Assembly: GCA_903864275.1 (NCBI GenBank)
Contig: CAIPFE010000050.1
Coordinates: 1-64,000 of the forward strand
Direction: 5' to 3'
Length of the DNA: 64,000 nt
From: an uncultured Mucilaginibacter sp.
GTDB lineage: Bacteria; Bacteroidota; Bacteroidia; Sphingobacteriales; Sphingobacteriaceae
The notes under the pieces are model-generated. The model was not told the DNA's origin. It saw only the letters and a program-made list of their open reading frames with translations, and did not search any database. Position numbers and translations under genes: made by a program. This document shows positions 1 through 64,000 of the stretch, in pieces (within the stretch, counting starts at the first letter, position 1; every line of letters starts with the position of its first letter).

Positions 1-74
1 ATTGATTATTAATTATTTATAAAATAATGCAGCCGAAAAAATATATACATAATTTTATCTATCCGGTAATTTTC

Positions 75-1400
75 TTACTTTTTCATCACCAATTTCTTCA
101 CAACAGAGTCGCCTACTACAGTACCAAACTCATGTGAAACAACGCAAGAATTGTGAAAATGTATGCCGCCATAAAACCTGGACAAGGCGGTTTCATTCGC
201 CGCATCCTTAAATGACTTAAAAGACCGGTTTTTTATGCCAAATACAAGCTCCGACGTATCCGTATAAGCCACGTTATCACCGAAAATACTGGTAAGTGCC
301 TCAGCAGCCGCCGCTGATATAGTGCAGTGTCCACAGGTATATTCCGGAAATGGCGGGGTTTGAAGGTGGGGTCGCCAGTTCGGGTCGAAATATTTATCAA
401 TTATTGTTTCGGGCCTCACCGTTTTATACTTGAATTTTGCCGCCCACGATTCGATAAAACCGTCAAACAATGCAATGGCTGTTTTGGCATAAGCGCAAAC
501 CGTAGTGCTGTAATCGGCTTTTGTTTTTTCGGCCCCAATGCCCACCACGCTCATCCAATGCCCCGGCGGTGAAAACTTTTTGGTGACGAACATCACATGC
601 CCTGCCACATTTAATTTCTGCGGGTTATCATCCCAAAAGTCCGCAATGTGCGTTTGTTCTGCATTAAGGCTATCTACTGTGTTTTTGATGTACATTACTT
701 CTTTAAAGTATTTGCTGTTCTTGTCTTTTATATCAAACACAGGCGGCGGCGGCACGCTGTATTGTTTTGCATCGCGCATTACCATGGTTCGTATTTCGCC
801 CCAGTGCGGCTCTACAGCCTCGAAATAACCAGGCGGGGTAGGCACCCAACGCCATATCGAATCCTTGATGGAAAATTTCGGGGCGCTCCTGGTTGCGAGA
901 TAATGGTCGCCCTTACTCCAGGCCATAATGGAAAGCGCTACGGCTTTAGCATATTTTTCGGAGTTACTGATCATTTCATCGGGCATACCATGGGTTACCG
1001 CCAGCTGGTGCAAGCTATCGGTATACAATTTCAAACTGCCTTCGGGGAAAGTTACTGCTTCGCCTACTTTGCAAAAAGCCAGTAAGGCGGCGTACTCATA
1101 ATCAATACCTTCGTTTGCCGCAGGCTTTGCAACTTTTTTAAAGCCGTTAAGCTGGCCAACAAGCGATTGGTATTTATCCGGATACCCGGCGGCAATTACC
1201 TCGTAACCAGCTATTGACGCATATGCGTAATTGCGGGAAGCAACAGGCGGCGAAAAGTTATTGCCCATAACCACGCTATTTAATTCGTAAACAGTACGGC
1301 TGTATAAGCCGGGGTCGTGAAAGATATTTTTATAGTCAGGCTTTTTACATGAGGCAAAAAGCATAACAGAAATCAGGGTTAAAAACAAACAACGTCTCAT
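75..1400 (-). CDS. Vanadium-dependent haloperoxidase / PAP2-fold lipoprotein
   Basis: A 441-residue exported lipoprotein of the vanadium haloperoxidase/acid phosphatase superfamily. The N-terminus is a lipoprotein signal with Cys18 in an FASC lipobox. The C-terminal third carries the three vanadate/phosphate-binding blocks: K322-x6-R329-P330, then T-C-G357-H358, then S-R408-x5-H414. The usual Ser of the P-S-G-H block is Cys here. It is the last gene of a run with the GH65 enzyme and an FG-GAP lipoprotein (25 bp after GH65), so it is probably expressed with sugar catabolism. Family members oxidise halides or act as phosphatases; the sequence does not decide between these. The superfamily is sure, the substrate is not. 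Confidence 0.85.
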   Translation of the reverse strand: MRRCLFLTLISVMLFASCKKPDYKNIFHDPGLYSRTVYELNSVVMGNNFSPPVASRNYAYASIAGYEVIAAGYPDKYQSLVGQLNGFKKVAKPAANEGIDYEYAALLAFCKVGEAVTFPEGSLKLYTDSLHQLAVTHGMPDEMISNSEKYAKAVALSIMAWSKGDHYLATRSAPKFSIKDSIWRWVPTPPGYFEAVEPHWGEIRTMVMRDAKQYSVPPPPVFDIKDKNSKYFKEVMYIKNTVDSLNAEQTHIADFWDDNPQKLNVAGHVMFVTKKFSPPGHWMSVVGIGAEKTKADYSTTVCAYAKTAIALFDGFIESWAAKFKYKTVRPETIIDKYFDPNWRPHLQTPPFPEYTCGHCTISAAAAEALTSIFGDNVAYTDTSELVFGIKNRSFKSFKDAANETALSRFYGGIHFHNSCVVSHEFGTVVGDSVVKKLVMKK

Positions 1401-1425
1401 AAATCAATGGTTTAAAATTATCTGG

Positions 1426-3459
1426 TCACTTTATTATATAAGTCTTTTTTTCAACGCCAACACCGGTAATTGTCAGCGATTTCCAATTGCCCGGCAGCTT
1501 GCTTTTTACTTGTGATATGCCATCGGGTGTAATATCCAACCCGCCAAAACCCATCAAAAGGCTTTGAACGATACCGCCCGCGCCCGTAGCGAAATAGGGA
1601 TTGGTACCGCCTTTAGTTTCGGCAATTACCCTGAACGGTGGATTCAGGTTTGGCTCATAAGCATCTTTAAAAAAATGATAGGCTTTATCACCATTGCCAA
1701 GCCTTGCATATAACAGGGTAAATATTCCCTGTGTCATGGCAGGCGTACCTTGATTAGGCACACGAGTTTCATAATATTCAAGGTCCTTTTTTACCTGCGC
1801 AGGGTCGCTTATTGTTTTTAAAGGATATGCCAGTAGGTTCACATCGGCCTGTTTAATGCCTTCGCCTTTATAGCTATCAAATTCTTTCGTCACCCCGTCC
1901 GGAAATTTTGGGATAGGAATATTTTGTGCTACTAACTCCCAGTCCGGATCCGCCTTAATTCCTAATACCTTAGCGGCAGCAATCGTATTCTGAAGGCTTT
2001 GTATCGCGGCGGCATTGGTAAAGGCGTCGTTATCTATATTTTCCGCCCATTCGTCGGCGGCTACCACATCTTTAATATCATAGTGCCCGGCTCCGTTACG
2101 CTCCACGCGGCTTGCCCAAAAATCAGCAGTTGCGGATAATATCGGCCAGCCTTTCTCCAGTAGCCATTGCTTATCCTGGGTAACGCAATAGTAATTCCAG
2201 GCCGCCAGGCCAACGCATGCCGTTATATGATGCTCAAACGGGCCGCTCAATGCCCATACCGGCGTCTCCTCAACCCCGGCATCGGCGCTTTCCCATGGGA
2301 ACATCGCTCCTTTGTAGCCGTGTTCAAATGCATTCCTTTTTGCCGCTTCCAAATGTTCAAAACGGTACTCCACCAATGATTTTGCGATCTCGGGGTGCAA
2401 AACCAACAAAGCCGGGTACATCCAAAGATCAGCATCCCAAAAAACATGGCCATTGTAACCTAACCCTGATAAACCCATTGGCGATGGGGAATAGGCCGTA
2501 CCTGGTCGCGAAAATGAGTACAAATGGTACAACATGCTATGGACATCCTGCTGGGCTTGCGGGTCGCCGTCGATCTTAATATCGCTCGTCCATAGATCAT
2601 CCCAGGCTTTTTCATGAAATTCGATCAACCGGTCGCGCCCTTCAAGTTTGGCGAAAATGGTTAAACGTTCTGCCTGGTTCAGCGGGTCAGCATCATGCGC
2701 CGAGGTAATTGACGATCCGGCAACTCCATAGCGGTAAGTTTCGCCGCCGGCGATAGCCTTGCTGAATTTCATCAGGTGCATGTTATTGTCCCACATTTCA
2801 TGTATTACCCTCGGCTCCTGGCCATGTGCTTCGTCGAATAGAAATGTGTTCGACGCGCATAATTGCAGCTTACCCGTAGGGCTTTTTGCCGTCGAGGTAA
2901 GCAAACTGATCGTTACGTGCGGCCTGTCGATCTCGTTGTAATAATTCTGAACTTCTTTTAAAGCATCGGGCGCCTCCATTACGCTGGCCGAAGTAATGGT
3001 TATCGGTTTTTTTGCGGTTACTGAAATATCCATTAAAACCGTAAAAGGCAGTTGCCGTAATGAATAGTAAGTGTATTTTATGGATGCCATATCCGCATAA
3101 TCAAAAGTGGTGGTAAAAGCTGCATGCTGCATATCCAGTTGCTGCTTCATATTGCTTATGTTTTTGGCCTCGATACGTGTGCCATTTATCTCCAGGTACA
3201 TATTCAACAGGTTAAAGCTGTTCAGGAAATTGCTTACCCTGCCCCTGCCGTACAGGTCATATGCGCCTGCAAGCACCACATTTTTTACTTTAAATGGTTC
3301 GGGCGACGATACAATACCGATCATGCCGTTGGCGACGGTAATGCCATAATAATTTGTAGGATCAATTTTGTCAGCCTTTATTACCCATTGGTCCTGTGCC
3401 ATTACCATTCTGCCGAATAGCAAAATCACACCCAGAAAAACTAATGATAATTTGTTCAT
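1426..3459 (-). CDS. Secreted glycoside hydrolase family 65 enzyme (kojibiose/trehalose-type)
   Basis: A 677-residue GH65-like protein with a cleavable signal peptide (about residues 1-21, ending AQ). The family splits or phosphorolyses alpha-glucosyl disaccharides such as trehalose, maltose, kojibiose or nigerose. An N-terminal beta-sandwich is followed by an (alpha/alpha)6 barrel with the FWDADLWMYPALL segment (340-352). The general acid is E470 in ADEWAENIDNDAFTN (468-482). E614 in AETKGG lies where an inverting hydrolase would place its base. Export argues against a phosphorylase, which would need cytoplasmic phosphate, and resembles the secreted GH65 kojibiose hydrolase type known from Flavobacterium. 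The start is 2 bp from the upstream stop, so it is co-transcribed. Exact linkage specificity is unknown. Confidence 0.88.
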   Translation of the reverse strand: MNKLSLVFLGVILLFGRMVMAQDQWVIKADKIDPTNYYGITVANGMIGIVSSPEPFKVKNVVLAGAYDLYGRGRVSNFLNSFNLLNMYLEINGTRIEAKNISNMKQQLDMQHAAFTTTFDYADMASIKYTYYSLRQLPFTVLMDISVTAKKPITITSASVMEAPDALKEVQNYYNEIDRPHVTISLLTSTAKSPTGKLQLCASNTFLFDEAHGQEPRVIHEMWDNNMHLMKFSKAIAGGETYRYGVAGSSITSAHDADPLNQAERLTIFAKLEGRDRLIEFHEKAWDDLWTSDIKIDGDPQAQQDVHSMLYHLYSFSRPGTAYSPSPMGLSGLGYNGHVFWDADLWMYPALLVLHPEIAKSLVEYRFEHLEAAKRNAFEHGYKGAMFPWESADAGVEETPVWALSGPFEHHITACVGLAAWNYYCVTQDKQWLLEKGWPILSATADFWASRVERNGAGHYDIKDVVAADEWAENIDNDAFTNAAAIQSLQNTIAAAKVLGIKADPDWELVAQNIPIPKFPDGVTKEFDSYKGEGIKQADVNLLAYPLKTISDPAQVKKDLEYYETRVPNQGTPAMTQGIFTLLYARLGNGDKAYHFFKDAYEPNLNPPFRVIAETKGGTNPYFATGAGGIVQSLLMGFGGLDITPDGISQVKSKLPGNWKSLTITGVGVEKKTYIIK

Positions 3460-3461
3460 AT

Positions 3462-6400
3462 CTAATTATTTAACGTAAAAAACTCAATCCCGTTGTTATT
3501 CACGGCAACCGCGTAAATAACGCCCTTTGCTGTTTTTATTTGCTTAATATCCCGCACTTCCCCCCGTAATAAGAATCCTGAAGCAACAGATGAAATATAT
3601 TTAAAATTTCTGTCCTTATCAATGGTAATGACATCGCCAAAATCAGCGTCGTACCTGCCCTCAAAGGGTATTACGCCTGAAAAATTCCCGCCCGCTATAA
3701 TACCTTTGTATCGGCCGGAAAATTGGGCGAAACCAAAAAGCGGGGCTACCTGCATCGATGATGGCGATGCTTTGAATGTAAAGTTCCCGTTTCCCTTGTT
3801 ATAAAAAATTCCTGAGGTAAAAGAATTGGCTATCAATGGCGTAGTATTTAACAAATCACCAAAAACCTCCTGAACTGTTTTCCCGGCAAAATCATGATAA
3901 TATAAAAATTTTTTTTTGATCAACGGAACTTGCTTTTCTATGTCGCCTTTACCTAAAAAAGTGTAATCTTTTTGGTCAATACTATAGGTTAATATCGGGT
4001 CAACCGTGCCATTTTTATCAATGTCGGATAAAAACAACTTCACGGGATTTTCTGCCGTGGGTTTTAGCTTTGAATTCCATCCATAATTTCCTGCAATGAT
4101 ATCTACTTTGCCATCACCATCCACATCTGCAAGTACAACCCTTTGCCACCAGCCCGAAAGCTTATTCATTTCAGGGTTATGCTGTTGGATGAATTCACCT
4201 TTTTTATTCATAAATACTTTTACCGGCATCCATTCCCCGGCTACTACCAGGTCAGGCCAGCCATCGCCATCCAAATCGGCAAAAGCGGCCGAGCGCAGCA
4301 TACCTGCGTGTTTAAGCTCGTCGGGTAACGCCGCCTGGCGATAATGGCCATGCCCGTCATTCATTAAAAGATACGATTCAGGTATTTTACCGAAAGCCTG
4401 CGCATCTGGCGCACCGCCGACAAAAATGTCAGGATAGCCATCATGATTTACATCCGCAACTGCAACTGCCGACTTATTTACTTTGATCTGTGGAATATCG
4501 TTCGACCTTTTAAAATTTCCCTTACCATCATTTAAATACAGCCGATCGGCAAGCTGGGGTGATCCGTCAGGGTATTCGTTGCCGCCGCTGGCCACATACA
4601 GGTCAGGATAGCCATCATGGTTAACATCCAGGAAAACGGCATCAACATCTTCACATGCGGCATCTTCCAAAAAACCAGGTTGCGTTGAAGCTTTAAAACT
4701 ACCATCCGGAGTTTGAATAAACAATGCCCCCGGCTGGCCTTTGGCCCCGCAAACATAAAAATCATCTAAGCCATCATGGTTTACATCTGCCACAGCTATG
4801 CGGGGCCCCTCCTTCGAAAGCATGTGAGGGATTAGCGGCTGCTGGTTAAAATCCACAAAGTCATTCTCGTTATGCTTCCAGTTTAAATTTATTTTGGCGG
4901 TAATGTTTTGAAAAATTGGCGACTTTTGAGGGAAAAACGTATTATGATCAAAATGCCCGGCGGCATTTTTCTGGTCTATCATCATTAACTTGTCTCCCGA
5001 AAAATTCCTGATGACCTGGTAGGATTGGTTTGGCCACACAACCAACATGCTGTCGACTTTTTGAGTTCTATTCAAACCAAAATGCAATTTCGGCTCCACC
5101 GACGACTGAAACCCACGTGTAAGCATCAGCTGTTCGTATTGCATTTGCTTGCCGCAAAAAACGTAGGCTTTTGCACCTATCCCAAAACTATTGTCCTGGC
5201 GGCCAATAAATTTGAGGCTGACGTAATGGGAACCGGTGGAAACATTTTTATAAATACAGGCGACGTGGTTCATATTATTGGTGACGAGGTCGAGGTTACC
5301 ATCGTTGTTCAGATCGGCATAGGCCGCACCGTTTGAAAGCATGGCATCTTTTATGCCCCAAGGCGTACTTTTATCAATAAATTTTTCGCTTTTTGTACCC
5401 TTAAATAAATAACTATGGGATTCGCCCAAGGGCATTTTATCAATTACTGTACTATCAATTTCATGAGAAGCAGTCAGTGCAGCCTGTACCGAAAAATTGG
5501 AAATAAAGCTTATATAATCCATATCCGTTGGCCGGCGTTTTATACCATTTGCGATAAAAAGATCCTTTATTCCATCGTTATCAAAATCAGCAAGCAGCGG
5601 GCTCCAACTCCAGTCGGTTGCAGCTACTCCATCCATTAAACCTACTTCGCTGAATGCTTCGCCATTTCCCATGTTTTTTTGCAGGCAATTGCGGGAGTAT
5701 TGGTATTGAAAACCGCCATCCAAAATTTTGTACTTGTATTGGTCAAAAGATTCATCGCCGGCATATGTTTTTAAGATGTTCTCGTCGCCGGGCAGCATAT
5801 CTGCTGTTATAACATCCAGCTGGCCGTCATTGTTAAAATCAGCAACGTCATTGCCCATACTAAAACGGCTGTAATGATTGAAATGCTTTGCCCCTGATTC
5901 AGTAAACGTACCGTTATGGTTATTGATGTAATAATAATCGTTTTCATGAAAATCGTTGCCCACGTAAATATCGTCCCAGCCATCATTGTTCAGGTCGCCT
6001 ATGGCGACGCCCAAACCATAACCAAGAGCGCTGCTGTAAATGCCTGATTTTTGGGTAACATCGGTAAAATACCCGTCTTTGTTGAAATACAATTTACTGC
6101 CGGCCAGGTTATTCGCTTTTTTGCGCAGGCTGGTGTCGCCATAACTACCCACAGAATGGTCTGACTGGTTTAACAAAAAGCAATCAAGCTTACCGTCATG
6201 ATTATAATCAAAAAACGCCGCCTGGGTTGAAAATCCTGAAAAATCAAGGCCATATTTTGCTGATTCTTCCGTAAATGTCCCGTCGTGATTATTAATATAG
6301 AGCATATTGTGCCCCTTCAATCCCAATTTACCGGCAACGGCACAAACATAAATATCAAGGTAGCCATCATTATTTACATCCGCCATGGTTACACCTGTAC

Positions 6401-6806
6401 ACCAATCGGCCGTACCGGCAACACCCGCTTTTGCGGTTATATCTTCAAACTGGTAATTACCTTTATTTAAGTATAGCCTGTTTCCGCCTTTTTTATTTGA
6501 TGTGAAAAAAATGTCCGGCAAACCGTCATTATTTATGTCACCAATGGCGACGCCGCCCCCATTATAAAAATACAGGTATTTTAAAATACCCGGTGAGTCA
6601 CTGTCGTTCAAGTTGTTGGTAAAATTGATATTCGTTTTTGTTGAGTCGAGCAATTGAAAAATGGGAGGTTCACTGTCTAGCTTTTTGCATGAAGAAAAAC
6701 TGGTGACAAAAATTAAAAGCATAAAAAACAACAACTGAAAATACTTCGTTTTCAGGATGTTTTTGGCTGCATTTAGTTCATTAATCAAACTTATCGGAAA
6801 GTTCAT
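3462..6806 (-). CDS. FG-GAP/VCBS repeat lipoprotein with UnbV/ASPIC domain (CRTAC1-like), copy 1
   Basis: A very large exported lipoprotein of about 1114 residues, taking the ATG at 6806; the frame is open to 6845, and an ATG at 6722 is also possible. The lipobox is FSSC about 40 residues from the chosen start. It holds about a dozen Ca-binding FG-GAP/VCBS blades with D-x-N-x-D-G-x-x-D loops (for example DINNDGLPDI, DVNNDGYLDI, DLDGDGWPDL). A UnbV/ASPIC segment sits near the middle (FGIGAKAYVF to VWPN). Such proteins fold as beta-propellers and often accompany SusC/SusD loci in Bacteroidota; a role in surface glycan binding is inference. It heads a tight run with GH65 (2 bp) and the haloperoxidase-like gene. 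Confidence 0.88.
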   Translation of the reverse strand: MNFPISLINELNAAKNILKTKYFQLLFFMLLIFVTSFSSCKKLDSEPPIFQLLDSTKTNINFTNNLNDSDSPGILKYLYFYNGGGVAIGDINNDGLPDIFFTSNKKGGNRLYLNKGNYQFEDITAKAGVAGTADWCTGVTMADVNNDGYLDIYVCAVAGKLGLKGHNMLYINNHDGTFTEESAKYGLDFSGFSTQAAFFDYNHDGKLDCFLLNQSDHSVGSYGDTSLRKKANNLAGSKLYFNKDGYFTDVTQKSGIYSSALGYGLGVAIGDLNNDGWDDIYVGNDFHENDYYYINNHNGTFTESGAKHFNHYSRFSMGNDVADFNNDGQLDVITADMLPGDENILKTYAGDESFDQYKYKILDGGFQYQYSRNCLQKNMGNGEAFSEVGLMDGVAATDWSWSPLLADFDNDGIKDLFIANGIKRRPTDMDYISFISNFSVQAALTASHEIDSTVIDKMPLGESHSYLFKGTKSEKFIDKSTPWGIKDAMLSNGAAYADLNNDGNLDLVTNNMNHVACIYKNVSTGSHYVSLKFIGRQDNSFGIGAKAYVFCGKQMQYEQLMLTRGFQSSVEPKLHFGLNRTQKVDSMLVVWPNQSYQVIRNFSGDKLMMIDQKNAAGHFDHNTFFPQKSPIFQNITAKINLNWKHNENDFVDFNQQPLIPHMLSKEGPRIAVADVNHDGLDDFYVCGAKGQPGALFIQTPDGSFKASTQPGFLEDAACEDVDAVFLDVNHDGYPDLYVASGGNEYPDGSPQLADRLYLNDGKGNFKRSNDIPQIKVNKSAVAVADVNHDGYPDIFVGGAPDAQAFGKIPESYLLMNDGHGHYRQAALPDELKHAGMLRSAAFADLDGDGWPDLVVAGEWMPVKVFMNKKGEFIQQHNPEMNKLSGWWQRVVLADVDGDGKVDIIAGNYGWNSKLKPTAENPVKLFLSDIDKNGTVDPILTYSIDQKDYTFLGKGDIEKQVPLIKKKFLYYHDFAGKTVQEVFGDLLNTTPLIANSFTSGIFYNKGNGNFTFKASPSSMQVAPLFGFAQFSGRYKGIIAGGNFSGVIPFEGRYDADFGDVITIDKDRNFKYISSVASGFLLRGEVRDIKQIKTAKGVIYAVAVNNNGIEFFTLNN

Positions 6807-6977
6807 TTTAGTTTGAGCTGGAATAAAAAAGACGAAAAAGAGCATCCAGTGGACAAGTATTCCGGCATCGTTGATCTAATTTTTTCAGGTGGTTTAACAA
6901 TGATAAAAGTATTAATAATAATCGGGAAAACAAGCTTTAAAAAGTTAAAAAAGCGCCTAAAAATTACCCTGGCAGGC

Positions 6978-7005
6978 TTGAAATGGATTTTTTTATGTAC
7001 TTTCG
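6978..7005 (+). promoter_or_regulatory. Putative Bacteroidota-type promoter for the SRPBCC gene
   Basis: TTG at 6978-6980 followed about 18 bases later by TACTTTCG at 6998-7005 resembles the -33 and -7 boxes of the Bacteroidota primary sigma factor. The ATG at 7030 lies 25 bases downstream. The same TACTTTCG box precedes two other plus-strand genes in this window, at 44362 and 47708. Confidence 0.45.
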
Positions 7006-7029
7006 GGGCTATTCGTCTTTTAACCCCAA

Positions 7030-7986
7030 ATGAAGAAAAAAGTTATTTTCCTGTCCTTGATCATCGTAATATCGGCGCTCTTTTTTATTCCTTGTACCCA
7101 GCAAAAAACCGTATTAATCAAATCACCTTTCCTGAATATTTATAGCCTGCTGGTAAACCCAGGGAAGTGGGAAAAATGGCTTCCGGAGCTGCGAAAAGCT
7201 GTGCAAGCCGACTCCGCTAAAATTTCTATAAAAAAAGACACCAGTTCATTTGGTCTTAAATATGACAAGCTTGAATTTGAGGTAACCTTCCGGGGGACGA
7301 CTTTTGATGTTAATGATAGTTTTGACGGCAAAACCGCACGTTATAGCTATACCATTATACCCATAGCGGACAGGTTTCAGAATAAAACCAATGTTATAGT
7401 TGTTCAGCAAACAAATGCAATAAATTACCTGATCGGGAGAATCTGGGAGCCTTCCTTCTCGGCCACGCACGTAGCTGACCTTAAAAATTTTATGGAAATT
7501 GACAGTTTACATTACGGGTTTAAAATTATTAAAAGCGGTGTTCCTGAAAGTAACCTGATTGTAACAGGGAAAGAGGTTTTAAAAACGGATAAATTTACGG
7601 AGGCGGCGGGTATGCTGGACGGTCTGCGGCAATATGTTAAAGACCATGCTCTTAAACAAATGTACCCGGTAATTGCCCAGTTTTTACCCAAAGGACAGGA
7701 CTCTGTTCTGGTTAAAGTAGGCTTGTTTATTGACAAGGAAGTTCCTTCAGGAAACGGGATCGTATTTACCAGGATGCCAAAAGGCGGGCCGCTCTTCACT
7801 GCCGGATATAAGGGGAAATTTTCAAAACGGGCTGCTGCTTACGATGGGCTGAAACAGTTTTTCATTGATCACACTTATCAAACTGCTATTTTGCCTTTTG
7901 AAACCTACCTCGACAATAAACTTCCCGTTAATGATGACGATATAATTAATATCCAGGTGAACTTCAGCACCTATCCTTCGGGGTAG
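7030..7986 (+). CDS. SRPBCC-like plus GyrI-like (effector-binding) two-domain protein
   Basis: A 318-residue protein with an N-terminal hydrophobic segment (about residues 4-21), probably a membrane anchor; IPC at 20-22 could be a poor lipobox. Residues about 25-170 resemble a polyketide-cyclase/SRPBCC ligand-binding fold (LLVNPGKWEKWLP near the start). Residues about 180-318 resemble the GyrI-like/AraC effector-binding domain (FTRMPKGGPLFTAGYKG, ending with an NIQVNFSTYP strand). Neither half has obvious catalytic residues, so it most likely binds a small hydrophobic ligand. It is the only plus-strand gene within the glucoside locus, is convergent with the second FG-GAP gene, and has its own promoter-like boxes. 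The fold assignment is by pattern only. Confidence 0.65.
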   Translation: MKKKVIFLSLIIVISALFFIPCTQQKTVLIKSPFLNIYSLLVNPGKWEKWLPELRKAVQADSAKISIKKDTSSFGLKYDKLEFEVTFRGTTFDVNDSFDGKTARYSYTIIPIADRFQNKTNVIVVQQTNAINYLIGRIWEPSFSATHVADLKNFMEIDSLHYGFKIIKSGVPESNLIVTGKEVLKTDKFTEAAGMLDGLRQYVKDHALKQMYPVIAQFLPKGQDSVLVKVGLFIDKEVPSGNGIVFTRMPKGGPLFTAGYKGKFSKRAAAYDGLKQFFIDHTYQTAILPFETYLDNKLPVNDDDIINIQVNFSTYPSG

Positions 7987-7989
7987 ATT

Positions 7990-8044
7990 GGTTGATTAGG
8001 TGAGTGGTTGATTAAGTTTAGCGCAACTACTCACCCAATCAACT
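7990..8044. repeat. Inverted repeat between convergent genes, TTGATTA-type
   Basis: Arms 7990-8009 and 8025-8044 match at 17 of 20 positions when folded, around a loop of 15 bases. Each arm is built from degenerate TTGATTA/GTGAGTG units, and two more units follow to 8058. It lies exactly between two convergent stops, so it may act as a bidirectional transcription stop. No clear T-run follows. Confidence 0.6.
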
Positions 8045-8058
8045 TAATCAACTACTCA

Positions 8059-11000
8059 CTAATTCCTCCTGAATAATTGCAGGGCGTCATTATTACGCGC
8101 CACGATTATTTCCTTTCCATCCCTTGTTTTTATCTCGCTAAGGTCGCGAACCTCGCCTTTTACAAACAGGCCGCTATTTGCAGGCGCTAAATAATCAAAC
8201 CCATGCCTCGAATTTCCTAACAACGAAAGCCCGTAGCTGGCATCGTAACGCCCAACTTCGGGCTTTAATCCATAAAAATTCCCACCCAAAAACAGGTCCT
8301 TTATACCGTCATTATCTAAATCCGAAACCAATATGCTGAACACCGGTGAAAATTGCGCTCGTATTGGTAATGGCCGCATATTAAACATCCCTTTACCATT
8401 GTTATAAAAAACACATGTTTGCGTTTGCGTAACTGTTAGGACAGAAGCTTTTTCCAATACTTCAGGCGCAAAAATTTCATCAATGCCTTTCCCGGCATAA
8501 GCATCGTACCGTAAAAATTTCTTCTTTAAAATGGGTAGTTGCTTTATGATATCATCATGCAGATTAAAAGTATAAGCTATACCATCTGTTTTATAGTACA
8601 CAGGGATACATTCCACCTGTCCGTTATTATCAAAATCGGCCACGTAGAGTTTTGCCGGGTGGTCAACATCTGCTTTGATTTTTGAATTAAGCCCGTTATT
8701 GCCGGCAATCAAATCTAATTTCCCGTCGCCATTCAGGTCGGCAACAGTTAAGCAATTCCACCATCCGGAAGAATTTGCTATTTCGCCTGTCTTTTTAAGC
8801 TTCCCGTCAACATAATTAAGGATGGTTACTGGCATCCAATCACCAACGACTATTAAAGAATTTTTGCCGGTGCCATCAATGTCCGCCCATTGGGCGTCGG
8901 TAACCATTCCTAACTTCACTAATTCAGGTGCAATACTTTCCGTTACATCAGTAAAGTTGCCATGCCCATCGTTTCGTAATAATTTACTGGAAGGAATAAC
9001 CCCGTACGAACCAGGAACACACCTGGCGCCGATAAACAAATCGCCATTATTGCTGTTTAACCGCACACAGGATGCGTTAATGGAAACAATAGGCCAGCCA
9101 TTAAATTTGCGTGTAAAATTACCTTTGCCATCATTTGTATATAATCGCGCGAGCAAATCAAGGGACCCCTCCCTTTCCAAATTACCGCCTGACACCACAA
9201 CGAGGTCCTTTTTCCCATCATGGGCCGCATCGAAAAACAATGCACCGATATCTTCGCTATTTTTATCCTGGGCAAATGCGGGCTGCTTTTTCTGGATAAA
9301 CATCCCGTTAGGTTGTTGGATAAAGAGTTTCGCAGTGTCGCCAGTTGCACCTCCCATAAAAAAGTCTTCGAGCCCGTCGCCATTTACATCAGCAACAGCC
9401 AGTTTAGGCCCTTCGGTCGAAAGCATTTTTGGTATGAGCCGTTGCTCATCAAAATCTTTATAGTCGTTTTCCTTGTGATAAATATCTCCCTTAATGCTCG
9501 CCGATGTTACGTTTTTATACCAGGGTTTTGCATTTGCAACAGCCGGTGTAAAACTCAAATTGGCGTCTGATTGTTTTAAAGTTATGGTAGTATTGGTATT
9601 AACGTTGTTCAATACCTGCATTTTCATATTGGGCCATATAACCTTCAGGCTATCAACCTTTTTTACATTTCCCGTACCAAAATTTAATACCGGTTCACTG
9701 CTGCTTTCAAAACCCCTTGTTGGCTGCTGCTCCAATAGCTGCTGCATGCCATTAGTATAAATGGTAACCTTTGCACCAATACCAAAAGTGTTCATGCCGG
9801 TACCCTTCAGCTTAACTTTCAGATAGTGTGCGTGGGTGCGCTCCGAGGTCATGTTCCGGTAAATAAAAGCCTCGCCATTTTCATTATTCACTACCAGGTC
9901 AAGGTCGCCGTCGCCGTCAAGGTCGCCATAAGCAGCGCCATTACTAAAACCAGGTTTCGAAAAACCCATTGGTATGGTTTCGTTTTTAAACCGAAGGTTT
10001 TTTTGATTTACAAAACCATAGCTGGTAATGGGTGTTTTAGGCATTTTATCTAAAAGCTTTTTAGCTTTAAATCCACCATGTTTAATTTCATTCATCACCT
10101 CATCGCTGCCGAAATAACTGAGGAAATCCTGGTTTGTTAAGTCGCGGCTAATGCCATTGCTAACAAAAATGTCTTTCCAGCCATCGTTATTAAAATCAAA
10201 ACAGAGTGCGCCCCAGCTCCAGTCCGTAGCATTTATCCCGGCCAAATTAGCAATCTCGCTAAAAGTACCATCTCCGTTGTTAAGCTGTAAACAATTGGTA
10301 GTAAACTGGTGATGAAAGTTGCCTTTTAGTTTAGCGTTGTAAACATCAAACTCATCAAATTTGGTGGTGGTTTTTAAACGGTAATCATTTTCGGGGAGCA
10401 TATCCGTTGTAAACATATCCAACAAACCATCATTATTAATATCAGCCAGGTCTGACCCCATTGATGATAAGCTCATGTGCCCCAGGGCATCGTCGCTGAT
10501 TTCTTTGAACGTGCCATTATGCTGGTTTTTATACAGGTAATCATGTTCAAAAAAATCATTCGAAATGTACATATCGTCCCACCCTGTATTGAACATATCA
10601 CCTGCAGCCACTCCCAAACCAAATCCAATTTCACTGCCATATATTCCGGCCTGGGCGCTTACGTCAACAAACTTGCCGTTATCATTCCTGTATAAACGGT
10701 CGCCGTTTAAAGGGTCCCGAATATTTCTTAGTTCGCGGTTATATCCAAAACTCAAAATTGGCCGGTAGCTATTATTTAACACGAAGCAATCCAGGTCGCC
10801 ATCGTGGTCGTAGTCGAAAAATATGGCCTGGGTGCCCAATCCTTTGTCAGCCAATCCATATTTTTCTGCTTCTTCTTTAAAAGTACCATCTTTTTGATTT
10901 ATGTATAATTCATTTGCCCTGTTTGCATTGCCGAGCCCGCCACTGTTTGTAATATAAATATCGAGCCAGCCATCGCCGTTAATATCAACCATGGTTACCC

Positions 11001-11361
11001 CGGTATGCCACCTTCTTAGCCCTTTTAAGCCGGCCTTTTCGGTTTCATCCTCAAATTTCCAGTTGCCTTTGTTAACGTACAACTTACAATCGCCCTGGTT
11101 CGATGTAAAAAAGATATCGGGCTTACCATCGTTATTAACATCGCCGATAGCAACGCCGCCACCATTATAAAAGTTACGGTAGTTAAACACATTAAATTCA
11201 CCGTCATCCTTAACCTTATTATTAAAAGTTATGCTCGTTTGAGAGGAAGGCACCAACTGGAACAGTGCGTCCTCTGGTTTAAATTGTTCTTTTTTTTCCT
11301 GGCATGAAATGCAAAAAATACTTAAAATACAAAAAAATGATCGGGGGTGCAATAGCTTCAT
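8059..11361 (-). CDS. FG-GAP/VCBS repeat lipoprotein with UnbV/ASPIC domain (CRTAC1-like), copy 2
   Basis: About 1100 residues, starting at the ATG at 11361 (a TTG at 11373 is the only extension). The lipobox is FCISC around residue 20. Its architecture is the same as the 3462-6806 protein: N-terminal FG-GAP/VCBS blades (DVNNDGKPDIFF, DINGDGWLDIYI, DYDHDGDLDC), a central UnbV/ASPIC-like stretch (FGIGAKVTIY to VIWPN), then a second propeller (DVNGDGLEDFF, DLNGDGKLDLIAG) and a C-terminal block with GEVRDL. It is paralogous to copy 1 along the whole length. It follows susD but is separated from it by a strong terminator-like hairpin. It is probably an outer-membrane, surface-exposed partner of SusC/SusD; function is unproven. 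Confidence 0.87.
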   Translation of the reverse strand: MKLLHPRSFFCILSIFCISCQEKKEQFKPEDALFQLVPSSQTSITFNNKVKDDGEFNVFNYRNFYNGGGVAIGDVNNDGKPDIFFTSNQGDCKLYVNKGNWKFEDETEKAGLKGLRRWHTGVTMVDINGDGWLDIYITNSGGLGNANRANELYINQKDGTFKEEAEKYGLADKGLGTQAIFFDYDHDGDLDCFVLNNSYRPILSFGYNRELRNIRDPLNGDRLYRNDNGKFVDVSAQAGIYGSEIGFGLGVAAGDMFNTGWDDMYISNDFFEHDYLYKNQHNGTFKEISDDALGHMSLSSMGSDLADINNDGLLDMFTTDMLPENDYRLKTTTKFDEFDVYNAKLKGNFHHQFTTNCLQLNNGDGTFSEIANLAGINATDWSWGALCFDFNNDGWKDIFVSNGISRDLTNQDFLSYFGSDEVMNEIKHGGFKAKKLLDKMPKTPITSYGFVNQKNLRFKNETIPMGFSKPGFSNGAAYGDLDGDGDLDLVVNNENGEAFIYRNMTSERTHAHYLKVKLKGTGMNTFGIGAKVTIYTNGMQQLLEQQPTRGFESSSEPVLNFGTGNVKKVDSLKVIWPNMKMQVLNNVNTNTTITLKQSDANLSFTPAVANAKPWYKNVTSASIKGDIYHKENDYKDFDEQRLIPKMLSTEGPKLAVADVNGDGLEDFFMGGATGDTAKLFIQQPNGMFIQKKQPAFAQDKNSEDIGALFFDAAHDGKKDLVVVSGGNLEREGSLDLLARLYTNDGKGNFTRKFNGWPIVSINASCVRLNSNNGDLFIGARCVPGSYGVIPSSKLLRNDGHGNFTDVTESIAPELVKLGMVTDAQWADIDGTGKNSLIVVGDWMPVTILNYVDGKLKKTGEIANSSGWWNCLTVADLNGDGKLDLIAGNNGLNSKIKADVDHPAKLYVADFDNNGQVECIPVYYKTDGIAYTFNLHDDIIKQLPILKKKFLRYDAYAGKGIDEIFAPEVLEKASVLTVTQTQTCVFYNNGKGMFNMRPLPIRAQFSPVFSILVSDLDNDGIKDLFLGGNFYGLKPEVGRYDASYGLSLLGNSRHGFDYLAPANSGLFVKGEVRDLSEIKTRDGKEIIVARNNDALQLFRRN

Positions 11362-11386
11362 AGTGGATGGCAAATATAAAAACTAA

Positions 11387-11417
11387 AATGGAGCGGTAAT
11401 TAAATTACCGCTCCATT
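11387..11417 (-). terminator. Strong hairpin after susD (intrinsic terminator or attenuator)
   Basis: A perfect 15-bp stem (11387-11401 with 11403-11417) around a single centre base. Read on the minus strand it is followed by a T-rich tail (TTAGTTTTTATATTTG). It lies 22 bases past the susD stop and 26 bases before the start of the next gene, so it should end or reduce transcription from susCD into the FG-GAP gene. Confidence 0.75.
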
Positions 11418-11439
11418 AAAATTAGCCAGTTTAATAATT

Positions 11440-12978
11440 TTAAAATGTATAACCGGGGTTTTGTACCAGGTTAGGATTTTTTTGGTGTTCTTCTGTAGGG
11501 ATCGGGAATAATGCCCAATGGTTATCAGCGTCAGCAAGAGGTTTAAATTGTTTTTTATCACCAAAGTGGCCATAACGGATCAAATCTTCTCTTCTCCAGC
11601 CTTCCCAAACAAGCTCACGACCGCGTTCGGCTAAAATGCTATCTAAATTAAATGCTGCAATTGTAAAATTAGGAACGCCGGCCCTTGCTCTTACAGGTGC
11701 TGTATAATTCAGTGCAGCAGCAGTACTGCCCAAACGTACCAAACATTCGGCTTTCATTAACAGTACATCCGCATAACGGAATAAAGAAAAATCGGCATCC
11801 TGGCTTTGTGAGCCCGGTACCAGCTGCCATTTTTGCTGGCGTACACCATCATATTCAGTTGCAGTATATAAGTTGGATACTTGCGGCCTGAAATTCAGCA
11901 CCAATGAGCTATCACTGCCCCTGGTTGTCAAAGGTGTAACCCCATCGGAAGCATATTGAACGCCAGCCATAAAGCCGGCCTTACGGGCATCGGTATTGCT
12001 GAATGTTTTGTAAAAATCAGCATTTGCGCAGAAACCGTTCCATGGCCCGCCAGTACTTCCCCATCCGTATTTAGCAGCCTGGTTATAGTGCATGGTCATC
12101 ATTTGTATCTGCAAACCAGGCGCGAACACGTGGTCATAAGGGATCACAAAAATATTCTCGGGCGACCCTGTGTTTGTGCTTGAAAAGTTAGCAAGAAAAT
12201 TAGCATTCAATGAATAACCTGCGCTAGCGATTGAATCGCAATAGGCTGAACAAGCGGTAAAACCATCTGTACCGGTTGACTTGGTGATCACGTTCTGGTT
12301 AAGGTATAATTTAGCCAGCAAAAAGTAAGCACCCCATCTGTTAAGCCGTCCGTATTGGGTTGGGTCTTGTGCCGGCGTTTTGTTGCTTAATAGAGGCCCG
12401 TTTGCTTTCAATTCAGTAATTAAAAAATTGTAAACGGTAGTAGCTGAAGCGGTAGGGGCCGTGCTCGCATCTGTACTTGATGAGATGATCAGCGGTACAT
12501 TTCCAAAATTTGTGAGCAGCAAATAATAAAAATAAGCACGCAAAGTTTTCAGCTCGGCAATAGAGTAAGAAGTGCCCGGTGTAGAAGGCAAACCCTCCAA
12601 AAGGCCAAGGGTAATGTTTATTGCACCAATGGTACCATAAGCATTATCCCATGAGCCGGAAAGATTGCCATGCGAAGCAGGGTACTGGTGCAGCCATAAT
12701 TGCTGCCAGATACCGCCATCGGCCCAGTCACCACCAATACGGCCCGGAACGATCAACGCGTCTGTGGTTTCCTCCGATGTAAGCAGGATGGAATTGTTGG
12801 CTGTTAGGCCACCCAATTTTGAATAGGTACCAAGTACAATTGACTTAAGGTACGACGGACTGCCGGCAGCAGCAGTCTGCGTTACGGTGTCTAATGCCGG
12901 GTTAAGTTCCTTTTTACAGGAGTAAATGCTTATCCCAACTAATAGAGCCGTTGCGATTAATAAAGTTTTCTTTTTCAT
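11440..12978 (-). CDS. SusD/RagB-family nutrient-binding outer-membrane lipoprotein
   Basis: 512 residues with a lipoprotein signal (Cys21 in IYSC). Family features are the helical TPR-like N-terminal half (ELKTLRAYFYYLLLTNFGNVPLI), the GRLNRWGAYFLLAKLYL segment, and the C-terminal ERGRELVWEGWRREDLIRYG block typical of SusD/RagB proteins. It caps the SusC channel on the cell surface and hands oligosaccharide to it. Its start lies 18 bp after the susC stop, the usual susC-susD order. With GH65, GH37 and GH31 nearby, an alpha-glucoside such as trehalose or a short alpha-glucan is the likely ligand; this is inference from context. A hairpin terminator follows it. Confidence 0.95.
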   Translation of the reverse strand: MKKKTLLIATALLVGISIYSCKKELNPALDTVTQTAAAGSPSYLKSIVLGTYSKLGGLTANNSILLTSEETTDALIVPGRIGGDWADGGIWQQLWLHQYPASHGNLSGSWDNAYGTIGAINITLGLLEGLPSTPGTSYSIAELKTLRAYFYYLLLTNFGNVPLIISSSTDASTAPTASATTVYNFLITELKANGPLLSNKTPAQDPTQYGRLNRWGAYFLLAKLYLNQNVITKSTGTDGFTACSAYCDSIASAGYSLNANFLANFSSTNTGSPENIFVIPYDHVFAPGLQIQMMTMHYNQAAKYGWGSTGGPWNGFCANADFYKTFSNTDARKAGFMAGVQYASDGVTPLTTRGSDSSLVLNFRPQVSNLYTATEYDGVRQQKWQLVPGSQSQDADFSLFRYADVLLMKAECLVRLGSTAAALNYTAPVRARAGVPNFTIAAFNLDSILAERGRELVWEGWRREDLIRYGHFGDKKQFKPLADADNHWALFPIPTEEHQKNPNLVQNPGYTF

Positions 12979-12996
12979 TATACTAAAAATTTATAA

Positions 12997-15900
12997 TTAT
13001 TTAAGTGTAAGATTGACTCCAAACGATAGTTCACGGGCACGCGGGTAAGCATTTGAAGTATCAATGCCTGTCTGGCCACCGGTGGTTGTTAATTCAGGAT
13101 CGATTCCCTTATAACTTGTAAAGGTATATAAGTTGTTGCCTGCTACATATATGTGCAATTTATCGATATATTTATTATCATGCAATACAAAGTTATATCC
13201 TAATGTCGCATTTTGTACTTTCAAAAATGCGGTGCTTTCCAGGAAGAAAGAAGAAGGCTCGGATGAACTGGTAATGTTGCTCTGTGCGGCGCTGGCCAGT
13301 ACCGAGTAAGTACCCAGTTTTTGTAAGCTGGTAAAGTTGATATCGTTCTGGTTAACCCCATGGCTGCCATATTGGCCGCGCAGGAAGATAGTCAGATCAA
13401 ACTGCTTGAAGGTAAAACTGTTGCTGATACCATAAGTAAACTTTGGATCGGTAGTATAGAACCTTCGGTCGCCTGTCCCGTCATCAGACATGTTAAGCTT
13501 CCCAATATTGCTGGTGGTATCCCTTGTGCCATTATTATTATAATAAAAGGTTTGCTTGCCTGTTGAAGTCTGGCCGGCATACTCCGGCAATAATACCGTA
13601 CCAATAGGATACCCTACTTTTAAATAACCAACTTGCGATACGGCGCCGCTGATACCTAAGCCAAATACGCTACCCACATTTGCCTGTTGAACGTTAAAGC
13701 TTGTATTGTCAAATGTGCCTGACAGGTTAACAATTTTATTGCGGATGACGGATACGTTAAGGCCGGCATTCCACGAGAAATCCCTGCTTTTTACGATTAC
13801 GCCATTAAAGTTTAAATCAAAGCCCTTATTGCTCAGGCTGCCAATGTTCGCCAATATATTGCCCACAAAAAATGTACCGCCTGTTGGCACAGTATAGTTA
13901 TATAGCAAATTGTTAGTGGTTGAACTGAAATAATCAATGCTACCGGTTAAACGACCATTAAATAAGCTGAAATCAAGAGCAACATCCGAGGTTGCTTTTA
14001 CTTCCCACCTTAAATTTGGATTGGGGTTCTGGGTAGAAAAATTACTTGTCAGGAACCTTCCGGAAGAAGCGTCATAATAAGGCGCACCTTGAACCGGGCC
14101 AAACAGGAACTGGGAGTTATATGGCCCAATTGAACCCTGGTCACCAACCTTACCCCAGCCGCCGCGAAGTTTCAAAGAAGATATCCATTGTACCTGTTTC
14201 ATGAAATCCTCGTTACTGATCACCCATGCAGCGTTCAATGAAGGGAAAACACCCGATTGGTTGTTCAAACCTAATTTGTTCGACCAATCATACCTCACGT
14301 TGCCTGTAAGATAATACCTGTCGTTAAAATTATATTCCACCCTTCCAAACCATGATTTTAGTTTATACCCGTAATCATAGGAGTCAATATCCACCCCGTT
14401 TGAAACCTGGTTAGCCGCGTTAATGTTTTCATTCGCCAGGTTGATATCGTTAAAGTTATGCGCGGCCACACAAAGTCCTGTATTGTTAAATTCATTGCCT
14501 TCATAACCTGCCAATAAATTTAACCGGCTTTTACCAAAAGTACCTTTGTAACCTGCCGTAACACCGTAGGTTAAAGTACTTGAAGTACTTGAACTTTTAT
14601 CAACGTCACCATCAGTTGTAAGTTCGCCTGGTATAGTTGTTTGGTTCAGGCCATAACCCAGGCGGTCAACAACACCGCTCAATAAATTAGACGGAGGCAG
14701 GTAAAGGTTATTACTGCTGTTTCCAAGTGAACCGTTTGCAAAAGGGCTTATGGTTAATCCTTTTGCTAAAGTATAATCCAAATGCAAATTGCCGCTCATT
14801 TTATTAATAGCCCCTACATTGGTCACATCAACCAGGTGAGGAACAGGGTTGGTTTCGTCAGTATTGTTGATGTACTGATAATGACCGGGATTGGCCGGAT
14901 CAAATTCACTGATCACCGAAGGGACGAAAGATGCATCTGAAAATGCCGAAGAGTCTGCATAATATCCATTGGTATGCGTACCCTGCAAGTTCATAGTGAT
15001 GAGTAATTTATCATTCAGCGTTTTTTGATCGAAATTAAAACGCGCGTTCAAATCTTTCCTTTCAGAAGTTAAAGCGATACCTTGTTGATCAGTATAAGTC
15101 ACAGATCCCCTGTAATGGCTTTTCTCTGTTCCGCCAGAAATGGCAAGGTTTTCATTCTGAGTAACCCCTGTGCGTAATAAGGCTTTAAACCAGTCGGTAT
15201 TTGCGCCCTGGTTACTGGTTGTTGTCGTGCCCGTTGGCATGGCGTGTCCGTAAAAGGACTGAAACATGGCCAAATATTGACTTGCATCTGCAAACTTCAT
15301 CAGGTGCTCAGCTGATTCAGAACCAACATAGGTATTAACGGTGACCTGTGGCCTGCCCGCTTTGCCGGTTTTGGTAGTGATCAGGATAACACCGCCCGCA
15401 GCACGTGAACCATAAATGGCAGCGGCAGAGGCATCTTTTAAAATGTCAAATGATTCGATATCGTTTGGTGATAGTGCGCGAGGATCGGCGCCTTCAACTC
15501 CATCAATTACATATAACGGGTCGTTACCACCTGCCAATGAAGCTGTACCACGAACACGTACGGTAAGCGGTTGGTTCGGGTCGCCGCTTGTAGATGCTAT
15601 TACAACACCCGCAGCTTTACCTTGCAGTTGCTGCAAAGGGTCGGTTGTTACGCCCTGCACGAAATCTGCGGCAGTAACTTTAACGATTGCGCCAGTCGCA
15701 TCCTTTTTGCGTACTGTGCCGTAACCAGTTACCAGTACTTCATTTAATGAGTTATTAGTCGGATCGAGGGTGACGTTTATAGTTTCGGAGCCTATCGGAA
15801 CTTCCTTACTTACGTACCCGATATAACTAACTACAAGTGTGGTTGAAGAGCCCGGTACCGATAATTTAAAAATCCCGTTAATATCAGTGATTGCACCTAC

Positions 15901-16059
15901 GGAAGTGCCTTTTGCCACAACGGATGCACCAATTAACGGTGAGCCATCTTTTGAGTCGGTCACCTTACCAGAAACTGATTTGTTTTGGGCCATTGCCGGT
16001 ATTACAAAAAAGCATAATAAGATAAAACAACTTACTTTGAGTAAAGTTTTAAAATACAT
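12997..16059 (-). CDS. SusC/RagA-family TonB-linked outer-membrane transporter
   Basis: 1020 residues with a signal peptide (about 1-24, ending AMAQ). A carboxypeptidase-regulatory-like domain follows (about 28-105: VSGKVTDSKDGSPLIGASV), then the plug with the LKDASAAAIYGSRAAGGVILITT signature, then a 22-strand type barrel ending SFGVNLTLK. There is no N-terminal STN domain, so it should not signal through a FecR/anti-sigma relay; this fits control by a hybrid two-component or DUF6377 regulator instead. It works with the SusD lipoprotein 18 bp downstream and depends on TonB energy. A gap of about 560 bp upstream gives room for a long leader. Confidence 0.96.
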   Translation of the reverse strand: MYFKTLLKVSCFILLCFFVIPAMAQNKSVSGKVTDSKDGSPLIGASVVAKGTSVGAITDINGIFKLSVPGSSTTLVVSYIGYVSKEVPIGSETINVTLDPTNNSLNEVLVTGYGTVRKKDATGAIVKVTAADFVQGVTTDPLQQLQGKAAGVVIASTSGDPNQPLTVRVRGTASLAGGNDPLYVIDGVEGADPRALSPNDIESFDILKDASAAAIYGSRAAGGVILITTKTGKAGRPQVTVNTYVGSESAEHLMKFADASQYLAMFQSFYGHAMPTGTTTTSNQGANTDWFKALLRTGVTQNENLAISGGTEKSHYRGSVTYTDQQGIALTSERKDLNARFNFDQKTLNDKLLITMNLQGTHTNGYYADSSAFSDASFVPSVISEFDPANPGHYQYINNTDETNPVPHLVDVTNVGAINKMSGNLHLDYTLAKGLTISPFANGSLGNSSNNLYLPPSNLLSGVVDRLGYGLNQTTIPGELTTDGDVDKSSSTSSTLTYGVTAGYKGTFGKSRLNLLAGYEGNEFNNTGLCVAAHNFNDINLANENINAANQVSNGVDIDSYDYGYKLKSWFGRVEYNFNDRYYLTGNVRYDWSNKLGLNNQSGVFPSLNAAWVISNEDFMKQVQWISSLKLRGGWGKVGDQGSIGPYNSQFLFGPVQGAPYYDASSGRFLTSNFSTQNPNPNLRWEVKATSDVALDFSLFNGRLTGSIDYFSSTTNNLLYNYTVPTGGTFFVGNILANIGSLSNKGFDLNFNGVIVKSRDFSWNAGLNVSVIRNKIVNLSGTFDNTSFNVQQANVGSVFGLGISGAVSQVGYLKVGYPIGTVLLPEYAGQTSTGKQTFYYNNNGTRDTTSNIGKLNMSDDGTGDRRFYTTDPKFTYGISNSFTFKQFDLTIFLRGQYGSHGVNQNDINFTSLQKLGTYSVLASAAQSNITSSSEPSSFFLESTAFLKVQNATLGYNFVLHDNKYIDKLHIYVAGNNLYTFTSYKGIDPELTTTGGQTGIDTSNAYPRARELSFGVNLTLK

Positions 16060-16621
16060 AAAATTAGTTTTAAAGGTTTATTGTTAATTGGTTGGTTTAT
16101 TTCTTTTCAATTAGGGTGAGTGAGTTGGTAGGCTATTTCGTTTATGCTAAGTTCTATTTTAATTGGGTTAAATCATTACACTTAGCAGTTCGCAATCAGC
16201 CATGCTATATCATGGCGGCATTCCTCCATTCTTGCTTTTAATCATTATTTATATTATTTAGTTTAATTGGTTTAACTAACTTTTATCAGTTAGCAGTTCA
16301 AAAATTATTGCTTGCCAAAATCTTTTTAAACTGATTGGTTGTAACAGATTACCTTTCAAAGTAAAAAAGATGTTACAGCATAACCTATTTATTTACTAAA
16401 AATATAAAAAAAAAGCTCATTTTATAAAACTAATCAATTGATAATCAAATATTTAAAAATAAAACTACGATAAAAAATATAAACATAGTTTAACCATTTC
16501 AGATACTAATTTAACACTATCCCCTGCCTAAAAACTTCTTAAATAACGGGATAATACCAACATATGATAATATATGTCAAACAAACAATAATTATTAATG
16601 CGGCGTTGAGTTTATTAAATA
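16060..16621. other. Intergenic leader region upstream of susC
   Basis: 562 bases, very AT-rich, without a convincing gene. A minus-strand TACTTTG box at 16357-16363 could be the -7 element for susC, giving a leader of about 290 nt. The decamer TTAGCAGTTC occurs twice as a direct repeat (near 16182 and 16287) and could be a regulator-binding element. No riboswitch is recognised. Confidence 0.35.
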
Positions 16622-18244
16622 TCAGGATTTACTAAGGAGATCAACAGCTTTTATTGCCATGATCTTATGATCAAACTGATCACCCGGGACAAGTGCTTTG
16701 GCCTTGATCCTCATTTTGTAAACGTATATGGTATTTACAGAATATTCAAGGATATTGGCAATAGTTTCGTTATCGCTGATCCCTAACCGCATCAGGGCAA
16801 ATATGCGCAGGTCGGTATTTAATACTTCATTGTCTTTGGGCCAGATTTGATCTTCCTTTTTTAGCAGCGAGTTAAAAGAATCAATAAAGTTGGGGAAAAT
16901 TTTGAGAAAAATATGGTCGAAAGTATAAAACAACGAGTCACGCTCCTTTTTAATATTTATCTCATTAATTGATAATAACAGGTCATCGTATTTTTTTGTA
17001 GCTATTTTTCGTTCAACGTTTCTTTTGAGTTTTTCGAGTTTTAAAATGTAGCCGGATATCAAATTAAAAAAGTAGCCTATATATTCTTCTTTTATATGGG
17101 CGTCCTCGGAAAGCTTATCATTAATTTTTCCGAGCTGAATATTTTTCTCTTCAATGATCGCCTCCTTAACCTTCAGCCTTTTTAACTGGATAAACACGAT
17201 AAACGAGATCAATGCGATCAGCACCGAAACGCCCACAATTGATAAAAGGTAGATCAGGAGGCGGTGTTTTTCGTTTTCCGTTATGATGCTTTTTGCGGCT
17301 TCAACTACGGGCAGCATAGCTGCAATTTTTATTTTCCGCAAACGCGCCCCGTAATACTGGGCATCATCAAAAGCGTGCTGGATAAATATATAGGCATCGT
17401 TGATATCGCCTGCCTTATATAGTTGCTCCCCAAGTTTGAAAGATGCGAGGGTTTCCTTCGTTGATGACCTGATATCACTGATTGCGCCCACTTCCAGTAA
17501 ATAAATGCGCTCATCCAGCTGCCCGGGGCTGTTATAAAAATTGCTTAACTCCGTCGATACCATTGCACGCTCGTGGTAGGTAAGCGGATAATACAATAAC
17601 AATTGAACCAGGTAGCTTGAAGGCCGGGCAATATCACCGCTTATATTTTGCCTGTCGCCTAAAAGCCTGTATTGCTCATACGAGCCGGACTTACACAATT
17701 TAAGGGCCGAATCGATATATTTTATTGATAGTGCGTTGTCCCCCGGCGTGAAATTTTTATTATTGTTATAATCGGCGAGGTCAGAATAGGCCCTTGATTT
17801 GAATGAATAATAGTCAATTTTTGTGCTGTCGCTGATAAAACGGGTATTGATCTCGTTTAAACAATCGAAACTTTCTTTGAACATCCCTGCTGACAGCAGA
17901 ATAAAGGCGAGCTTGGTTTTGCTGTCATAAAATTTGGGTTTGTCATTCAGTTTGCGGCTGATCAATTCAAGTTTCGAGGTGTAAACGTAAGCGGAATCGA
18001 ACTGGTAAACCTTATATTCTTCGTATAGTTCTTTGTATATCTTGTACTGATCATCAAGCGCATTGATGGAAGTATGTGAAAGTGCTGATTTAAGCTTTTT
18101 AATTCTATGTTCCTTTTGATCATCGTAAATTTTTCTTCTTGAGAGTTCAGTTTTTAAAACGGCCAGGAGGCTATCGGTTCTCCCGGACGAAAATGCAGAA
18201 CAGCCAAAAAGTACCATTAAAAGAGTAAATAGAAAAAATCTCAT
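16622..18244 (-). CDS. DUF6377-type membrane-anchored regulator with TPR-like domain and C-terminal HTH
   Basis: 540 residues: signal peptide (1-19), a helical TPR-like periplasmic region (about 25-325), one transmembrane helix (about 333-355, LLIYLLSIVGVSVLIALISF), a coiled-coil stretch (about 358-400) and a C-terminal LuxR-like helix-turn-helix (about 470-520, LRIFALMRLGISDNETIANIL then SVNTIYVYKMRIKAK). This is the layout of the DUF6377 proteins found beside susCD in Bacteroidota. The HTH is on the cytoplasmic side of an intact membrane protein, so it would act as a one-component membrane-tethered regulator. It lies 562 bp upstream of susC on the same strand and is the best candidate for its control. 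DNA binding is inferred. Confidence 0.8.
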   Translation of the reverse strand: MRFFLFTLLMVLFGCSAFSSGRTDSLLAVLKTELSRRKIYDDQKEHRIKKLKSALSHTSINALDDQYKIYKELYEEYKVYQFDSAYVYTSKLELISRKLNDKPKFYDSKTKLAFILLSAGMFKESFDCLNEINTRFISDSTKIDYYSFKSRAYSDLADYNNNKNFTPGDNALSIKYIDSALKLCKSGSYEQYRLLGDRQNISGDIARPSSYLVQLLLYYPLTYHERAMVSTELSNFYNSPGQLDERIYLLEVGAISDIRSSTKETLASFKLGEQLYKAGDINDAYIFIQHAFDDAQYYGARLRKIKIAAMLPVVEAAKSIITENEKHRLLIYLLSIVGVSVLIALISFIVFIQLKRLKVKEAIIEEKNIQLGKINDKLSEDAHIKEEYIGYFFNLISGYILKLEKLKRNVERKIATKKYDDLLLSINEINIKKERDSLFYTFDHIFLKIFPNFIDSFNSLLKKEDQIWPKDNEVLNTDLRIFALMRLGISDNETIANILEYSVNTIYVYKMRIKAKALVPGDQFDHKIMAIKAVDLLSKS

Positions 18245-18495
18245 ATTAAAATTGGTTATTTAGATTTCTAAATTTATAATTAAAAAATGAGTTCTAATTT
18301 AAAATATTTAAACTATTTGATTTCCGGATTTATTAAATCACCCAACAAGATATGCTGATAAGAAGCAGAAGTTAATAATAAAGTAACAAGGTTTATTACG
18401 TTTTTGGGGTGACATGAAGAAAGTTGAATACATCGTTTCTTAGCTACCCGTTGTAATAGCCCGGGAATAAACAATGAATATATTTAATGGCCCGG

Positions 18496-20067
18496 TTACG
18501 GCTGATCGAGGTGATAACGGTCGAGCAGGTTGAGCAGGACCCCATTTGTCCAACCGAAACCATCCTGCAATGGATATTCCCCGCCCCCAGCTTTTACGTC
18601 GGTATCAATAACGTTGTATTTTTCCATCAACTTACCGGTACTATTAAATACATCCGTGTTGGTCCTTACCCAGTTTACGCCAATTGAGCGGGCAAGGCCA
18701 TATTGATGGTAGTTATTTAAGCCATCGATAGCCATGTATTGCAGTGGTGCCCAGGCATTTGGGCTATCCCATTGCTGGCCTGAGCGTTTTAATGTAGTAA
18801 CCAGGCCACCGGGCTTCATAAATTGTGTTTTTAAATTTGATGCCACGCGGGCGGCTTGTTTTGTACCTGCTATATTAAACTCCAGCGGGTAAACGCCTGC
18901 CAGCGTTTTAAACGGCGTGGTGTGTTTCAGCTTCCAATTATAATCCATAAACCAGCCATCCTTTTCGCTCCAGCTATATTTTAATATTGCTTTTTTGCGG
19001 AGCATGGCTTTGGCTAAATAAACCTGGTATTTACTGCTATTACCCTGCAGCTGGTACGATTTTGCAACAGACAGCTCCAGGTGATAGATCAAACAATTTA
19101 AATCAACAGGGATAATAAATGTCGTTTGAATAGTTTCCAGTTTGCCGGTGGTATCCATCCAGCGGGTGCTGAAATCCCAGCCCGATTCGGCCGCGGCGCG
19201 AATATTACGGTAAAAATCTTCGGGTTTTTGTGTTGTTAGCTTTGCAGCATTCACATCTTTTTTAAATGATTCTTCGCGCGGCTTGTCCGATTCGTCCCAA
19301 TAACGGTTTAATATTTCCCCGTCCGGCATGCGCACTACATTGCGGTAGGCTTGCCCTGCACCCAATTTTCCAGCGCCGCGCATCCAGAACTCATATTCTT
19401 TAATAAGTTCCGATTGATATTTTACCATTACCTGGTCGCCTTCATCTTTGGCCAACAGATCAAGCATCATTGAAAAAAATGGCGGCTGCGAGCGCGTTAA
19501 ATAATAAGTGCGGGTACCATTTGGAATAAAACCGTATTTATCAATCAGGTAGGCAAAATTATTGATCATATTTTGAATGATCTGCGTTTTATGGCTTTCC
19601 TGCAAACCGAGCATGGTGAAATACGAATCCCAGTAATAGGTTTCGCGGAAACGCCCCCCGGGGACTACAAAATCATTAGGCAAAGTTAACAGTGATGAGT
19701 ACTTTGAAACGGTATCGTGCCTACGGTAAAGTACCTGCCACAACGTATCAATGTGCTTGCGCACACCTAAAGAAATATCGGTTTTAAAAATATTGGTCGG
19801 CGAGCCCGGCACCACAAAATTATCTACAACAAATTGTTTCAGGTCAAAGCCTGGTTTATCTTTTTGCTCATTGTAGTCTTTCATAATGAGTACCGGATCG
19901 CGTTTGGGCGTTGCATCAACGAAAGTTTTATTATCCGGGAAAATATCAGATAGCTGCACGGCTTCAAATAAGCCCGGGAATAGTTGCCTCGGCGTAAGTA
20001 TTTGCGAACTGGGATAAGTAATAACAAATGCCAGTTGTAGTGTTAATAATATTTTTCTCATCATCAA
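18496..20067 (-). CDS. treA: Periplasmic trehalase, glycoside hydrolase family 37
   Basis: 523 residues with an N-terminal export signal (about 1-22). It hydrolyses alpha,alpha-trehalose to two glucose. Both trehalase signatures are present: PGGRFRETYYWDSYF (136-150) and QWDSPNAWAP (432-441). The catalytic acid is D298 in ESGWDFSTRW and the base is E497 in GGGEYPLQDGFGW. Length and motifs are those of a full active GH37 enzyme. It begins 30 bp after the GH31 stop on the same strand, so the two are probably one transcript. Glucose released here would add to that from GH31 and GH65. This enzyme gives the firmest substrate clue for the whole locus. Confidence 0.95.
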   Translation of the reverse strand: MMMRKILLTLQLAFVITYPSSQILTPRQLFPGLFEAVQLSDIFPDNKTFVDATPKRDPVLIMKDYNEQKDKPGFDLKQFVVDNFVVPGSPTNIFKTDISLGVRKHIDTLWQVLYRRHDTVSKYSSLLTLPNDFVVPGGRFRETYYWDSYFTMLGLQESHKTQIIQNMINNFAYLIDKYGFIPNGTRTYYLTRSQPPFFSMMLDLLAKDEGDQVMVKYQSELIKEYEFWMRGAGKLGAGQAYRNVVRMPDGEILNRYWDESDKPREESFKKDVNAAKLTTQKPEDFYRNIRAAAESGWDFSTRWMDTTGKLETIQTTFIIPVDLNCLIYHLELSVAKSYQLQGNSSKYQVYLAKAMLRKKAILKYSWSEKDGWFMDYNWKLKHTTPFKTLAGVYPLEFNIAGTKQAARVASNLKTQFMKPGGLVTTLKRSGQQWDSPNAWAPLQYMAIDGLNNYHQYGLARSIGVNWVRTNTDVFNSTGKLMEKYNVIDTDVKAGGGEYPLQDGFGWTNGVLLNLLDRYHLDQP

Positions 20068-20097
20068 ATCATGAAACCACGGGCAAACACTTCCTGC

Positions 20098-22572
20098 TTA
20101 ATAATTTACAGTTTGCCTGCGGTTGTTAATACTAAAACTTATTTCATAAACTTTTGCCGTGCCTGAATCTGTTCCGGGCGAATAGCTATTATTAATTAAA
20201 TCGGGCGTCATTTTATAGGTTGCGAGATTTGCGTTTGCAGCTTTTCCATCAATTTTTACCTGACTAAGTCCGCTAAAACCGTGCAATATTAATTTAACAA
20301 TATGAAACTTACTTTTGAAATTGCCCGATACTTCATCAAAAATTATTTTATGATCTGAAGGGTTGAACTTAAGCACCCGCTTATAATAGCCATCGTTTTC
20401 ATAATTATAGGATTTGCCGTCGTCTTCGTAATAAATAAACTCATTGGCGACGTTGCCATTATAAACATGCAAAGTAAGGGTGTCAGTCGGCTCTTCGGCA
20501 GTAGTTTGAACAAGCGACTGCATGGGGATAATACTGCCTTCTTTTACATAAACCGGCAAACCGCTTACCGAAAGGGGTTGAATAACAGCCTGTTTGCCCT
20601 GCAATTGTTCGTCCGTATATAAATTATACCATAAGCCGGGTGGTAAATAGACTTTACCAAAGTCCTTTGTGCTTTCAAAGGGGGCAACTAAAAATGAACC
20701 GCCAAACATATATTGGTTTTGGTAAGCGGCATCATATACATTAGGGTCAAAAGTGTAGTCAATAGCAAGTGTGCGCATCAGCGGCAAGCCATTTTGAGTG
20801 GCTTCGTAGAACGAAGAGTAGATATACGGCAGCAATTTGTAGCGCAGATTGATATAGTTCCTGATTACAGGCAGTGCATCTTCCCCGTAAGTCCAGGGCT
20901 CGGAAGACCGGGTGTTTAGCGTTGTATGGTTCCGGAAATATGGGATAAACGCGCCGATCTGCATCCAGCGGATGTACAGCGAAGGGCTTGGGCCACCGGT
21001 AAAGCCGCCTATGTCCATACCTGTAAAGGGTACGCCACTGATACCGAGACTATTCATTAAACGGACACCCAGCATCATGTGATTTTCTTCGGATCGGTTA
21101 TCCCCCGTCCAGATCGCTGAATACCGCTGCAACCCTGCGTAACCCGACCGCGTTAAAATAAACGGGCGTTCCTTGAAATGCTGCCGCGCCCCTTCATAGC
21201 TTGAGCGGGCCATCTCCAGTCCATACACATTATGTGCCTGCAGATGTGACGCCCCGGCGCCATCATAATTAAATAATACGTTCGAAGGTACTTTTTGCCC
21301 CCAGGTAGAAAATTCGTTCATGTCATTCCAGATGCCGCTAACGCCATTATCCGAGAAGAATTTAACCTGCCCCATCCACCACGACCGGCCTTTTTCGCTG
21401 GTGAAGTCCGGGAAATTACACCAGCCGGGCCATACCTGCCCGGTATAAAAACTTTTATCAGGATATTGTATGAAAACACTATCCTTTACGCCGCTTTCCC
21501 AAGCTTTTGCCCCTTTTTGAACTTTGATGCCTGGGTCGACTATAACGGTAAGCCTGAACCCAAGCTTATTTAAATTAGCAGACAAATTCACAGGGTCGGG
21601 GAAACGGGTTTTGTCCCAGGTAAACAGCTGGTATTGATCCATATAACGAATATCCAGCGTTATGCCATCGCATGGGATCTTTTTTTCGCGAAGTGTTTGT
21701 GCAATGCGCATCACTTCAGTATCGGGATAATAACTATAACGGTTTTGCTGGTAGCCAAGGCTCCATAGCGGGGGCATTTTCATACGGCCGGTAAGCGATG
21801 TATACGAAGTTATAATATCGGCCAGCCGCTTGTGATAAATAAAATAATAATTCATTTCACCGCCGCGGGCGCCAAACGAGGAAAAGCGGTTATTGCTTGC
21901 GCCAAAATTGAAGTCGCTTTGGAAGGTGTTATCCAGGAATATACCATAGTTTAACTGGTGGTGTATGCCAACATAAAACGGGATTGTGGAATAAATAGGG
22001 TCCTGGTCAACTGTATACGCATAGGTATCCGAATTCCAGTTGGTATAGCCGTTGCCTTTGCGGTCGAGGTTGCCTGTTTTTTCGCCCAGGCCAATGAAGC
22101 GTTCATCAGGCATCATCGTTTTATAACAAGTTACCTCATCGCCCACCCATGATGTTGACAATCCGGGCTCATCCTGGTTGATCAGCTGGCCATCCGGGGT
22201 ATAATAGGCTATCTTAAAAGGTGATTTATAAACGATGGCTTCAAGGGAATCGGTAGTAACGGTAATACTTTCGGCATCCTGCGTAATTTTAACATTGTTT
22301 TTTTGAGGCCCGTTAATTACCGCATATGAAAAATCCCTGCCCAATGGCTTTTTATCAAGCCGGACACGAATAATTGAAGGACTGTAAACTGTTAGCTTCC
22401 CATAGGCATTGGCGGTGGTAAAGGAAACATCCTGCGCCCCAACATCAACTGTTTTCACATTCCCGGGGGCGAGCACCGGCGATTGGGCCATCACACCAGG
22501 CATATTTAAAATGCAGGCAAATAACAACACGGCCCCAATAAATTTCATGGATTGTTTCGGATATAAGGTCAT
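20098..22572 (-). CDS. Secreted alpha-glucosidase, glycoside hydrolase family 31
   Basis: Up to 824 residues; the ATG at residue 9 (22548) is more likely, giving a signal peptide that starts MKFIGAVLLF and ends VMAQ. The layout is an N-terminal beta domain, a (beta/alpha)8 barrel and C-terminal beta domains. The retaining nucleophile is D417 in WNDMNE (415-420) and the acid/base is D491 in IWTGDNRSEE. The DGITLDIRYMDQYQLFTWD block (302-320) marks substrate subsite -1. It releases alpha-glucose from the non-reducing ends of alpha-glucosides. It heads the GH31-GH37 pair. A minus-strand TACTTTG box at 22667-22673 may be its promoter, with a leader of about 90 nt. Confidence 0.93.
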   Translation of the reverse strand: MTLYPKQSMKFIGAVLLFACILNMPGVMAQSPVLAPGNVKTVDVGAQDVSFTTANAYGKLTVYSPSIIRVRLDKKPLGRDFSYAVINGPQKNNVKITQDAESITVTTDSLEAIVYKSPFKIAYYTPDGQLINQDEPGLSTSWVGDEVTCYKTMMPDERFIGLGEKTGNLDRKGNGYTNWNSDTYAYTVDQDPIYSTIPFYVGIHHQLNYGIFLDNTFQSDFNFGASNNRFSSFGARGGEMNYYFIYHKRLADIITSYTSLTGRMKMPPLWSLGYQQNRYSYYPDTEVMRIAQTLREKKIPCDGITLDIRYMDQYQLFTWDKTRFPDPVNLSANLNKLGFRLTVIVDPGIKVQKGAKAWESGVKDSVFIQYPDKSFYTGQVWPGWCNFPDFTSEKGRSWWMGQVKFFSDNGVSGIWNDMNEFSTWGQKVPSNVLFNYDGAGASHLQAHNVYGLEMARSSYEGARQHFKERPFILTRSGYAGLQRYSAIWTGDNRSEENHMMLGVRLMNSLGISGVPFTGMDIGGFTGGPSPSLYIRWMQIGAFIPYFRNHTTLNTRSSEPWTYGEDALPVIRNYINLRYKLLPYIYSSFYEATQNGLPLMRTLAIDYTFDPNVYDAAYQNQYMFGGSFLVAPFESTKDFGKVYLPPGLWYNLYTDEQLQGKQAVIQPLSVSGLPVYVKEGSIIPMQSLVQTTAEEPTDTLTLHVYNGNVANEFIYYEDDGKSYNYENDGYYKRVLKFNPSDHKIIFDEVSGNFKSKFHIVKLILHGFSGLSQVKIDGKAANANLATYKMTPDLINNSYSPGTDSGTAKVYEISFSINNRRQTVNY

Positions 22573-22878
22573 ACCCTGGTTAGTAATTCAATTAACATTG
22601 TTTAGCCTAAAATAATTGGTCGGTTTAATGGTTATAGTCACAGGCGTATTGAACTACCCGCTACAACAAAGTAATAAATCAGCAGCAGTATTACCTATTT
22701 GTTTACCCAAAATTTAAAAATAAAACGGGTATAATAATCTCAATTAATTATTAATCAATTACTTATATATAGACCACATGAAAAGTATATAACTATTATT
22801 TAACCTTTCGGGATATTAAAATAACATTTTAATAGTCGAAGATTTGGCATTTAATGCAGCCGGTAAATTTAGAAATTA
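22573..22878. other. AT-rich intergenic region between GH31 and tRNA-Arg
   Basis: About 300 bases without a gene. It contains the possible GH31 promoter box (minus-strand TACTTTG, 22667-22673) and the upstream region of the divergent tRNA-Arg. No further structure was seen. Confidence 0.4.
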
Positions 22879-22886
22879 TATATTTG
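22879..22886 (+). promoter_or_regulatory. -7 promoter box of tRNA-Arg
   Basis: TATATTTG fits the Bacteroidota -7 consensus TAnnTTTG and ends 11 bases before the first tRNA base, as expected for a stable-RNA promoter. Confidence 0.6.
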
Positions 22887-22897
22887 CAGAAATTATT

Positions 22898-22969
22898 GCT
22901 CCCGTAGTTCAACGGATAGAATTATGGTTTCCGGTACCATCGATATGAGTTCGAATCTCGTCGGGAGCA
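22898..22969 (+). tRNA. tRNA-Arg (anticodon CCG)
   Basis: A complete 72-base cloverleaf. The acceptor GCTCCCG pairs with CGGGAGC, the D stem is GTTC/GAAT (one G-T pair), the anticodon stem is ATGGT/ACCAT with loop TTCCGGT (anticodon CCG), and the T stem is ATGAG/CTCGT with loop TTCGAAT. The discriminator is A and no CCA is encoded. It should decode CGG arginine codons. Confidence 0.95.
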
Positions 22970-22992
22970 CTCCCCCTTTGCACGAAGACTTA

Positions 22993-23010
22993 GGAAGTTT
23001 TAAAACTTCC
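22993..23010. repeat. Perfect palindrome after tRNA-Arg
   Basis: An 18-base perfect palindrome (GGAAGTTTTAAAACTTCC) 24 bases past the tRNA, with a weaker outer pairing of ACTTAG and CTAAGT. It could stop tRNA transcription, but no T-run follows, so a terminator is not claimed. Confidence 0.4.
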
Positions 23011-23229
23011 CGGCTCTCGTAGTCTAAGTATCACACCGTTGGGCCTTAATGATTCCTGACTAATCTCAGATCCTTTAATTATTTATTAAGATAGCTTACT
23101 GCATCTTGCGCCTGCAATTGATGGTCCTTATGCCAATCGGCTATTGTCGTATTATCCCGGTAATCCTTAATTCGCCTTTTTATTTATCCCCCCTTTAAAA
23201 CGCTTATTGCAAAACTGTTTTACTTCCAG

Positions 23230-26200
23230 CTACAATTTGGTTGGCGGTCCAGTCCTGGCATTGTACCCTTCTTTTAATATAGCTATAAACAGATCAAGTT
23301 TAATGGGCTTCGATATATAATTATTCATGCCGGCCTCATAGCAGGCTGTCCGGTCTTCCGACATGGCGTTTGCCGTCATGGCAATTATGTATGGTTGACC
23401 TATTGCAGAGTCGTTACGTATGCTCCTGGTAGCCTCGAGCCCATCCATCCCGGGCATTTGTATGTCCATCAGTATAACGTCGAATATTTTTTCAGCTAAA
23501 AACTCCAATACTTCGAGGCCATTATTAGCTAATTTAGGCTCGTAACCTAATTTGGTTAAAATCCTGATGATCAGCTTCTGGTTAATCAGGTTATCTTCGG
23601 CAACCAATATTTTTAGCGGGTAATTTTCAGCAAAATCAGGCGACAAAGCCTGGGCCTTTTTATACTCATAAGTCGCAGTGTCCGGGCTTTCATTAAGCCC
23701 GGTTTGCAAAGCCAAGCTGAGTTGGCGCCGTTTGACAGGCTTGGTTAACATTGCCACAAACAAATCGGGATGCTTTTTCATACTGTCGTCGCCTAATGAA
23801 CTCAGCAAAATAACCGGGATTTGCGGGTGGACGCTTTTAATTTGCCGGCTAAGCTCTATTCCGTTCATTTCAGGCATCTGCATGTCAGTAATCACCAGGT
23901 TATAAACTTCCGGGCCCTGTAAAAGTTTCAGGGCCTCTGCACCAGAATTGACGGCGGTGGTATGCAAATTCCAGAAATCAAGTTGTGCTTTTAAAACCTG
24001 CAGGTAAGTATTATTGTCATCCACTATTAAAATATGTTTTGTTTTGATATCTGGAAGATTGACTGAATAAAGCCGCTTACGGCTCTGCACCTGGCATTTT
24101 ATGTTAAAGCTGAACTTTGAACCATTACCTTCTGTGCTTTTCACCCGGATCTCGCCACCCAGTAGTTCCACCAGGCGTTTGGTAATTGCCAGGCCTAAAC
24201 CTGTGCCCCCGTACCTGCGCGTTGTTGATGAATCAAGTTGTGTAAAGGGTTTGAAAAGATTTGAGAGTTTCTCTTCAGAAATACCTATACCAGTATCAAT
24301 GATATCAAATGTTATGACTAAAATATCCCCTGTTTCGGAGGCTAAAGCGATATCCAGGAAAATCTCACCCTTGTGTGTAAATTTCATGGCATTGCCAAGC
24401 AAATTAACCAATATCTGCCGCAAACGCAGGCTGTCTGCAATAATCAAATCGGGCAGTTGGTCATCAATCCGGCAAATCAGGTCGATATTGTATTCAACAG
24501 CATTACCGGCAAACATGTCAAGCACTTCTTCAACACAAAAACGAAGTTCAAATTCATGCGGATCAAGTTCCATTTTGCCGGACTCTATTTTTGAAAAATC
24601 CAGTATGTCATTGATGATCTTCAGTAAAGCTTCTCCGCTGTTTATGATATTTTCAGTATATTCAAACTGCTCCGCAGAAAGCTCCGTTTCAACCAGCAAC
24701 GAAGCCATGCCGATTACGCCATTCATTGGCGTACGGATCTCGTGGCTCATGGTAGCTAAAAATGTGCTTTTTGCATGATTGGCTTTGTCAGCTTCTGAGC
24801 GTGCTTCCTCCGCATCAAGCCTGGCCCTTTGCTCCTGGATTCGTTGCTCATGAAGGTCCTCGTTCAATATCTGCAGTTCTTCAGTTTGATCCAATAATTC
24901 AGTGTTGAGCGATATAAGTTTTTCTGATTGTGCCTGCATTTCCTTTGATGAAGCCTGCAATTCTGTATTCAGTAACTGCAGGTTTTTAGCTTGTCTAAGC
25001 ACTTCATAGGTACGCTCGGCCACTTGCTTTTCAAGCGCTTGTTTTTGTTCCTGAACGCTTTTTGTACGAAACTGAAATATGACGTAGATAAAAAAGCCGG
25101 TAAATAATACAGCAAGCAGCTTAAACCACCACGTCAGCCAGAATGGCGGAACAATTATAATTTTAATTGAGACTCCTTTTTGATTCCACACGCCGTCATT
25201 ATTGGCAGCTTTTACCCTGAATACGTATTCGCCCGGATTTAAGTTGGTATAGGTTGCTTTATGCTCATTGCCAACATAATTCCAGTCTTTTTCAAAGTTT
25301 TCGAGCTTGTAGGCATACTGATTTTTTTCATGGATCGTATAGTCTAACGCTGAAAACTCAAATGTAAATACCGATTGGGTATAGTTAAGCCTGATGGTAC
25401 GGGTGTCAACTATGGATTGCTTTAAAGGCGAGTTTTCCGCGCCGGGCACTACCGACTTGTTGAATAACCGGAAGTCGGTGATCACTACCGGGGGGATGTT
25501 TTTATTTTCGGGTATAACGTCCGGGTTTATAATATTAAACCCGCTTATACCGCCAAAATATATTTCACCTGTAATGGCTTTAAATCCGGCGTTTAGCGAA
25601 AATTCATGATTTTGTAATCCATTTTGCAGCCTGTAATTTTTAAATGAATTGTTTTTTGCATCAAAACGGTTTAAGTCATTGTCGGTACTTATCCACAAAA
25701 AACCTTTATCATCCTCGATAATACTGTTTACAGAATTGTTTGACAAGCCGTTTTCAGTCGTATACGCGGTAAATTTGTTATGAACACGGTCGTATTTATC
25801 CAGGCCGCCCCCAAATGTACCTACCCATATATTTCCATTTCTGTCGCCGCTAAAACAATAAACAATATCACTGGAAAGGTTGCTGTTGGCTTTTGTGAGA
25901 TGGGTAAAAGTATTAGTTGCCCAATGGTAAATACTTATCCCCCCGCTGTAGGTGCCAATCCATATATCCCCATCCCTGTCCTCAAAAAAGCACCTAATAT
26001 CTTTGTTCGAGACCGATTTTTCGTTGCCCGCTTCGGGCATATACCGGGTAATTTTTTGTGTCGATAAGTTAAGCACATTAACGCCGCCACCATTGGTCCC
26101 AATCCACAGGTTATTTCGTTTATCTTCCAGTAACGCAAAAACCCTGTCGTCAGATAGCTGGTTATCGCCATTGCCTTTTGCATAAACTGTGAATGTTTGT

Positions 26201-27561
26201 TTCTCCGTATCAAACAAATCCAGGCCACCCGCATAAGTACCAATCCATAGACCGTTACCCGTTTTGCTTTTCAGTAAGGCAATCACCGCATTGCTCGATA
26301 TGGTGTTTTTGCTGCCTTGCTGATGCATGTAATGCGTAAACTGGCGTGAGGAGTTGTTAAGCAAATCGAGCCCCGCTCCGTCGGTACCCACCCAAATTTT
26401 CCCATTGCCAGCATCGGCAAATGAGCTTATAACGCCATACGTTAACCCCCGCGCATTGCCGACCTGGTAGTGGTATACGTTAAACAAAGGCAAATTTTTA
26501 TCATATTTATTTATGCCCCCTTCAAAGGTAGAAACCCATAATATCCCCGAACTATCCATAAATATAGCTCTAACGGAAGCTACGCTTAAATTTGAATTAT
26601 CATTTGTTGAGGTAGTATAGGTGGTGAAAGTGCTGCCCTGGCTGTTATAAAAATCAAGCCCATACTCTGTGCCTATCCATAAGCAGCCATTTTCTGTGGG
26701 CGTTATGCTAAAAACAGTATTATTGCTCAACCCCAAATTTCCCGCCGGATTATATTCATGGTGTTGAAAAACACCAGTTTCGGGATCCAGTTTGTCAATG
26801 CCCTTGTCATGTGTACCGACCCATATATTTCCTTTTCCATCATCGGCGAGTGCACTAATAAAATTGCTGTTAACGGTTTTCGCGTCCTGGTCGTTGTGCA
26901 GATAGGTTGTAAAATTGCCGGTTCTATTATTCAAAACGCTAAGCCCGGTTTCCGTGCCAACCCATAAACGCTGCCGGCCATCTTTGATAATAGCGGTGAC
27001 GCTGGCAATGCTTAAATTCCCGGGCTTTTTACCATTATCCGCATGACGGGTAATTTCATTGGTTTTTTGATTTAATAGATCGAGGCCCTGGTAAGTGCCT
27101 ATCCACAAAACGCCGGGCTCACCTTCCCGGATAGCAGTTACAGAGTTATTGCTTAGGGTTTTAGGATTGCCGGCAACACTATAATAATTAACAAAAGAGT
27201 CATTTGCCCGGTTGTAAAAGCTTAATCCATCCCGGGTGCCAACCCATAAATTGCCTGCCTTATCCTGGTACAGTACATTAATGCCATTCCCGGCGATACT
27301 GTTTTTGTCCTTTGGATTGTTACGGTAAACAATAAAATGATACCCATCGTACCTGTTCAATCCTTCTTCGGTGCCAAACCACATAAAGCCATACTTGTCT
27401 TTTAGTATTGCAGGGACTGTATTTTGCGAAAGGCCATTATCGGTTGTAATATGGGTAAATTTAACATTTTGCTGTGCGTAGGCACCCTGGCAACACAATG
27501 CAAGCATGGGTAACATTACAAATAACAAATGCCGGTACAGGCAAAAAAAAAGTTTATACAT
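23230..27561 (-). CDS. Hybrid two-component sensor: periplasmic propeller, histidine kinase and two receivers
   Basis: 1443 residues. Signal peptide (1-30), about 14 Reg_prop propeller repeats (35-680, pattern LWIGT..GGL), a Y_Y_Y domain (about 740-803), a transmembrane helix (about 810-830), a long coiled coil (835-930), HisKA with phospho-acceptor H940 (MSHEIRTPMNG), HATPase with N1057 (LVNLLGNAMKF) and G boxes (DTGIGI, GGTGLGLAI), receiver 1 with D1226 and receiver 2 with D1366. The outer half is that of Bacteroidota sugar-sensing HTCS proteins, but the protein ends in a receiver with no AraC output domain. It must signal through a partner or phosphotransfer. It is adjacent to the glucoside locus on the same strand. 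The domain calls are firm; the ligand is unknown. Confidence 0.93.
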   Translation of the reverse strand: MYKLFFCLYRHLLFVMLPMLALCCQGAYAQQNVKFTHITTDNGLSQNTVPAILKDKYGFMWFGTEEGLNRYDGYHFIVYRNNPKDKNSIAGNGINVLYQDKAGNLWVGTRDGLSFYNRANDSFVNYYSVAGNPKTLSNNSVTAIREGEPGVLWIGTYQGLDLLNQKTNEITRHADNGKKPGNLSIASVTAIIKDGRQRLWVGTETGLSVLNNRTGNFTTYLHNDQDAKTVNSNFISALADDGKGNIWVGTHDKGIDKLDPETGVFQHHEYNPAGNLGLSNNTVFSITPTENGCLWIGTEYGLDFYNSQGSTFTTYTTSTNDNSNLSVASVRAIFMDSSGILWVSTFEGGINKYDKNLPLFNVYHYQVGNARGLTYGVISSFADAGNGKIWVGTDGAGLDLLNNSSRQFTHYMHQQGSKNTISSNAVIALLKSKTGNGLWIGTYAGGLDLFDTEKQTFTVYAKGNGDNQLSDDRVFALLEDKRNNLWIGTNGGGVNVLNLSTQKITRYMPEAGNEKSVSNKDIRCFFEDRDGDIWIGTYSGGISIYHWATNTFTHLTKANSNLSSDIVYCFSGDRNGNIWVGTFGGGLDKYDRVHNKFTAYTTENGLSNNSVNSIIEDDKGFLWISTDNDLNRFDAKNNSFKNYRLQNGLQNHEFSLNAGFKAITGEIYFGGISGFNIINPDVIPENKNIPPVVITDFRLFNKSVVPGAENSPLKQSIVDTRTIRLNYTQSVFTFEFSALDYTIHEKNQYAYKLENFEKDWNYVGNEHKATYTNLNPGEYVFRVKAANNDGVWNQKGVSIKIIIVPPFWLTWWFKLLAVLFTGFFIYVIFQFRTKSVQEQKQALEKQVAERTYEVLRQAKNLQLLNTELQASSKEMQAQSEKLISLNTELLDQTEELQILNEDLHEQRIQEQRARLDAEEARSEADKANHAKSTFLATMSHEIRTPMNGVIGMASLLVETELSAEQFEYTENIINSGEALLKIINDILDFSKIESGKMELDPHEFELRFCVEEVLDMFAGNAVEYNIDLICRIDDQLPDLIIADSLRLRQILVNLLGNAMKFTHKGEIFLDIALASETGDILVITFDIIDTGIGISEEKLSNLFKPFTQLDSSTTRRYGGTGLGLAITKRLVELLGGEIRVKSTEGNGSKFSFNIKCQVQSRKRLYSVNLPDIKTKHILIVDDNNTYLQVLKAQLDFWNLHTTAVNSGAEALKLLQGPEVYNLVITDMQMPEMNGIELSRQIKSVHPQIPVILLSSLGDDSMKKHPDLFVAMLTKPVKRRQLSLALQTGLNESPDTATYEYKKAQALSPDFAENYPLKILVAEDNLINQKLIIRILTKLGYEPKLANNGLEVLEFLAEKIFDVILMDIQMPGMDGLEATRSIRNDSAIGQPYIIAMTANAMSEDRTACYEAGMNNYISKPIKLDLFIAILKEGYNARTGPPTKL

Positions 27562-28191
27562 TCTTGAAGGCGATCTCCTTTTGAAATATTTTAAATAATA
27601 ATTGTTATGGGTAATGCAGATTGCAGTTTATATAAGGCCAGATGCTTATAATCAGCAAGCTGTTGAGAAAGTTTCTGCGAAAAAGCAGCGTTTAATTTTA
27701 GGAACAAATCCAACGCCAATATTTAAGTCAATTAATATCGGTGGGCTTATTGTTGATGATCCTATAAAAAAGCCTAAATATTTTTCATAGCTGCCCGGCA
27801 AATCAACGTTTACCACCGGAATATTTAAGTTTGTTTCATACGGACGATACAGATAAAAGAGCTATGTATATGAATAAACCTATATTTCAGCCAATTGTTT
27901 TACGCCCTCCCGTACCCTCATTCAGCCAGGAGGGGTGCAGCGTCAGGGGACCAATTATAAATTTTTGTATAGCCCCGGGGTGTTTATATATCTAAAACGA
28001 ATTCGTGGACTAAGATGCAGACCTGCAGAAGACGGCCCGGCGGAACGAACCGGCATCGTTAAGCAATTGAACCGGGTCTCAGGTCACCGGTAAAAAAGTA
28101 ATTCATACGTTACATATTGTGCGGTTTTCGGTTTGAATTCCCCCTTTTCTGACTAAAGACAATTGTATATACAGGTGTTTTTCTCAAAAAG
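27562..28191. other. Long intergenic stretch, no gene recognised
   Basis: 630 bases. The possible frames are short, show no family resemblance and have no convincing start. A frame ending near 28093 (about 37 codons from a GTG) was considered and dismissed. No RNA gene or riboswitch core was recognised. It holds the region upstream of the hybrid kinase (start 27561). Confidence 0.4.
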
Positions 28192-28731
28192 TTAGCGGTG
28201 CGTCAAAACATTTCCTTTGTCATCCATTTCAAGGAAAGGATTGAAGGCAATTTCCCAAAGGTTGCCTTCAATATCGACGACATAGCCGCTATATCCGCCC
28301 CATGAAGCTTTTTGTGGCGTTTTAATTATTTTCACGCCACGGTCCTGCAAAGTTTTAAATACTTCATCAACTTCTTTTTCCGACTTATAATTTATCGCAA
28401 GGGTAAATTTTTTAAAACCTGTACCGTCGCCGGGAACCCCGGCATCCGCCGCAAGCTCATCGGCGGGAAATAGTGAAAGAATAGATCCATTCAACTTAAA
28501 AAAAACTATGCCATCGCTGTCCTTTAAAGGGGTCCATTTAAACTTGTCAATATAAAATTGTTTTAGTTTGTTAAGATCGGCTGCGCCAATTGTTATAAAG
28601 GTTAATCTTTGTTCCATAATTTGATCAGTTTTTGTACCTGGCTGAATACCGTCAACTTTGTTTTGAGCATTTGCAACGGTGACTATCAACAACAAAAGCA
28701 TCACGGCAAGGCTTCTGAAATATATTTTCAT
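28192..28731 (-). CDS. Exported VOC-superfamily (glyoxalase-like) protein, copy 1
   Basis: 179 residues with a clear signal peptide (1-22, ending NAQ) followed by one vicinal-oxygen-chelate unit (LTFITIGAADLNKLKQFYIDKFKW, then GYSGYVVDIEGNLWEIAFNPF). VOC proteins are usually cytoplasmic; export is unusual. The typical first metal-ligand His is not visible, while the C-terminal WEIAFNP motif keeps its Glu, as in the metal-poor CFP32/PhnB-like branch. It shares about the same length, signal and C-terminal ending (DKGNVLTH) with the VOC protein at 29635, so the two are paralogues. It is the last gene of a four-gene run begun by an AraC regulator. The reaction is unknown. Confidence 0.82.
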   Translation of the reverse strand: MKIYFRSLAVMLLLLIVTVANAQNKVDGIQPGTKTDQIMEQRLTFITIGAADLNKLKQFYIDKFKWTPLKDSDGIVFFKLNGSILSLFPADELAADAGVPGDGTGFKKFTLAINYKSEKEVDEVFKTLQDRGVKIIKTPQKASWGGYSGYVVDIEGNLWEIAFNPFLEMDDKGNVLTHR

Positions 28732-28789
28732 TTTATCCGGTTATTATATATTTATATTATTACTTTAAAATTCCTGCATTTTCAAACTG

Positions 28790-29632
28790 CTAATCCGGTT
28801 TGACCCCGTTAACAAAAGGCAGGATGATCTGCGATATTAGGTTCGGCGTTCGCATCAGCAACAAGCTATCACTATAGGGAATAATAGCCAGGTGGCCTTT
28901 TTTCAATAAACGGTATGCCTCTACATATTTTTCGAGAGGGCAGCCATCGTTTTCTCCGGTAGCTATAAGCGTAGGGCATTGTATGGCCGCTATTGTTTCT
29001 TTGCTCACATAAATACTGTCACGCCAAACCCTCGCCATTTCATCAATAAATTCATCAAAACGGGCCGGCTCGGGCGATAACTTTTTACGTTCGGCAACCA
29101 TTACAGGCTCATTTTTCTCCAAATATGCGGCGCCAAATTCATTGATATATTTTCTATCCACACCGGTTAAATATGCTGCGCCGAAATTGCTGCCGATAGC
29201 AACCAGTTTTTTAACCGCATCAGAATGATCGGCGGCAAGATAATATCCCTGCTGCGCGCCATCAGCAATGCCTATTACGATAGCGCTGTCTGTTGTAAGA
29301 TGGCGGAGAACTTTATAGGCATCTTCAGAAAAAAGCTTGTAAGATAAATGCTGATGCCCCAATTCCGATTTGCCATGCCCGCGGGTGGCAACAGCGATCA
29401 CCATAAATTTTTTACTGAGATCAGGGATCAGTTTTTTATTTTCACCGATAGAACCGTATACACCGCCATGCAATAGTAGCACGGGCTGGCCGCTGCCATA
29501 TACCTCGTAATAGATATTTGCATCGCCGGTATTGAAATATTTTCCGGCAGCAGGGTTGTTACCGTACGGGACCTGCGCATGAATACAGTCGGCCATGATA
29601 CAAACCAGTAGTAACATTGTTAATCTTTTCAT
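28790..29632 (-). CDS. Exported alpha/beta-hydrolase-fold protein, probably catalytically dead
   Basis: 280 residues with a signal peptide (about 1-19). The fold is clear from VLLLHGGVYGS (oxyanion HGG), VIAVATRGHGKSE and TLIATGEND. However, the nucleophile elbow, normally G-x-S-D-G, reads G-I-A-D-G, so the Ser is Ala. Where the catalytic His is expected (P-G-A-G-H), the sequence reads P-Y-S-D-S. The Asp-bearing strand (GENDG) remains. Two of three triad residues therefore look lost. It lies between two exported VOC paralogues, with only 2 bp to the upstream stop, so co-expression is certain by layout. A binding or scaffold role is more likely than hydrolysis. The frame itself is intact. Confidence 0.82.
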   Translation of the reverse strand: MKRLTMLLLVCIMADCIHAQVPYGNNPAAGKYFNTGDANIYYEVYGSGQPVLLLHGGVYGSIGENKKLIPDLSKKFMVIAVATRGHGKSELGHQHLSYKLFSEDAYKVLRHLTTDSAIVIGIADGAQQGYYLAADHSDAVKKLVAIGSNFGAAYLTGVDRKYINEFGAAYLEKNEPVMVAERKKLSPEPARFDEFIDEMARVWRDSIYVSKETIAAIQCPTLIATGENDGCPLEKYVEAYRLLKKGHLAIIPYSDSLLLMRTPNLISQIILPFVNGVKPD

Positions 29633-29634
29633 TA

Positions 29635-30165
29635 TCAGATGTGTTTATGTGTAATTACATTTCCTTTTTCATCAAGCGGCATAAATAGATTATAAGCTAC
29701 TTCCCAAATGTTCCCTTCCATATCAGCCATTAAAAAATAGTAGCCACCAATGGGTGGTACCTGTGGCTCTTTCATGATCTTTACGCCCCTGCCTTTCATC
29801 ATATTGTACAGATCAATAACCTTTTGCTTCGAATCGACCATATAGGCTAAAGTAAACGGACGGAAACCGGTTTTCTCAGGCGGGGTGGTTGCAAAATCTG
29901 CAAGTTTTTTAGCAGGATATAGTCCGAACAAAAAACCGTTTAGCTTAAAGAAAACGATATCCTGATTTTCTGCCACAGGTTTCCAGCCAAATTTTTCAAC
30001 ATAAAAATTTTTCATTGCCTGTAAACTGTCAACGCCAATTGTAATTATGCTTAAGCGCTGATCCATAGTTTGGCCCATACTGTTTTTTGGCCCGCAAACT
30101 AAAAACAGGAAGGCGAGGACGCACAACAGGGTTATTTTTTGTTTCATGGAATTTTTTGAAAACAA
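29635..30165 (-). CDS. Exported VOC-superfamily (glyoxalase-like) protein, copy 2
   Basis: 176 residues; the ATG at residue 7 (30147) gives a cleaner signal peptide (MKQKITLLCVLAFLFLVCG, ending MGQ). One VOC unit follows (LSIITIGVDSLQAMKNFYVEKFGW, then GGYYFLMADMEGNIWEVAYNLF). It is paralogous to the 28192 protein, including the C-terminal DEKGNVITH ending. No His ligand is seen at the first strand, so metal binding is doubtful. It lies 46 bp after the AraC gene and 2 bp before the hydrolase-fold gene, inside one transcription unit. Possible roles are binding of a small toxic metabolite or antibiotic in the periplasm; this is inference from the family. Confidence 0.82.
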   Translation of the reverse strand: MFSKNSMKQKITLLCVLAFLFLVCGPKNSMGQTMDQRLSIITIGVDSLQAMKNFYVEKFGWKPVAENQDIVFFKLNGFLFGLYPAKKLADFATTPPEKTGFRPFTLAYMVDSKQKVIDLYNMMKGRGVKIMKEPQVPPIGGYYFLMADMEGNIWEVAYNLFMPLDEKGNVITHKHI

Positions 30166-30211
30166 ATATATCCTGCTTAATAGCCGTCCACTTTGGAAAA
30201 AAGCGACAAAA

Positions 30212-30946
30212 TTACAGTTGTGTTGGAGCGACGCCGGTGTATTTCTTTATCTCGTTGGTTAGATGCGAATGGTCATAGTAGCCGCTTTCAAAAGCTATTT
30301 CTAACAAACTTTTATTGGCAGTGTTGTGCCGGATCTTTTGGAAGGTGGATTGGTAGCGCACCAAATTGATAAATTCTTTCGGGCTGATGCCCATGTGCCG
30401 GTTAAAACTTCTTTCCAGTTGTCGGATGGTAGTAAAATACTGCTGTGCCAGGGCATTAACGCTAAGCTGGCCGTTATGGGCCTGTATACCGGCAATTACA
30501 GGGAGAAGCGAGCGCTTTGGCTGCGACAGTTTTTTTAAAAAGAATTGATCAAGGTAAGCGTTAGAATATTTTGTTATGCTTTTAACATCAGGGGCTAACA
30601 TTTTTTTAAACTCAACCGTTTTATCAGTTAGCTGGTGTAATGAAGGGTGATCGTAAAAAACAGTGAAAGCCGCCGGTTTAAACCGGATACCCAAAAGCTT
30701 TGTTTCGGGCAGCATGTCGGTTTCTTTGAACCGGGTCATGGTGCCGATAAGGTAGGCCTGTTCGCTTTTTAACAGGTAAGTACTGCTTTCGGTCTGGCAA
30801 TCGGGGCCAAGGTTAAAAATGATATCGATACAGCCATCAGGCAATATTTTCTCTGTTTGCAAGCCATGCCCGTCGCCTGTGGCCGTCCAGTAGGCGTCGA
30901 TATAAGGCGTTAAAGCAGGGTGGGGTGCAAATTGGGTGTATGTCAT
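30212..30946 (-). CDS. AraC-family transcriptional regulator
   Basis: 244 residues. The N-terminal part (1-150; HPALTPYIDAYWTATG, LPDGCIDIIFNLG, GIRFKPAAF) is the DUF6597-like domain common in Bacteroidota AraC proteins. The C-terminal part (about 150-244) holds the two HTH units: ALAQQYFTTIRQLERSFNRHMGIS and LLEIAFESGYYDHSHLTNEIKKYTGVAPTQL. It is first in a same-strand run with two VOC proteins and a hydrolase-fold protein (46 bp, 2 bp and 58 bp gaps), so it probably controls its own operon. The effector is unknown. Confidence 0.9.
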   Translation of the reverse strand: MTYTQFAPHPALTPYIDAYWTATGDGHGLQTEKILPDGCIDIIFNLGPDCQTESSTYLLKSEQAYLIGTMTRFKETDMLPETKLLGIRFKPAAFTVFYDHPSLHQLTDKTVEFKKMLAPDVKSITKYSNAYLDQFFLKKLSQPKRSLLPVIAGIQAHNGQLSVNALAQQYFTTIRQLERSFNRHMGISPKEFINLVRYQSTFQKIRHNTANKSLLEIAFESGYYDHSHLTNEIKKYTGVAPTQL

Positions 30947-31047
30947 ATAAAATTGTCATTCCGGCACATAAAATTAACAATTATATGCCGGAATGCCAGT
31001 AAAAACGCAGCAAGAATGCTTTGTCTTTCTATGCCGTGCCTTGGGTT

Positions 31048-32226
31048 TTATTCGTTAAACCCTGTATCTCTTAGCCTGATATAGTCATCCAGGGTGTTTT
31101 CTTTAACCCCTTTGTTTCTCATCTTTTTTATGAACGCGGCATTTACCCCATGGTCTACCAATTCCTGGGCTTTATCCAGTGTCAGGTCTTTAAAACCCAG
31201 CTCATTAATGCTCCTGATAAAATTAGCGTTTACACCATGGTCTATCAACTCCTGGGCCCTGTCGAGCGTTACATCTTTGTAGCCCATTTTTTGCATGGTG
31301 TTAATAAATTCAGGGTTTACGCCGTGGTCGCGTAGTTCCTGCGCTTTGTCGAGTGTGATATCTTTATAGCCCATATTCCGGATGCTGCTGATATATTCGG
31401 GGTTTACGCCATGGTCGCGTAGATCTACCGCCTTGTCGAGTGACATTTTTTCGTAACCCATTTTCTGGATACTGGTAATAAACTCAGGGGTCACGCCATG
31501 ATCGCGCAATTCCAATGCCTTATCCAATGGAATATTCTCTTTGTAGCCCATCTTGTGGAAGCTGTTTACAAAGCGCGCGTTTACGCCATGCTCCCTTAAT
31601 TCAACTACTTTACCCAGCGATGGATGGCCCCAGCTTTCGGTTTTAAAAAGGCCAAAATAATCTTCCATTACTTTACGGTTCAGGTTTTGCTGGGCGAGGT
31701 CCTTCAGCTGGCTGTTTGATATTTCACCATATCCGTTAGCCTTCATAAACTCAAAGTAGCTTTTGCTGATATCTGTAAAGAAAATATCCAGCATTAACTG
31801 TTTAGTAAGGCCCGAATAGCCTTTTTGCTCCAGGTACGACTTGAACGGCGCATTTTCAGCAAACGAATAAAACCCGTGTCCCTTGCCGCCTTCAAATACA
31901 CCCTTAAAGGTAACTGTCCCGGCTTCCCTGGTTACGCTAAAACTGCCTTCACCTTTTGGCAAAGTGCCGAGTTCGGATAATGCAAACGATCTGCCGGTAT
32001 TCCAGTCCTCACCGGTAAACTCGATATATACCTTTTCGTCTTCAATATAGGCCAACCATGTGCCCGGCACATGGTTGCCGCCAAAGTTCGACCAACCGTC
32101 GTCGTCTCTGTCCCTGTCCCGGTCTTCAGTCTTAACTTTGACTTTAACTTTTTGCTGCGATTGCGCAGTAAATGCTGTTGCTGCTACCAGGATAACTGAT
32201 AATCCTGCAATTAATATTTTTTTCAT
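31048..32226 (-). CDS. Exported repeat protein with the BlaR1-like outer sensor module (392 residues)
   Basis: 392 residues: signal peptide (1-23), a charged linker rich in K/D/R (26-42), a beta-rich module (about 55-120; GTWLAYIEDEKVYIEFTGEDW, REAGTVTFKGVFEGGKGHGFY), then a helical array of 29-residue repeats (about 200-390) with consensus RDHGVNPEYISSIRNMGYKD. The same beta module plus 29-residue array makes up the outer half of the M56 protein at 34251 and the protein at 32390, so all three are paralogues. It has no membrane helix after the signal, so it should be free in the periplasm or surface. It is the last gene of the run that starts with blaI. No known function; a ligand-sensing or decoy role is inference. 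Confidence 0.75.
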   Translation of the reverse strand: MKKILIAGLSVILVAATAFTAQSQQKVKVKVKTEDRDRDRDDDGWSNFGGNHVPGTWLAYIEDEKVYIEFTGEDWNTGRSFALSELGTLPKGEGSFSVTREAGTVTFKGVFEGGKGHGFYSFAENAPFKSYLEQKGYSGLTKQLMLDIFFTDISKSYFEFMKANGYGEISNSQLKDLAQQNLNRKVMEDYFGLFKTESWGHPSLGKVVELREHGVNARFVNSFHKMGYKENIPLDKALELRDHGVTPEFITSIQKMGYEKMSLDKAVDLRDHGVNPEYISSIRNMGYKDITLDKAQELRDHGVNPEFINTMQKMGYKDVTLDRAQELIDHGVNANFIRSINELGFKDLTLDKAQELVDHGVNAAFIKKMRNKGVKENTLDDYIRLRDTGFNE

Positions 32227-32266
32227 GTCTTTTGGTCTGTTTTGAACAGTTTAAAAATGTATTTTC

Positions 32267-32360
32267 GTAGAGACGCAATATTTTGCGTCTCTGAAACGTT
32301 TCAGAATCATTCCGTCAATGCCATCATTTCGGTCCGAGACGCAAAATATTGCGTCTCTAC
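32267..32360. repeat. 25-bp perfect inverted repeat of GAGACGCAA palindromes
   Basis: Arms 32267-32291 and 32336-32360 are exact reverse complements, and each arm is itself a near-palindrome (AGACGCAA .. TTGCGTCT). The 44-base spacer holds another palindrome, CTGAAACGTTTCAG (32291-32304). It sits between the two exported sensor paralogues. A single related element lies at 59090-59109. It looks like a dispersed REP/MITE-like element and may stop or process the operon transcript. Confidence 0.8.
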
Positions 32361-32389
32361 AAATCCAGCATTTTCTATCTTTCGATCAG

Positions 32390-34066
32390 CTATTTATCTT
32401 CGTTAAACGTGCTTTTCAACCGCATATATTTTCTCAGATCTGTTGATTTAAACCCTTTTTCCTGCATGGATGCCACATATTCAGGCGTTACACCGGTTGA
32501 TTTTAAACCTGGCAATTCATTTAATGGAATGTCGGTAAATCCAAGCTTTTTGAAACCGTTTACATATTCGGGCGTAATGTCCATTGATTTTAATGGGATC
32601 AGGCTGCGTATCTCTATATCCTTATAGCCGATGGCCTCAAATCCTTTAATATATTCAGGCGTTATGTCCTGCGATTTCAGGGCCACCAAATCGTGTACCG
32701 GGATGTTTTTATAACCGGCATCTTCAAAGCTTTTTACATAAGCGGCATCTATATTTTGTGACTTTAAGGCGATCAGGTCGTGTGCAGGGATATCTTTATA
32801 ACCCAGGTCAACAAAGCCTTTTACAAATTCGGGGGTTATGTCCATTGACTTCATCGCGGTAAGCTGGTGATAAGGGATATTTTCGTACCCAACCGCTTTA
32901 AATGAATTTACATAGGCCGCATCGATATTCATTGATTTATAGGCTATCAGGTCGTGTGATGGCGGCAGCTCACTTTCGCCGTTTCCATTTTTTGTACGCA
33001 GGCTGCTGATATAATCGCCGGTTATATCCTGCGATTTAAAAGCGATCAGCTGGTGAAAGCTGATGTCTTTGTAACCCGCATCGCGGATCTCTTTAATATA
33101 AGCCTCGTGGATATGCATGGACTTGCCAGCTACTAAATCATTTGGTGTGATGTCGGCAAAACCATTTGCTTTCCACATTTTTATGTAAGGCTCATCAACC
33201 TTAAGCGCAGCCATGGAAACGAGGTGGTTCCTGCTGATGTCCTTAAACCCGTTTCGCACCACCATCTCCACATAGCTCTTTTTAAGGTCGACCATGAAGA
33301 AAGAAAATGCATCGCGGTCTTCAACTTTGGTTACACCTTCGCTTTTTACAAAGTCACTAAACGCCTTGTCAGCGGTAAATTTATAGTGGCCGTAACCCAT
33401 ATCGCCATCAAATTTTCCGGTAAATACTATGGTTCCGGATTCTCTTTTTAACGAGAACTCGCCTTTTTCCTTTGGCAGGGAAGGGAAATCACTCAGCGCA
33501 AAATCCGAACTGCTCGACCAGTTGTTTTCCTCATCATCCCCCCTGAACTCGATCCGCACCTTGTCGCCCTTTATTTCGGCGAACCAGCTGCCTTCGGTAC
33601 GGTCGCCCCAAAAGCCGTTAACATTAATAATAGGGTTAACGTTTGCATTAACTACCGGATTAACCACGGCATTGACATTCGCGTTAATTATGGGATTTAC
33701 GCTTGTATTGATAATCGGGCTAACGTTTGCATTAACAATAGGGTTAACCATTGCATTCACATTTGCATTAACCACCGGGTTTATAGTTGAATTAACGACC
33801 GTATTAACATTTGCATCAATCACGCTATTAAGGTCATTGTATACAGGCGGGGTTACCACAGGTGCAACTACAGGAATAGCGGGTAAACCGGGAAGTGCAG
33901 CCGGAGGTGCAACGGGGGTTACAGCCGGGATGGCAGGGGTTGCAGCAGGGGCAGCAACCGGAGTTACTGGCGCCTGGCCGTATGTGGGGACATGCATTAC
34001 CGCCGCTAAAGGCAGCAGGAAGAAATACTTCCAAAGGCTGCGGGGGTTAAATTTTTTCGGGTTCAT
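32390..34066 (-). CDS. Exported or anchored BlaR1-derived sensor-module protein with Asn-rich repeats (558 residues)
   Basis: 558 residues. The N-terminus (MNPKKFNPRSLWKYFFLLPL) matches 13 of 20 residues of BlaR1 residues 297-316, its last membrane helix, so this protein looks like a BlaR1 copy that lost the protease half; the helix now serves as signal or anchor. Then come a Pro/Ala-rich linker (33-75), an Asn/Val-rich octapeptide array (80-150), the beta module (158-232; GSWFAEIKGDKVRIEFRGDD) and a 29-residue helical repeat array (about 260-545; SMDITPEFVKGFVDLGYKD). It is same-strand with blaI-blaR1, 184 bp after blaR1. Function is unknown; competition with BlaR1 for a ligand is a reasonable guess. 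Confidence 0.78.
   Translation of the reverse strand: MNPKKFNPRSLWKYFFLLPLAAVMHVPTYGQAPVTPVAAPAATPAIPAVTPVAPPAALPGLPAIPVVAPVVTPPVYNDLNSVIDANVNTVVNSTINPVVNANVNAMVNPIVNANVSPIINTSVNPIINANVNAVVNPVVNANVNPIINVNGFWGDRTEGSWFAEIKGDKVRIEFRGDDEENNWSSSSDFALSDFPSLPKEKGEFSLKRESGTIVFTGKFDGDMGYGHYKFTADKAFSDFVKSEGVTKVEDRDAFSFFMVDLKKSYVEMVVRNGFKDISRNHLVSMAALKVDEPYIKMWKANGFADITPNDLVAGKSMHIHEAYIKEIRDAGYKDISFHQLIAFKSQDITGDYISSLRTKNGNGESELPPSHDLIAYKSMNIDAAYVNSFKAVGYENIPYHQLTAMKSMDITPEFVKGFVDLGYKDIPAHDLIALKSQNIDAAYVKSFEDAGYKNIPVHDLVALKSQDITPEYIKGFEAIGYKDIEIRSLIPLKSMDITPEYVNGFKKLGFTDIPLNELPGLKSTGVTPEYVASMQEKGFKSTDLRKYMRLKSTFNEDK
33617..33829 (-). repeat. 24-bp coding repeats giving an Asn/Val octapeptide array
   Basis: Residues 80-150 of the 558-residue protein repeat an eight-residue unit like VNPIVNAN about nine times, with slippage between NANVN and NPIIN forms. 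The DNA shows the matching 24-base periodicity. Such Asn-rich octads could form a small beta-solenoid or a flexible stalk. Confidence 0.7.
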
Positions 34067-34250
34067 GATTGAGCTTTTTTATTTTGATGTTACAGACGTT
34101 GATGTTTTAATTTGGTTACTTATTATTATACTTTTTTTTAAAATATTTATTTAAAAAAAGGTGTAGTCCGCCCACCTCAGCCATTTTTTAGGGGGTTGAG
34201 TAATAGCGGCCATGCACGGCCGCTATGTTTTAACTATAAACTGAACTGAA

Positions 34251-37058
34251 TTACTTGTCATCGTCGAAGGCGTTCTTCAACTGGATATATTTATTAAGGT
34301 CTTCCGACTTAAAGCCCTTATCCCGCATCTTGCCCACATATTCGGGGGTAACACCGGTTGCTTTTAACGAAGTAGCTTCATTTAAACTAATATCGGGATA
34401 GCCTATTTTTTTGAAGCTCTCTATAAATTCAGGAGTGACGCCTGTTGATTTCAATCCCGCAAAATCATTGATCGAAATGTCCTTATAGCCGGCATCCTGG
34501 AAGCTTTTGATATACTCGGGAGTAATATCCAATGCTTTTAGGCTTGTCAGTTCATTTAAAGGAATGTTTCTATAGCCGACACTTTCATAGCTTTTCGCAA
34601 AATCGGGGGTTATGCCCATCGACCTTAGCGAAACCAGGTCATTTAGCGGGACATTTTTATAGCCTGCGTTACGGAAGCTTTGTGCAAATTCGGGCGTTAC
34701 GCCAACAGACTTCATACTGATCAAGTCATTTGCCGGGATATTTTTATAGCCTATATCGGTAAAGCCCTTTGCAAACGCGGGCGTTACGCCGACGGATTTC
34801 ATGGACACCAATTCGTTAGCCGAAACATGCATATAGCCCGCATTTTTTATGCTTGCTGCATATTCGGGCGTTACCCCTACGGATTTCATGGAAACAAGCT
34901 CGTTTGCTGGGATATGCATATAGCCGGCGTTTTTTAAACTTGTCACATATTCCGGTGTAACCCCCACCGATTTCATCGATACCAGGTCATTGGCCGGAAT
35001 ATTACCATAGCCGGAATTTTTGAAACTCGCCACATATTCGGGGGTAACCCCAACTGATTTCATACTGGTTAGCTCGTTGGCCGAAATGTTTCTATAGCCA
35101 ATAGCCGAAAGGCTTTTTACATAAGCGGGGGTAACCCCAACTGATTTTAAGGATACCAGTTCATTGGCCGGGATGTTTTTATACCCTGCAAGGATCAGGC
35201 TCTGTATGTATTCCGGCGTTACGCCAACGGCTTTCATACTGGTCAGTTCGTTCAGCGGGATATTGGAATAGCCTTCTTTTTGTATAGAGTTGATGTAGGT
35301 GGCGTCAACGTTGAGCGCTTTTACTGAAATAACATCCTCCGCAGGCATGTTATCCGCAACTACCGGTTCTCCTTTTTCGCCGTCCTTTATTTTGGCGCCA
35401 TGCAGCCCCGCGATAAATTTCCCGGTAACACCGGTCGCTTTAAAACTAACCAACTGGTCAAACGCCAGGTGCTTGTAGCCGGCCTTTTCTATCTCGCTCA
35501 CATATTCGGCGGTTACGCCTACTGCTTTCCCCGATACCAATTGTTCGGTAGTAATATCAGTATAACCATTCTGCTTCCAGAAACGGATGTAGGCTTCATC
35601 TACCTTTAGCGCACCCATCGAAATGAGGTCGTTTTTTGAGAGGTTTTTGTAGCCGTTATTTTCAAGCATCACCACGTAATCCTTTTTTATATTGATAACG
35701 AAGAAAGCAAAGTCATCGCCATCCTCAATATCGCTAATGCCGTGCTGGGTTAAAAATGCTTTAAAGTCTTTGCTGGCGGTATACTTATAGTGACCATAAC
35801 CCTGGTTGCCATCAAATTTCCCGTTAAACAGGATCGTCCCGGCTTCCCTTGTTAAACTGAAATCTTCTTTCTTATCCCTTGGCAGCGTGGAAAATTCGCT
35901 CACCATAAAATCCGAATTGTTCGACCAGTTGTGATCATCACTGTCGCTCCTGAACTCAATTCTTATTTTTTCGCCCTTAATACTTGCAAACCAGGTACCT
36001 TCGGTCCCTTCGTTGGTTGAGGCATGGATACGATTGTGGGTATGTGCCTTCCCTTTAGCCACCTGGCTGTAAGCAGCCGGATCGTTAAGTATGCAGGCCA
36101 GTAGGCCAAGCAACGGCACCAGGAAGAAATACTTCCACATGATATGGATATTTGATTTTTTTGCATTCATCATCAATATCCGTTTTTTTAACAGTGACTG
36201 GTTATAGTTGGTGGTGATGCCCAGCGACAGGTGTGGGGCCGATACTTTTAGCAGGCTCATTTGGTAGCTCGCCCTTTCAACTTCTTTATGCTCCAATACG
36301 GCATCGTCGGTTAAAAATTCAAGATTGCTTTCAACTTCGGTGCGGTAAAACCATGCAAATGGGTTAAACCATTGCAATACCAGCACCAGCTCGGCCAGTA
36401 AAATATCGAAGCTGTGGCGCTGTTGAATGTGCACCTTTTCGTGCAGCAGTATCTGGCTGTAAGTTTCCCAGTCGTATTTTTCAGGGTTTATGAAAATATT
36501 ATTGCCGAATGAGCATGGGGCTTTATCGCCGGTCAATTCAACGATGCGGAATTTGCCGTCCTTCATAAAAGGTTTTGTATAAGCCTGGAAAAGCAGCACC
36601 ACCATTTGCAGCAGCAGGTTTAAGCCAAAAGCCGCCACGCCGATCCAATACAAATAAAACAGCCATTTTACCGACCGCTGCAATAACGGGGCCTGCTCCA
36701 CCGTTGCCAGGGGCGCTTCCTTAATTTTGGACTTTGGGGTGGCCTTTGCAATGGCTGCAGCTTTGGCGCTTACCAGAGCCTTTGCAATCACCTGGTTTTT
36801 TATGGCTTCATTTTGTGTTTGGCTAACAACCGGTTGGTAAGGTGTTGGCTGCGTGTTTACCACGGCCACCGGTTTAACACTCTCCCTGAAGGCCCATTGC
36901 TGCGGGATAGGGATCAGCGGCAGGGCAAATGACAGCGCCAGGCAGCAAACCAATACCACCCGGTTGAGGCGGTAAAAAGTTTCTTTTTGCAGCAACAGCT
37001 TGTAAAACAGCAGGCAAACCGTTATCAGCACGGCCACATGCAAAATATAGGGTATCAT
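34251..37058 (-). CDS. blaR1: BlaR1-like M56 metalloprotease with a 29-residue-repeat sensor domain
   Basis: 935 residues. Membrane helices lie at about 3-22, 33-50, 131-158 and 308-325. The zinc site HEKVH (206-210) is in the cytosolic M56 domain, with the downstream E241/E244 region. Instead of a penicillin-binding-like sensor, the outer half has a beta module (354-430; GTWFASIKGEKIRIEFRSD) and then at least 11 tandem 29-residue repeats (core T614 to T903 spaced exactly 29; MKSVGVTPEYVTSLKNAGYMHIPANELVS pattern, written here for one unit in two pieces). Its start overlaps the blaI stop by ATGA. By family logic, ligand binding outside activates the protease, which inactivates BlaI. The inducer is not known; beta-lactam sensing is not supported. 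Confidence 0.9.
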   Translation of the reverse strand: MIPYILHVAVLITVCLLFYKLLLQKETFYRLNRVVLVCCLALSFALPLIPIPQQWAFRESVKPVAVVNTQPTPYQPVVSQTQNEAIKNQVIAKALVSAKAAAIAKATPKSKIKEAPLATVEQAPLLQRSVKWLFYLYWIGVAAFGLNLLLQMVVLLFQAYTKPFMKDGKFRIVELTGDKAPCSFGNNIFINPEKYDWETYSQILLHEKVHIQQRHSFDILLAELVLVLQWFNPFAWFYRTEVESNLEFLTDDAVLEHKEVERASYQMSLLKVSAPHLSLGITTNYNQSLLKKRILMMNAKKSNIHIMWKYFFLVPLLGLLACILNDPAAYSQVAKGKAHTHNRIHASTNEGTEGTWFASIKGEKIRIEFRSDSDDHNWSNNSDFMVSEFSTLPRDKKEDFSLTREAGTILFNGKFDGNQGYGHYKYTASKDFKAFLTQHGISDIEDGDDFAFFVINIKKDYVVMLENNGYKNLSKNDLISMGALKVDEAYIRFWKQNGYTDITTEQLVSGKAVGVTAEYVSEIEKAGYKHLAFDQLVSFKATGVTGKFIAGLHGAKIKDGEKGEPVVADNMPAEDVISVKALNVDATYINSIQKEGYSNIPLNELTSMKAVGVTPEYIQSLILAGYKNIPANELVSLKSVGVTPAYVKSLSAIGYRNISANELTSMKSVGVTPEYVASFKNSGYGNIPANDLVSMKSVGVTPEYVTSLKNAGYMHIPANELVSMKSVGVTPEYAASIKNAGYMHVSANELVSMKSVGVTPAFAKGFTDIGYKNIPANDLISMKSVGVTPEFAQSFRNAGYKNVPLNDLVSLRSMGITPDFAKSYESVGYRNIPLNELTSLKALDITPEYIKSFQDAGYKDISINDFAGLKSTGVTPEFIESFKKIGYPDISLNEATSLKATGVTPEYVGKMRDKGFKSEDLNKYIQLKNAFDDDK
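34290..35290 (-). repeat. 87-bp coding repeats of the BlaR1-like sensor
   Basis: About eleven tandem units of 87 bases code for the 29-residue repeats of the M56 protein. The protein spacing is exact across T614, T643, T672, T701, T730, T759 and T788. The middle units are nearly identical in protein sequence (KSVGVTPEY), which suggests recent duplication or gene conversion. Confidence 0.85.
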
Positions 37059-37417
37059 TTCTTCTGCGATTTAATGAGGTTTACAATTTCATTCAATTCT
37101 TCTTCGGATATCTTTTGCTCTTTGGCAAAAAACATCAGCATGTTGGGATACGAACTATCGAAATACTGGTTAACTATATCCGTCATGGCGTGCTGCTGGT
37201 ACCGTTCTTTTGATATGACGGGGTAATAGCGGAAAACGTTACCGATCGCTTCATGTTCCAGGAAACCTTTATCTTCCAAAATCTTTACCATAGTGGCAAT
37301 AGTATTATAGTGGGGTTTCGGATCGGGCATTTCGTTGATCACTTCTTTTATAAATGCGTGACCAAGCTGCCACATGGCCTGCATTATTTGTTCTTCTCTT
37401 TTCGCCAGTTTTTGCAT
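37055..37417 (-). CDS. blaI: BlaI/MecI/CopY-family transcriptional repressor
   Basis: 120 residues, the normal family length. The N-terminal winged helix (5-75; LAKREEQIMQAMWQLGHAFIKEV, then YNTIATMVKILEDKGFLEHE) binds DNA and the C-terminal part (80-118) dimerises. The stop overlaps the blaR1 start by four bases, so both are translated together. Two inverted repeats of the form ACTAAT-N2-ATTAGT lie just upstream (37444-37461 and 37466-37479), fitting autorepression by two dimers. A matching pair lies in front of the permease at 40432, so this repressor probably controls it too. Cleavage by the M56 protein is inferred from family knowledge. Confidence 0.93.
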   Translation of the reverse strand: MQKLAKREEQIMQAMWQLGHAFIKEVINEMPDPKPHYNTIATMVKILEDKGFLEHEAIGNVFRYYPVISKERYQQHAMTDIVNQYFDSSYPNMLMFFAKEQKISEEELNEIVNLIKSQKK

Positions 37418-37443
37418 AATATTCTAATTTTTTTATAAAGGTG

Positions 37444-37479
37444 ATACTAATTTATTAGTATTACAACTAATTGATTAGT
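37444..37479. promoter_or_regulatory. Two BlaI-type operators upstream of blaI
   Basis: Operator 1 is a perfect dyad ATACTAAT-TT-ATTAGTAT (37444-37461). Operator 2 is ACTAAT-TG-ATTAGT (37466-37479). Their centres are 20 bp apart, about two helical turns, which suits cooperative binding of two dimers. The same pair with the same spacing is found at 40238-40279. Confidence 0.75.
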
Positions 37480-37541
37480 ATTTGAGAGATATCTTTTGTA
37501 AGTTGTTGATTTAGAGTGGGAAAATTTTTATTAAACCATTG

Positions 37542-37643
37542 TGTCATTGCGAGGAGGAACGACGAAGCAATCTCGTCGCTATGTATAATGTTTATGCATG
37601 GCGACGAGATTGCTTCTCCGCCTGTCGTCGGATCGCAATGACA
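37542..37643. repeat. REP/MITE-like inverted repeat (TCATTGCGAGG type)
   Basis: About 100 bases with long imperfect inverted arms: TGTCATTGCGAGGAGGAACG at the left end, and the complementary form ending CGCAATGACA at the right. The inner parts AAGCAATCTCGTCGC and GCGACGAGATTGCTT pair exactly. Elements with these ends are widespread in Bacteroidota genomes. It lies in the divergent gap between blaI and the first permease. Confidence 0.8.
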
Positions 37644-37795
37644 AGAGGGGCTAAGAAAAAGGTGTCCGCCTGCGAACAATCACCATATCAAATCCGAACG
37701 GATTAGTATTTTTCATTTATACCTAAACATCTCATAGATAACTATTTATAACAATGGCATAATCTTAGCGGAAGCCTTTGCCTAATCGCTTCATT

Positions 37796-40204
37796 ATGTT
37801 AAAAAACTATTTCCTCATCGCTTTCCGGAATTTAAAAAAGAATAAGGTATTTTCTTTTATCAACATCTTCGGTTTGGCCGTAGGTATGGCAGCAGGGCTG
37901 CTGATCATTCAATATGTCAGCTTCGAACTTAGCTTTGATACCTTTCATGCAAAAAAGGACAGGGTGTACAGGGTAACGCAGGACCGGTATGATCGTGGTA
38001 AGTTAAGTACACAGTGGGCTGCCGGTGCTTTTGCCGAGGGAAATTCATTTAAAAATAATTTTCCCCAGGTGGAAGACTTTGTAAAGGTGGTAGGCGCCGG
38101 GTCGGTACTTGCTATTAATAACGACCGGAAGATCGTCCTCGAAAAGTCTTACTTCGTCAGTCCGTCTTTCTTTAATGTTTTTAGCTACCCGCTCATAAGC
38201 GGCGACCCAAAAACGGCCCTAAAGGAGGTTTATTCGGTCGTAATAACCGAAACGGTTGCCAAAAAACTTTTTGGAACTGCCGATGCAGTAGGCAAAACCT
38301 TTAAGTATGATCTGAACGTAATGAAGGTTACCGGGGTTATGAAGGATTACCCGGATAATACGCATTTCAGGAGCGACCTGCTGATTTCGTACAGCACCTT
38401 TCTGAAATTTGTAGGCCCCAAAAATGACATTGATAATGCATGGCTTAACGATGGGTGCCTTACTTATCTTTTACTAAAGCCGGGTGTGGATCCCAAACAA
38501 CTGGAAGCCAAATTCAAACCCTATGCTGACCAGGTGTATAAAAAGCTCAACTGGTCTGGCGCCAGTGCCGTCTATCATTTGCTGCCTTTGGAAAAGATCC
38601 ATCTTTCGCCCGGTTTAATGGGCGAAGCTGAGCCCCATGGCGACGGCAAGTCGGTTTACTTATTGGCCGGCATAGCCATTTTTGTGATCATTATCGCCTG
38701 GATCAATTATATCAACCTGGCAACTGCGCGCGGTATTGGCCGCGCAAAGGAGGTGGGTGTGCGCAAAACACTGGGTTCCAATAAAGCCCAGCTGCTATGG
38801 CAGTTTATGCTGGAAGCCTTGCTGCTCAATGGCCTGGCGGTGGTGCTGGCTATTGCGCTCATCATTGTGTTCCTGCCGGTTTTCTCCGCAATATCCGGTC
38901 AGAACGTTACCCTCGATTTGTTGTTTTCACCAGTATTCTGGCTGGCAGTTGCCGGGCTGGTTTTGGTTGGTTCATTCTTCTCGGGTTTTTACCCGGCCAT
39001 TGTCCTTTCCAGCTACCAGCCGGTGGAAGTATTGAAGGGCAAATTATCCGCTTCGTCGCGCGGCGTCATCTTACGCAAGCTGATGGTCGGTTTTCAATTT
39101 GCGGCATCTATATTTTTGCTCATTTGGTCGCTAACCGTTTACCAGCAGGTGAGCTTTATGGAGAAACAGAACCTTGGTATCAATATCAGCCAAACCCTTG
39201 TGATCAAACCGCCGCTGTCGCATATCGATTCCTTTTCACGCGTCATGACCGCCTTTAAGAATGAAAGTTTGCGCGATCCGTCGGTGAAAAGCGTAACAGC
39301 GTCGACATCCATACCGGGCGAGCCTGTGAACTGGAATGCCGGGGGGATTAAATTAAAAGGCACCGATCAGTCGCAGGGTAAACAATACCGCATTATTGGC
39401 GGCGACTACGATTACTTAAGGGCCTATGGTGCAAAGCTGATCGCCGGGCGGGTTTTCTCAAAGGAATTTGCTACCGACCCGCATGCCGTTGTATTTAATG
39501 AAAAAGCGACGGAAGAGATGGGTTTTGACAAGCCGGCACAAGCGGTTGGCAAGCAGATCGACTTTTGGGGAGAAGTATACACCATTATCGGCGTGGTGGA
39601 TAATTATCACCAGCAATCGCTTCATGACGCTTACGATGCGCTTATTTTCCGCTGTATCCCGGATATTCGTGGCAACGTGTCGGTAAAAATAAACACGGCT
39701 AATTTGCAGCAAACCCTTACTACTTTAAAAGCCAACTGGAAAGCATTTTTCCCGCAGGACGAGTTTGATTACTTTTTCCTTGATCAGCATTTTAATGAGC
39801 AGTACCATGCCGACAAGCAATTTGGACAAGTGTTTGCAACGTTTACCGGGATCGGCATTTTGGTAGCCTGCCTGGGCTTATTCGGTCTTGTTTCATACAC
39901 TATCGTACAGCGCACCAAGGAGATCGGGATCCGTAAGGTGCTGGGTGCATCGGTTAATACAATTCTTCAACTGTTATATAAAGATTTCGCACAGTTGGTG
40001 GTTATAGCCTTCCTGGTTTCCGCGCCGCTGGGCTGGTATGCCACCAGCAGATGGCTGCAAACTTATGCCTTCCGGATCGATTTGAGCTGGACGCTTTTTG
40101 TAATTCCATTTATCACTGTCGCCGTTGTGGCAATGGCAACGGTGTCATACCTTAGCGTTAAAGCCGCCCTGATGAACCCGGTAATAAGTTTGAAAACGGA
40201 GTAG
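37796..40204 (+). CDS. FtsX/MacB-type ABC transporter permease, copy 1
   Basis: 802 residues from the ATG at 37796; a TTG six codons upstream is less likely because the family starts MLKNY. The layout is an N-terminal membrane helix (about 20-42), a large MacB periplasmic core domain, an FtsX block of three helices (about 280-420; YINLATARGIGRAKEVGVRKTLG), a second periplasmic domain and a second FtsX block (about 680-800; GLFGLVSYTIVQRTKEIGIRKVLGAS). This single-chain permease type exports or extracts compounds across the inner membrane by mechanotransmission and needs a separate ATPase, which is not in this window. It is divergent from blaI; only a half-site (GATTAGTAT, 37701) lies near its own start. 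Confidence 0.9.
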   Translation: MLKNYFLIAFRNLKKNKVFSFINIFGLAVGMAAGLLIIQYVSFELSFDTFHAKKDRVYRVTQDRYDRGKLSTQWAAGAFAEGNSFKNNFPQVEDFVKVVGAGSVLAINNDRKIVLEKSYFVSPSFFNVFSYPLISGDPKTALKEVYSVVITETVAKKLFGTADAVGKTFKYDLNVMKVTGVMKDYPDNTHFRSDLLISYSTFLKFVGPKNDIDNAWLNDGCLTYLLLKPGVDPKQLEAKFKPYADQVYKKLNWSGASAVYHLLPLEKIHLSPGLMGEAEPHGDGKSVYLLAGIAIFVIIIAWINYINLATARGIGRAKEVGVRKTLGSNKAQLLWQFMLEALLLNGLAVVLAIALIIVFLPVFSAISGQNVTLDLLFSPVFWLAVAGLVLVGSFFSGFYPAIVLSSYQPVEVLKGKLSASSRGVILRKLMVGFQFAASIFLLIWSLTVYQQVSFMEKQNLGINISQTLVIKPPLSHIDSFSRVMTAFKNESLRDPSVKSVTASTSIPGEPVNWNAGGIKLKGTDQSQGKQYRIIGGDYDYLRAYGAKLIAGRVFSKEFATDPHAVVFNEKATEEMGFDKPAQAVGKQIDFWGEVYTIIGVVDNYHQQSLHDAYDALIFRCIPDIRGNVSVKINTANLQQTLTTLKANWKAFFPQDEFDYFFLDQHFNEQYHADKQFGQVFATFTGIGILVACLGLFGLVSYTIVQRTKEIGIRKVLGASVNTILQLLYKDFAQLVVIAFLVSAPLGWYATSRWLQTYAFRIDLSWTLFVIPFITVAVVAMATVSYLSVKAALMNPVISLKTE

Positions 40205-40430
40205 GCATTGGTCATTAGCCATTGGGTCAGGCAGAGTAAATACTAATTAATTAGTTTTAAAACTAATTAATTAGTATTTGTAAAATATTCTTTTTACCTT
40301 GCTCTCGCAAACCATAAAGTAACATTTAAAGTGCCTGTTTCTGTAACCTTTTATTTCAACGGAAGTATCTACGAAAGTCCAACAGCCGCAAGCAAAAAAT
40401 GACCAATGACCTAATGACCAATGACTAATT
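40205..40430. repeat. Inverted pair of AATGACC-type repeats around the operator region
   Basis: CATTGGTCATTAGCCATTGG near 40206-40225 and the complementary ATGACCAATGACCTAATGAC around 40399-40425 form a long-range inverted pair. The BlaI-type operator palindrome lies between the arms. Confidence 0.5.
40238..40279. promoter_or_regulatory. 42-bp perfect palindrome containing two BlaI-type operators
   Basis: The whole segment is a perfect palindrome centred on TTTTAAAA. It contains two copies of ACTAAT-TA-ATTAGT (40242-40255 and 40262-40275) with centres 20 bp apart, the same word and spacing as in front of blaI. A promoter-like TACCTTGC lies just downstream at 40295-40302. It most likely gives BlaI control of the permease starting at 40432. 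Confidence 0.75.
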
Positions 40431-40431
40431 T

Positions 40432-42792
40432 ATGCTAAAAAATTACATCAAAACCGCCTGGAGAAATTTGTTAAAGAACAAATTCTACTCCGTTATCAAC
40501 ATTGCCGGCCTGACCGCCGGGCTGGCAATCGGCATCATGATACTTTTGTGGGTGCAGGATGAATTAAGCTTTGATAGTTTTCATAAACAAACCCGGGATA
40601 TTTATCGCCTTGAGCTTTTTGGCGGTACAGGAGCCAGCCGGCAGATATGGTCCGTCGGCGTGGCGCCGATCGGCCCACTTTCAAAAAAAGCCCTGCCCCA
40701 GATAGAAGATTTTGTGCGAATAACCGGCAATAATAACTTTGCCATTTATAAGTATCGCGATAAAGTTTTTGGAGATGAAAATGCAGCCTTTGCAGATCCC
40801 TCCCTCTTTTCGGTGTTTGATTTCCCCCTCATACATGGCAATCCGGCAAACCCATTCCCGAATGATAACTCGGTGGTCATCACCCAAAAAACTGCTGAAA
40901 AATACTTCGGGACTGATGACCCGCTTGGCAAAGTTATATCTGCTGATAATAAGGAAAACTTTATGGTAAGCGGCGTGATCAAAGATTTTCCTGATAACTC
41001 AAGCATCAATTTTGATATGATTATGCCCATCAGCTATCATATCCACCACATGCTGGCTGATAATAAGGTTGACATGAATACGAACTTCCTGTTTTTTAAC
41101 TACCAAACCTACCTGCTGCTAAAACCAGGCACCGACTTAAAAAACCTTTCCGTTAAAATCAGGCAAGTGCATCTTGACCATAAACCGGACGATACCGATG
41201 CCGATTACCTATTGCTGCCCCTTGCAAAAATGCACCTTTACAACGCCGACCTTACCGACAAAGGCATAGGCACTGTAAGGATATTTATTATTATCGCGCT
41301 CCTGATATTGGTGATTGCCTGTATCAACTATGTAAACCTGTCGACTGCCCGTTCCATGCTGCGCGCAAAAGAGATCAGCATGCGCAAAATTGTAGGCGCT
41401 GCGAAATCGCACCTGTTTATGCAATTCATTGTCGAAACGGCGCTGCTGTTCATGCTCGCCGCTGCCTTCGCCATTGGCCTTATATTTATGCTCATGCCAT
41501 TATTTAACCAGGTATCAGGCAAACAACTGGTTTTTAACCTCGCTGATTACCGCATCTGGCTCGTTATACTGGCAACAATTGCCGGCACGCTGGCTGCATC
41601 CAGCATTTATCCGGCGCTGCTGCTTTCCTCGTTCGAACCCCTGAAAGCATTAAAAGGCAAAATATCCGCCGGTATTGGCGACGTGCTTTTCCGCAAAATA
41701 TTGGTGGTTACGCAGTTTGTATTTTCCATTGTGCTGATTGTCGGCACCATCGTTATCACAGGCCAGTTAAACTACATCCGGTCGAAGGACCTTGGTTACG
41801 ACAAAACAAATGTCTTTATGTTTGGCATGCGCGCTATTGGGCCCCATTACGATGCCGTGCGTGCCGAACTCCTTAAGCAGCCCGGTGTATTGGATGTGGC
41901 GCGTTCCAGTGGGCCAATTGTGCGGATCGGTGGCCTGGATGGTACACCCGATTGGGATGGCAAACCGGCAAATTCAACCTTCATCGTTCATCCAATGGCA
42001 GTCGACAAGGATTTTATGCCCTTTTTCAAATTCAAAATGGCAGCAGGGTCTGCATTTACAGGAACTGTGAGCGACTCGGCCCATTTTATTTTAAACGAGG
42101 CTGCTATAAAGGAAATCGGCATGAAAAACCCCATTGGCAAGCGCTTCAAAATGGATGATGTAAACGGTATCATCATTGGCATTGTTAAAGATTTCCATTT
42201 TGCATCAATGAAGGAAAAAATAGGTCCGACCGTTTTTACTTACGTGCCAAAATACCTGTTTAACATTTATGTAAAAACCACAGGCCGCGACGCGCCAAAA
42301 GCCATCAAAGCGGCCGAAACGCAGTTTAAACGATACAACAGCGAATACCCTTTTAATTACCGGTTTCTGGATGACATTTTTAACAACCTGTATAAAGGCG
42401 AACAAACCGAAGGCAAATTATTTAATTACTTTGCCGCCATTGCCATATTTATCTCTTGCCTCGGTTTATTAGGATTGGCCGCCTATACTGCACAGGTTCG
42501 AACCCGCGAAATTGGCGTACGCAAGGTGTTGGGCGCAAGCGTAAGCGGCATTGTGGGGCTATTGGCCAGGGATTTCATCAAACTGGTACTAATAGCCATA
42601 ATAATAGCAGTACCCGTTGCCTGGTTTGCCATGTACAAATGGCTGCAGGATTACGCGTACCGTATAAATATAGGCTGGTGGGTATTTGTGCTGGCAGGTT
42701 TTGCGGCGGTGATTGTGGCCTTCGTTACCGTGAGTATTCAAACAATTAAAGCCGCATTGATGAACCCCGTGAAGAGTTTGAGGTCGGAGTAG
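40432..42792 (+). CDS. FtsX/MacB-type ABC transporter permease, copy 2 (probable BlaI target)
   Basis: 786 residues with the same layout as copy 1: start MLKNYIKTAWRNLLKNKFYS, first helix about 20-40, MacB core, FtsX block 1 (YVNLSTARSMLRAKEISMRKIVGA) and FtsX block 2 (GLLGLAAYTAQVRTREIGVRKVLGAS) ending NPVKSLRSE. No ATP-binding subunit is adjacent. A leader of about 150 nt follows the paired BlaI-type operators, so it is the best candidate for a target of the repressor at 37055. Degenerate AATGACC units lie immediately before the start (40398-40430) and, inverted, just after the previous stop. The substrate is unknown. Confidence 0.9.
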   Translation: MLKNYIKTAWRNLLKNKFYSVINIAGLTAGLAIGIMILLWVQDELSFDSFHKQTRDIYRLELFGGTGASRQIWSVGVAPIGPLSKKALPQIEDFVRITGNNNFAIYKYRDKVFGDENAAFADPSLFSVFDFPLIHGNPANPFPNDNSVVITQKTAEKYFGTDDPLGKVISADNKENFMVSGVIKDFPDNSSINFDMIMPISYHIHHMLADNKVDMNTNFLFFNYQTYLLLKPGTDLKNLSVKIRQVHLDHKPDDTDADYLLLPLAKMHLYNADLTDKGIGTVRIFIIIALLILVIACINYVNLSTARSMLRAKEISMRKIVGAAKSHLFMQFIVETALLFMLAAAFAIGLIFMLMPLFNQVSGKQLVFNLADYRIWLVILATIAGTLAASSIYPALLLSSFEPLKALKGKISAGIGDVLFRKILVVTQFVFSIVLIVGTIVITGQLNYIRSKDLGYDKTNVFMFGMRAIGPHYDAVRAELLKQPGVLDVARSSGPIVRIGGLDGTPDWDGKPANSTFIVHPMAVDKDFMPFFKFKMAAGSAFTGTVSDSAHFILNEAAIKEIGMKNPIGKRFKMDDVNGIIIGIVKDFHFASMKEKIGPTVFTYVPKYLFNIYVKTTGRDAPKAIKAAETQFKRYNSEYPFNYRFLDDIFNNLYKGEQTEGKLFNYFAAIAIFISCLGLLGLAAYTAQVRTREIGVRKVLGASVSGIVGLLARDFIKLVLIAIIIAVPVAWFAMYKWLQDYAYRINIGWWVFVLAGFAAVIVAFVTVSIQTIKAALMNPVKSLRSE

Positions 42793-42935
42793 GGATTTGA
42801 GCCCGGAGATCAGCAAGTTGCTTTATGCTTTAGTAGTGGCAGTAGCACTGGCAGGTAAATACTATTACGACGTTTTTTAAGACCACGGCCCCCAATTTGC
42901 CGCCGCGCATCAGCGAAATCCACAAATCAGTTAAA

Positions 42936-44147
42936 TCAGCGGTTCCGACGCTCAATATCCGGCAAAAGCCAGGTAATAATGCCGATAAGCGGGAGAAATG
43001 AGCATACCTGGAAAACATAATTGATACTGGTATGGTCAGCCAGCCTGCCTAACAGTGCCGAGCCTAAGCCGCCCATGCCAAATGCCAATCCGAAGAACAG
43101 GCCGGATACCATGCCAACTTTGCCGGGTACCAATTCATGGGCATAAACGACGATGGCGGAGAACGCCGATGAAAGGATGAGTCCAATGATGCCTGCCAGG
43201 GCAATGGTCCAGAAAAAATTGGCATAAGGTAGCATCAACGTAAATGGCGCAATGCCCAGTATGGAAAACCAGATGACAAGCCTGCGCCCAAAACGGTCGC
43301 TTAAAAAACCGCCGATAAGGGTGCCGACTGCCGCCGAAGCCAAAAACACAAACAGGTACAGTTGCGAATGCTGTATAGAAACATGAAACTTACCGATCAG
43401 GAAAAAGGTAAAATAATTGGTCATGCTCGACAGGTAAAAGAACTTAGAGAATATCAACAGCATCAATATGGTCAGTGAGAAATATACTTTGGTTTTGGAC
43501 AGGCCGGAAGGGATTTGCTCTTTTACAACCGGGTTTTTCGCAGCCAGGTTTAAGTGGCCTTTATACCATTGCCCAACTTTTGATAGCACGACGATACCCA
43601 GCATCGCCGCTAAAGCAAACCATATAATATAGTGCTGCCCATAGGGCGCCACGATCAGCGCCACCAGCAAAGGGCCTATGGCACTGCCGCTATTGCCACC
43701 CAACTGGAAAATAGACTGGGCAAGTCCTTTTTTTCCACCGGCCGACAGGTGCGCAAGCCTTGATGCTTCGGGATGAAAAATGGACGAGCCGACGCCCATC
43801 ATCGCAACCGCGCAAAGTATGGCTATAAAGCCGGGGGCCTGTGATAACATGACCAAACCAGCAAGCGTAATGCCCATGCCTATCGGAAGGGAGTATGGCC
43901 TCGGTTTACGATCAGTAAACAAGCCTACAAACGGCTGTAATAACGAGGCTGTTACCTGGAAAGTAAACGTGATCATCCCGATCTGTGAAAAGCTTAAGTG
44001 GAAGTTTTGTTTTAACAGGGGATAAACTGAAGTGATCACCGACTGGAGCATATCGTTCAGGAAATGGCCAAAGCTTATGGCGAACAGGATGCCAAAAATG
44101 GTTTTTTGAACTAATTGCTTCGGCGCATCTGTTGCAGTTGATTCCAT
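42936..44147 (-). CDS. fsr: Fsr-like major facilitator superfamily exporter
   Basis: 403 residues with about 12 transmembrane helices. The family marks of fosmidomycin-resistance-type MFS proteins are visible: FAISFGHFLNDMLQSVITSVYPLLK near the N-terminus, GLFTDRKPRPYSLPIG in the loop between helices 2 and 3, and GVGSSIFHPEASRLAHLSAGGKKGLAQS in the middle. It would export a small polar drug or metabolite in exchange for protons. It is convergent with permease copy 2 and stands alone. Homologues confer fosmidomycin resistance, but the true substrate here is not known. Confidence 0.88.
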   Translation of the reverse strand: MESTATDAPKQLVQKTIFGILFAISFGHFLNDMLQSVITSVYPLLKQNFHLSFSQIGMITFTFQVTASLLQPFVGLFTDRKPRPYSLPIGMGITLAGLVMLSQAPGFIAILCAVAMMGVGSSIFHPEASRLAHLSAGGKKGLAQSIFQLGGNSGSAIGPLLVALIVAPYGQHYIIWFALAAMLGIVVLSKVGQWYKGHLNLAAKNPVVKEQIPSGLSKTKVYFSLTILMLLIFSKFFYLSSMTNYFTFFLIGKFHVSIQHSQLYLFVFLASAAVGTLIGGFLSDRFGRRLVIWFSILGIAPFTLMLPYANFFWTIALAGIIGLILSSAFSAIVVYAHELVPGKVGMVSGLFFGLAFGMGGLGSALLGRLADHTSINYVFQVCSFLPLIGIITWLLPDIERRNR

Positions 44148-44193
44148 TTATAAAGGATATTGAGTAGGTGACGCTCAAAAGTACGTTTTCAGT

Positions 44194-44330
44194 TGGCAGT
44201 TTTTAGTATGCTGTCTGCAGTTTTTTTGCAACGCCCTACCCACTGCTACTGCTACTTGCTACTGCTACTACAAACCGGCCCCTGCAAACTGCAAATTGCC
44301 ATCCCCCCGTCATAACTAAAATACAAATTC
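44194..44330. repeat. Short repeats TGCTAC and GCAAACT in the gap before the barrel gene
   Basis: The stretch CTGCTACTGCTACTTGCTAC and its continuation (44243-44268) is a tandem of TGCTAC units. Around it, CAGTTGGCAG/CTGCAGTT and CTGCAAACTGCAAATTGCC form loosely inverted arms. No gene is seen in this gap of about 300 bases. Confidence 0.45.
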
Positions 44331-44361
44331 AATTTCCTTATCCCATTTGTAACAGAATGAT

Positions 44362-44369
44362 TACTTTCG
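44362..44369 (+). promoter_or_regulatory. Promoter-like TACTTTCG box
   Basis: TACTTTCG lies 75 bases before the ATG at 44444. It is identical to the boxes at 6998 and 47708. Confidence 0.35.
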
Positions 44370-44443
44370 ACTCCGATTTAAACCCTGGTTAAATTAACTT
44401 GACGTCACGATTAAAGTATGGCCGGGCTTTTTTAATGACATAA

Positions 44444-45715
44444 ATGAAGTTACTTCTTAAGGCCGGCATATTCATTTTAGGATTATTTTTTACCGTCGCT
44501 GTTTTTGCGCAGGAGAATAAACCGGTACCATTAAAAACCATACCCGTTAAGAACAAGAAGGACGACAGCATTTTATATAAGAAAGATTCGACGGTAAGCA
44601 ATAAAAATGGGGTCAGGCAAAAAGATATTTCAGATGTACTTGCTGAGTTCCTAAACATCCAGCCTGAAAAAAAGCCCGACACAGTTACCACAAAACCATC
44701 CATTACCGTCATCCCTGCCCTCGGGTATACACTGGTTACACGGCTTGCTTTTGCACTTTCAGGAAATATGGCTTTTCGGACAGGCCCTCAATCACGCATT
44801 TCGACAATTATTGCAAGTTCAGCCATCACAGAGAACAAACAGTTTACGTTCCCAATACAAACCAATATCTGGAGCAAAAATAATAACTACAATTTTGTAG
44901 GCGATTACCGCTATTACAAATACCCGCAAAGCACGTTTGGCCTGGGCAGCAGCTCGAATATAAAGAATGAAGACCCGATGGATTATTCATATTTCGAGTT
45001 TTATGAAACCGTTTTACGTCATATCAGCGGAAATTGCTACTTGGGGCTAGGCTATATTTTTGATAATCATTGGAATGTTTCGGATAAGGGAAACCTTGAC
45101 GGCACTGTTTCTGATTATTCTTCATATGGTAAAGCAGCCCATTCGATATCGTCGGGTTTCACCATCAACGCTTTGCTCGACTCGCGTGATAATGCGATAA
45201 ACCCTTCAAAAGGGGGTTACGTATCCATCCAATACAGGGATAACTATTCATTTTTAGGTAGTTCAAGCAATTGGCGCTCTTTGATTGTTGATGCGAGGAA
45301 ATACATTAAGCTCCCCGAAGGATCCGACAATGTGCTGGCCTTGTGGAGCTATGACTGGCTGATCCTTAGCGGCAGGCCCGCTTACCTTGATCTGCCAAGC
45401 ACGCAATGGGATACGTTTTCAGTTACGGGCAGGGGTTATATTCAGGGGCGCTTCCGTGGGGCTGATATGGTTTACTTTGAAGGGGAATACCGGTATAAAA
45501 TTACAGCTAACGGATTGATAGGCGGTGTGGTTTTTTTAAACGGGGAATCATTATCGGCGGCGCCGGGTTCTAAACTGCAAGCGATTCAGCCAGGTTATGG
45601 CCCGGGGCTGCGCATAAAACTCAATACCATATCAAAAACAAATATCAGCATTGATTACGGTTTTGGCCGCGAAGGCTCACGTGGGCTTTTTATTGACGTG
45701 GGTGAGATTTTTTAA
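44444..45715 (+). CDS. Omp85-type (BamA/TamA C-terminal) outer-membrane barrel protein
   Basis: 423 residues with a signal peptide (1-22, ending VFAQ), a polar linker of about 60 residues and then a beta-barrel of the surface-antigen/BamA C-terminal family. Marks are NALLDSRDNAINPSKGGYV, the GRGYIQGRFRGAD lid-lock type motif near residue 320, and the closing strands DYGFGREGSRGLFIDVGEIF with a C-terminal Phe. There are no POTRA domains, so it is not BamA itself; short members of this type are seen as patatin-associated barrels or stand-alone channels. No partner gene is adjacent. A hairpin follows the stop. Confidence 0.8.
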   Translation: MKLLLKAGIFILGLFFTVAVFAQENKPVPLKTIPVKNKKDDSILYKKDSTVSNKNGVRQKDISDVLAEFLNIQPEKKPDTVTTKPSITVIPALGYTLVTRLAFALSGNMAFRTGPQSRISTIIASSAITENKQFTFPIQTNIWSKNNNYNFVGDYRYYKYPQSTFGLGSSSNIKNEDPMDYSYFEFYETVLRHISGNCYLGLGYIFDNHWNVSDKGNLDGTVSDYSSYGKAAHSISSGFTINALLDSRDNAINPSKGGYVSIQYRDNYSFLGSSSNWRSLIVDARKYIKLPEGSDNVLALWSYDWLILSGRPAYLDLPSTQWDTFSVTGRGYIQGRFRGADMVYFEGEYRYKITANGLIGGVVFLNGESLSAAPGSKLQAIQPGYGPGLRIKLNTISKTNISIDYGFGREGSRGLFIDVGEIF

Positions 45716-45755
45716 GAATCAAGAGCCAAGATGGAGTTGCTTAATCATTCAATCA

Positions 45756-45781
45756 TTTCCGTTGGCTGAAGCCAACGGAAA
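45756..45781. terminator. Perfect 12-bp hairpin (CCGTTGGCT type)
   Basis: TTTCCGTTGGCT (45756-45767) pairs exactly with AGCCAACGGAAA (45770-45781) around two bases, 40 bases after the barrel gene stop. A purine-rich tail follows on the plus strand, so it may be a repeat element as much as a terminator. Confidence 0.5.
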
Positions 45782-45845
45782 ATAGGTATAAGTCAAAATG
45801 GCTTTAGCGAAATTTAGCACTATATCATTAGGACAGGGGATTGGT

Positions 45846-45879
45846 TTGCCAATGTACTTTAACTTGGTACTATTGGCAA
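45846..45879. promoter_or_regulatory. Dyad upstream of the gamma-glutamyltransferase gene
   Basis: TTGCCAATGTAC pairs with GTAC-T-ATTGGCAA (one bulged T) around a nine-base loop, 39 bases before the ATG at 45918. It could be an operator or a leader hairpin; nothing else decides. Confidence 0.4.
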
Positions 45880-45917
45880 TAATCGCTAAGTTAGCTTGCA
45901 AATAAACCTGCCTCATT

Positions 45918-47633
45918 ATGAAAACAAATATCCATTGTTTTTGCCGGGTTATTTCCTGGCTGCTGTTATGCGCTCCCTCCTTTTTATCAGCCCAGGACAG
46001 GCCTTATGGCAAAACGTTCGCCACCCGCAGCGAAGTTATGGCGCAGCATGGGATGGCTTGCACCAGCCAGCCTTTAGCAACCCAGGCGGCTATCGATGTT
46101 TTAAAACATGGCGGTACGGCAGTTGACGCGGCCATAGCGGCCAATGCCGTGCTCGGGGTGGTTGAACCGCACGTAAACGGCATTGGCGGCGATATTTTTG
46201 CCATAGTTTATGAGGCCAAAACGGGCAAGCTCATTGGCCTTAATGGCTCCGGGCGTTCACCATATAGCTTAACATTAGCCGAATTTAAAAAACGCGGATT
46301 AAAATATATTCCGGCCACCGGTCCGCTGCCGGTTAGTGTGCCCGGTTGTGTGGATGGCTGGTTTACGTTGCACGGCAGTTTTGGCAAAATGCCGATGGAC
46401 CAGGTACTTTCTTATGCCATCGGATACGCGCGCAACGGTTTCCCGGTAGCTGATGAATCCGCCGGTTCATTAAAAGCAATCAAAGCGCTTTATGGACAAT
46501 ATCCCAATATTGTTGAATTGTATAACTCGGGTGGTAAGATACCGGGCAGAGGCGATATCCGAACTAATCCGCATTTAGCGAATACACTCGAAAAAATAGC
46601 CAAAGGAGGCCGCGATGCGTTTTATAAAGGAGATATAGCCCGTACCATCGATACGTTCATGAAAAAGAACGGCGGCTTTTTGTCCTATAAAGACCTCGCC
46701 GACCATCACTCCGAATGGGTTGAGCCGGTAAGTACAAATTACCGCGGCTATGATGTTTGGGAACTGCCGCCCAACGGGCAGGGAATATGCGTGCTGCAAA
46801 TGCTGAATATTTTAGAGGGTTTTGATTTTAGTAAGATAGCCTGGGGCAGCCCCGAGCATATCCACCTATTCGTGGAAGCAAAAAAACTGGCTTTTGAAGA
46901 CCGCGCCAAATATTACGCCGACCCTGATTTCGCAAAGATCCCGGTAAAGGAGTTGATCTCAAAACCGTATGCCGCCGAACGACGCAAACTGATCGACCCC
47001 AATAAGGCCTCGGCGAGTTATGAGGCCGGCAACCCTGCGTTAAAGGATGGAGATACAATTTACCTTACCGTTGCGGATGGTGATGGCAATATGGTATCGC
47101 TGATCCAGAGCAATTATAAGGGTTATGGCTCGGGGATGTCGCCGGATGGTCTGGGCTTTACTTTTCAGGACCGCGGACAATTGTTTACGCTTGAAGAAGG
47201 CCAAAACAATACCTATGCGCCACATAAAAGGCCGTTCCATACCATTATCCCTGCTTTTGTAACCAAAGATGGCAGACCATATATGAGTTTTGGCGTGATG
47301 GGCGGCAGTTTCCAGCCACTCGGGCACGTGCAGGTACTGATGAACATGATCGATTTTGGGATGAATGAACAGGAGGCGGGAGATGCACCGAGGATAGACC
47401 ACCAGGGCTCATCCGAACCAACAGGTGAAAAAAACCAGGGCGTAGGTATGATCTATCTCGAATCGGGCTTTCCTTACGAAACCATCCGCAGCCTGATGTA
47501 TATGGGGCATAAAATAGGTTTTGAGATACCGGGCAGCTATGGCGGTTACCAGGCTATAAGGTATGACCCCGTGCAGAAAGTATATTTCGGCGCGTCGGAG
47601 AGCAGGAAGGATGGAGAAGCGGCGGGGTGGTAA
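45918..47633 (+). CDS. ggt: Gamma-glutamyltransferase-family protein
   Basis: 571 residues with a signal peptide (about 1-25, ending LSAQ). It is an Ntn-hydrolase that cuts itself before a Thr to form two subunits and then transfers or hydrolyses gamma-glutamyl groups, as from glutathione. Family blocks are GMACTSQPLATQAAIDVLKHGGTAVDAA (about 45-72), NGIGGDIFAIVY, NGSGRSP and the DGDT380-IYLTVADGDGN cleavage region, with T380 as the likely nucleophile. The KYYADPDFAKIP segment matches the YwrD-like branch of shorter loops. It stands alone between the barrel gene and a permease. Activity is likely; the natural substrate is uncertain. Confidence 0.9.
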   Translation: MKTNIHCFCRVISWLLLCAPSFLSAQDRPYGKTFATRSEVMAQHGMACTSQPLATQAAIDVLKHGGTAVDAAIAANAVLGVVEPHVNGIGGDIFAIVYEAKTGKLIGLNGSGRSPYSLTLAEFKKRGLKYIPATGPLPVSVPGCVDGWFTLHGSFGKMPMDQVLSYAIGYARNGFPVADESAGSLKAIKALYGQYPNIVELYNSGGKIPGRGDIRTNPHLANTLEKIAKGGRDAFYKGDIARTIDTFMKKNGGFLSYKDLADHHSEWVEPVSTNYRGYDVWELPPNGQGICVLQMLNILEGFDFSKIAWGSPEHIHLFVEAKKLAFEDRAKYYADPDFAKIPVKELISKPYAAERRKLIDPNKASASYEAGNPALKDGDTIYLTVADGDGNMVSLIQSNYKGYGSGMSPDGLGFTFQDRGQLFTLEEGQNNTYAPHKRPFHTIIPAFVTKDGRPYMSFGVMGGSFQPLGHVQVLMNMIDFGMNEQEAGDAPRIDHQGSSEPTGEKNQGVGMIYLESGFPYETIRSLMYMGHKIGFEIPGSYGGYQAIRYDPVQKVYFGASESRKDGEAAGW

Positions 47634-47707
47634 AGATGGGGTTGTTAAACTTTGTTAAATATCTGTTAATCAAATGTTAATGCCTTCATTTTAATAAAGT
47701 AATCGTT

Positions 47708-47715
47708 TACTTTCG
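47708..47715 (+). promoter_or_regulatory. Promoter-like TACTTTCG box of permease copy 3
   Basis: TACTTTCG ends 20 bases before the ATG at 47736, the same geometry as for the gene at 7030, so the leader would be very short. Confidence 0.45.
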
Positions 47716-47735
47716 GGCTATTAATATTTGATTTT

Positions 47736-50099
47736 ATGATAAAAAATTATCTGAAAATAGCCTGGCGCAACCTTATCCGCCACAAAAGTTTTTCCCTTAT
47801 CAATATCGGCGGCCTTTCCATAGGTATTGCGGCTTGTTTGCTTATCTCGCTGTATGTAAATTACGAATTAAGTTATGATGGCTATGATCTCAAAAAAGAC
47901 AGGATCGTGCGTATCACCAATACGGTGCGCACGCCCGAAAAGGATAACCTTACCGTTGCATTAGCGCCAACACCTTTAGCAACAACTTTAAACCACAATT
48001 ACCCCGAAGTTGAAACCGCAGTACGTTTGGAGCCCAACGCTGCTGTAATGAAGGTGAATGACCAGCTATTCAGCGAGAAATTTGTATATAAAGCGGATGC
48101 CAATATATTCGACGTTTTTACGTGGCAATTTATAGAAGGCAACCCGTCGCAAGCTTTAAAAGACCCGCATAGCATCGTCATCACAGCAGCTTTAGCCAAA
48201 AAATATTTCGTTAATGAAAAGGCTATCGGGAAAACTATTACCTGTAATAAACTGCTTTATCATGTAACTGCCGTACTTGCAGACCTCCCCGAAAACTCCG
48301 ACCTAAAAATTGACGCCCTGCTGCCCGGCGATTTTTCAAAAGTAACCGCCTGGACCGGCTTTGATTTTGATGACTACACCTTCGTGTTGTTCAAACAAAA
48401 ACCTGATTACGCAGCTTTTGCAAAGAAACTGGCGCTAATATCAAAAAATGATATCCAGCCCGAGCTAAATAAACAGGGCGCTTCAAAATACTCCATAAAA
48501 TTCAATGTCGAACCGCTAAAGGATGTACATTTTGTTGCCGGGAACATGGGCGATACTGTTAAAGGCGACAAGCAGTTGGTTTATATATTTTCTGTACTGG
48601 CTATAGTGATCCTCGTTATAGCCCTGCTGAATTATATTAACCTCTCAACAGCGAGGGCAACAGAACGGGCAAAAGAAGTTGGCGTGCGGAAGGTGACCGG
48701 CGCCCTGCAATCAAGCCTCATCAGGCAGTTTTTATTCGAATCGTTTTTTGTGACCGGTATAGCATTGGTGATCGGCATTGGACTGATGTTTATCATGCTG
48801 CCATTTTTAAATAGTTTATTGCAAATTAAAATTTCGCATGCCTGGGCGTCTGGTAGTTTTTGGGCGATTTGCGGGATTGTATTAGCGTCATCCTTATTAA
48901 CAGGGTTATACCCTGCGTTTGTATTGTCGGGCTTTCAGCCGATAACTGCGTTAAAAAGCAATTTCAAACACCAGGCAAAAGGCTTAACGCTGCGAAAAGC
49001 CATTACAATTACCCAGTTTGTAGTTGCAACAGTAATGATAGCCGGCGCTTTTATTATGAACAAGCAGATAAACTTTATCCAGCATCGTTCGCTGGGCTTT
49101 AATAACAACCAGGTATTAAACGTTTCACTGCCTGATGACTCGGTAGCCTTGCTGCGTGTCCCCGCCTTTAATAATGCCCTGAAGCAGATAAGCGCAGTTA
49201 AGGGAACGTCAGTCGGCGTTAGTTTTTCAATGGGCAACGGCGAAACGCTAAAAGCTACCACCATGGCTTCGTCAAACGGGGTAAAAAGGGAAGTAATATC
49301 GAATTATTTTATGATCGATGATAAATTTATTCCCTTGTTGGGCATGAAACTTATCGCCGGGAGAAATTTATCTGATGCGATGGCAACCGATAAAAAAGAA
49401 GGCTTTATTGTTAACGAAGCATTTGTAAACCAGATGGGATGGAAGAAACCCATTGGCCAGCTAATCGAAGGATTTAATAACAAGGGCAGGGTGATCGGTG
49501 TGGTTAAAAACTTTCATTACAGCTCCATGCATAACCCGATAGCGCCGTTGGTGATGATCTATAATGGTCAAAAATCGTCCTCGGTATTTGCAAAGATCGC
49601 CCCTTCGGAACTAAAACTTGTTAAAGCCGCCTGGCAAAGTTATTTCCCGGATGTACCTTTCGACTATAACTTTTTAGACGATGCCTTTAATACCATGTAT
49701 CAAAAGGATATCACCAGCATAAGGCTATTCAACTATTTTACCATTCTTTCAATACTTATAGCCTGTTTGGGCTTATACGGGCTTGCGTATTTGGTGGCCA
49801 CACAGCGCTCAAAGGAGATCGGCATCCGTAAGGTATTGGGGGCTGCGATAAATCAAATACTGGTGCTGCTGGCAAAGGATTTTGTAAAGCTGGTTGGAAT
49901 AGCATCCGTGTTAGCGATCCCTGTAACCTGGCTCATCATGAACAAATGGCTTACTTCTTATGCTTATCATATCACAATTAACTGGTGGCTGTTAACGCTG
50001 CCAGTTTTTGTAATTTTAGTAATAGCGATCGTAGTGATAAGTTATCAAACCATAAAAGTGGCTGTAACCAATCCTGTAAAAAGTTTAAAGAGCGAATGA
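47736..50099 (+). CDS. FtsX/MacB-type ABC transporter permease, copy 3
   Basis: 787 residues with the start MIKNYLKIAWRNLIRHKSFS, MacB core and two FtsX blocks (YINLSTARATERAKEVGVRKVTGA; GLYGLAYLVATQRSKEIGIRKVLGAA), ending NPVKSLKSE. It is the same type as copies 1 and 2 but lacks the BlaI-type operators; it has a simple TACTTTCG promoter box close to its start, so it is probably regulated differently. No ATPase subunit is near. Such lone permeases are abundant in Sphingobacteriaceae, and their substrates are mostly unknown. Confidence 0.9.
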   Translation: MIKNYLKIAWRNLIRHKSFSLINIGGLSIGIAACLLISLYVNYELSYDGYDLKKDRIVRITNTVRTPEKDNLTVALAPTPLATTLNHNYPEVETAVRLEPNAAVMKVNDQLFSEKFVYKADANIFDVFTWQFIEGNPSQALKDPHSIVITAALAKKYFVNEKAIGKTITCNKLLYHVTAVLADLPENSDLKIDALLPGDFSKVTAWTGFDFDDYTFVLFKQKPDYAAFAKKLALISKNDIQPELNKQGASKYSIKFNVEPLKDVHFVAGNMGDTVKGDKQLVYIFSVLAIVILVIALLNYINLSTARATERAKEVGVRKVTGALQSSLIRQFLFESFFVTGIALVIGIGLMFIMLPFLNSLLQIKISHAWASGSFWAICGIVLASSLLTGLYPAFVLSGFQPITALKSNFKHQAKGLTLRKAITITQFVVATVMIAGAFIMNKQINFIQHRSLGFNNNQVLNVSLPDDSVALLRVPAFNNALKQISAVKGTSVGVSFSMGNGETLKATTMASSNGVKREVISNYFMIDDKFIPLLGMKLIAGRNLSDAMATDKKEGFIVNEAFVNQMGWKKPIGQLIEGFNNKGRVIGVVKNFHYSSMHNPIAPLVMIYNGQKSSSVFAKIAPSELKLVKAAWQSYFPDVPFDYNFLDDAFNTMYQKDITSIRLFNYFTILSILIACLGLYGLAYLVATQRSKEIGIRKVLGAAINQILVLLAKDFVKLVGIASVLAIPVTWLIMNKWLTSYAYHITINWWLLTLPVFVILVIAIVVISYQTIKVAVTNPVKSLKSE

Positions 50100-50254
50100 A
50101 ATAAAGAAACAAGAGTCAATATCCAGGAATCAAGACTAAGCTTCAAGGGTGACGGAATCTTATAAAAGACAATTTTTCTAATGAAACATTCAATTTTAAA
50201 TACCCAATTTTTTGTTTTGGCTCTTGACTCTTGCTTCCTGGTTCTTATTTCTTA
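50099..50254. repeat. Inverted CAAGAGT-type repeats before the NUDIX gene
   Basis: ACAAGAGTCAATATCCAGG on the left and TCTTGACTCTTGCTTCCTGG on the right are built of the same short words in opposite orientation around about 80 bases. A related fragment (ATCAAGAGCCAAG) occurs at 45718. Confidence 0.45.
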
Positions 50255-50322
50255 ATGGTAATTTAATAACCACGTCAATTACAAATGTTTATTTAGGCTT
50301 GCATTGTTCCGCATTTTATAGC

Positions 50323-50937
50323 ATGAATAAAAACTACCTGGATCTATTAGACCAAGTACGAGCCATAGCGCAACTTGGCATAAATTATAGCAAAAACCCT
50401 TTTGATCTTGAACGATACAACAAACTGCTGCAGTTGGCCGCTGATGGATATGAAGAAATTACCGGGTTACCATCAGCAGAAATAAAAGACAGGTTTAATA
50501 AAGAACTGGGGTATATAACGCCGAAAATAGGAGTTAATGGCATATTGTTTAACGGGGAAGGTCAGTTACTGCTTGATCACAGGAATGACGATCATTTATG
50601 GGGCATACCGAGCGGCTGGGTTGATGTAGGCGAGAGCCCCGAAGCCGCCATGAAACGGGAGTTTATGGAAGAAGCCAACTTAGTAGTTGAACCGGTAGAT
50701 ATCATTAAATTTTATACGCGCCTGCCCGGCGAACATAACCAGCCGCATACATCGGTGCATATACTCTACTATTGCAAATACATAAGCGGCAAACTAAAAA
50801 AATCACACGAGAACCTCGAACTATGTTACCGTGACCATACATCGATAGCAGATTGGCATAAGGACCATCAATTGCAGGCGCAAGATGCAGTAAAGTATCT
50901 TGATAAAATAATGATGAGAAAAGAGGATCCGGTATAA
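50323..50937 (+). CDS. NUDIX hydrolase with NUDIX_N_2-type N-terminal domain
   Basis: 204 residues from the ATG at 50323; the frame is open to 50212 but the extension is unlike the family. Residues 1-58 (YLDLLDQVRAIAQLGINYSKN) are the helical N-terminal domain seen in MutT-like hydrolases of this type. The NUDIX box starts at G98 and reads G-x5-E104-x7-R112-E113-x2-E116-E117, with the last Gly replaced by N119. It cleaves nucleoside diphosphate-X compounds, with Mg held by the Glu residues. It stands alone; the substrate could be an NDP-sugar or an oxidised nucleotide, and the sequence does not decide. Confidence 0.9.
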   Translation: MNKNYLDLLDQVRAIAQLGINYSKNPFDLERYNKLLQLAADGYEEITGLPSAEIKDRFNKELGYITPKIGVNGILFNGEGQLLLDHRNDDHLWGIPSGWVDVGESPEAAMKREFMEEANLVVEPVDIIKFYTRLPGEHNQPHTSVHILYYCKYISGKLKKSHENLELCYRDHTSIADWHKDHQLQAQDAVKYLDKIMMRKEDPV

Positions 50938-51080
50938 ACCCATTTCTTTAAAACCAGCCTGACAACAAAGCAAAGTTGAGCCATAAAACAAACCATCCTG
51001 TTATTTTTAACCTGATCAAATCTCTTTAAATACACTTTATCCTGCTGAAAAAAGTATTTTTACCGCAAATTAATCCCAAT

Positions 51081-51827
51081 ATGTTTTTTGCGCTTTCAAA
51101 ACTGCTTTTAATTTTCATTTTTCCCCTAACATGGATTTTAACCCTTTTAATTATCGCGATAGTAACTAAAAATCAAAAATTAAAGCGCAGGTTCTTGATC
51201 TTATCAACGGCATTATTGTTGATTTTTTCAAGCCCATTTTTACTGAACCAATTCGCTAAGCTTTGGGATATTGACCCCGTTCCGTTAAAAAACACAGGGC
51301 CATACAGCTGTGCCATAGTTTTGGGCGGCTTTTCGGGGGAAGATGGCAACGGGAATGGTTTTTTCAATGACAAATCCGACAGGTTTATTCAGGGATTGAA
51401 ATTATTTACAACGGGAACGGTTTCTCATATCCTTATTTCGAGCGGGAACGGCAACTTACTGCATGATAAATTTGCAGAAGCCGATTGGGTTAAAACCCAA
51501 CTACAACAATTTAAAGTGCCTGACAGCTGCATATTGATTGAAAACCGGAGCCGAAACACAATTGAAAATGCAGCTTTTTCAAAGGTGATGCTTAACAATA
51601 TGCACCTGCAGCCCCCTTATTTACTGGTAACCTCGGCATTTCACATGCGCCGCTCGCTGGGGATTTTTAACAGAGCTAAACTGGATGTGCTGCCTTATCC
51701 GTGCAATTATTTGGCCGGAAGAGGAAGAACGTCACCAGATTCCTTTATCCCGGACACGGAAACGTTTTATAGATGGACAATTTACTTAAAAGAAGTAGTG
51801 GGCGTGATAGTTAATTATGTGATATAG
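51081..51827 (+). CDS. YdcF/ElyC/SanA-family membrane protein (DUF218)
   Basis: 248 residues with two N-terminal membrane helices (about 5-28 and 37-56), then a DUF218 Rossmann-like domain outside the membrane: AIVLGGFSGEDGNGNG, ILISSGNGN, the ENRSRNTIENA motif and LLVTSAFHMRRSLGIF. Homologues ElyC and SanA act in envelope integrity and in undecaprenyl-phosphate or vancomycin tolerance. It has its own gap upstream and is followed by a tandem repeat tract. The family is firm; the exact role is not. Confidence 0.87.
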   Translation: MFFALSKLLLIFIFPLTWILTLLIIAIVTKNQKLKRRFLILSTALLLIFSSPFLLNQFAKLWDIDPVPLKNTGPYSCAIVLGGFSGEDGNGNGFFNDKSDRFIQGLKLFTTGTVSHILISSGNGNLLHDKFAEADWVKTQLQQFKVPDSCILIENRSRNTIENAAFSKVMLNNMHLQPPYLLVTSAFHMRRSLGIFNRAKLDVLPYPCNYLAGRGRTSPDSFIPDTETFYRWTIYLKEVVGVIVNYVI

Positions 51828-51841
51828 GGATATTTCTTTTG

Positions 51842-51902
51842 TTGTAATGGTTGTAATGGTTGTAATGGTTGTAATGGTTGTAATGGTTGTAATGGTTGTA
51901 AA
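51842..51902. repeat. Tandem TTGTAATGG repeat (about 6.7 copies)
   Basis: Six perfect nine-base units (51842-51895) and a partial seventh. From about 51925 to 52005 the complementary words (ACTTTTACAACTTCTTACAA and similar) follow, so the tract can fold on itself. The same unit recurs at 52806 and 63579. Copy number is likely to vary between strains. Confidence 0.9.
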
Positions 51903-52084
51903 TTACTAACGTTCTATTTAAAATCTCCTAAAACTTTTAAAACTTCTTAACCTTTTATAACTTTTACAACTTCTTACAACTTTTACAAACTTCTTAAACT
52001 TTTATAACCCATTTGACCCAACTTTCCTTATTTTGGCGGTTTTAAACACGGAATAGCTTATCAACCAATCAACATAATCAACTA

Positions 52085-52804
52085 ATGACCTACTGTTTAG
52101 GAATAAAAGTTAAAGAAGGCTTGTTAGCCATCGCCGATACCCGGATAACATCAGGAACTGAAATTACTATAAAAAAGAAAATAACGGTAGAACAAAAAGA
52201 CCATTTTGCGCTTTTCATTATGACCAGCGGTTTACGGTCGGTAAGAGATAAGGCAGTTGTTTATTTTAACGAATTGCTGGAAACCAAGGAGTACAATAAA
52301 TTATACAAGGCGGTAAACGCTTTTGGTGAGCAAGTAAAGAGGGTTGCAAAGGAAGATAAAGATTCGCTGGAAAAGGCGGGTTTTAAATTCGACCTGAGTA
52401 CAATAATCGGCGGGCAGCTTAAAGATGACACCGAGCATAAATTGTTCCTTTTATATCCCGAGGGCAATTGGGTAGAGCTTGGGCAAGGCGCGCCCTATGT
52501 AATTATTGGCAATTCGGGCCATGGAAAGGCAATTTTGAACCGTATATTGGATGAAAATTCAAGTTTAAAGCTTTCGCTTAAAACCGGGTTCCTTTCTTTT
52601 GATTCAACAAGGGTAAGTGCAAACAATGTTGATTTTCCGATCGATGTGGCCCTTTACCGGAAAGACAGCTTTCATATTATTGAAAAACGGTACGAGAAAA
52701 AAGACCTGGAATATATTTCGACCCAATGGGCCGAAGAATTAAAAGCTGCCCTTGAACACATCTCCGAAGACTGGATGGATGATGCTTTTGATAAACTGGA
52801 CTAA
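52085..52804 (+). CDS. Anbu-type proteasome-related peptidase
   Basis: 239 residues. The start MTYCLGIKVKEGLLAIADTR is that of Anbu (ancestral beta subunit), an Ntn-hydrolase related to HslV and proteasome beta subunits. After Met removal, Thr2 is the N-terminal nucleophile; D18 and a Lys in KKKI (about 31-33) complete the usual proteasome triad. Length fits Anbu and not the shorter HslV. It is followed by a transglutaminase-like gene, its classical neighbour, but the alpha-E and ATP-grasp genes of the usual Anbu cluster are absent here. The assembly would be a ring or helix in the cytoplasm. Confidence 0.88.
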   Translation: MTYCLGIKVKEGLLAIADTRITSGTEITIKKKITVEQKDHFALFIMTSGLRSVRDKAVVYFNELLETKEYNKLYKAVNAFGEQVKRVAKEDKDSLEKAGFKFDLSTIIGGQLKDDTEHKLFLLYPEGNWVELGQGAPYVIIGNSGHGKAILNRILDENSSLKLSLKTGFLSFDSTRVSANNVDFPIDVALYRKDSFHIIEKRYEKKDLEYISTQWAEELKAALEHISEDWMDDAFDKLD

Positions 52805-52805
52805 G

Positions 52806-52940
52806 TTGTGAGGGTTGTAATGAGTTGTAAAGGTTAAAGTGGTTGAAATTGACCGCCGATGCATTTTTAACTTTTTAAAACTTTTATAACTCCTACAACT
52901 TCTTGCAACATTTACAACCTCTTACAACCTTTACAACCAC
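52806..52940. repeat. TTGTAA-type inverted repeat between Anbu and transglutaminase genes
   Basis: GTTGTGAGGGTTGTAATGAG and AGGTTAAAGTGGTTG on the left are answered by CTACAACTTCTTGCAAC and CTTACAACCTTTACAACC on the right, ending directly before the next ATG. It may weaken read-through or form a hairpin that hides the start. Confidence 0.55.
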
Positions 52941-52941
52941 C

Positions 52942-53787
52942 ATGAAATTCAACGTCCTCACTGAAATGGAATATACGGCGCGCTCGCCGGGAACAATTAT
53001 ATTGAATATCCATGCGCTGCGGACACCTCACCAGACCGTGATTAATGAAACGTTGACTATTGAACCCTATATAAAAGTTGAAGAACTGGTAGCTGCCCAA
53101 AGCGAGAACCGCCTGATAAGGTTTGAAATTCCGGAGGCAAGTTCAATTAAAGTAATTTACAAAGCCACAATTGATAATTATTGCGAAATAACGGATTATA
53201 GCCAAATTGATGAGATCCAGGTTGCAAAAATGGATACGGCTATACTCCCCTACCTGTATCCAAGCCGTTACTGCCAGTCGGACAAGCTGTATCGTTTGGC
53301 AAATAACCTGTTTGGGCATATCCAAAATCCTTTTGAAAAAGTTATGACACTTACCAATTGGATCCACAAAAATGTACAATACCTCAGCGGCTCAACCAAT
53401 TCACAAACTTCTGCTTTTGACACGGTGACGGAACAATCGGGCGTATGCCGGGATTTTGCCCATTTAGGCATCGCCTTATGCCGCGCCTTAACTATTCCGG
53501 CCCGTTATTTTACCGGTTATGCCTGGCAATTAAAGCCTGCCGATTTCCATGCATGCTTTGAAGCCTACATAGGCGATCAGTGGGTTTTGTTTGATGCCAC
53601 GAAGCTTGTCCCGTTAAACGGGTTAATTAAAATAGCCTCAGGGCGCGATGCCGCTGATACCGCAATCGCCAATATTTTCGGGAATGTTATTTTTACTTCG
53701 ATGCTGGTAAGCTGCGAACTGGCCGAAGATGGCTTTGAACCGTTTTATTACCTGCAGCCTGGTTTAATGGGGCTGTCCTACTTATAA
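52942..53787 (+). CDS. Transglutaminase-like cysteine protease family protein (Anbu-associated)
   Basis: 281 residues from the ATG at 52942 (an upstream ATG at 52903 lies within the repeat tract). An N-terminal beta domain (1-150) is followed by the transglutaminase-like core with the triad C169 (SGVCRDFAHLG), H203 (DFHACFEAY) and D218 (LFDATK). COG1305 proteins of this type accompany Anbu in many bacteria and may cut or modify peptides. It lies 137 bp after the Anbu gene on the same strand. Its stop is followed by a minus-strand tRNA-Cys, so transcripts converge. The pairing is well known; the substrate is not. Confidence 0.9.
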   Translation: MKFNVLTEMEYTARSPGTIILNIHALRTPHQTVINETLTIEPYIKVEELVAAQSENRLIRFEIPEASSIKVIYKATIDNYCEITDYSQIDEIQVAKMDTAILPYLYPSRYCQSDKLYRLANNLFGHIQNPFEKVMTLTNWIHKNVQYLSGSTNSQTSAFDTVTEQSGVCRDFAHLGIALCRALTIPARYFTGYAWQLKPADFHACFEAYIGDQWVLFDATKLVPLNGLIKIASGRDAADTAIANIFGNVIFTSMLVSCELAEDGFEPFYYLQPGLMGLSYL

Positions 53788-53819
53788 GGTGGCTGGAAAG
53801 CATTAGTCCCGGGTCGCAT

Positions 53820-53860
53820 GACCAATGAACTAATGAACTATTGAACCAATAAACTAATCA
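53820..53860. repeat. Degenerate AATGAAC/CTAATGA units next to tRNA-Cys
   Basis: About five 7-8-base units (CAATGAAC, TAATGAAC, TATTGAAC, CAATAAAC) run up to the 3' end of the tRNA. Their words resemble those at 40399 and 58449. Confidence 0.5.
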
Positions 53861-53861
53861 G

Positions 53862-53932
53862 ACGTCGCGGGCAGATTCGAACTGCCGTGAGGGGTTTTGC
53901 AGACTCCCACCTATCCTCTCGGTCACGCGACT
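53862..53932 (-). tRNA. tRNA-Cys (anticodon GCA), slightly irregular
   Basis: A 71-base cloverleaf on the minus strand. D stem ACC/GGT, anticodon loop CTGCAAA (GCA), T stem GGCAG/CTGCC with loop TTCGAAT, U73 discriminator as needed for Cys. The acceptor AGTCGCG/CGCGACG has six good pairs, but the terminal 1-72 position is A opposite G, and the anticodon stem GGAGT/ACCCC has an A-C mismatch. No CCA is encoded. It is either a divergent functional copy or a decaying one. It lies 48 bases after the S-box aptamer on the same strand. Confidence 0.82.
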
Positions 53933-53934
53933 TT

Positions 53935-53980
53935 AAAAAAAAACTATTAATCACTTATCTTGACCGGAGGGTGGGTTTTA
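53935..53980 (-). promoter_or_regulatory. Expression platform between S-box and tRNA-Cys
   Basis: It holds GATAAGT (53953-53959), which can pair with the first strand of P1 (ACTTATC, 54160-54166) in place of the normal partner. CCTCCGGTCA (53961-53970) can pair with TGACCGAGAGG of the tRNA D arm (53915-53925) over ten pairs with one bulge. Nine T's (53935-53943) directly precede the tRNA. The function is inferred. Confidence 0.5.
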
Positions 53981-54168
53981 AATTATCTTTCCCCGCTTTC
54001 GCGGAGCAGGAGTTAGCACCTTTTTTTCAAGTCCGAAGTCTTAAGTTCAAAGTCTTAAGTCAATATTTTAGGATAATTTGACTTTAGACTTACGACTATC
54101 GACTTTCGACTTAAACAAGGTTGCTAAGACTTCAAAGGGCCTTTCCCTCAGTCTTTCTGGATAAGTAC
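53981..54168 (-). promoter_or_regulatory. SAM-I (S-box) riboswitch aptamer
   Basis: The conserved S-box core is readable on the minus strand: CTTATC..AGA, then GAGGGA, GGCCC, TGAAG, GCAACC, GGTGCTAACTCCTGC, a P4 hairpin (CTCCGC GAAA GCGGGG) and AAAGATAA. P1 is TTATC with GATAA, P2 is AAGACT with AGTCTT. It binds S-adenosylmethionine and normally controls methionine or cysteine genes. Here the P3 loop is stretched to about 100 bases by an inverted heptamer array (54029-54112). The next gene in the reading direction is tRNA-Cys, not a metabolic gene. Confidence 0.9.
54029..54112. repeat. Inverted heptamer (AAGTCnn) array inside the S-box P3 loop
   Basis: Arm 1 (54029-54061) and arm 2 (54080-54112) each have about five AAGTC-based units of seven bases in opposite orientation. 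The reverse complement of arm 2 matches arm 1 at 24 of 33 positions. The result is a long imperfect stem on top of P3. Confidence 0.8.
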
Positions 54169-54190
54169 ATATAAAGAACGATTGCTGATG

Positions 54191-54198
54191 CAAATGTA
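54191..54198 (-). promoter_or_regulatory. -7 box of the S-box transcript
   Basis: On the minus strand TACATTTG fits TAnnTTTG exactly. It lies about 23 bases upstream of P1, so transcription would begin just before the aptamer. Confidence 0.55.
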
Positions 54199-54294
54199 TT
54201 AATTAAAACTATTATTCCTATAGATTTAATAGAATTAATTTGAAGAAATTGATAATTGACTGGATATTATCGAAATAAGTTACATGGTTAGCTG

Positions 54295-54327
54295 AGATTT
54301 GACAACTTATAAAAAGTTGTCAAATCT
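54295..54327 (-). terminator. Hairpin after the NRPS-like gene
   Basis: A perfect 14-bp stem (54295-54308 with 54314-54327) around five bases, nine bases past the stop of the NRPS-like gene. No T-run follows, so it may act with a factor or protect the 3' end. Confidence 0.6.
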
Positions 54328-54335
54328 AACACGTC

Positions 54336-57300
54336 TCACGCCGGTTTCACCGGGCTGCCGGTCCAATCCGTTCCCGGCGATAATCTTTCGCCTTTCATCA
54401 CTAATGACAGCGCTTCAATATTGGTATCATCGCCCAGCTCGCTGTCGTACAAAATAATGGTGCCGGCGCCAACGCTGCTCCTGGCCCCTATTTTTACCGA
54501 TCCTACTTTCATTACACGGTCTTCAAACAAGTGCGTTTGGGGGCCGCAATCGGCGTTCAGGGCGGCGTCATCACAAATTGTGACCATATCAAACTCCGTA
54601 ATATCGGTGGTGTTCATCCACACCCGTTTACCAACTTTTACGCCAAGCAGGCGCATAGCAAGGGGCAGCCACGGCGTTCCCTGCAGAAACTCCAGCAAAA
54701 ACGGAATAGAGAGCGCCTCATAAGTAGAAGTAATAGCCTCGCTGCGCCAAACGTTCCAGCTCCACATTGGTCTTTGTTTGGGCTTGTATTTACCAATGAA
54801 GGCCCATTTTAATAAAACCGTAAGCAGGAAGGCGGGTATCCCCATATAAAACAGGTAATAAAACGGGAAATATAAAATGATCTTCCACAAAGGCTCTTCG
54901 GTCACCAGGTCGTGCCCGTACGCGATGAATAAGATGGAGCAGCAAATAATGGCTGTTTCCGGTAAAATGATCCGTATAAATTCAACAACGCTTCGCGCCA
55001 GTTTCCGGCGCTTATTGGGATGTATCGTCAATTCAGGTGGGAAAGGGTTGCTCTCCTGCCTGCGCGGCAGCGGGATAGCGGGTGAGCCAAACCAGTCCCG
55101 TGCATTGTTTGCCTCCATTTGCGCTGCATCAGGGGGCGTTGATAAAACACCGATCAGCATATTGCCATGCAGGTGATAACCTTGCGGGATCAGCGCGCTG
55201 TTACCCACAAAGCTATTACTGTCGATAGTGGTTTTGCTTAAGATCAGCTGCTGGGCGCGGACGTCGGCCTCGCCAAGCGTAACAGCATCGGCCACGAAAG
55301 CGCCATCGCCTATTTCCAGCAGCGGGTGCGTCACACTGCTGGCAGTAGAAATTTCTGTATCCTTGCCAATCTTCGCGCCTAACGCCCTGAAAAAACCGGC
55401 TACGTATACCGTGGCATAAATCGGGTGCATTACGATCAGGCTTAGCGACATCAGCTGATCGGCAAACCATTTGCGCACATAAAACATACTGTAGATTGGG
55501 TATACGCCCGGTTTTATGTTGCGCTGCAATAAACGGGTGAGCAAAATGGTTTCGGCGGCGAAAAGGATGATGTACAGCAATGCCAGCATCGGCGCGTGTA
55601 TCAAGTAAGTAAAATCGTAATCGTCGGCAGCGTTATCCAGTTTGTTGATGGCGATGATTGTCGGCAGCAGCGGCAGTAAAATAATAAAGGGGAAAACCAG
55701 GATCGACAAAATGAACACTGCCTTGTATTTTCGCCGGGTAAAAGTTGATACAGCTAAAGGCTGCGGCAGGTCCTCGATATTTTTCTTCTCCTTAAGCTGT
55801 GCCGGGCTACCCTGCCACACTTCGCCAGAAGCTATGGTTTTGCCGGCCTGCAGAAAACTAAGGTCCTGCAGCTCGCCCCAGGCCTCGATAGTGCTACCGC
55901 CCGAAATAACCGCGCTGCTGCCGATGTAAGCATGGTCGCCCAAAGTTATCTGCCGGAGCTTTAACATGCCGTCTTCTACAAAAACATTATTTAAATTTGT
56001 TTGCGAGCTGATGCTTACGTCGCTGCCTATGGTGATCAGGTCCTCGGCGCCAAAGCTAAATTCGCTAACCTGGGCGTCGGGGGCAATTTTCATCCCCAAC
56101 AGGCGCAGGTAACCGGGGTAAAGCGGCGTGCCGTTTAAAAACTGGGCAGGCAACAAGCGCTGCATGGCTTTTACAAACCACCACCTGAAATAATACGTAC
56201 CCCAAAGCGGGTAGTCACCTGCCTTCATTTTGCCTATGACCAGCCATTTGGTGCCAATACATAAAATGGTAAACACCGGGGGCATAATGGCAAACAGCAG
56301 CAATGAAGCAATAATGGAATCGGCGATATTGCCGGTCTCTTGATCCATGTAGTAATAGCCGAGATAAGGGATAAATACCTGGAAAGCAAACAGGCCATAA
56401 ATAAGCAGCAACGCAACGGTTTGTGCCGACCAGCAGGCAAGGTGCCGCAACACGGGTACTTTGTTAAACACCCGCTTAGGTTTCGCTTTCGCTTCGGCCC
56501 TGGTGCTCCACACTTCAATTAAATTACTTAGGGGCCGGTTGATGTACACATCCTTTAACGAGGCGTTGGGCAGCCCCGCGTCGCGCCTCAGCTGCGAAAC
56601 AAAGCCTGCTGCTAATAAGGAATGCCCGCCCAGGTCGGTAAAGAAATCCATATCGGGGCTAATCTCCCTGTTTGGAAATATCCTGTGCAATACGGCAAAT
56701 ATCCGGTCGGTAAGCGGGGCGCTCATGTCAATGGTTTCCGCCGGGCTATCCATATCAACCATTAATGAGGTGGGCACCGGCAGCGCTTTCCTGTTGATTT
56801 TTCCGCTCGGCATCCTGGGCATTTCGGTCATCACCATAACTGCTGAAGGCACCATATACGATGGCAAACCTTTTGACAGTTCGGCCCTGAACACGTTTTC
56901 TTCTATACAAGCCAGGCCTTCGGTCACCACATATCCCACCAAATGCTCGTGCCCCGCGCTGTCCTTTTTTACAGCCACCGCAGCCGACCGTACACCGGCA
57001 ATTTCATTTAGCTTCGATTCTATCTCACCTAATTCTATCCGGTAGCCGCGCAATTTTATCTGGTCGTCAAGCCTGCCCTGCATATCAACGCTGCCATCTT
57101 TGTTGATGATGGCAATATCGCCGGTGCGGTACACCATTTTGCCCGGAAGCATTGCCAGCGAAGCAGGTTTTGCAATAAATTTCTCTTTAGTCAGCTGTGG
57201 CAGTTTAACATAGCCCGACGATACGCCAGGCCCGGTGATTACCAGTTCACCTGCTTCACCGACCGGCACTAAATTCATTCCCTCATCCACTACGGCTAAA

Positions 57301-58274
57301 TTATAGTTGGGCAGCGGCTGGCCGATGATGATGGGGTCGCCTGCTTTCAGGGCCCCCATGGTTGCCGTAACAGTAGTTTCGGTAGGGCCGTAACTGTTGA
57401 AAAATTGCATGCCCTCTTTACTCCATTTGGCCAGCACCTGGGGTGTACAGGCCTCGCCGCCCGCATTAACCAGGCGTAATGAGGCTATACTATCCTCCAT
57501 CACAGCCAGCAAACTGGGCACCGCATGCAGTATAGTTATGTTTTCCTTTTTTAAGACATCCGAAAGCTCATCAATAGATTTTGAGGTGGTATTATCGGCA
57601 ACCCATAACGTGGCGCCGGCAAAATAACTGATCCAGGTTTCCTCGCACCACATATCAAACGATACAGAAAAACCCTGGTACACCTTATCGGTGGATCTTA
57701 TCTGTAAAATAGTTTGCTCAGAGCGAACGAGGTGACATATCTGTTTCTGACTGATGGGTATGCCTTTGGGTTTACCTGTGCTGCCAGAGGTGTAGAGGAC
57801 GTAGGCGCAATCGTTGGGGGAGGCCAGAGCGGTAGATTTAAAGGGGGCTTTGTCGACGGCCTGAGCGGGTATTGTCAGCATCTCACACTCCACATTCAAC
57901 TGCTCCACGCTGAAACAAGCAACCGCGCCTACTTCCTGCAATATCACCTCCACACGCTCGGCGGGGATCTCACGGTCAACCGGGACGTAGGTTGCGCCGG
58001 CCTTTACAATGCCGAGGATGATCACATGTAGTTCCAAACCGCGCTGCCACCACACGCCGACGTTACAGTTGCGGCCTATGCCTTTTTTTGTAAGATATTG
58101 AGCAACGGCATCGCTCCACGCATCCAATTCGGCGTAGGTTAGGCATTGGTCGTGAAAAATAAGGGCGCAATTATCTGGAAACTCTTGTGCCGATCTGCGA
58201 AATAATTCCGGCAACGTTTCTTCTCTTATCAGGTCCGGACGATCAGCGCCAAGAACAATACTTAGTTCATTCAT
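54336..58274 (-). CDS. Pls/PosA-type NRPS-like protein: adenylation, carrier, membrane and hexapeptide domains
   Basis: 1312 residues. Adenylation domain (about 20-500) with AYVLYTSGSTGKPKG (157-171), the amino-group-binding Asp in SFDMWCEETW (D207), NSYGPTETT, YRTGD (382-386), RLDDQIKLRGYRIELGE and K492 in PSGKINRKALP. Carrier domain (about 520-590) with phosphopantetheine Ser S552 in DLGGHSLLA. Then membrane helices (from about 612) interleaved with three left-handed beta-helix (hexapeptide acyltransferase-like) blocks, the first from about 735. This is the layout of the Pls/PosA family (epsilon-poly-lysine synthetase and relatives), which polymerise one activated amino acid without a classic condensation domain. 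No separate phosphopantetheinyl transferase gene is adjacent. The monomer is unknown. Confidence 0.88.
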   Translation of the reverse strand: MNELSIVLGADRPDLIREETLPELFRRSAQEFPDNCALIFHDQCLTYAELDAWSDAVAQYLTKKGIGRNCNVGVWWQRGLELHVIILGIVKAGATYVPVDREIPAERVEVILQEVGAVACFSVEQLNVECEMLTIPAQAVDKAPFKSTALASPNDCAYVLYTSGSTGKPKGIPISQKQICHLVRSEQTILQIRSTDKVYQGFSVSFDMWCEETWISYFAGATLWVADNTTSKSIDELSDVLKKENITILHAVPSLLAVMEDSIASLRLVNAGGEACTPQVLAKWSKEGMQFFNSYGPTETTVTATMGALKAGDPIIIGQPLPNYNLAVVDEGMNLVPVGEAGELVITGPGVSSGYVKLPQLTKEKFIAKPASLAMLPGKMVYRTGDIAIINKDGSVDMQGRLDDQIKLRGYRIELGEIESKLNEIAGVRSAAVAVKKDSAGHEHLVGYVVTEGLACIEENVFRAELSKGLPSYMVPSAVMVMTEMPRMPSGKINRKALPVPTSLMVDMDSPAETIDMSAPLTDRIFAVLHRIFPNREISPDMDFFTDLGGHSLLAAGFVSQLRRDAGLPNASLKDVYINRPLSNLIEVWSTRAEAKAKPKRVFNKVPVLRHLACWSAQTVALLLIYGLFAFQVFIPYLGYYYMDQETGNIADSIIASLLLFAIMPPVFTILCIGTKWLVIGKMKAGDYPLWGTYYFRWWFVKAMQRLLPAQFLNGTPLYPGYLRLLGMKIAPDAQVSEFSFGAEDLITIGSDVSISSQTNLNNVFVEDGMLKLRQITLGDHAYIGSSAVISGGSTIEAWGELQDLSFLQAGKTIASGEVWQGSPAQLKEKKNIEDLPQPLAVSTFTRRKYKAVFILSILVFPFIILLPLLPTIIAINKLDNAADDYDFTYLIHAPMLALLYIILFAAETILLTRLLQRNIKPGVYPIYSMFYVRKWFADQLMSLSLIVMHPIYATVYVAGFFRALGAKIGKDTEISTASSVTHPLLEIGDGAFVADAVTLGEADVRAQQLILSKTTIDSNSFVGNSALIPQGYHLHGNMLIGVLSTPPDAAQMEANNARDWFGSPAIPLPRRQESNPFPPELTIHPNKRRKLARSVVEFIRIILPETAIICCSILFIAYGHDLVTEEPLWKIILYFPFYYLFYMGIPAFLLTVLLKWAFIGKYKPKQRPMWSWNVWRSEAITSTYEALSIPFLLEFLQGTPWLPLAMRLLGVKVGKRVWMNTTDITEFDMVTICDDAALNADCGPQTHLFEDRVMKVGSVKIGARSSVGAGTIILYDSELGDDTNIEALSLVMKGERLSPGTDWTGSPVKPA

Positions 58275-58387
58275 AAAATATACCTTCTGCAGCCTCCGGG
58301 CCGTTCAAGGCACACGGAGTATTACACGCCACAGCTAACTTTGTTTGCAATGTTAGATAAATAAATTTGATTTGGTTTAATGGGGAG

Positions 58388-58472
58388 AGTTCATGGTTGA
58401 CAGTTCATAGTTCATTGTAAAAATTGATCAGGAAGTAGCTTTGTTCACACTATGAACCGTGAACTATGAACT
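58388..58472. repeat. Inverted AGTTCAT/ATGAACT repeat
   Basis: Arms 58388-58411 and 58449-58472 match at 21 of 24 positions when folded, around 37 bases. Each arm consists of AGTTCATAGTT-like units. It lies between the divergent NRPS-like gene and the small membrane protein gene. Confidence 0.75.
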
Positions 58473-58511
58473 AATTTTATTATTTTTATAGCAGCTTTCG
58501 GACGTTATCAT

Positions 58512-59051
58512 ATGATGAAGAAAATATTCCTTGTTTTTTGTTTGTTCGCGGTTTCGGCGGGATTGGTTTTTGCGAAGCCCATTACTATCAACCATTTTGT
58601 GGTAAAGGAAAACCCCTTTGCAAAGGGTGAAGTTGCCATTGTCGCCACCGACTCGTTAGGCAATATCCAGGAAAATGTAAACGGCACGTTTAACTTCACC
58701 ATCAACGGTTTTGCCGATACCATGCACTTTGACAAGGGCACCGCTTTTTACAGGCATAAAATTGACCATTCGATGTTTTTATTTGCCAGGCACGAGAACG
58801 ACAGCGGCACACATTCCATCCTGTATTATATTTACAAAAGCGACGATACCCTTAGCCCCTACCATATCAGCTGGGTGCTGCTGCTGGCCATACCCTGCGG
58901 GCTTTTTTTGCTTGCGTATATGTTTAAACGGTTTATCATTATTGCCGTTTTTATCCTCGTACTATTAATGGTTTTCAACTACCACAGCGGGCTGAGCCTT
59001 TCCGCGTTTTTGCAGAGCATTCTCGACGGGTTGAAGGGGATTTTTAGGTGA
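58512..59051 (+). CDS. Small exported membrane protein of unknown function
   Basis: 179 residues (an in-frame ATG one codon later is equally possible). Signal peptide (1-21, ending VFAK), a beta-rich outer domain of about 100 residues (KGEVAIVATDSLGNIQENVNGTFNF, YRHKIDHSMFLFARHENDSGTHS), and two membrane helices near the C-terminus (about 120-158; WVLLLAIPCGLFLLAYMF and FIIIAVFILVLLMVF) ending in a short amphipathic tail. It is not a family that can be named from sequence alone. It is divergent from the NRPS-like gene and convergent with the Spy-like gene. It could be an envelope accessory protein. Confidence 0.7.
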   Translation: MMKKIFLVFCLFAVSAGLVFAKPITINHFVVKENPFAKGEVAIVATDSLGNIQENVNGTFNFTINGFADTMHFDKGTAFYRHKIDHSMFLFARHENDSGTHSILYYIYKSDDTLSPYHISWVLLLAIPCGLFLLAYMFKRFIIIAVFILVLLMVFNYHSGLSLSAFLQSILDGLKGIFR

Positions 59052-59089
59052 CGTTAGGTTTGACCTATTTAGATTTGACAATCTTGTGG

Positions 59090-59109
59090 AGACGCAACAT
59101 TTTGCGTCT
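59090..59109. repeat. Single AGACGCAA..TTGCGTCT palindrome
   Basis: AGACGCAA (59090-59097) and TTGCGTCT (59102-59109) pair around four bases. It has the same core as the double element at 32267-32360. Confidence 0.65.
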
Positions 59110-59138
59110 TCTGCAGTTTTCCCGGGGACATTAAATAA

Positions 59139-59163
59139 AAAAAGCGGCTGAGTACCGCTTTTT
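59139..59163. terminator. Bidirectional intrinsic terminator
   Basis: AAAAAGCGG (59139-59147) pairs with CCGCTTTTT (59155-59163) around CTGAGTA. It gives a GC core with T-runs on both strands, exactly between two convergent genes. Confidence 0.85.
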
Positions 59164-59187
59164 ATATTTTGAGTGATTTTTATGTGA

Positions 59188-59580
59188 TTACTTATCCGAT
59201 GCTGTTGAACTCCAGCCATCGCTCCAGCCGCCATTACTAACTGAACTGTTCGATCCTTTTACAAGTTTATCATACTTAACTTTCTGCTCAGGGGTCAATA
59301 CGGCTTTGATCTTTTTGATAGTAGCAGTACGCAACGGGCCTATATCGGCCAACATTTTATTTGTATTTCCGTGCTCGGCAGTCTTTATCTTATCAAATTT
59401 CTGGTAAGATTCCTGGTAAATAACAGCTACCTTGGTAGTTTGCTTATCAGAAAGCTTTAATTCTTTCTGCAGACCTTTAGCTTTCTCAGCCGGATCAGTT
59501 GTAGCCGGGTGATTAGCCTGGGCGCGACTTGCTGTTGTAAATCCAATAAACAAACAGCACATTAACAAAATTTTTTTCAT
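59188..59580 (-). CDS. Small exported Spy/CpxP-like protein
   Basis: 130 residues with a signal peptide (1-20, ending SRAQ). The mature part is helical with two LTxxQ-like motifs, LSDKQTTKV and LTPEQKVKYDKLV, as in Spy/CpxP periplasmic chaperone relatives, and a Ser/Gly/Trp-rich C-terminal tail. Similar short proteins are common in Bacteroidota and are thought to be periplasmic chaperones or stress sensors. It is isolated, flanked by a terminator on one side and an inverted repeat on the other. The family call rests on the motif pair and is moderate. Confidence 0.65.
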   Translation of the reverse strand: MKKILLMCCLFIGFTTASRAQANHPATTDPAEKAKGLQKELKLSDKQTTKVAVIYQESYQKFDKIKTAEHGNTNKMLADIGPLRTATIKKIKAVLTPEQKVKYDKLVKGSNSSVSNGGWSDGWSSTASDK

Positions 59581-59649
59581 AGTTTTAATCGTTGAGTGAT
59601 TCTTTTAATTATTATCAAATGTAACTAATTTCTTACAACAAATGAAAAA

Positions 59650-59743
59650 GTTGATTGAGTTTATTAGGTGAATAGTTGATTAAGTTATTAATAACTAATC
59701 AGCTGGTAGTGTCAATCCTATAAACTAATCCAACTCAATCAAC
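59650..59743. repeat. Inverted TTGATTA-type repeat
   Basis: GTTGATTGAGTT (59650-59661) pairs exactly with AACTCAATCAAC (59732-59743). Between them lie further TTGATTAAG and ACTAATCAGC units. The words match the element at 7990-8044. Confidence 0.65.
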
Positions 59744-59751
59744 CAGCCCCT

Positions 59752-61995
59752 TCACTTAACCGCCAGACCTGCAGCCACCGGCATACACATAGGCGCTTTA
59801 GGCTTTCTTTTGTAGCTCAGCTTTGCAAGGTGAATTACTTCAGGCTTATTGTTCCCTTCTGTGATATGTAAAAATCGGTTGGGAGTGATATTTTTAAACC
59901 GTTGTACCGTTTGGCTTCCGGCCCATTTTATCTCAATCTCATCAATAGATTTCGCCTGCCCGATTCCGATTTCCTGCCGTAGAGGCGATGAACCGAAACT
60001 TCCGCCCGAATTAACGTCCTTATAAACGCTGCGTTTAACCCCGTTTTCGGTAAAACTTACCTTAATGCGGCTGCCTATGCCGGCTTTGTTTGCTTTTATC
60101 CCTTCCAGCTTTAAACCTATCCAGTTGTTATTATTTTGGCCGGGGTTCATATAAAGTGAGCTCGTGTACGAATCGCCCCTGTAGGCGCCGCCCATTTCAA
60201 TAAAAATATCCTGGATGCCGTTATTTCTAAAGTCGGCAAAGGCCACTCCATGCCCTTTTTGTAAATTACCGGTTCGTGAAGATGTGGTAACATCGGCAAA
60301 CTTTTTACCGCCTAAATTTCTAAACAGCTTGTTTGGCACCAGCGACTTAAAATCAGGGTTGCCGGTCCCAAAATACATATCGGGCCAGCCGTCATTGTCA
60401 ATATCGCCAAAATTGGCGCCCATGCTGTAAACAACCTTATCAAGCCCAGCCTCGTTGGTTACATCAGAAAAAGTACCATCCCGGTTATTCCTGTACAAAA
60501 ATATATTGCCGGCACGGGGAACGGGCTTTCCCATTGCCGCTGCGCCAGCGTAATATGCCAAACTTTTGGTAAAGTTATAATCAGCCACCATTATATCGGG
60601 CCAGCCATCATTGTTATAATCGTAAAACCAGGTGGTAAATGTTCGCTCCTTATTTTCAGCCAATCCTGATTTTTTGGTAACATTTTCAAAATCGGGGATC
60701 CCGCCCGGCTTGCCTTTGTTTTTCAACAAAAACTTTGTGCCATTCATGCTAGATAAAAATATATCGGGCCAGCCGTCATTGTTATAATCGGCAGATGTTA
60801 CCCCTTTTACATAGGCTTTTATATCACAATGTGCCTGTCCGGCGACATTGGTAAAAGTGCCGTCGTGATTGTTAATGTACAATGCACAGGGATGCGTGCC
60901 CCCCTTATCTTCACCGCCCAAATTTTCAGTGCCAACAAATACATCCAGCCAGCCGTCATTATTAAAATCGGCCCATACTGCCGCCTGCGTAGGGTGATAA
61001 AAAAGCAGGCCGCTGGAAATGGTGACATCTGTAAAAGTGCCGTCGCCATTATTGCGCAATAATGAGCTGGGCTGATTGCCAAATCCCTCGGTATTCCAGG
61101 CGCCCCTTAAAACAAAAATATCCAGGTTGCCGTCATTATTATAATCCATTTGCTGGATGTTTAACCCGCCGGTTATGCCTGTTAACCCGCTTCGTTCAGT
61201 AAGGTCACTAAACGAGCCATCTTTATTGTTCTGAAAATAATGCATGGGGTCATCAAGTCCCCATCCTGATGTCACAATATCCAGGTAACCATCATTATTG
61301 AAATCATCAACTATTACCCCTCCTGCCCTGCCGTTTATATCCAGTCCCAGGTCGGCAGCTATATCGGTGAACGGTTTTACTTTATTGGCCGTATCTGAGT
61401 CTAAGCCTGGTATTAAAAATTCAGCCGGAACACTTTTTGGATAGCCCCCAAGGGTCATGAAGGCTACATTGAGCAGCCATTTTGATTCGTAGTCCTCCGG
61501 GTGGTTTTTCAGGATCGTTTCATATATACCTATGGCTTTGGTTGACCCGGTTTTAACCTTGTGGACACCGCCATCTTTTATAGGGAATACACATGAAGAC
61601 CCGTTATGGTTTAGCATGCAATTACTGCGTTCGCCAAGGCGCATATAGGCTATGCCCATATCCGGCATCATCCAATCAACCGACATTACGTCCATTTTAG
61701 TAACTAAATCTTCATAAGTTTTTACTGATTCTTCTTCCTTGCCAACTTTAAGTGCAAGTGACGCCTTAACACTTAACAGATTAACATTCTCTTGTTTGTT
61801 CCCGCCCGTCTTGAGCAAAGAATCGATAACGGCCTTCTTCACTTCCGGGTTAAATGGATTTTCAACACTATAATTTTTTTTGTTCATGTCTTTGAGTATC
61901 CTGATCATTTCCTGGTGAGATGACCGGTAACAGGATGTAATTAGCGCCAGTCCGGACAATAAAATTGCTATCGGTATTTTTCTTTTGTTCTTCAT
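59752..61995 (-). CDS. FG-GAP/VCBS repeat lipoprotein with C-terminal UnbV/ASPIC domain (CRTAC1-like), copy 3
   Basis: About 747 residues from the ATG at 61995 (the frame is open to 62052 but the extension would hide the signal). The lipobox is ITSC around residue 22. A helical TPR-like part (about 30-190) precedes six or more Ca-binding FG-GAP/VCBS blades (DFNNDGYLDIVT, DYNNDGNLDIFV, DFNNDGWLDVFV, DYNNDGWPDIML-like, DIDNDGWPDMYF), and a UnbV/ASPIC domain closes the protein (GIGSRIKVSF to KNITPNRFL). This is the common CRTAC1 layout and differs from the double-propeller copies at 3462 and 8059. No susCD genes are next to it. A surface-binding role is inferred. Confidence 0.87.
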   Translation of the reverse strand: MKNKRKIPIAILLSGLALITSCYRSSHQEMIRILKDMNKKNYSVENPFNPEVKKAVIDSLLKTGGNKQENVNLLSVKASLALKVGKEEESVKTYEDLVTKMDVMSVDWMMPDMGIAYMRLGERSNCMLNHNGSSCVFPIKDGGVHKVKTGSTKAIGIYETILKNHPEDYESKWLLNVAFMTLGGYPKSVPAEFLIPGLDSDTANKVKPFTDIAADLGLDINGRAGGVIVDDFNNDGYLDIVTSGWGLDDPMHYFQNNKDGSFSDLTERSGLTGITGGLNIQQMDYNNDGNLDIFVLRGAWNTEGFGNQPSSLLRNNGDGTFTDVTISSGLLFYHPTQAAVWADFNNDGWLDVFVGTENLGGEDKGGTHPCALYINNHDGTFTNVAGQAHCDIKAYVKGVTSADYNNDGWPDIFLSSMNGTKFLLKNKGKPGGIPDFENVTKKSGLAENKERTFTTWFYDYNNDGWPDIMVADYNFTKSLAYYAGAAAMGKPVPRAGNIFLYRNNRDGTFSDVTNEAGLDKVVYSMGANFGDIDNDGWPDMYFGTGNPDFKSLVPNKLFRNLGGKKFADVTTSSRTGNLQKGHGVAFADFRNNGIQDIFIEMGGAYRGDSYTSSLYMNPGQNNNNWIGLKLEGIKANKAGIGSRIKVSFTENGVKRSVYKDVNSGGSFGSSPLRQEIGIGQAKSIDEIEIKWAGSQTVQRFKNITPNRFLHITEGNNKPEVIHLAKLSYKRKPKAPMCMPVAAGLAVK

Positions 61996-62374
61996 AAAAT
62001 ATATATTTATTGCCCCCCGATGTCTCGCCTGATTACAGGTTTGTTGTGGCATCGGGGTGCATAATAAGGTCGAATAATTTTGATTTATACACGCTGTTAC
62101 CGCTTACAGCTTTAATGAAAGGCGTTTGCTTGTTTGCGTGCAAAACATGATCTGGAATTTTTCGGTGGTCGTGATAATAAAAACTTTTGTGTACTTTGTG
62201 TTTTCCCTTTGTGTACTTTGTGGTAAAAATTAAACCACTAAGGACAAAACGGGTCCAAAAGAACACTATAAGACCTTGTGAACTTTGTTTTCTCCTTTGT
62301 GATCTTTGTGGTAAAAACCAAACGTCAAACACAGAAGAAGCGGCAGAAAGCCCATAAACAACGAAAAATTCTAA
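61996..62374. other. Gap with two direct copies of a CTTTGTG-type repeat block
   Basis: Two related blocks, 62184-62230 and 62274-62319, each consist of CTTTGTGnn units and end GTGGTAAAAA. No gene is supported in this gap; a frame over the repeats has no family resemblance. Confidence 0.6.
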
Positions 62375-62929
62375 TTAAGAAAGGATAGTTTCCATATCCG
62401 GCGGCTGCCCGGGGCCCTTGATCAGGGGATTGGGGATAAATGAGTGATAGCAGCTAACTGTTTTCCTGACCTTTATTAAAGGGGTTGAAAATTGATAATA
62501 AACAGACTGGTGATTATAAGCTACTATATTTATTTTGCCAAATGGCACATGATCTTTTTTTGGAACAGGGATATCAGGCACTTGCCTGGCGTAAATGATA
62601 TTCTGGTCGGATAAATGCGTGGTAGCATAGTTGGGGATGCACACCAGGTAAATAGCGTTCCGGGTCATCCTGATCTTTACATAGTTGTACGCTGTATTGC
62701 CAAACTGGATGCGGCCGCTTAAATTTTCATAACCCTTCCAATCCGTTATGCCGGGCATATTTGCCGGCACCCTGATCTCTGTCAGGTCGTCAATATTGTA
62801 GTGGTTTTCACCGATCTGTTCGTTAAACAGCTTGTCCGACTGATAAACCAAATATTCATGAAATGCCAATTGCCCGCCTATATTAAACAGGTGAACAGTA
62901 AGCAGCGTTATGGCAATTAATTTTTTCAA
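62375..62929 (-). CDS. Exported hypothetical protein of Sphingobacteriaceae type
   Basis: 184 residues with a signal-like N-terminus (1-19; LIAITLLTVHLFNIGGQLAF). The middle follows a pattern I know from small exported hypotheticals in this family: NHYNIDDLTEIRVPANMP, a W/G-rich turn, then NTAYNYVKIRMTRNAIYLVCIPN. A Pro-rich C-terminus (NPLIKGPGQPPDM) follows. No enzymatic motif is seen. Related proteins often sit near metal or TonB-receptor genes, but no such neighbour is present here. The coding call is firm, the function open. Confidence 0.75.
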   Translation of the reverse strand: MKKLIAITLLTVHLFNIGGQLAFHEYLVYQSDKLFNEQIGENHYNIDDLTEIRVPANMPGITDWKGYENLSGRIQFGNTAYNYVKIRMTRNAIYLVCIPNYATTHLSDQNIIYARQVPDIPVPKKDHVPFGKINIVAYNHQSVYYQFSTPLIKVRKTVSCYHSFIPNPLIKGPGQPPDMETILS

Positions 62930-62967
62930 TTTCTCTGGTTACAATCTGTGTTATGGATGATAATGAT

Positions 62968-63003
62968 GTCATTTCGCCTAAATTAACCCACAGGCGAAAT
63001 GAC
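62968..63003. terminator. 12-bp hairpin after the AhpD-like gene
   Basis: GTCATTTCGCCT (62968-62979) pairs exactly with AGGCGAAATGAC (62992-63003) around 12 bases. It lies just past the stop at 63020 on the minus strand, before the next start. No T-run is present on the minus strand. Confidence 0.55.
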
Positions 63004-63019
63004 GTTGATATTTTTTCAA

Positions 63020-63559
63020 TCACGACTTCCCATACCCAACGTGGGCCATTCTTTCGCCCATTTCGGTATAAGCTTCATTGGGGCCGGGCGCCCAGGTGCC
63101 CAGGCCGTCCACATATCGGTTATACATACAAAAGGCGGCGGCAATAAGTACCGTGTCGTGTATCTCGTTGTCGGTTGCGCCGAGCTCGCGAGCGGCGGCT
63201 ACGTCGTCTTCGGTAACATTTTTACCATTGCGCTGTACCTGGTGGGCAATATGCAGCAAGGCCCTCAGTTTATCCGAAACTTCGGTTTCGGGCAAACCAG
63301 CCTTGATATCATCGATAAGGCCAATACCGCTCTTTAAATGGGCCGCTGCTGCCGCCGCATGCGAGGTATGGCAAAAATGACATTGGTTCCAATACGATAC
63401 CGATGCCGCTATGATCTCTCTTTCGCCGCTTGTGAGGTTCGAAGGCCCCCTTAGTAAGGTTTCTGCAAGAACAAGCAATGGAGCCGCAGTTTCGGGCCTG
63501 TAATTTAATAAGCCTACTATGCCGGGTAATTCTTCGTTTAATAATTTAATGTGTGCCAT
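63020..63559 (-). CDS. Carboxymuconolactone-decarboxylase/AhpD-like peroxidase-related protein
   Basis: 179 residues, all-helical. The AhpD-type active site is C60-x2-C63-x3-H67 in YWNQCHFCHTSHAA, as in peroxidase-related proteins that reduce alkyl hydroperoxides. The C-terminal half (NVTEDDVAAARELGATDNEIHDTVLIAAAFCMYNRYVDGL) is the family helix bundle. It is followed upstream, on the same strand, by a close paralogue that runs out of the window, with about 155 bp of nonamer repeats between them. It probably protects against peroxides in the cytoplasm; the electron donor is not visible here. Confidence 0.88.
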   Translation of the reverse strand: MAHIKLLNEELPGIVGLLNYRPETAAPLLVLAETLLRGPSNLTSGEREIIAASVSYWNQCHFCHTSHAAAAAAHLKSGIGLIDDIKAGLPETEVSDKLRALLHIAHQVQRNGKNVTEDDVAAARELGATDNEIHDTVLIAAAFCMYNRYVDGLGTWAPGPNEAYTEMGERMAHVGYGKS

Positions 63560-63565
63560 TTTTTT

Positions 63566-63712
63566 GGTTGTTGAAATGTTGTAATGGTTGTAGTGGTTGT
63601 AAGGGTTGTAGTGGTTGTAATAAGTTAAAAAGGTTGTAGTGGTTGTAAAAGTTTTAGTAGTTATTGTTAACCTTTTTAACTCTTACAACCTCTATAACCT
63701 TTTTAACTCATT
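63566..63712. repeat. TTGTAGTGG/TTGTAATGG array with inverted arm
   Basis: About eight nine-base units (TTGTAATGG, TTGTAGTGG, TTGTAAGGG) run from 63579 to 63650. From about 63668 the complementary words TTAACCTTTTTAACTC and TTACAACCTC follow. The unit is the same as at 51842. Confidence 0.75.
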
Positions 63713-63714
63713 AA

Positions 63715-64000
63715 CTAAGTAATTAACTGCGTACTGCTGCTGTTATGATAGCCTTCACGGGCGCGCAGCTCGCCCATTTTATCGTATAGCTCGCCGTCTT
63801 CGGGTTGCCAGGTTGCCAGGCCGTCGACATAACGGTTGTACATGCAAAAGGCGGCGGCGATCAATACCGTATCATGGATTTCAATATCTGTCGCGCCTTC
63901 GGCGCGGGCCAGTGCTACGTCATCTTCCGTTACGTTTTTGCCGCCGCTTTGTACTCTGGCGGCGATTTTTAACAATGCTTTCAGCTTATCGCTGACGGGT
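63715..64000 (-). CDS. Carboxymuconolactone-decarboxylase/AhpD-like protein, 5' end outside the window
   Basis: The last 95 codons of a paralogue of the 63020 protein. The open frame continues to the window edge; the segment PVSDKLKALLKIAARVQSGG aligns with SDKLRALLHIAHQVQRNG of the neighbour, so a start at 63975 would be wrong. The visible part carries DVALARAEGATDIEIHDTVLIAAAFCMYNRYVDGLATW and a Ser-rich tail. The CxxC active site would be beyond the edge. Two tandem, same-strand paralogues indicate local duplication. Confidence 0.87.
   Translation of the reverse strand, partial: PVSDKLKALLKIAARVQSGGKNVTEDDVALARAEGATDIEIHDTVLIAAAFCMYNRYVDGLATWQPEDGELYDKMGELRAREGYHNSSSTQLIT

Follow-up and report, generated by a model that had tools for sequence, protein, structure and literature searches.

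A SAM-I riboswitch aptamer lies upstream of the gene for a second, unusual tRNA-Cys (here called tRNA-Cys2) in most of the genomes of the soil genus Mucilaginibacter in which this tRNA was found. The arrangement is real and conserved, and it is undescribed as far as we searched the literature. In the window (the whole stretch of 64,000 nucleotides that was analysed), the aptamer and a tRNA-Cys(GCA) gene called by ARAGORN follow one another on the minus strand, separated by a gap of 47 nt without an intervening gene. That SAM controls tRNA-Cys2 is likely, but this control is inferred, as there are no data on SAM binding or tRNA levels.

The aptamer of the window matched the SAM-I (S-box) family RF00162 over its full length (model positions 1-108 of 108) in cmscan, with a score of 74.1 bits (gathering score, 44.4; E = 1.7e-15). 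It is thus a member of the class by score; binding of SAM is inferred, without binding data. The P3 region holds an insert of 85 nt, consisting of AAGTC-like repeats that fold back on themselves. Similarly long aptamers (182-200 nt) were seen in several relatives. The two other SAM-I aptamers of the same genome precede a putative O-acetylhomoserine sulfhydrylase gene and a putative MetH gene, which we take to be such from reading the translations. An mRNA of the methionine or cysteine pathway is the typical target of the SAM-I class, although this lies outside the Rfam definition. The aptamer of the window does not have this usual target, the next element being a tRNA with no gene between.

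The features of the locus are listed in the Table. On the minus strand, the promoter-like box TACATTTG is followed by the aptamer, a linker containing a run of nine Ts (T9) and the tRNA-Cys, which begins 2 nt past this run. The downstream neighbour is a transglutaminase-like gene on the plus strand (52903-53787), opposite to the tRNA. Thus, a preliminary description that had reported a SAM-I aptamer directly before a tRNA-Cys, this order of promoter box, S-box, platform with T9 and tRNA, and a next gene on the other strand with no protein gene following, held on each of these points, and so did its coordinates. It had missed two points, namely that this tRNA-Cys is an unusual second one and that the 'short platform' is complementary to it. 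The upstream neighbour of the leader (54336-58274, minus strand) encodes a protein of 1312 residues with AMP-binding, PP-binding and hexapeptide-repeat domains.

Table. Features of the SAM-I/tRNA-Cys2 locus, in the order of transcription on the minus strand.
Feature	Coordinates	Strand	Remark
Palindromic operator-like box CTATAGGAATAATAG	54209..54223	-	Sole match in the genome to CTATNGGAWTNATAG
TACATTTG, putative -7-type promoter box	54191..54198	-	TAnnTTTG motif
GTTCTTT, boxA-like leader element	54173..54179	-	Kept in 39/40 distinct direct loci
SAM-I riboswitch aptamer, enlarged P3	53980..54167	-	RF00162, 74.1 bits
P1 5' strand UACUUAUC	54160..54167	-	Partner 53980-53987 (P1) or 53952-53959 (P1')
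AAGTC-type repeat hairpin expanding P3	54023..54118	-	Arms 54023-54063 and 54078-54118, 73% complementary
Anti-tRNA segment CCCACCCTCCGGTCA	53961..53975	-	Can pair with tRNA 8-13, 15-17 and 22-27 (minimum-energy fold)
Switch element GATAAGTGATT	53949..53959	-	GAUAAGUG is a partner of the P1 5' strand (P1'), GUGAUU one of the tRNA 5' acceptor strand AGUCGC
T9 run in pre-tRNA leader	53935..53943	-	Outside any predicted terminator
tRNA-Cys(GCA), second type (tRNA-Cys2)	53861..53932	-	ARAGORN; A1.G72 mismatch, U73

At E ≤ 1e-16, tRNA-Cys2 was represented by 92 genes in 90 of 149 Mucilaginibacter genomes. A SAM-I core was located at most 130 nt upstream of 44 of these genes (direct loci), with an aptamer-tRNA gap of 43-56 nt in the 35 direct loci measured. 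The aptamer was 250-263 nt upstream (spacer of ~250 nt) in 3 genes, about 800 nt upstream in 21, with a peroxiredoxin gene (AhpC/TSA and 1-Cys type) between, and about 1.25 kb upstream in 5, where the intervening gene encodes an aminotransferase class V protein that we take to be a cysteine desulfurase. No upstream SAM-I was found for 18 genes, and one gene was on a short contig (G104), where it likewise lies downstream of a peroxiredoxin. In total, 73 of the 92 genes have a SAM-I aptamer upstream on their own strand, at a distance of at most 1.6 kb (44 directly and 29 via a gene or spacer). Note that 65 of these aptamers were confirmed by cmscan and 8, all in direct loci, by the core motif alone; the aptamer scored above the Rfam cut-off in 36/36 direct loci scanned. 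With mostly 2-6 SAM-I aptamers per genome, a chance co-occurrence of ~0.05% per tRNA would be expected, a value that is an estimate and not a computed control. The observed frequency exceeds it.

A search with the exact pattern of leader and tRNA matched 32 stretches in named genomes, 28 of them from Mucilaginibacter and 4 from metagenome-assembled genomes named 'Bacteroidetes bacterium'. The transglutaminase neighbour of the window is present in 21/44 direct loci, with several others having too little downstream sequence, and the peroxiredoxin and desulfurase loci have neither of the window's neighbours. Since the neighbours differ between the classes, SAM-I and tRNA-Cys2 stay linked in at least three gene contexts.

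Three further observations concern individual loci. An open reading frame for a Cys-containing peptide of 52-56 residues (MK(T/I)YF..IVK...) lies between SAM-I and tRNA-Cys2 at L083:1324-1494, L098 and L099, its frame being kept across the three genomes. A tandem pair of tRNA-Cys2 genes (L084:301-372 and 422-493, minus strand) is found behind a single SAM-I-peroxiredoxin unit. Finally, a group of tRNA-Cys2 genes has the acceptor strand AGTCGGG (L080, L087, L088, L094-L097, L100, L101, L197 and L198); here the scanned stretch contained no SAM-I above the cut-off, and inspection by eye showed a hairpin-like sequence directly before the tRNA.

Outside the genus the arrangement was rare. In a family search of 351 genomes, matches to the tRNA (E ≤ 1e-9) occurred in 89 genomes representing 7 of 25 genera; 30 of the 89 belong to genera other than Mucilaginibacter. 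Examination of 20 regions from 19 of the 30 revealed SAM-I in one (L217, genus g2), 58 nt before the tRNA, and no SAM-I above the cut-off in the remaining 19. A second genome of the same genus as L217 gave no match to the exact pattern, and its closest tRNA-Cys had no SAM-I core in the 110 nt of upstream sequence shown. An order-level search with the exact pattern matched 29/390 genomes, namely 28 Mucilaginibacter and that of L217, with no match for a reversed control pattern. As this genome set is all of one family, the direct arrangement has been validly searched for within that family only. At L217 (1495-1722), SAM-I and the tRNA-Cys2 behind it are joined by a different linker, which may be a platform of the terminator type. 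The minimum-energy fold contained P1', a helix competing with P1 (see below), together with the acceptor and T stems of the tRNA. In the P1 state both stems were retained, a hairpin was followed by the U-rich stretch AAAUUUUU, and there was no pairing of the linker with the tRNA. Thus, coupling of SAM to tRNA-Cys2 may use more than one platform.

We analyzed the tRNA itself. A BLAST search with tRNA-Cys2 found two tRNA-Cys-like places in the genome at E ≤ 1, tRNA-Cys2 and a canonical copy (G000:C59:3649-3719) that has G1-C72 and is 76% identical. The tRNA-Cys2 gene of the window has the features of a tRNA-Cys (GCA anticodon, U73, G2-C71 and a cloverleaf), and the Rfam tRNA model remained below its cut-off on it in cmscan. 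The bacterial determinants of Cys identity are U73, G2-C71, C3-G70 and G34 C35 A36, with U73 and the GCA anticodon being the major ones (PMC9976931). In the window tRNA-Cys2, position 3-70 is U-A, so that the C3-G70 determinant is absent. Moreover, the tRNA does not have the paired 1-72 of an elongator tRNA, these positions being A.G.

To place this mismatch, we surveyed 93 distinct tRNA-Cys sequences, including canonical ones and those of other genera. Positions 1-72 were unpaired in 83 (63 A.G, 17 A.A, and one each of C.A, U.U and G.G), and U73 was present in 92. Among the 83, standard pairs from 2-71 to 7-66 were maintained through sequence changes, the exceptions being seven U.U at 6-67 and one C.A at 4-69. 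The 10 sequences with a standard 1-72 pair comprised four of the canonical type with G1 (L020, L029, L065 and L224), two of the second type in Mucilaginibacter (L082, A-U; L160, U.G) and four from other genera (L211, L212, L215 and L219). Thus, the 1-72 mismatch of tRNA-Cys2 is common but not universal. In initiator tRNA, a mismatched 1-72 is part of recognition by the formyltransferase, and S. aureus has a non-proteinogenic tRNA-Gly that escapes EF-Tu (PMC9976931). On the basis of that review, a special use of tRNA-Cys2, perhaps outside normal elongation, is possible; any such purpose of the extra tRNA-Cys is inferred.

Upstream of the aptamer, a TAnnTTTG box was found 24-37 nt before P1 in 40/40 distinct direct loci. 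This motif is the -7 promoter consensus of Bacteroidota. No TTG at a spacing of 17-23 nt before the box was detected in any of the 40. The linker between aptamer and tRNA contained TAnnTTTG in 0/40 loci, this being the only promoter type sought. A GTTCTTT element, which resembles boxA, is located just before P1 at nearly all of these loci (Table). The element is shared by 25 of 32 other SAM-I leaders examined, the best-scoring of a longer list (3 of them from SAM-gene-tRNA loci), and is missing from the other two leaders of the window genome. By eye, a palindromic box like CTATAGGAATTATAG could be recognised before many SAM-I leaders of the genus, again not at the window genome's other two; under a strict pattern, it has a single occurrence in the genome. 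Judged by eye and from the sequence alone, it may be the operator of a sulfur regulator. Given the presence of GTTCTTT in the other leaders, we rejected the idea that the palindromic box and the boxA-like element belong specifically to the tRNA.

No intrinsic terminator was predicted in the window, so that the locus does not qualify as an attenuation platform. The longest T run of the linker varied from 4 to 9 across the 40 loci and was only 4 in four of them. Termination at T9 was therefore rejected as the main reading. Four loci (L057, L059, L060 and L079) have no aptamer and carry a TAnnTTTG box shortly before the tRNA; they fit a shared promoter-tRNA unit that lost its aptamer, or gain of the aptamer elsewhere, both of which remain possible.

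The linker contains a segment, (G)AUAAGUG(AU), that is complementary to the 5' strand of the aptamer's P1 helix, (A/G)CUUAU(C). A helix competing with P1 is therefore available in silico (P1'). The motif AAGTGATT was present in 34/40 distinct linkers and (A/T)AGTG in 40/40. The P1' duplex was at least as stable as P1 in 35/40 distinct direct loci, including 2 ties (in the window, -8.2 versus -2.7 kcal/mol). Note that this comparison is biased towards P1', for which the entire rest of the linker was searched, as against 10 nt for P1.

The linker can also pair with the tRNA. In the unconstrained fold of the window, positions 8-27 of the tRNA were paired with the C/U-rich stretch CCCACCCUCCGGUCA (53961-53975), and its acceptor strand AGUCGC was paired with GUGAUU (53949-53954). 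The duplex between the whole linker and the 5' 36 nt of the tRNA had an energy of -26.7 kcal/mol, a value reached by 0/300 shuffled linkers. Similar co-linear pairing was obtained in many of the duplex predictions for 31 unique linker/tRNA pairs. Mononucleotide-shuffled linkers bound as well in 0-5/300 cases in some clades and in up to 75/300 in others; more than 15/300 (>5%) did so in 14 of the 31 pairs. As tRNA positions 1-22 are nearly invariant and the linkers align poorly across loci, shuffle and swap tests were used in place of column-wise covariation. When linkers were swapped between tRNA types, the own tRNA was preferred by a mean of -1.9 kcal/mol over 39 pairs, with 21/5000 label permutations being as good. 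For the variable region of the tRNA alone, after removal of both margins (double-centred), 24/720 permutations were as good. The specificity was limited: the linker of the window ranked its own tRNA 4th of 8 types (-24.3 versus -24.8 for three others), and among 29 distinct linkers the own tRNA won against tRNA-Cys2 of other architectures in 23 and against canonical tRNA-Cys in only 14. This weak preference over the canonical tRNA indicates that part of the complementarity is merely that of C-rich to G-rich sequence.

We next asked how the two pairings behave when folding is constrained. With the cloverleaf enforced, P1' of at least 5 bp formed in 32/40 loci, compared to 27% of 400 shuffles, and was absent or reduced to a single pair in the other 8. 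With P1 enforced, anti-tRNA pairing of at least 10 bp formed in 38/40 loci. Both features together were present in 75% of the 40 loci versus 10% of 400 dinucleotide-shuffled linkers. Mean energies over the 40 loci were -71.6 kcal/mol for cloverleaf plus P1' and -70.9 kcal/mol for P1 plus anti-tRNA pairing (mean difference -0.7 kcal/mol, sd 3.6, range -11.4 to 7.6). The alternative pairings thus have the predicted layout of a two-state switch. These energies leave out SAM and the pseudoknot of the aptamer. In the window, the minimum-energy fold without ligand was the anti-tRNA state (-98.0 versus -93.3 kcal/mol with the cloverleaf enforced). The element would therefore be off at equilibrium, and a switch would need co-transcriptional folding. 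As P1' can form before the tRNA is synthesised, the order of transcription would matter.

These properties suggest the following mechanism. A single transcript, with a start site inferred to be near 54190, would comprise the leader, the SAM-I aptamer, the linker and tRNA-Cys2. At low SAM, the 5' strand of P1 would pair with GAUAAGUG of the linker (P1'), opening the aptamer and masking the linker sequence that could otherwise pair with the acceptor strand, so that the tRNA could fold and mature. At high SAM, P1 would form, and the linker from CCCACCCUCCGGUCA to GUGAUU would pair with the tRNA over its first ~27 nt. Without a cloverleaf, RNase P and CysRS would lack a substrate and the tRNA would not be made. 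The element would thus be an OFF switch that uses the fold of the tRNA as its expression platform. The two alternative pairings are shown in silico; the direction of control and RNase P as the blocked step are inferred, as are all steps past P1. We regard this tRNA-misfolding platform as the best mechanism on hand, and lean only slightly towards it.

Several other explanations must be considered. The first is ordinary transcription attenuation, with RNA polymerase halting at the T run before the tRNA when SAM is bound. SAM-I platforms are often terminators, the T9 run of the window directly precedes the tRNA, and the P1 state of L217 has a hairpin followed by AAAUUUUU. However, no terminator-like hairpin precedes the T run in the window (the relatives being excluded from this statement), the longest T run of the linker is only 4 in four of the 40 loci, and GTTCTTT, if it is a boxA, would by inference promote readthrough. 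We consider attenuation unlikely.

Alternatively, the complementarity between linker and tRNA may be incidental, and SAM may act in another way, for example on the accessibility of the leader to RNase P or on RNA stability. The weak discrimination against canonical tRNA-Cys, the slight preference of the window linker for other tRNA types and the different platform in L217 speak for this possibility; the shuffle and swap controls across the whole set speak against it. We consider it improbable.

It is also unlikely that the S-box is a neutral leftover of a deleted gene, with the tRNA being transcribed irrespective of SAM. The SAM-gene-tRNA order in relatives (21 with peroxiredoxin and 5 with desulfurase) means that gene loss could have produced the direct arrangement, and similar leaders serve other genes. 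Yet no aptamer of the scanned direct loci has decayed below the Rfam cut-off, the gap length, the (A/T)AGTG motif and the alternative pairings persist across 40 distinct sequences, and SAM-I is kept with tRNA-Cys2 in three gene contexts. The preliminary description had raised this orphan S-box as its alternative to control of the tRNA by SAM. It is disfavoured because 44 tRNA-Cys2 genes of Mucilaginibacter, and one genome outside this genus, show the direct arrangement, and is weakened further by the 26 genes in which S-box, one gene and the same tRNA follow each other. Of the refutations it had proposed, a promoter between aptamer and tRNA was not found as TAnnTTTG in any of the 40 distinct loci (other promoter types being outside the search), and termination at the T run is not supported by a predicted terminator in the window or by a constant run length. 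An S-box before a gene does exist in relatives, but there the tRNA is located behind that gene, in keeping with co-control of the two.

Finally, a start of the tRNA's own within the linker, with GTGATTnATAGTTTTTT as promoter and the aptamer outside the tRNA transcript, is very unlikely: the GTGATT...TAGTTTT stretch also occurs at the aptamer-less L079 and in weaker form in L057, L059 and L060, but at these four loci it is downstream of TAnnTTTG (75 nt shown) and so probably within the transcript, and the linkers of the direct loci lack this box.

Control of the tRNA by SAM through its folding, our preferred reading, has only partial counterparts among known systems. The locus shares with other SAM-I riboswitches the aptamer class, P1 as the switching helix and a probable OFF logic, but differs in its target, a tRNA gene, and in its platform, which appears to be misfolding of the tRNA and neither a terminator nor a hidden ribosome site. 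The T-box riboswitch likewise joins an amino-acid signal and a tRNA in RNA regulation; in that system, however, an mRNA is targeted and the tRNA serves as ligand, whereas here the tRNA is the regulated product. The non-proteinogenic tRNA-Gly of Staphylococcus aureus (PMC9976931) provides a case in which a normal isoacceptor is accompanied by extra ones with an altered body, the alteration being in T-stem pairs and not, as in tRNA-Cys2, at an unpaired 1-72; a role outside translation is unshown for tRNA-Cys2. Bacterial initiator tRNA also has an unpaired 1-72, while tRNA-Cys2 differs from it in its GCA anticodon, U73 and, by reading of the sequence, a C-G and not an R-Y pair at 11-24. To our knowledge, metabolite riboswitches are not known to have targets other than mRNAs. 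In agreement with the earlier remark that no case was known, the open-access literature searched yielded no description of a tRNA gene under the control of a riboswitch, whether for SAM or otherwise. PMC2258182 deals, in its relevant sections, with transcription and translation control, and PMC2864571 mentions tRNA only as annotation and in its references. Subscription papers were mostly outside this search, and absence is unproven.

In a bolder reading, SAM directly decides the production of a translation-atypical tRNA-Cys2, with tRNA folding as the expression platform, so that the supply of Cys-tRNA, perhaps for use outside normal elongation, is wired to sulfur and methyl status in much of Mucilaginibacter. 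We would as readily expect this reading to fail as to hold. The switch is readily testable, as about 40 distinct natural variants are available. If it is confirmed, a tRNA target would constitute a new class of riboswitch output, the maturation of a stable RNA, and the level of SAM would be tied directly to the pool of cysteinyl-tRNA. A dispensable tRNA-Cys2 with a 1-72 mismatch poses the testable question of whether it serves Mucilaginibacter as an elongator or as a donor of Cys outside the ribosome.
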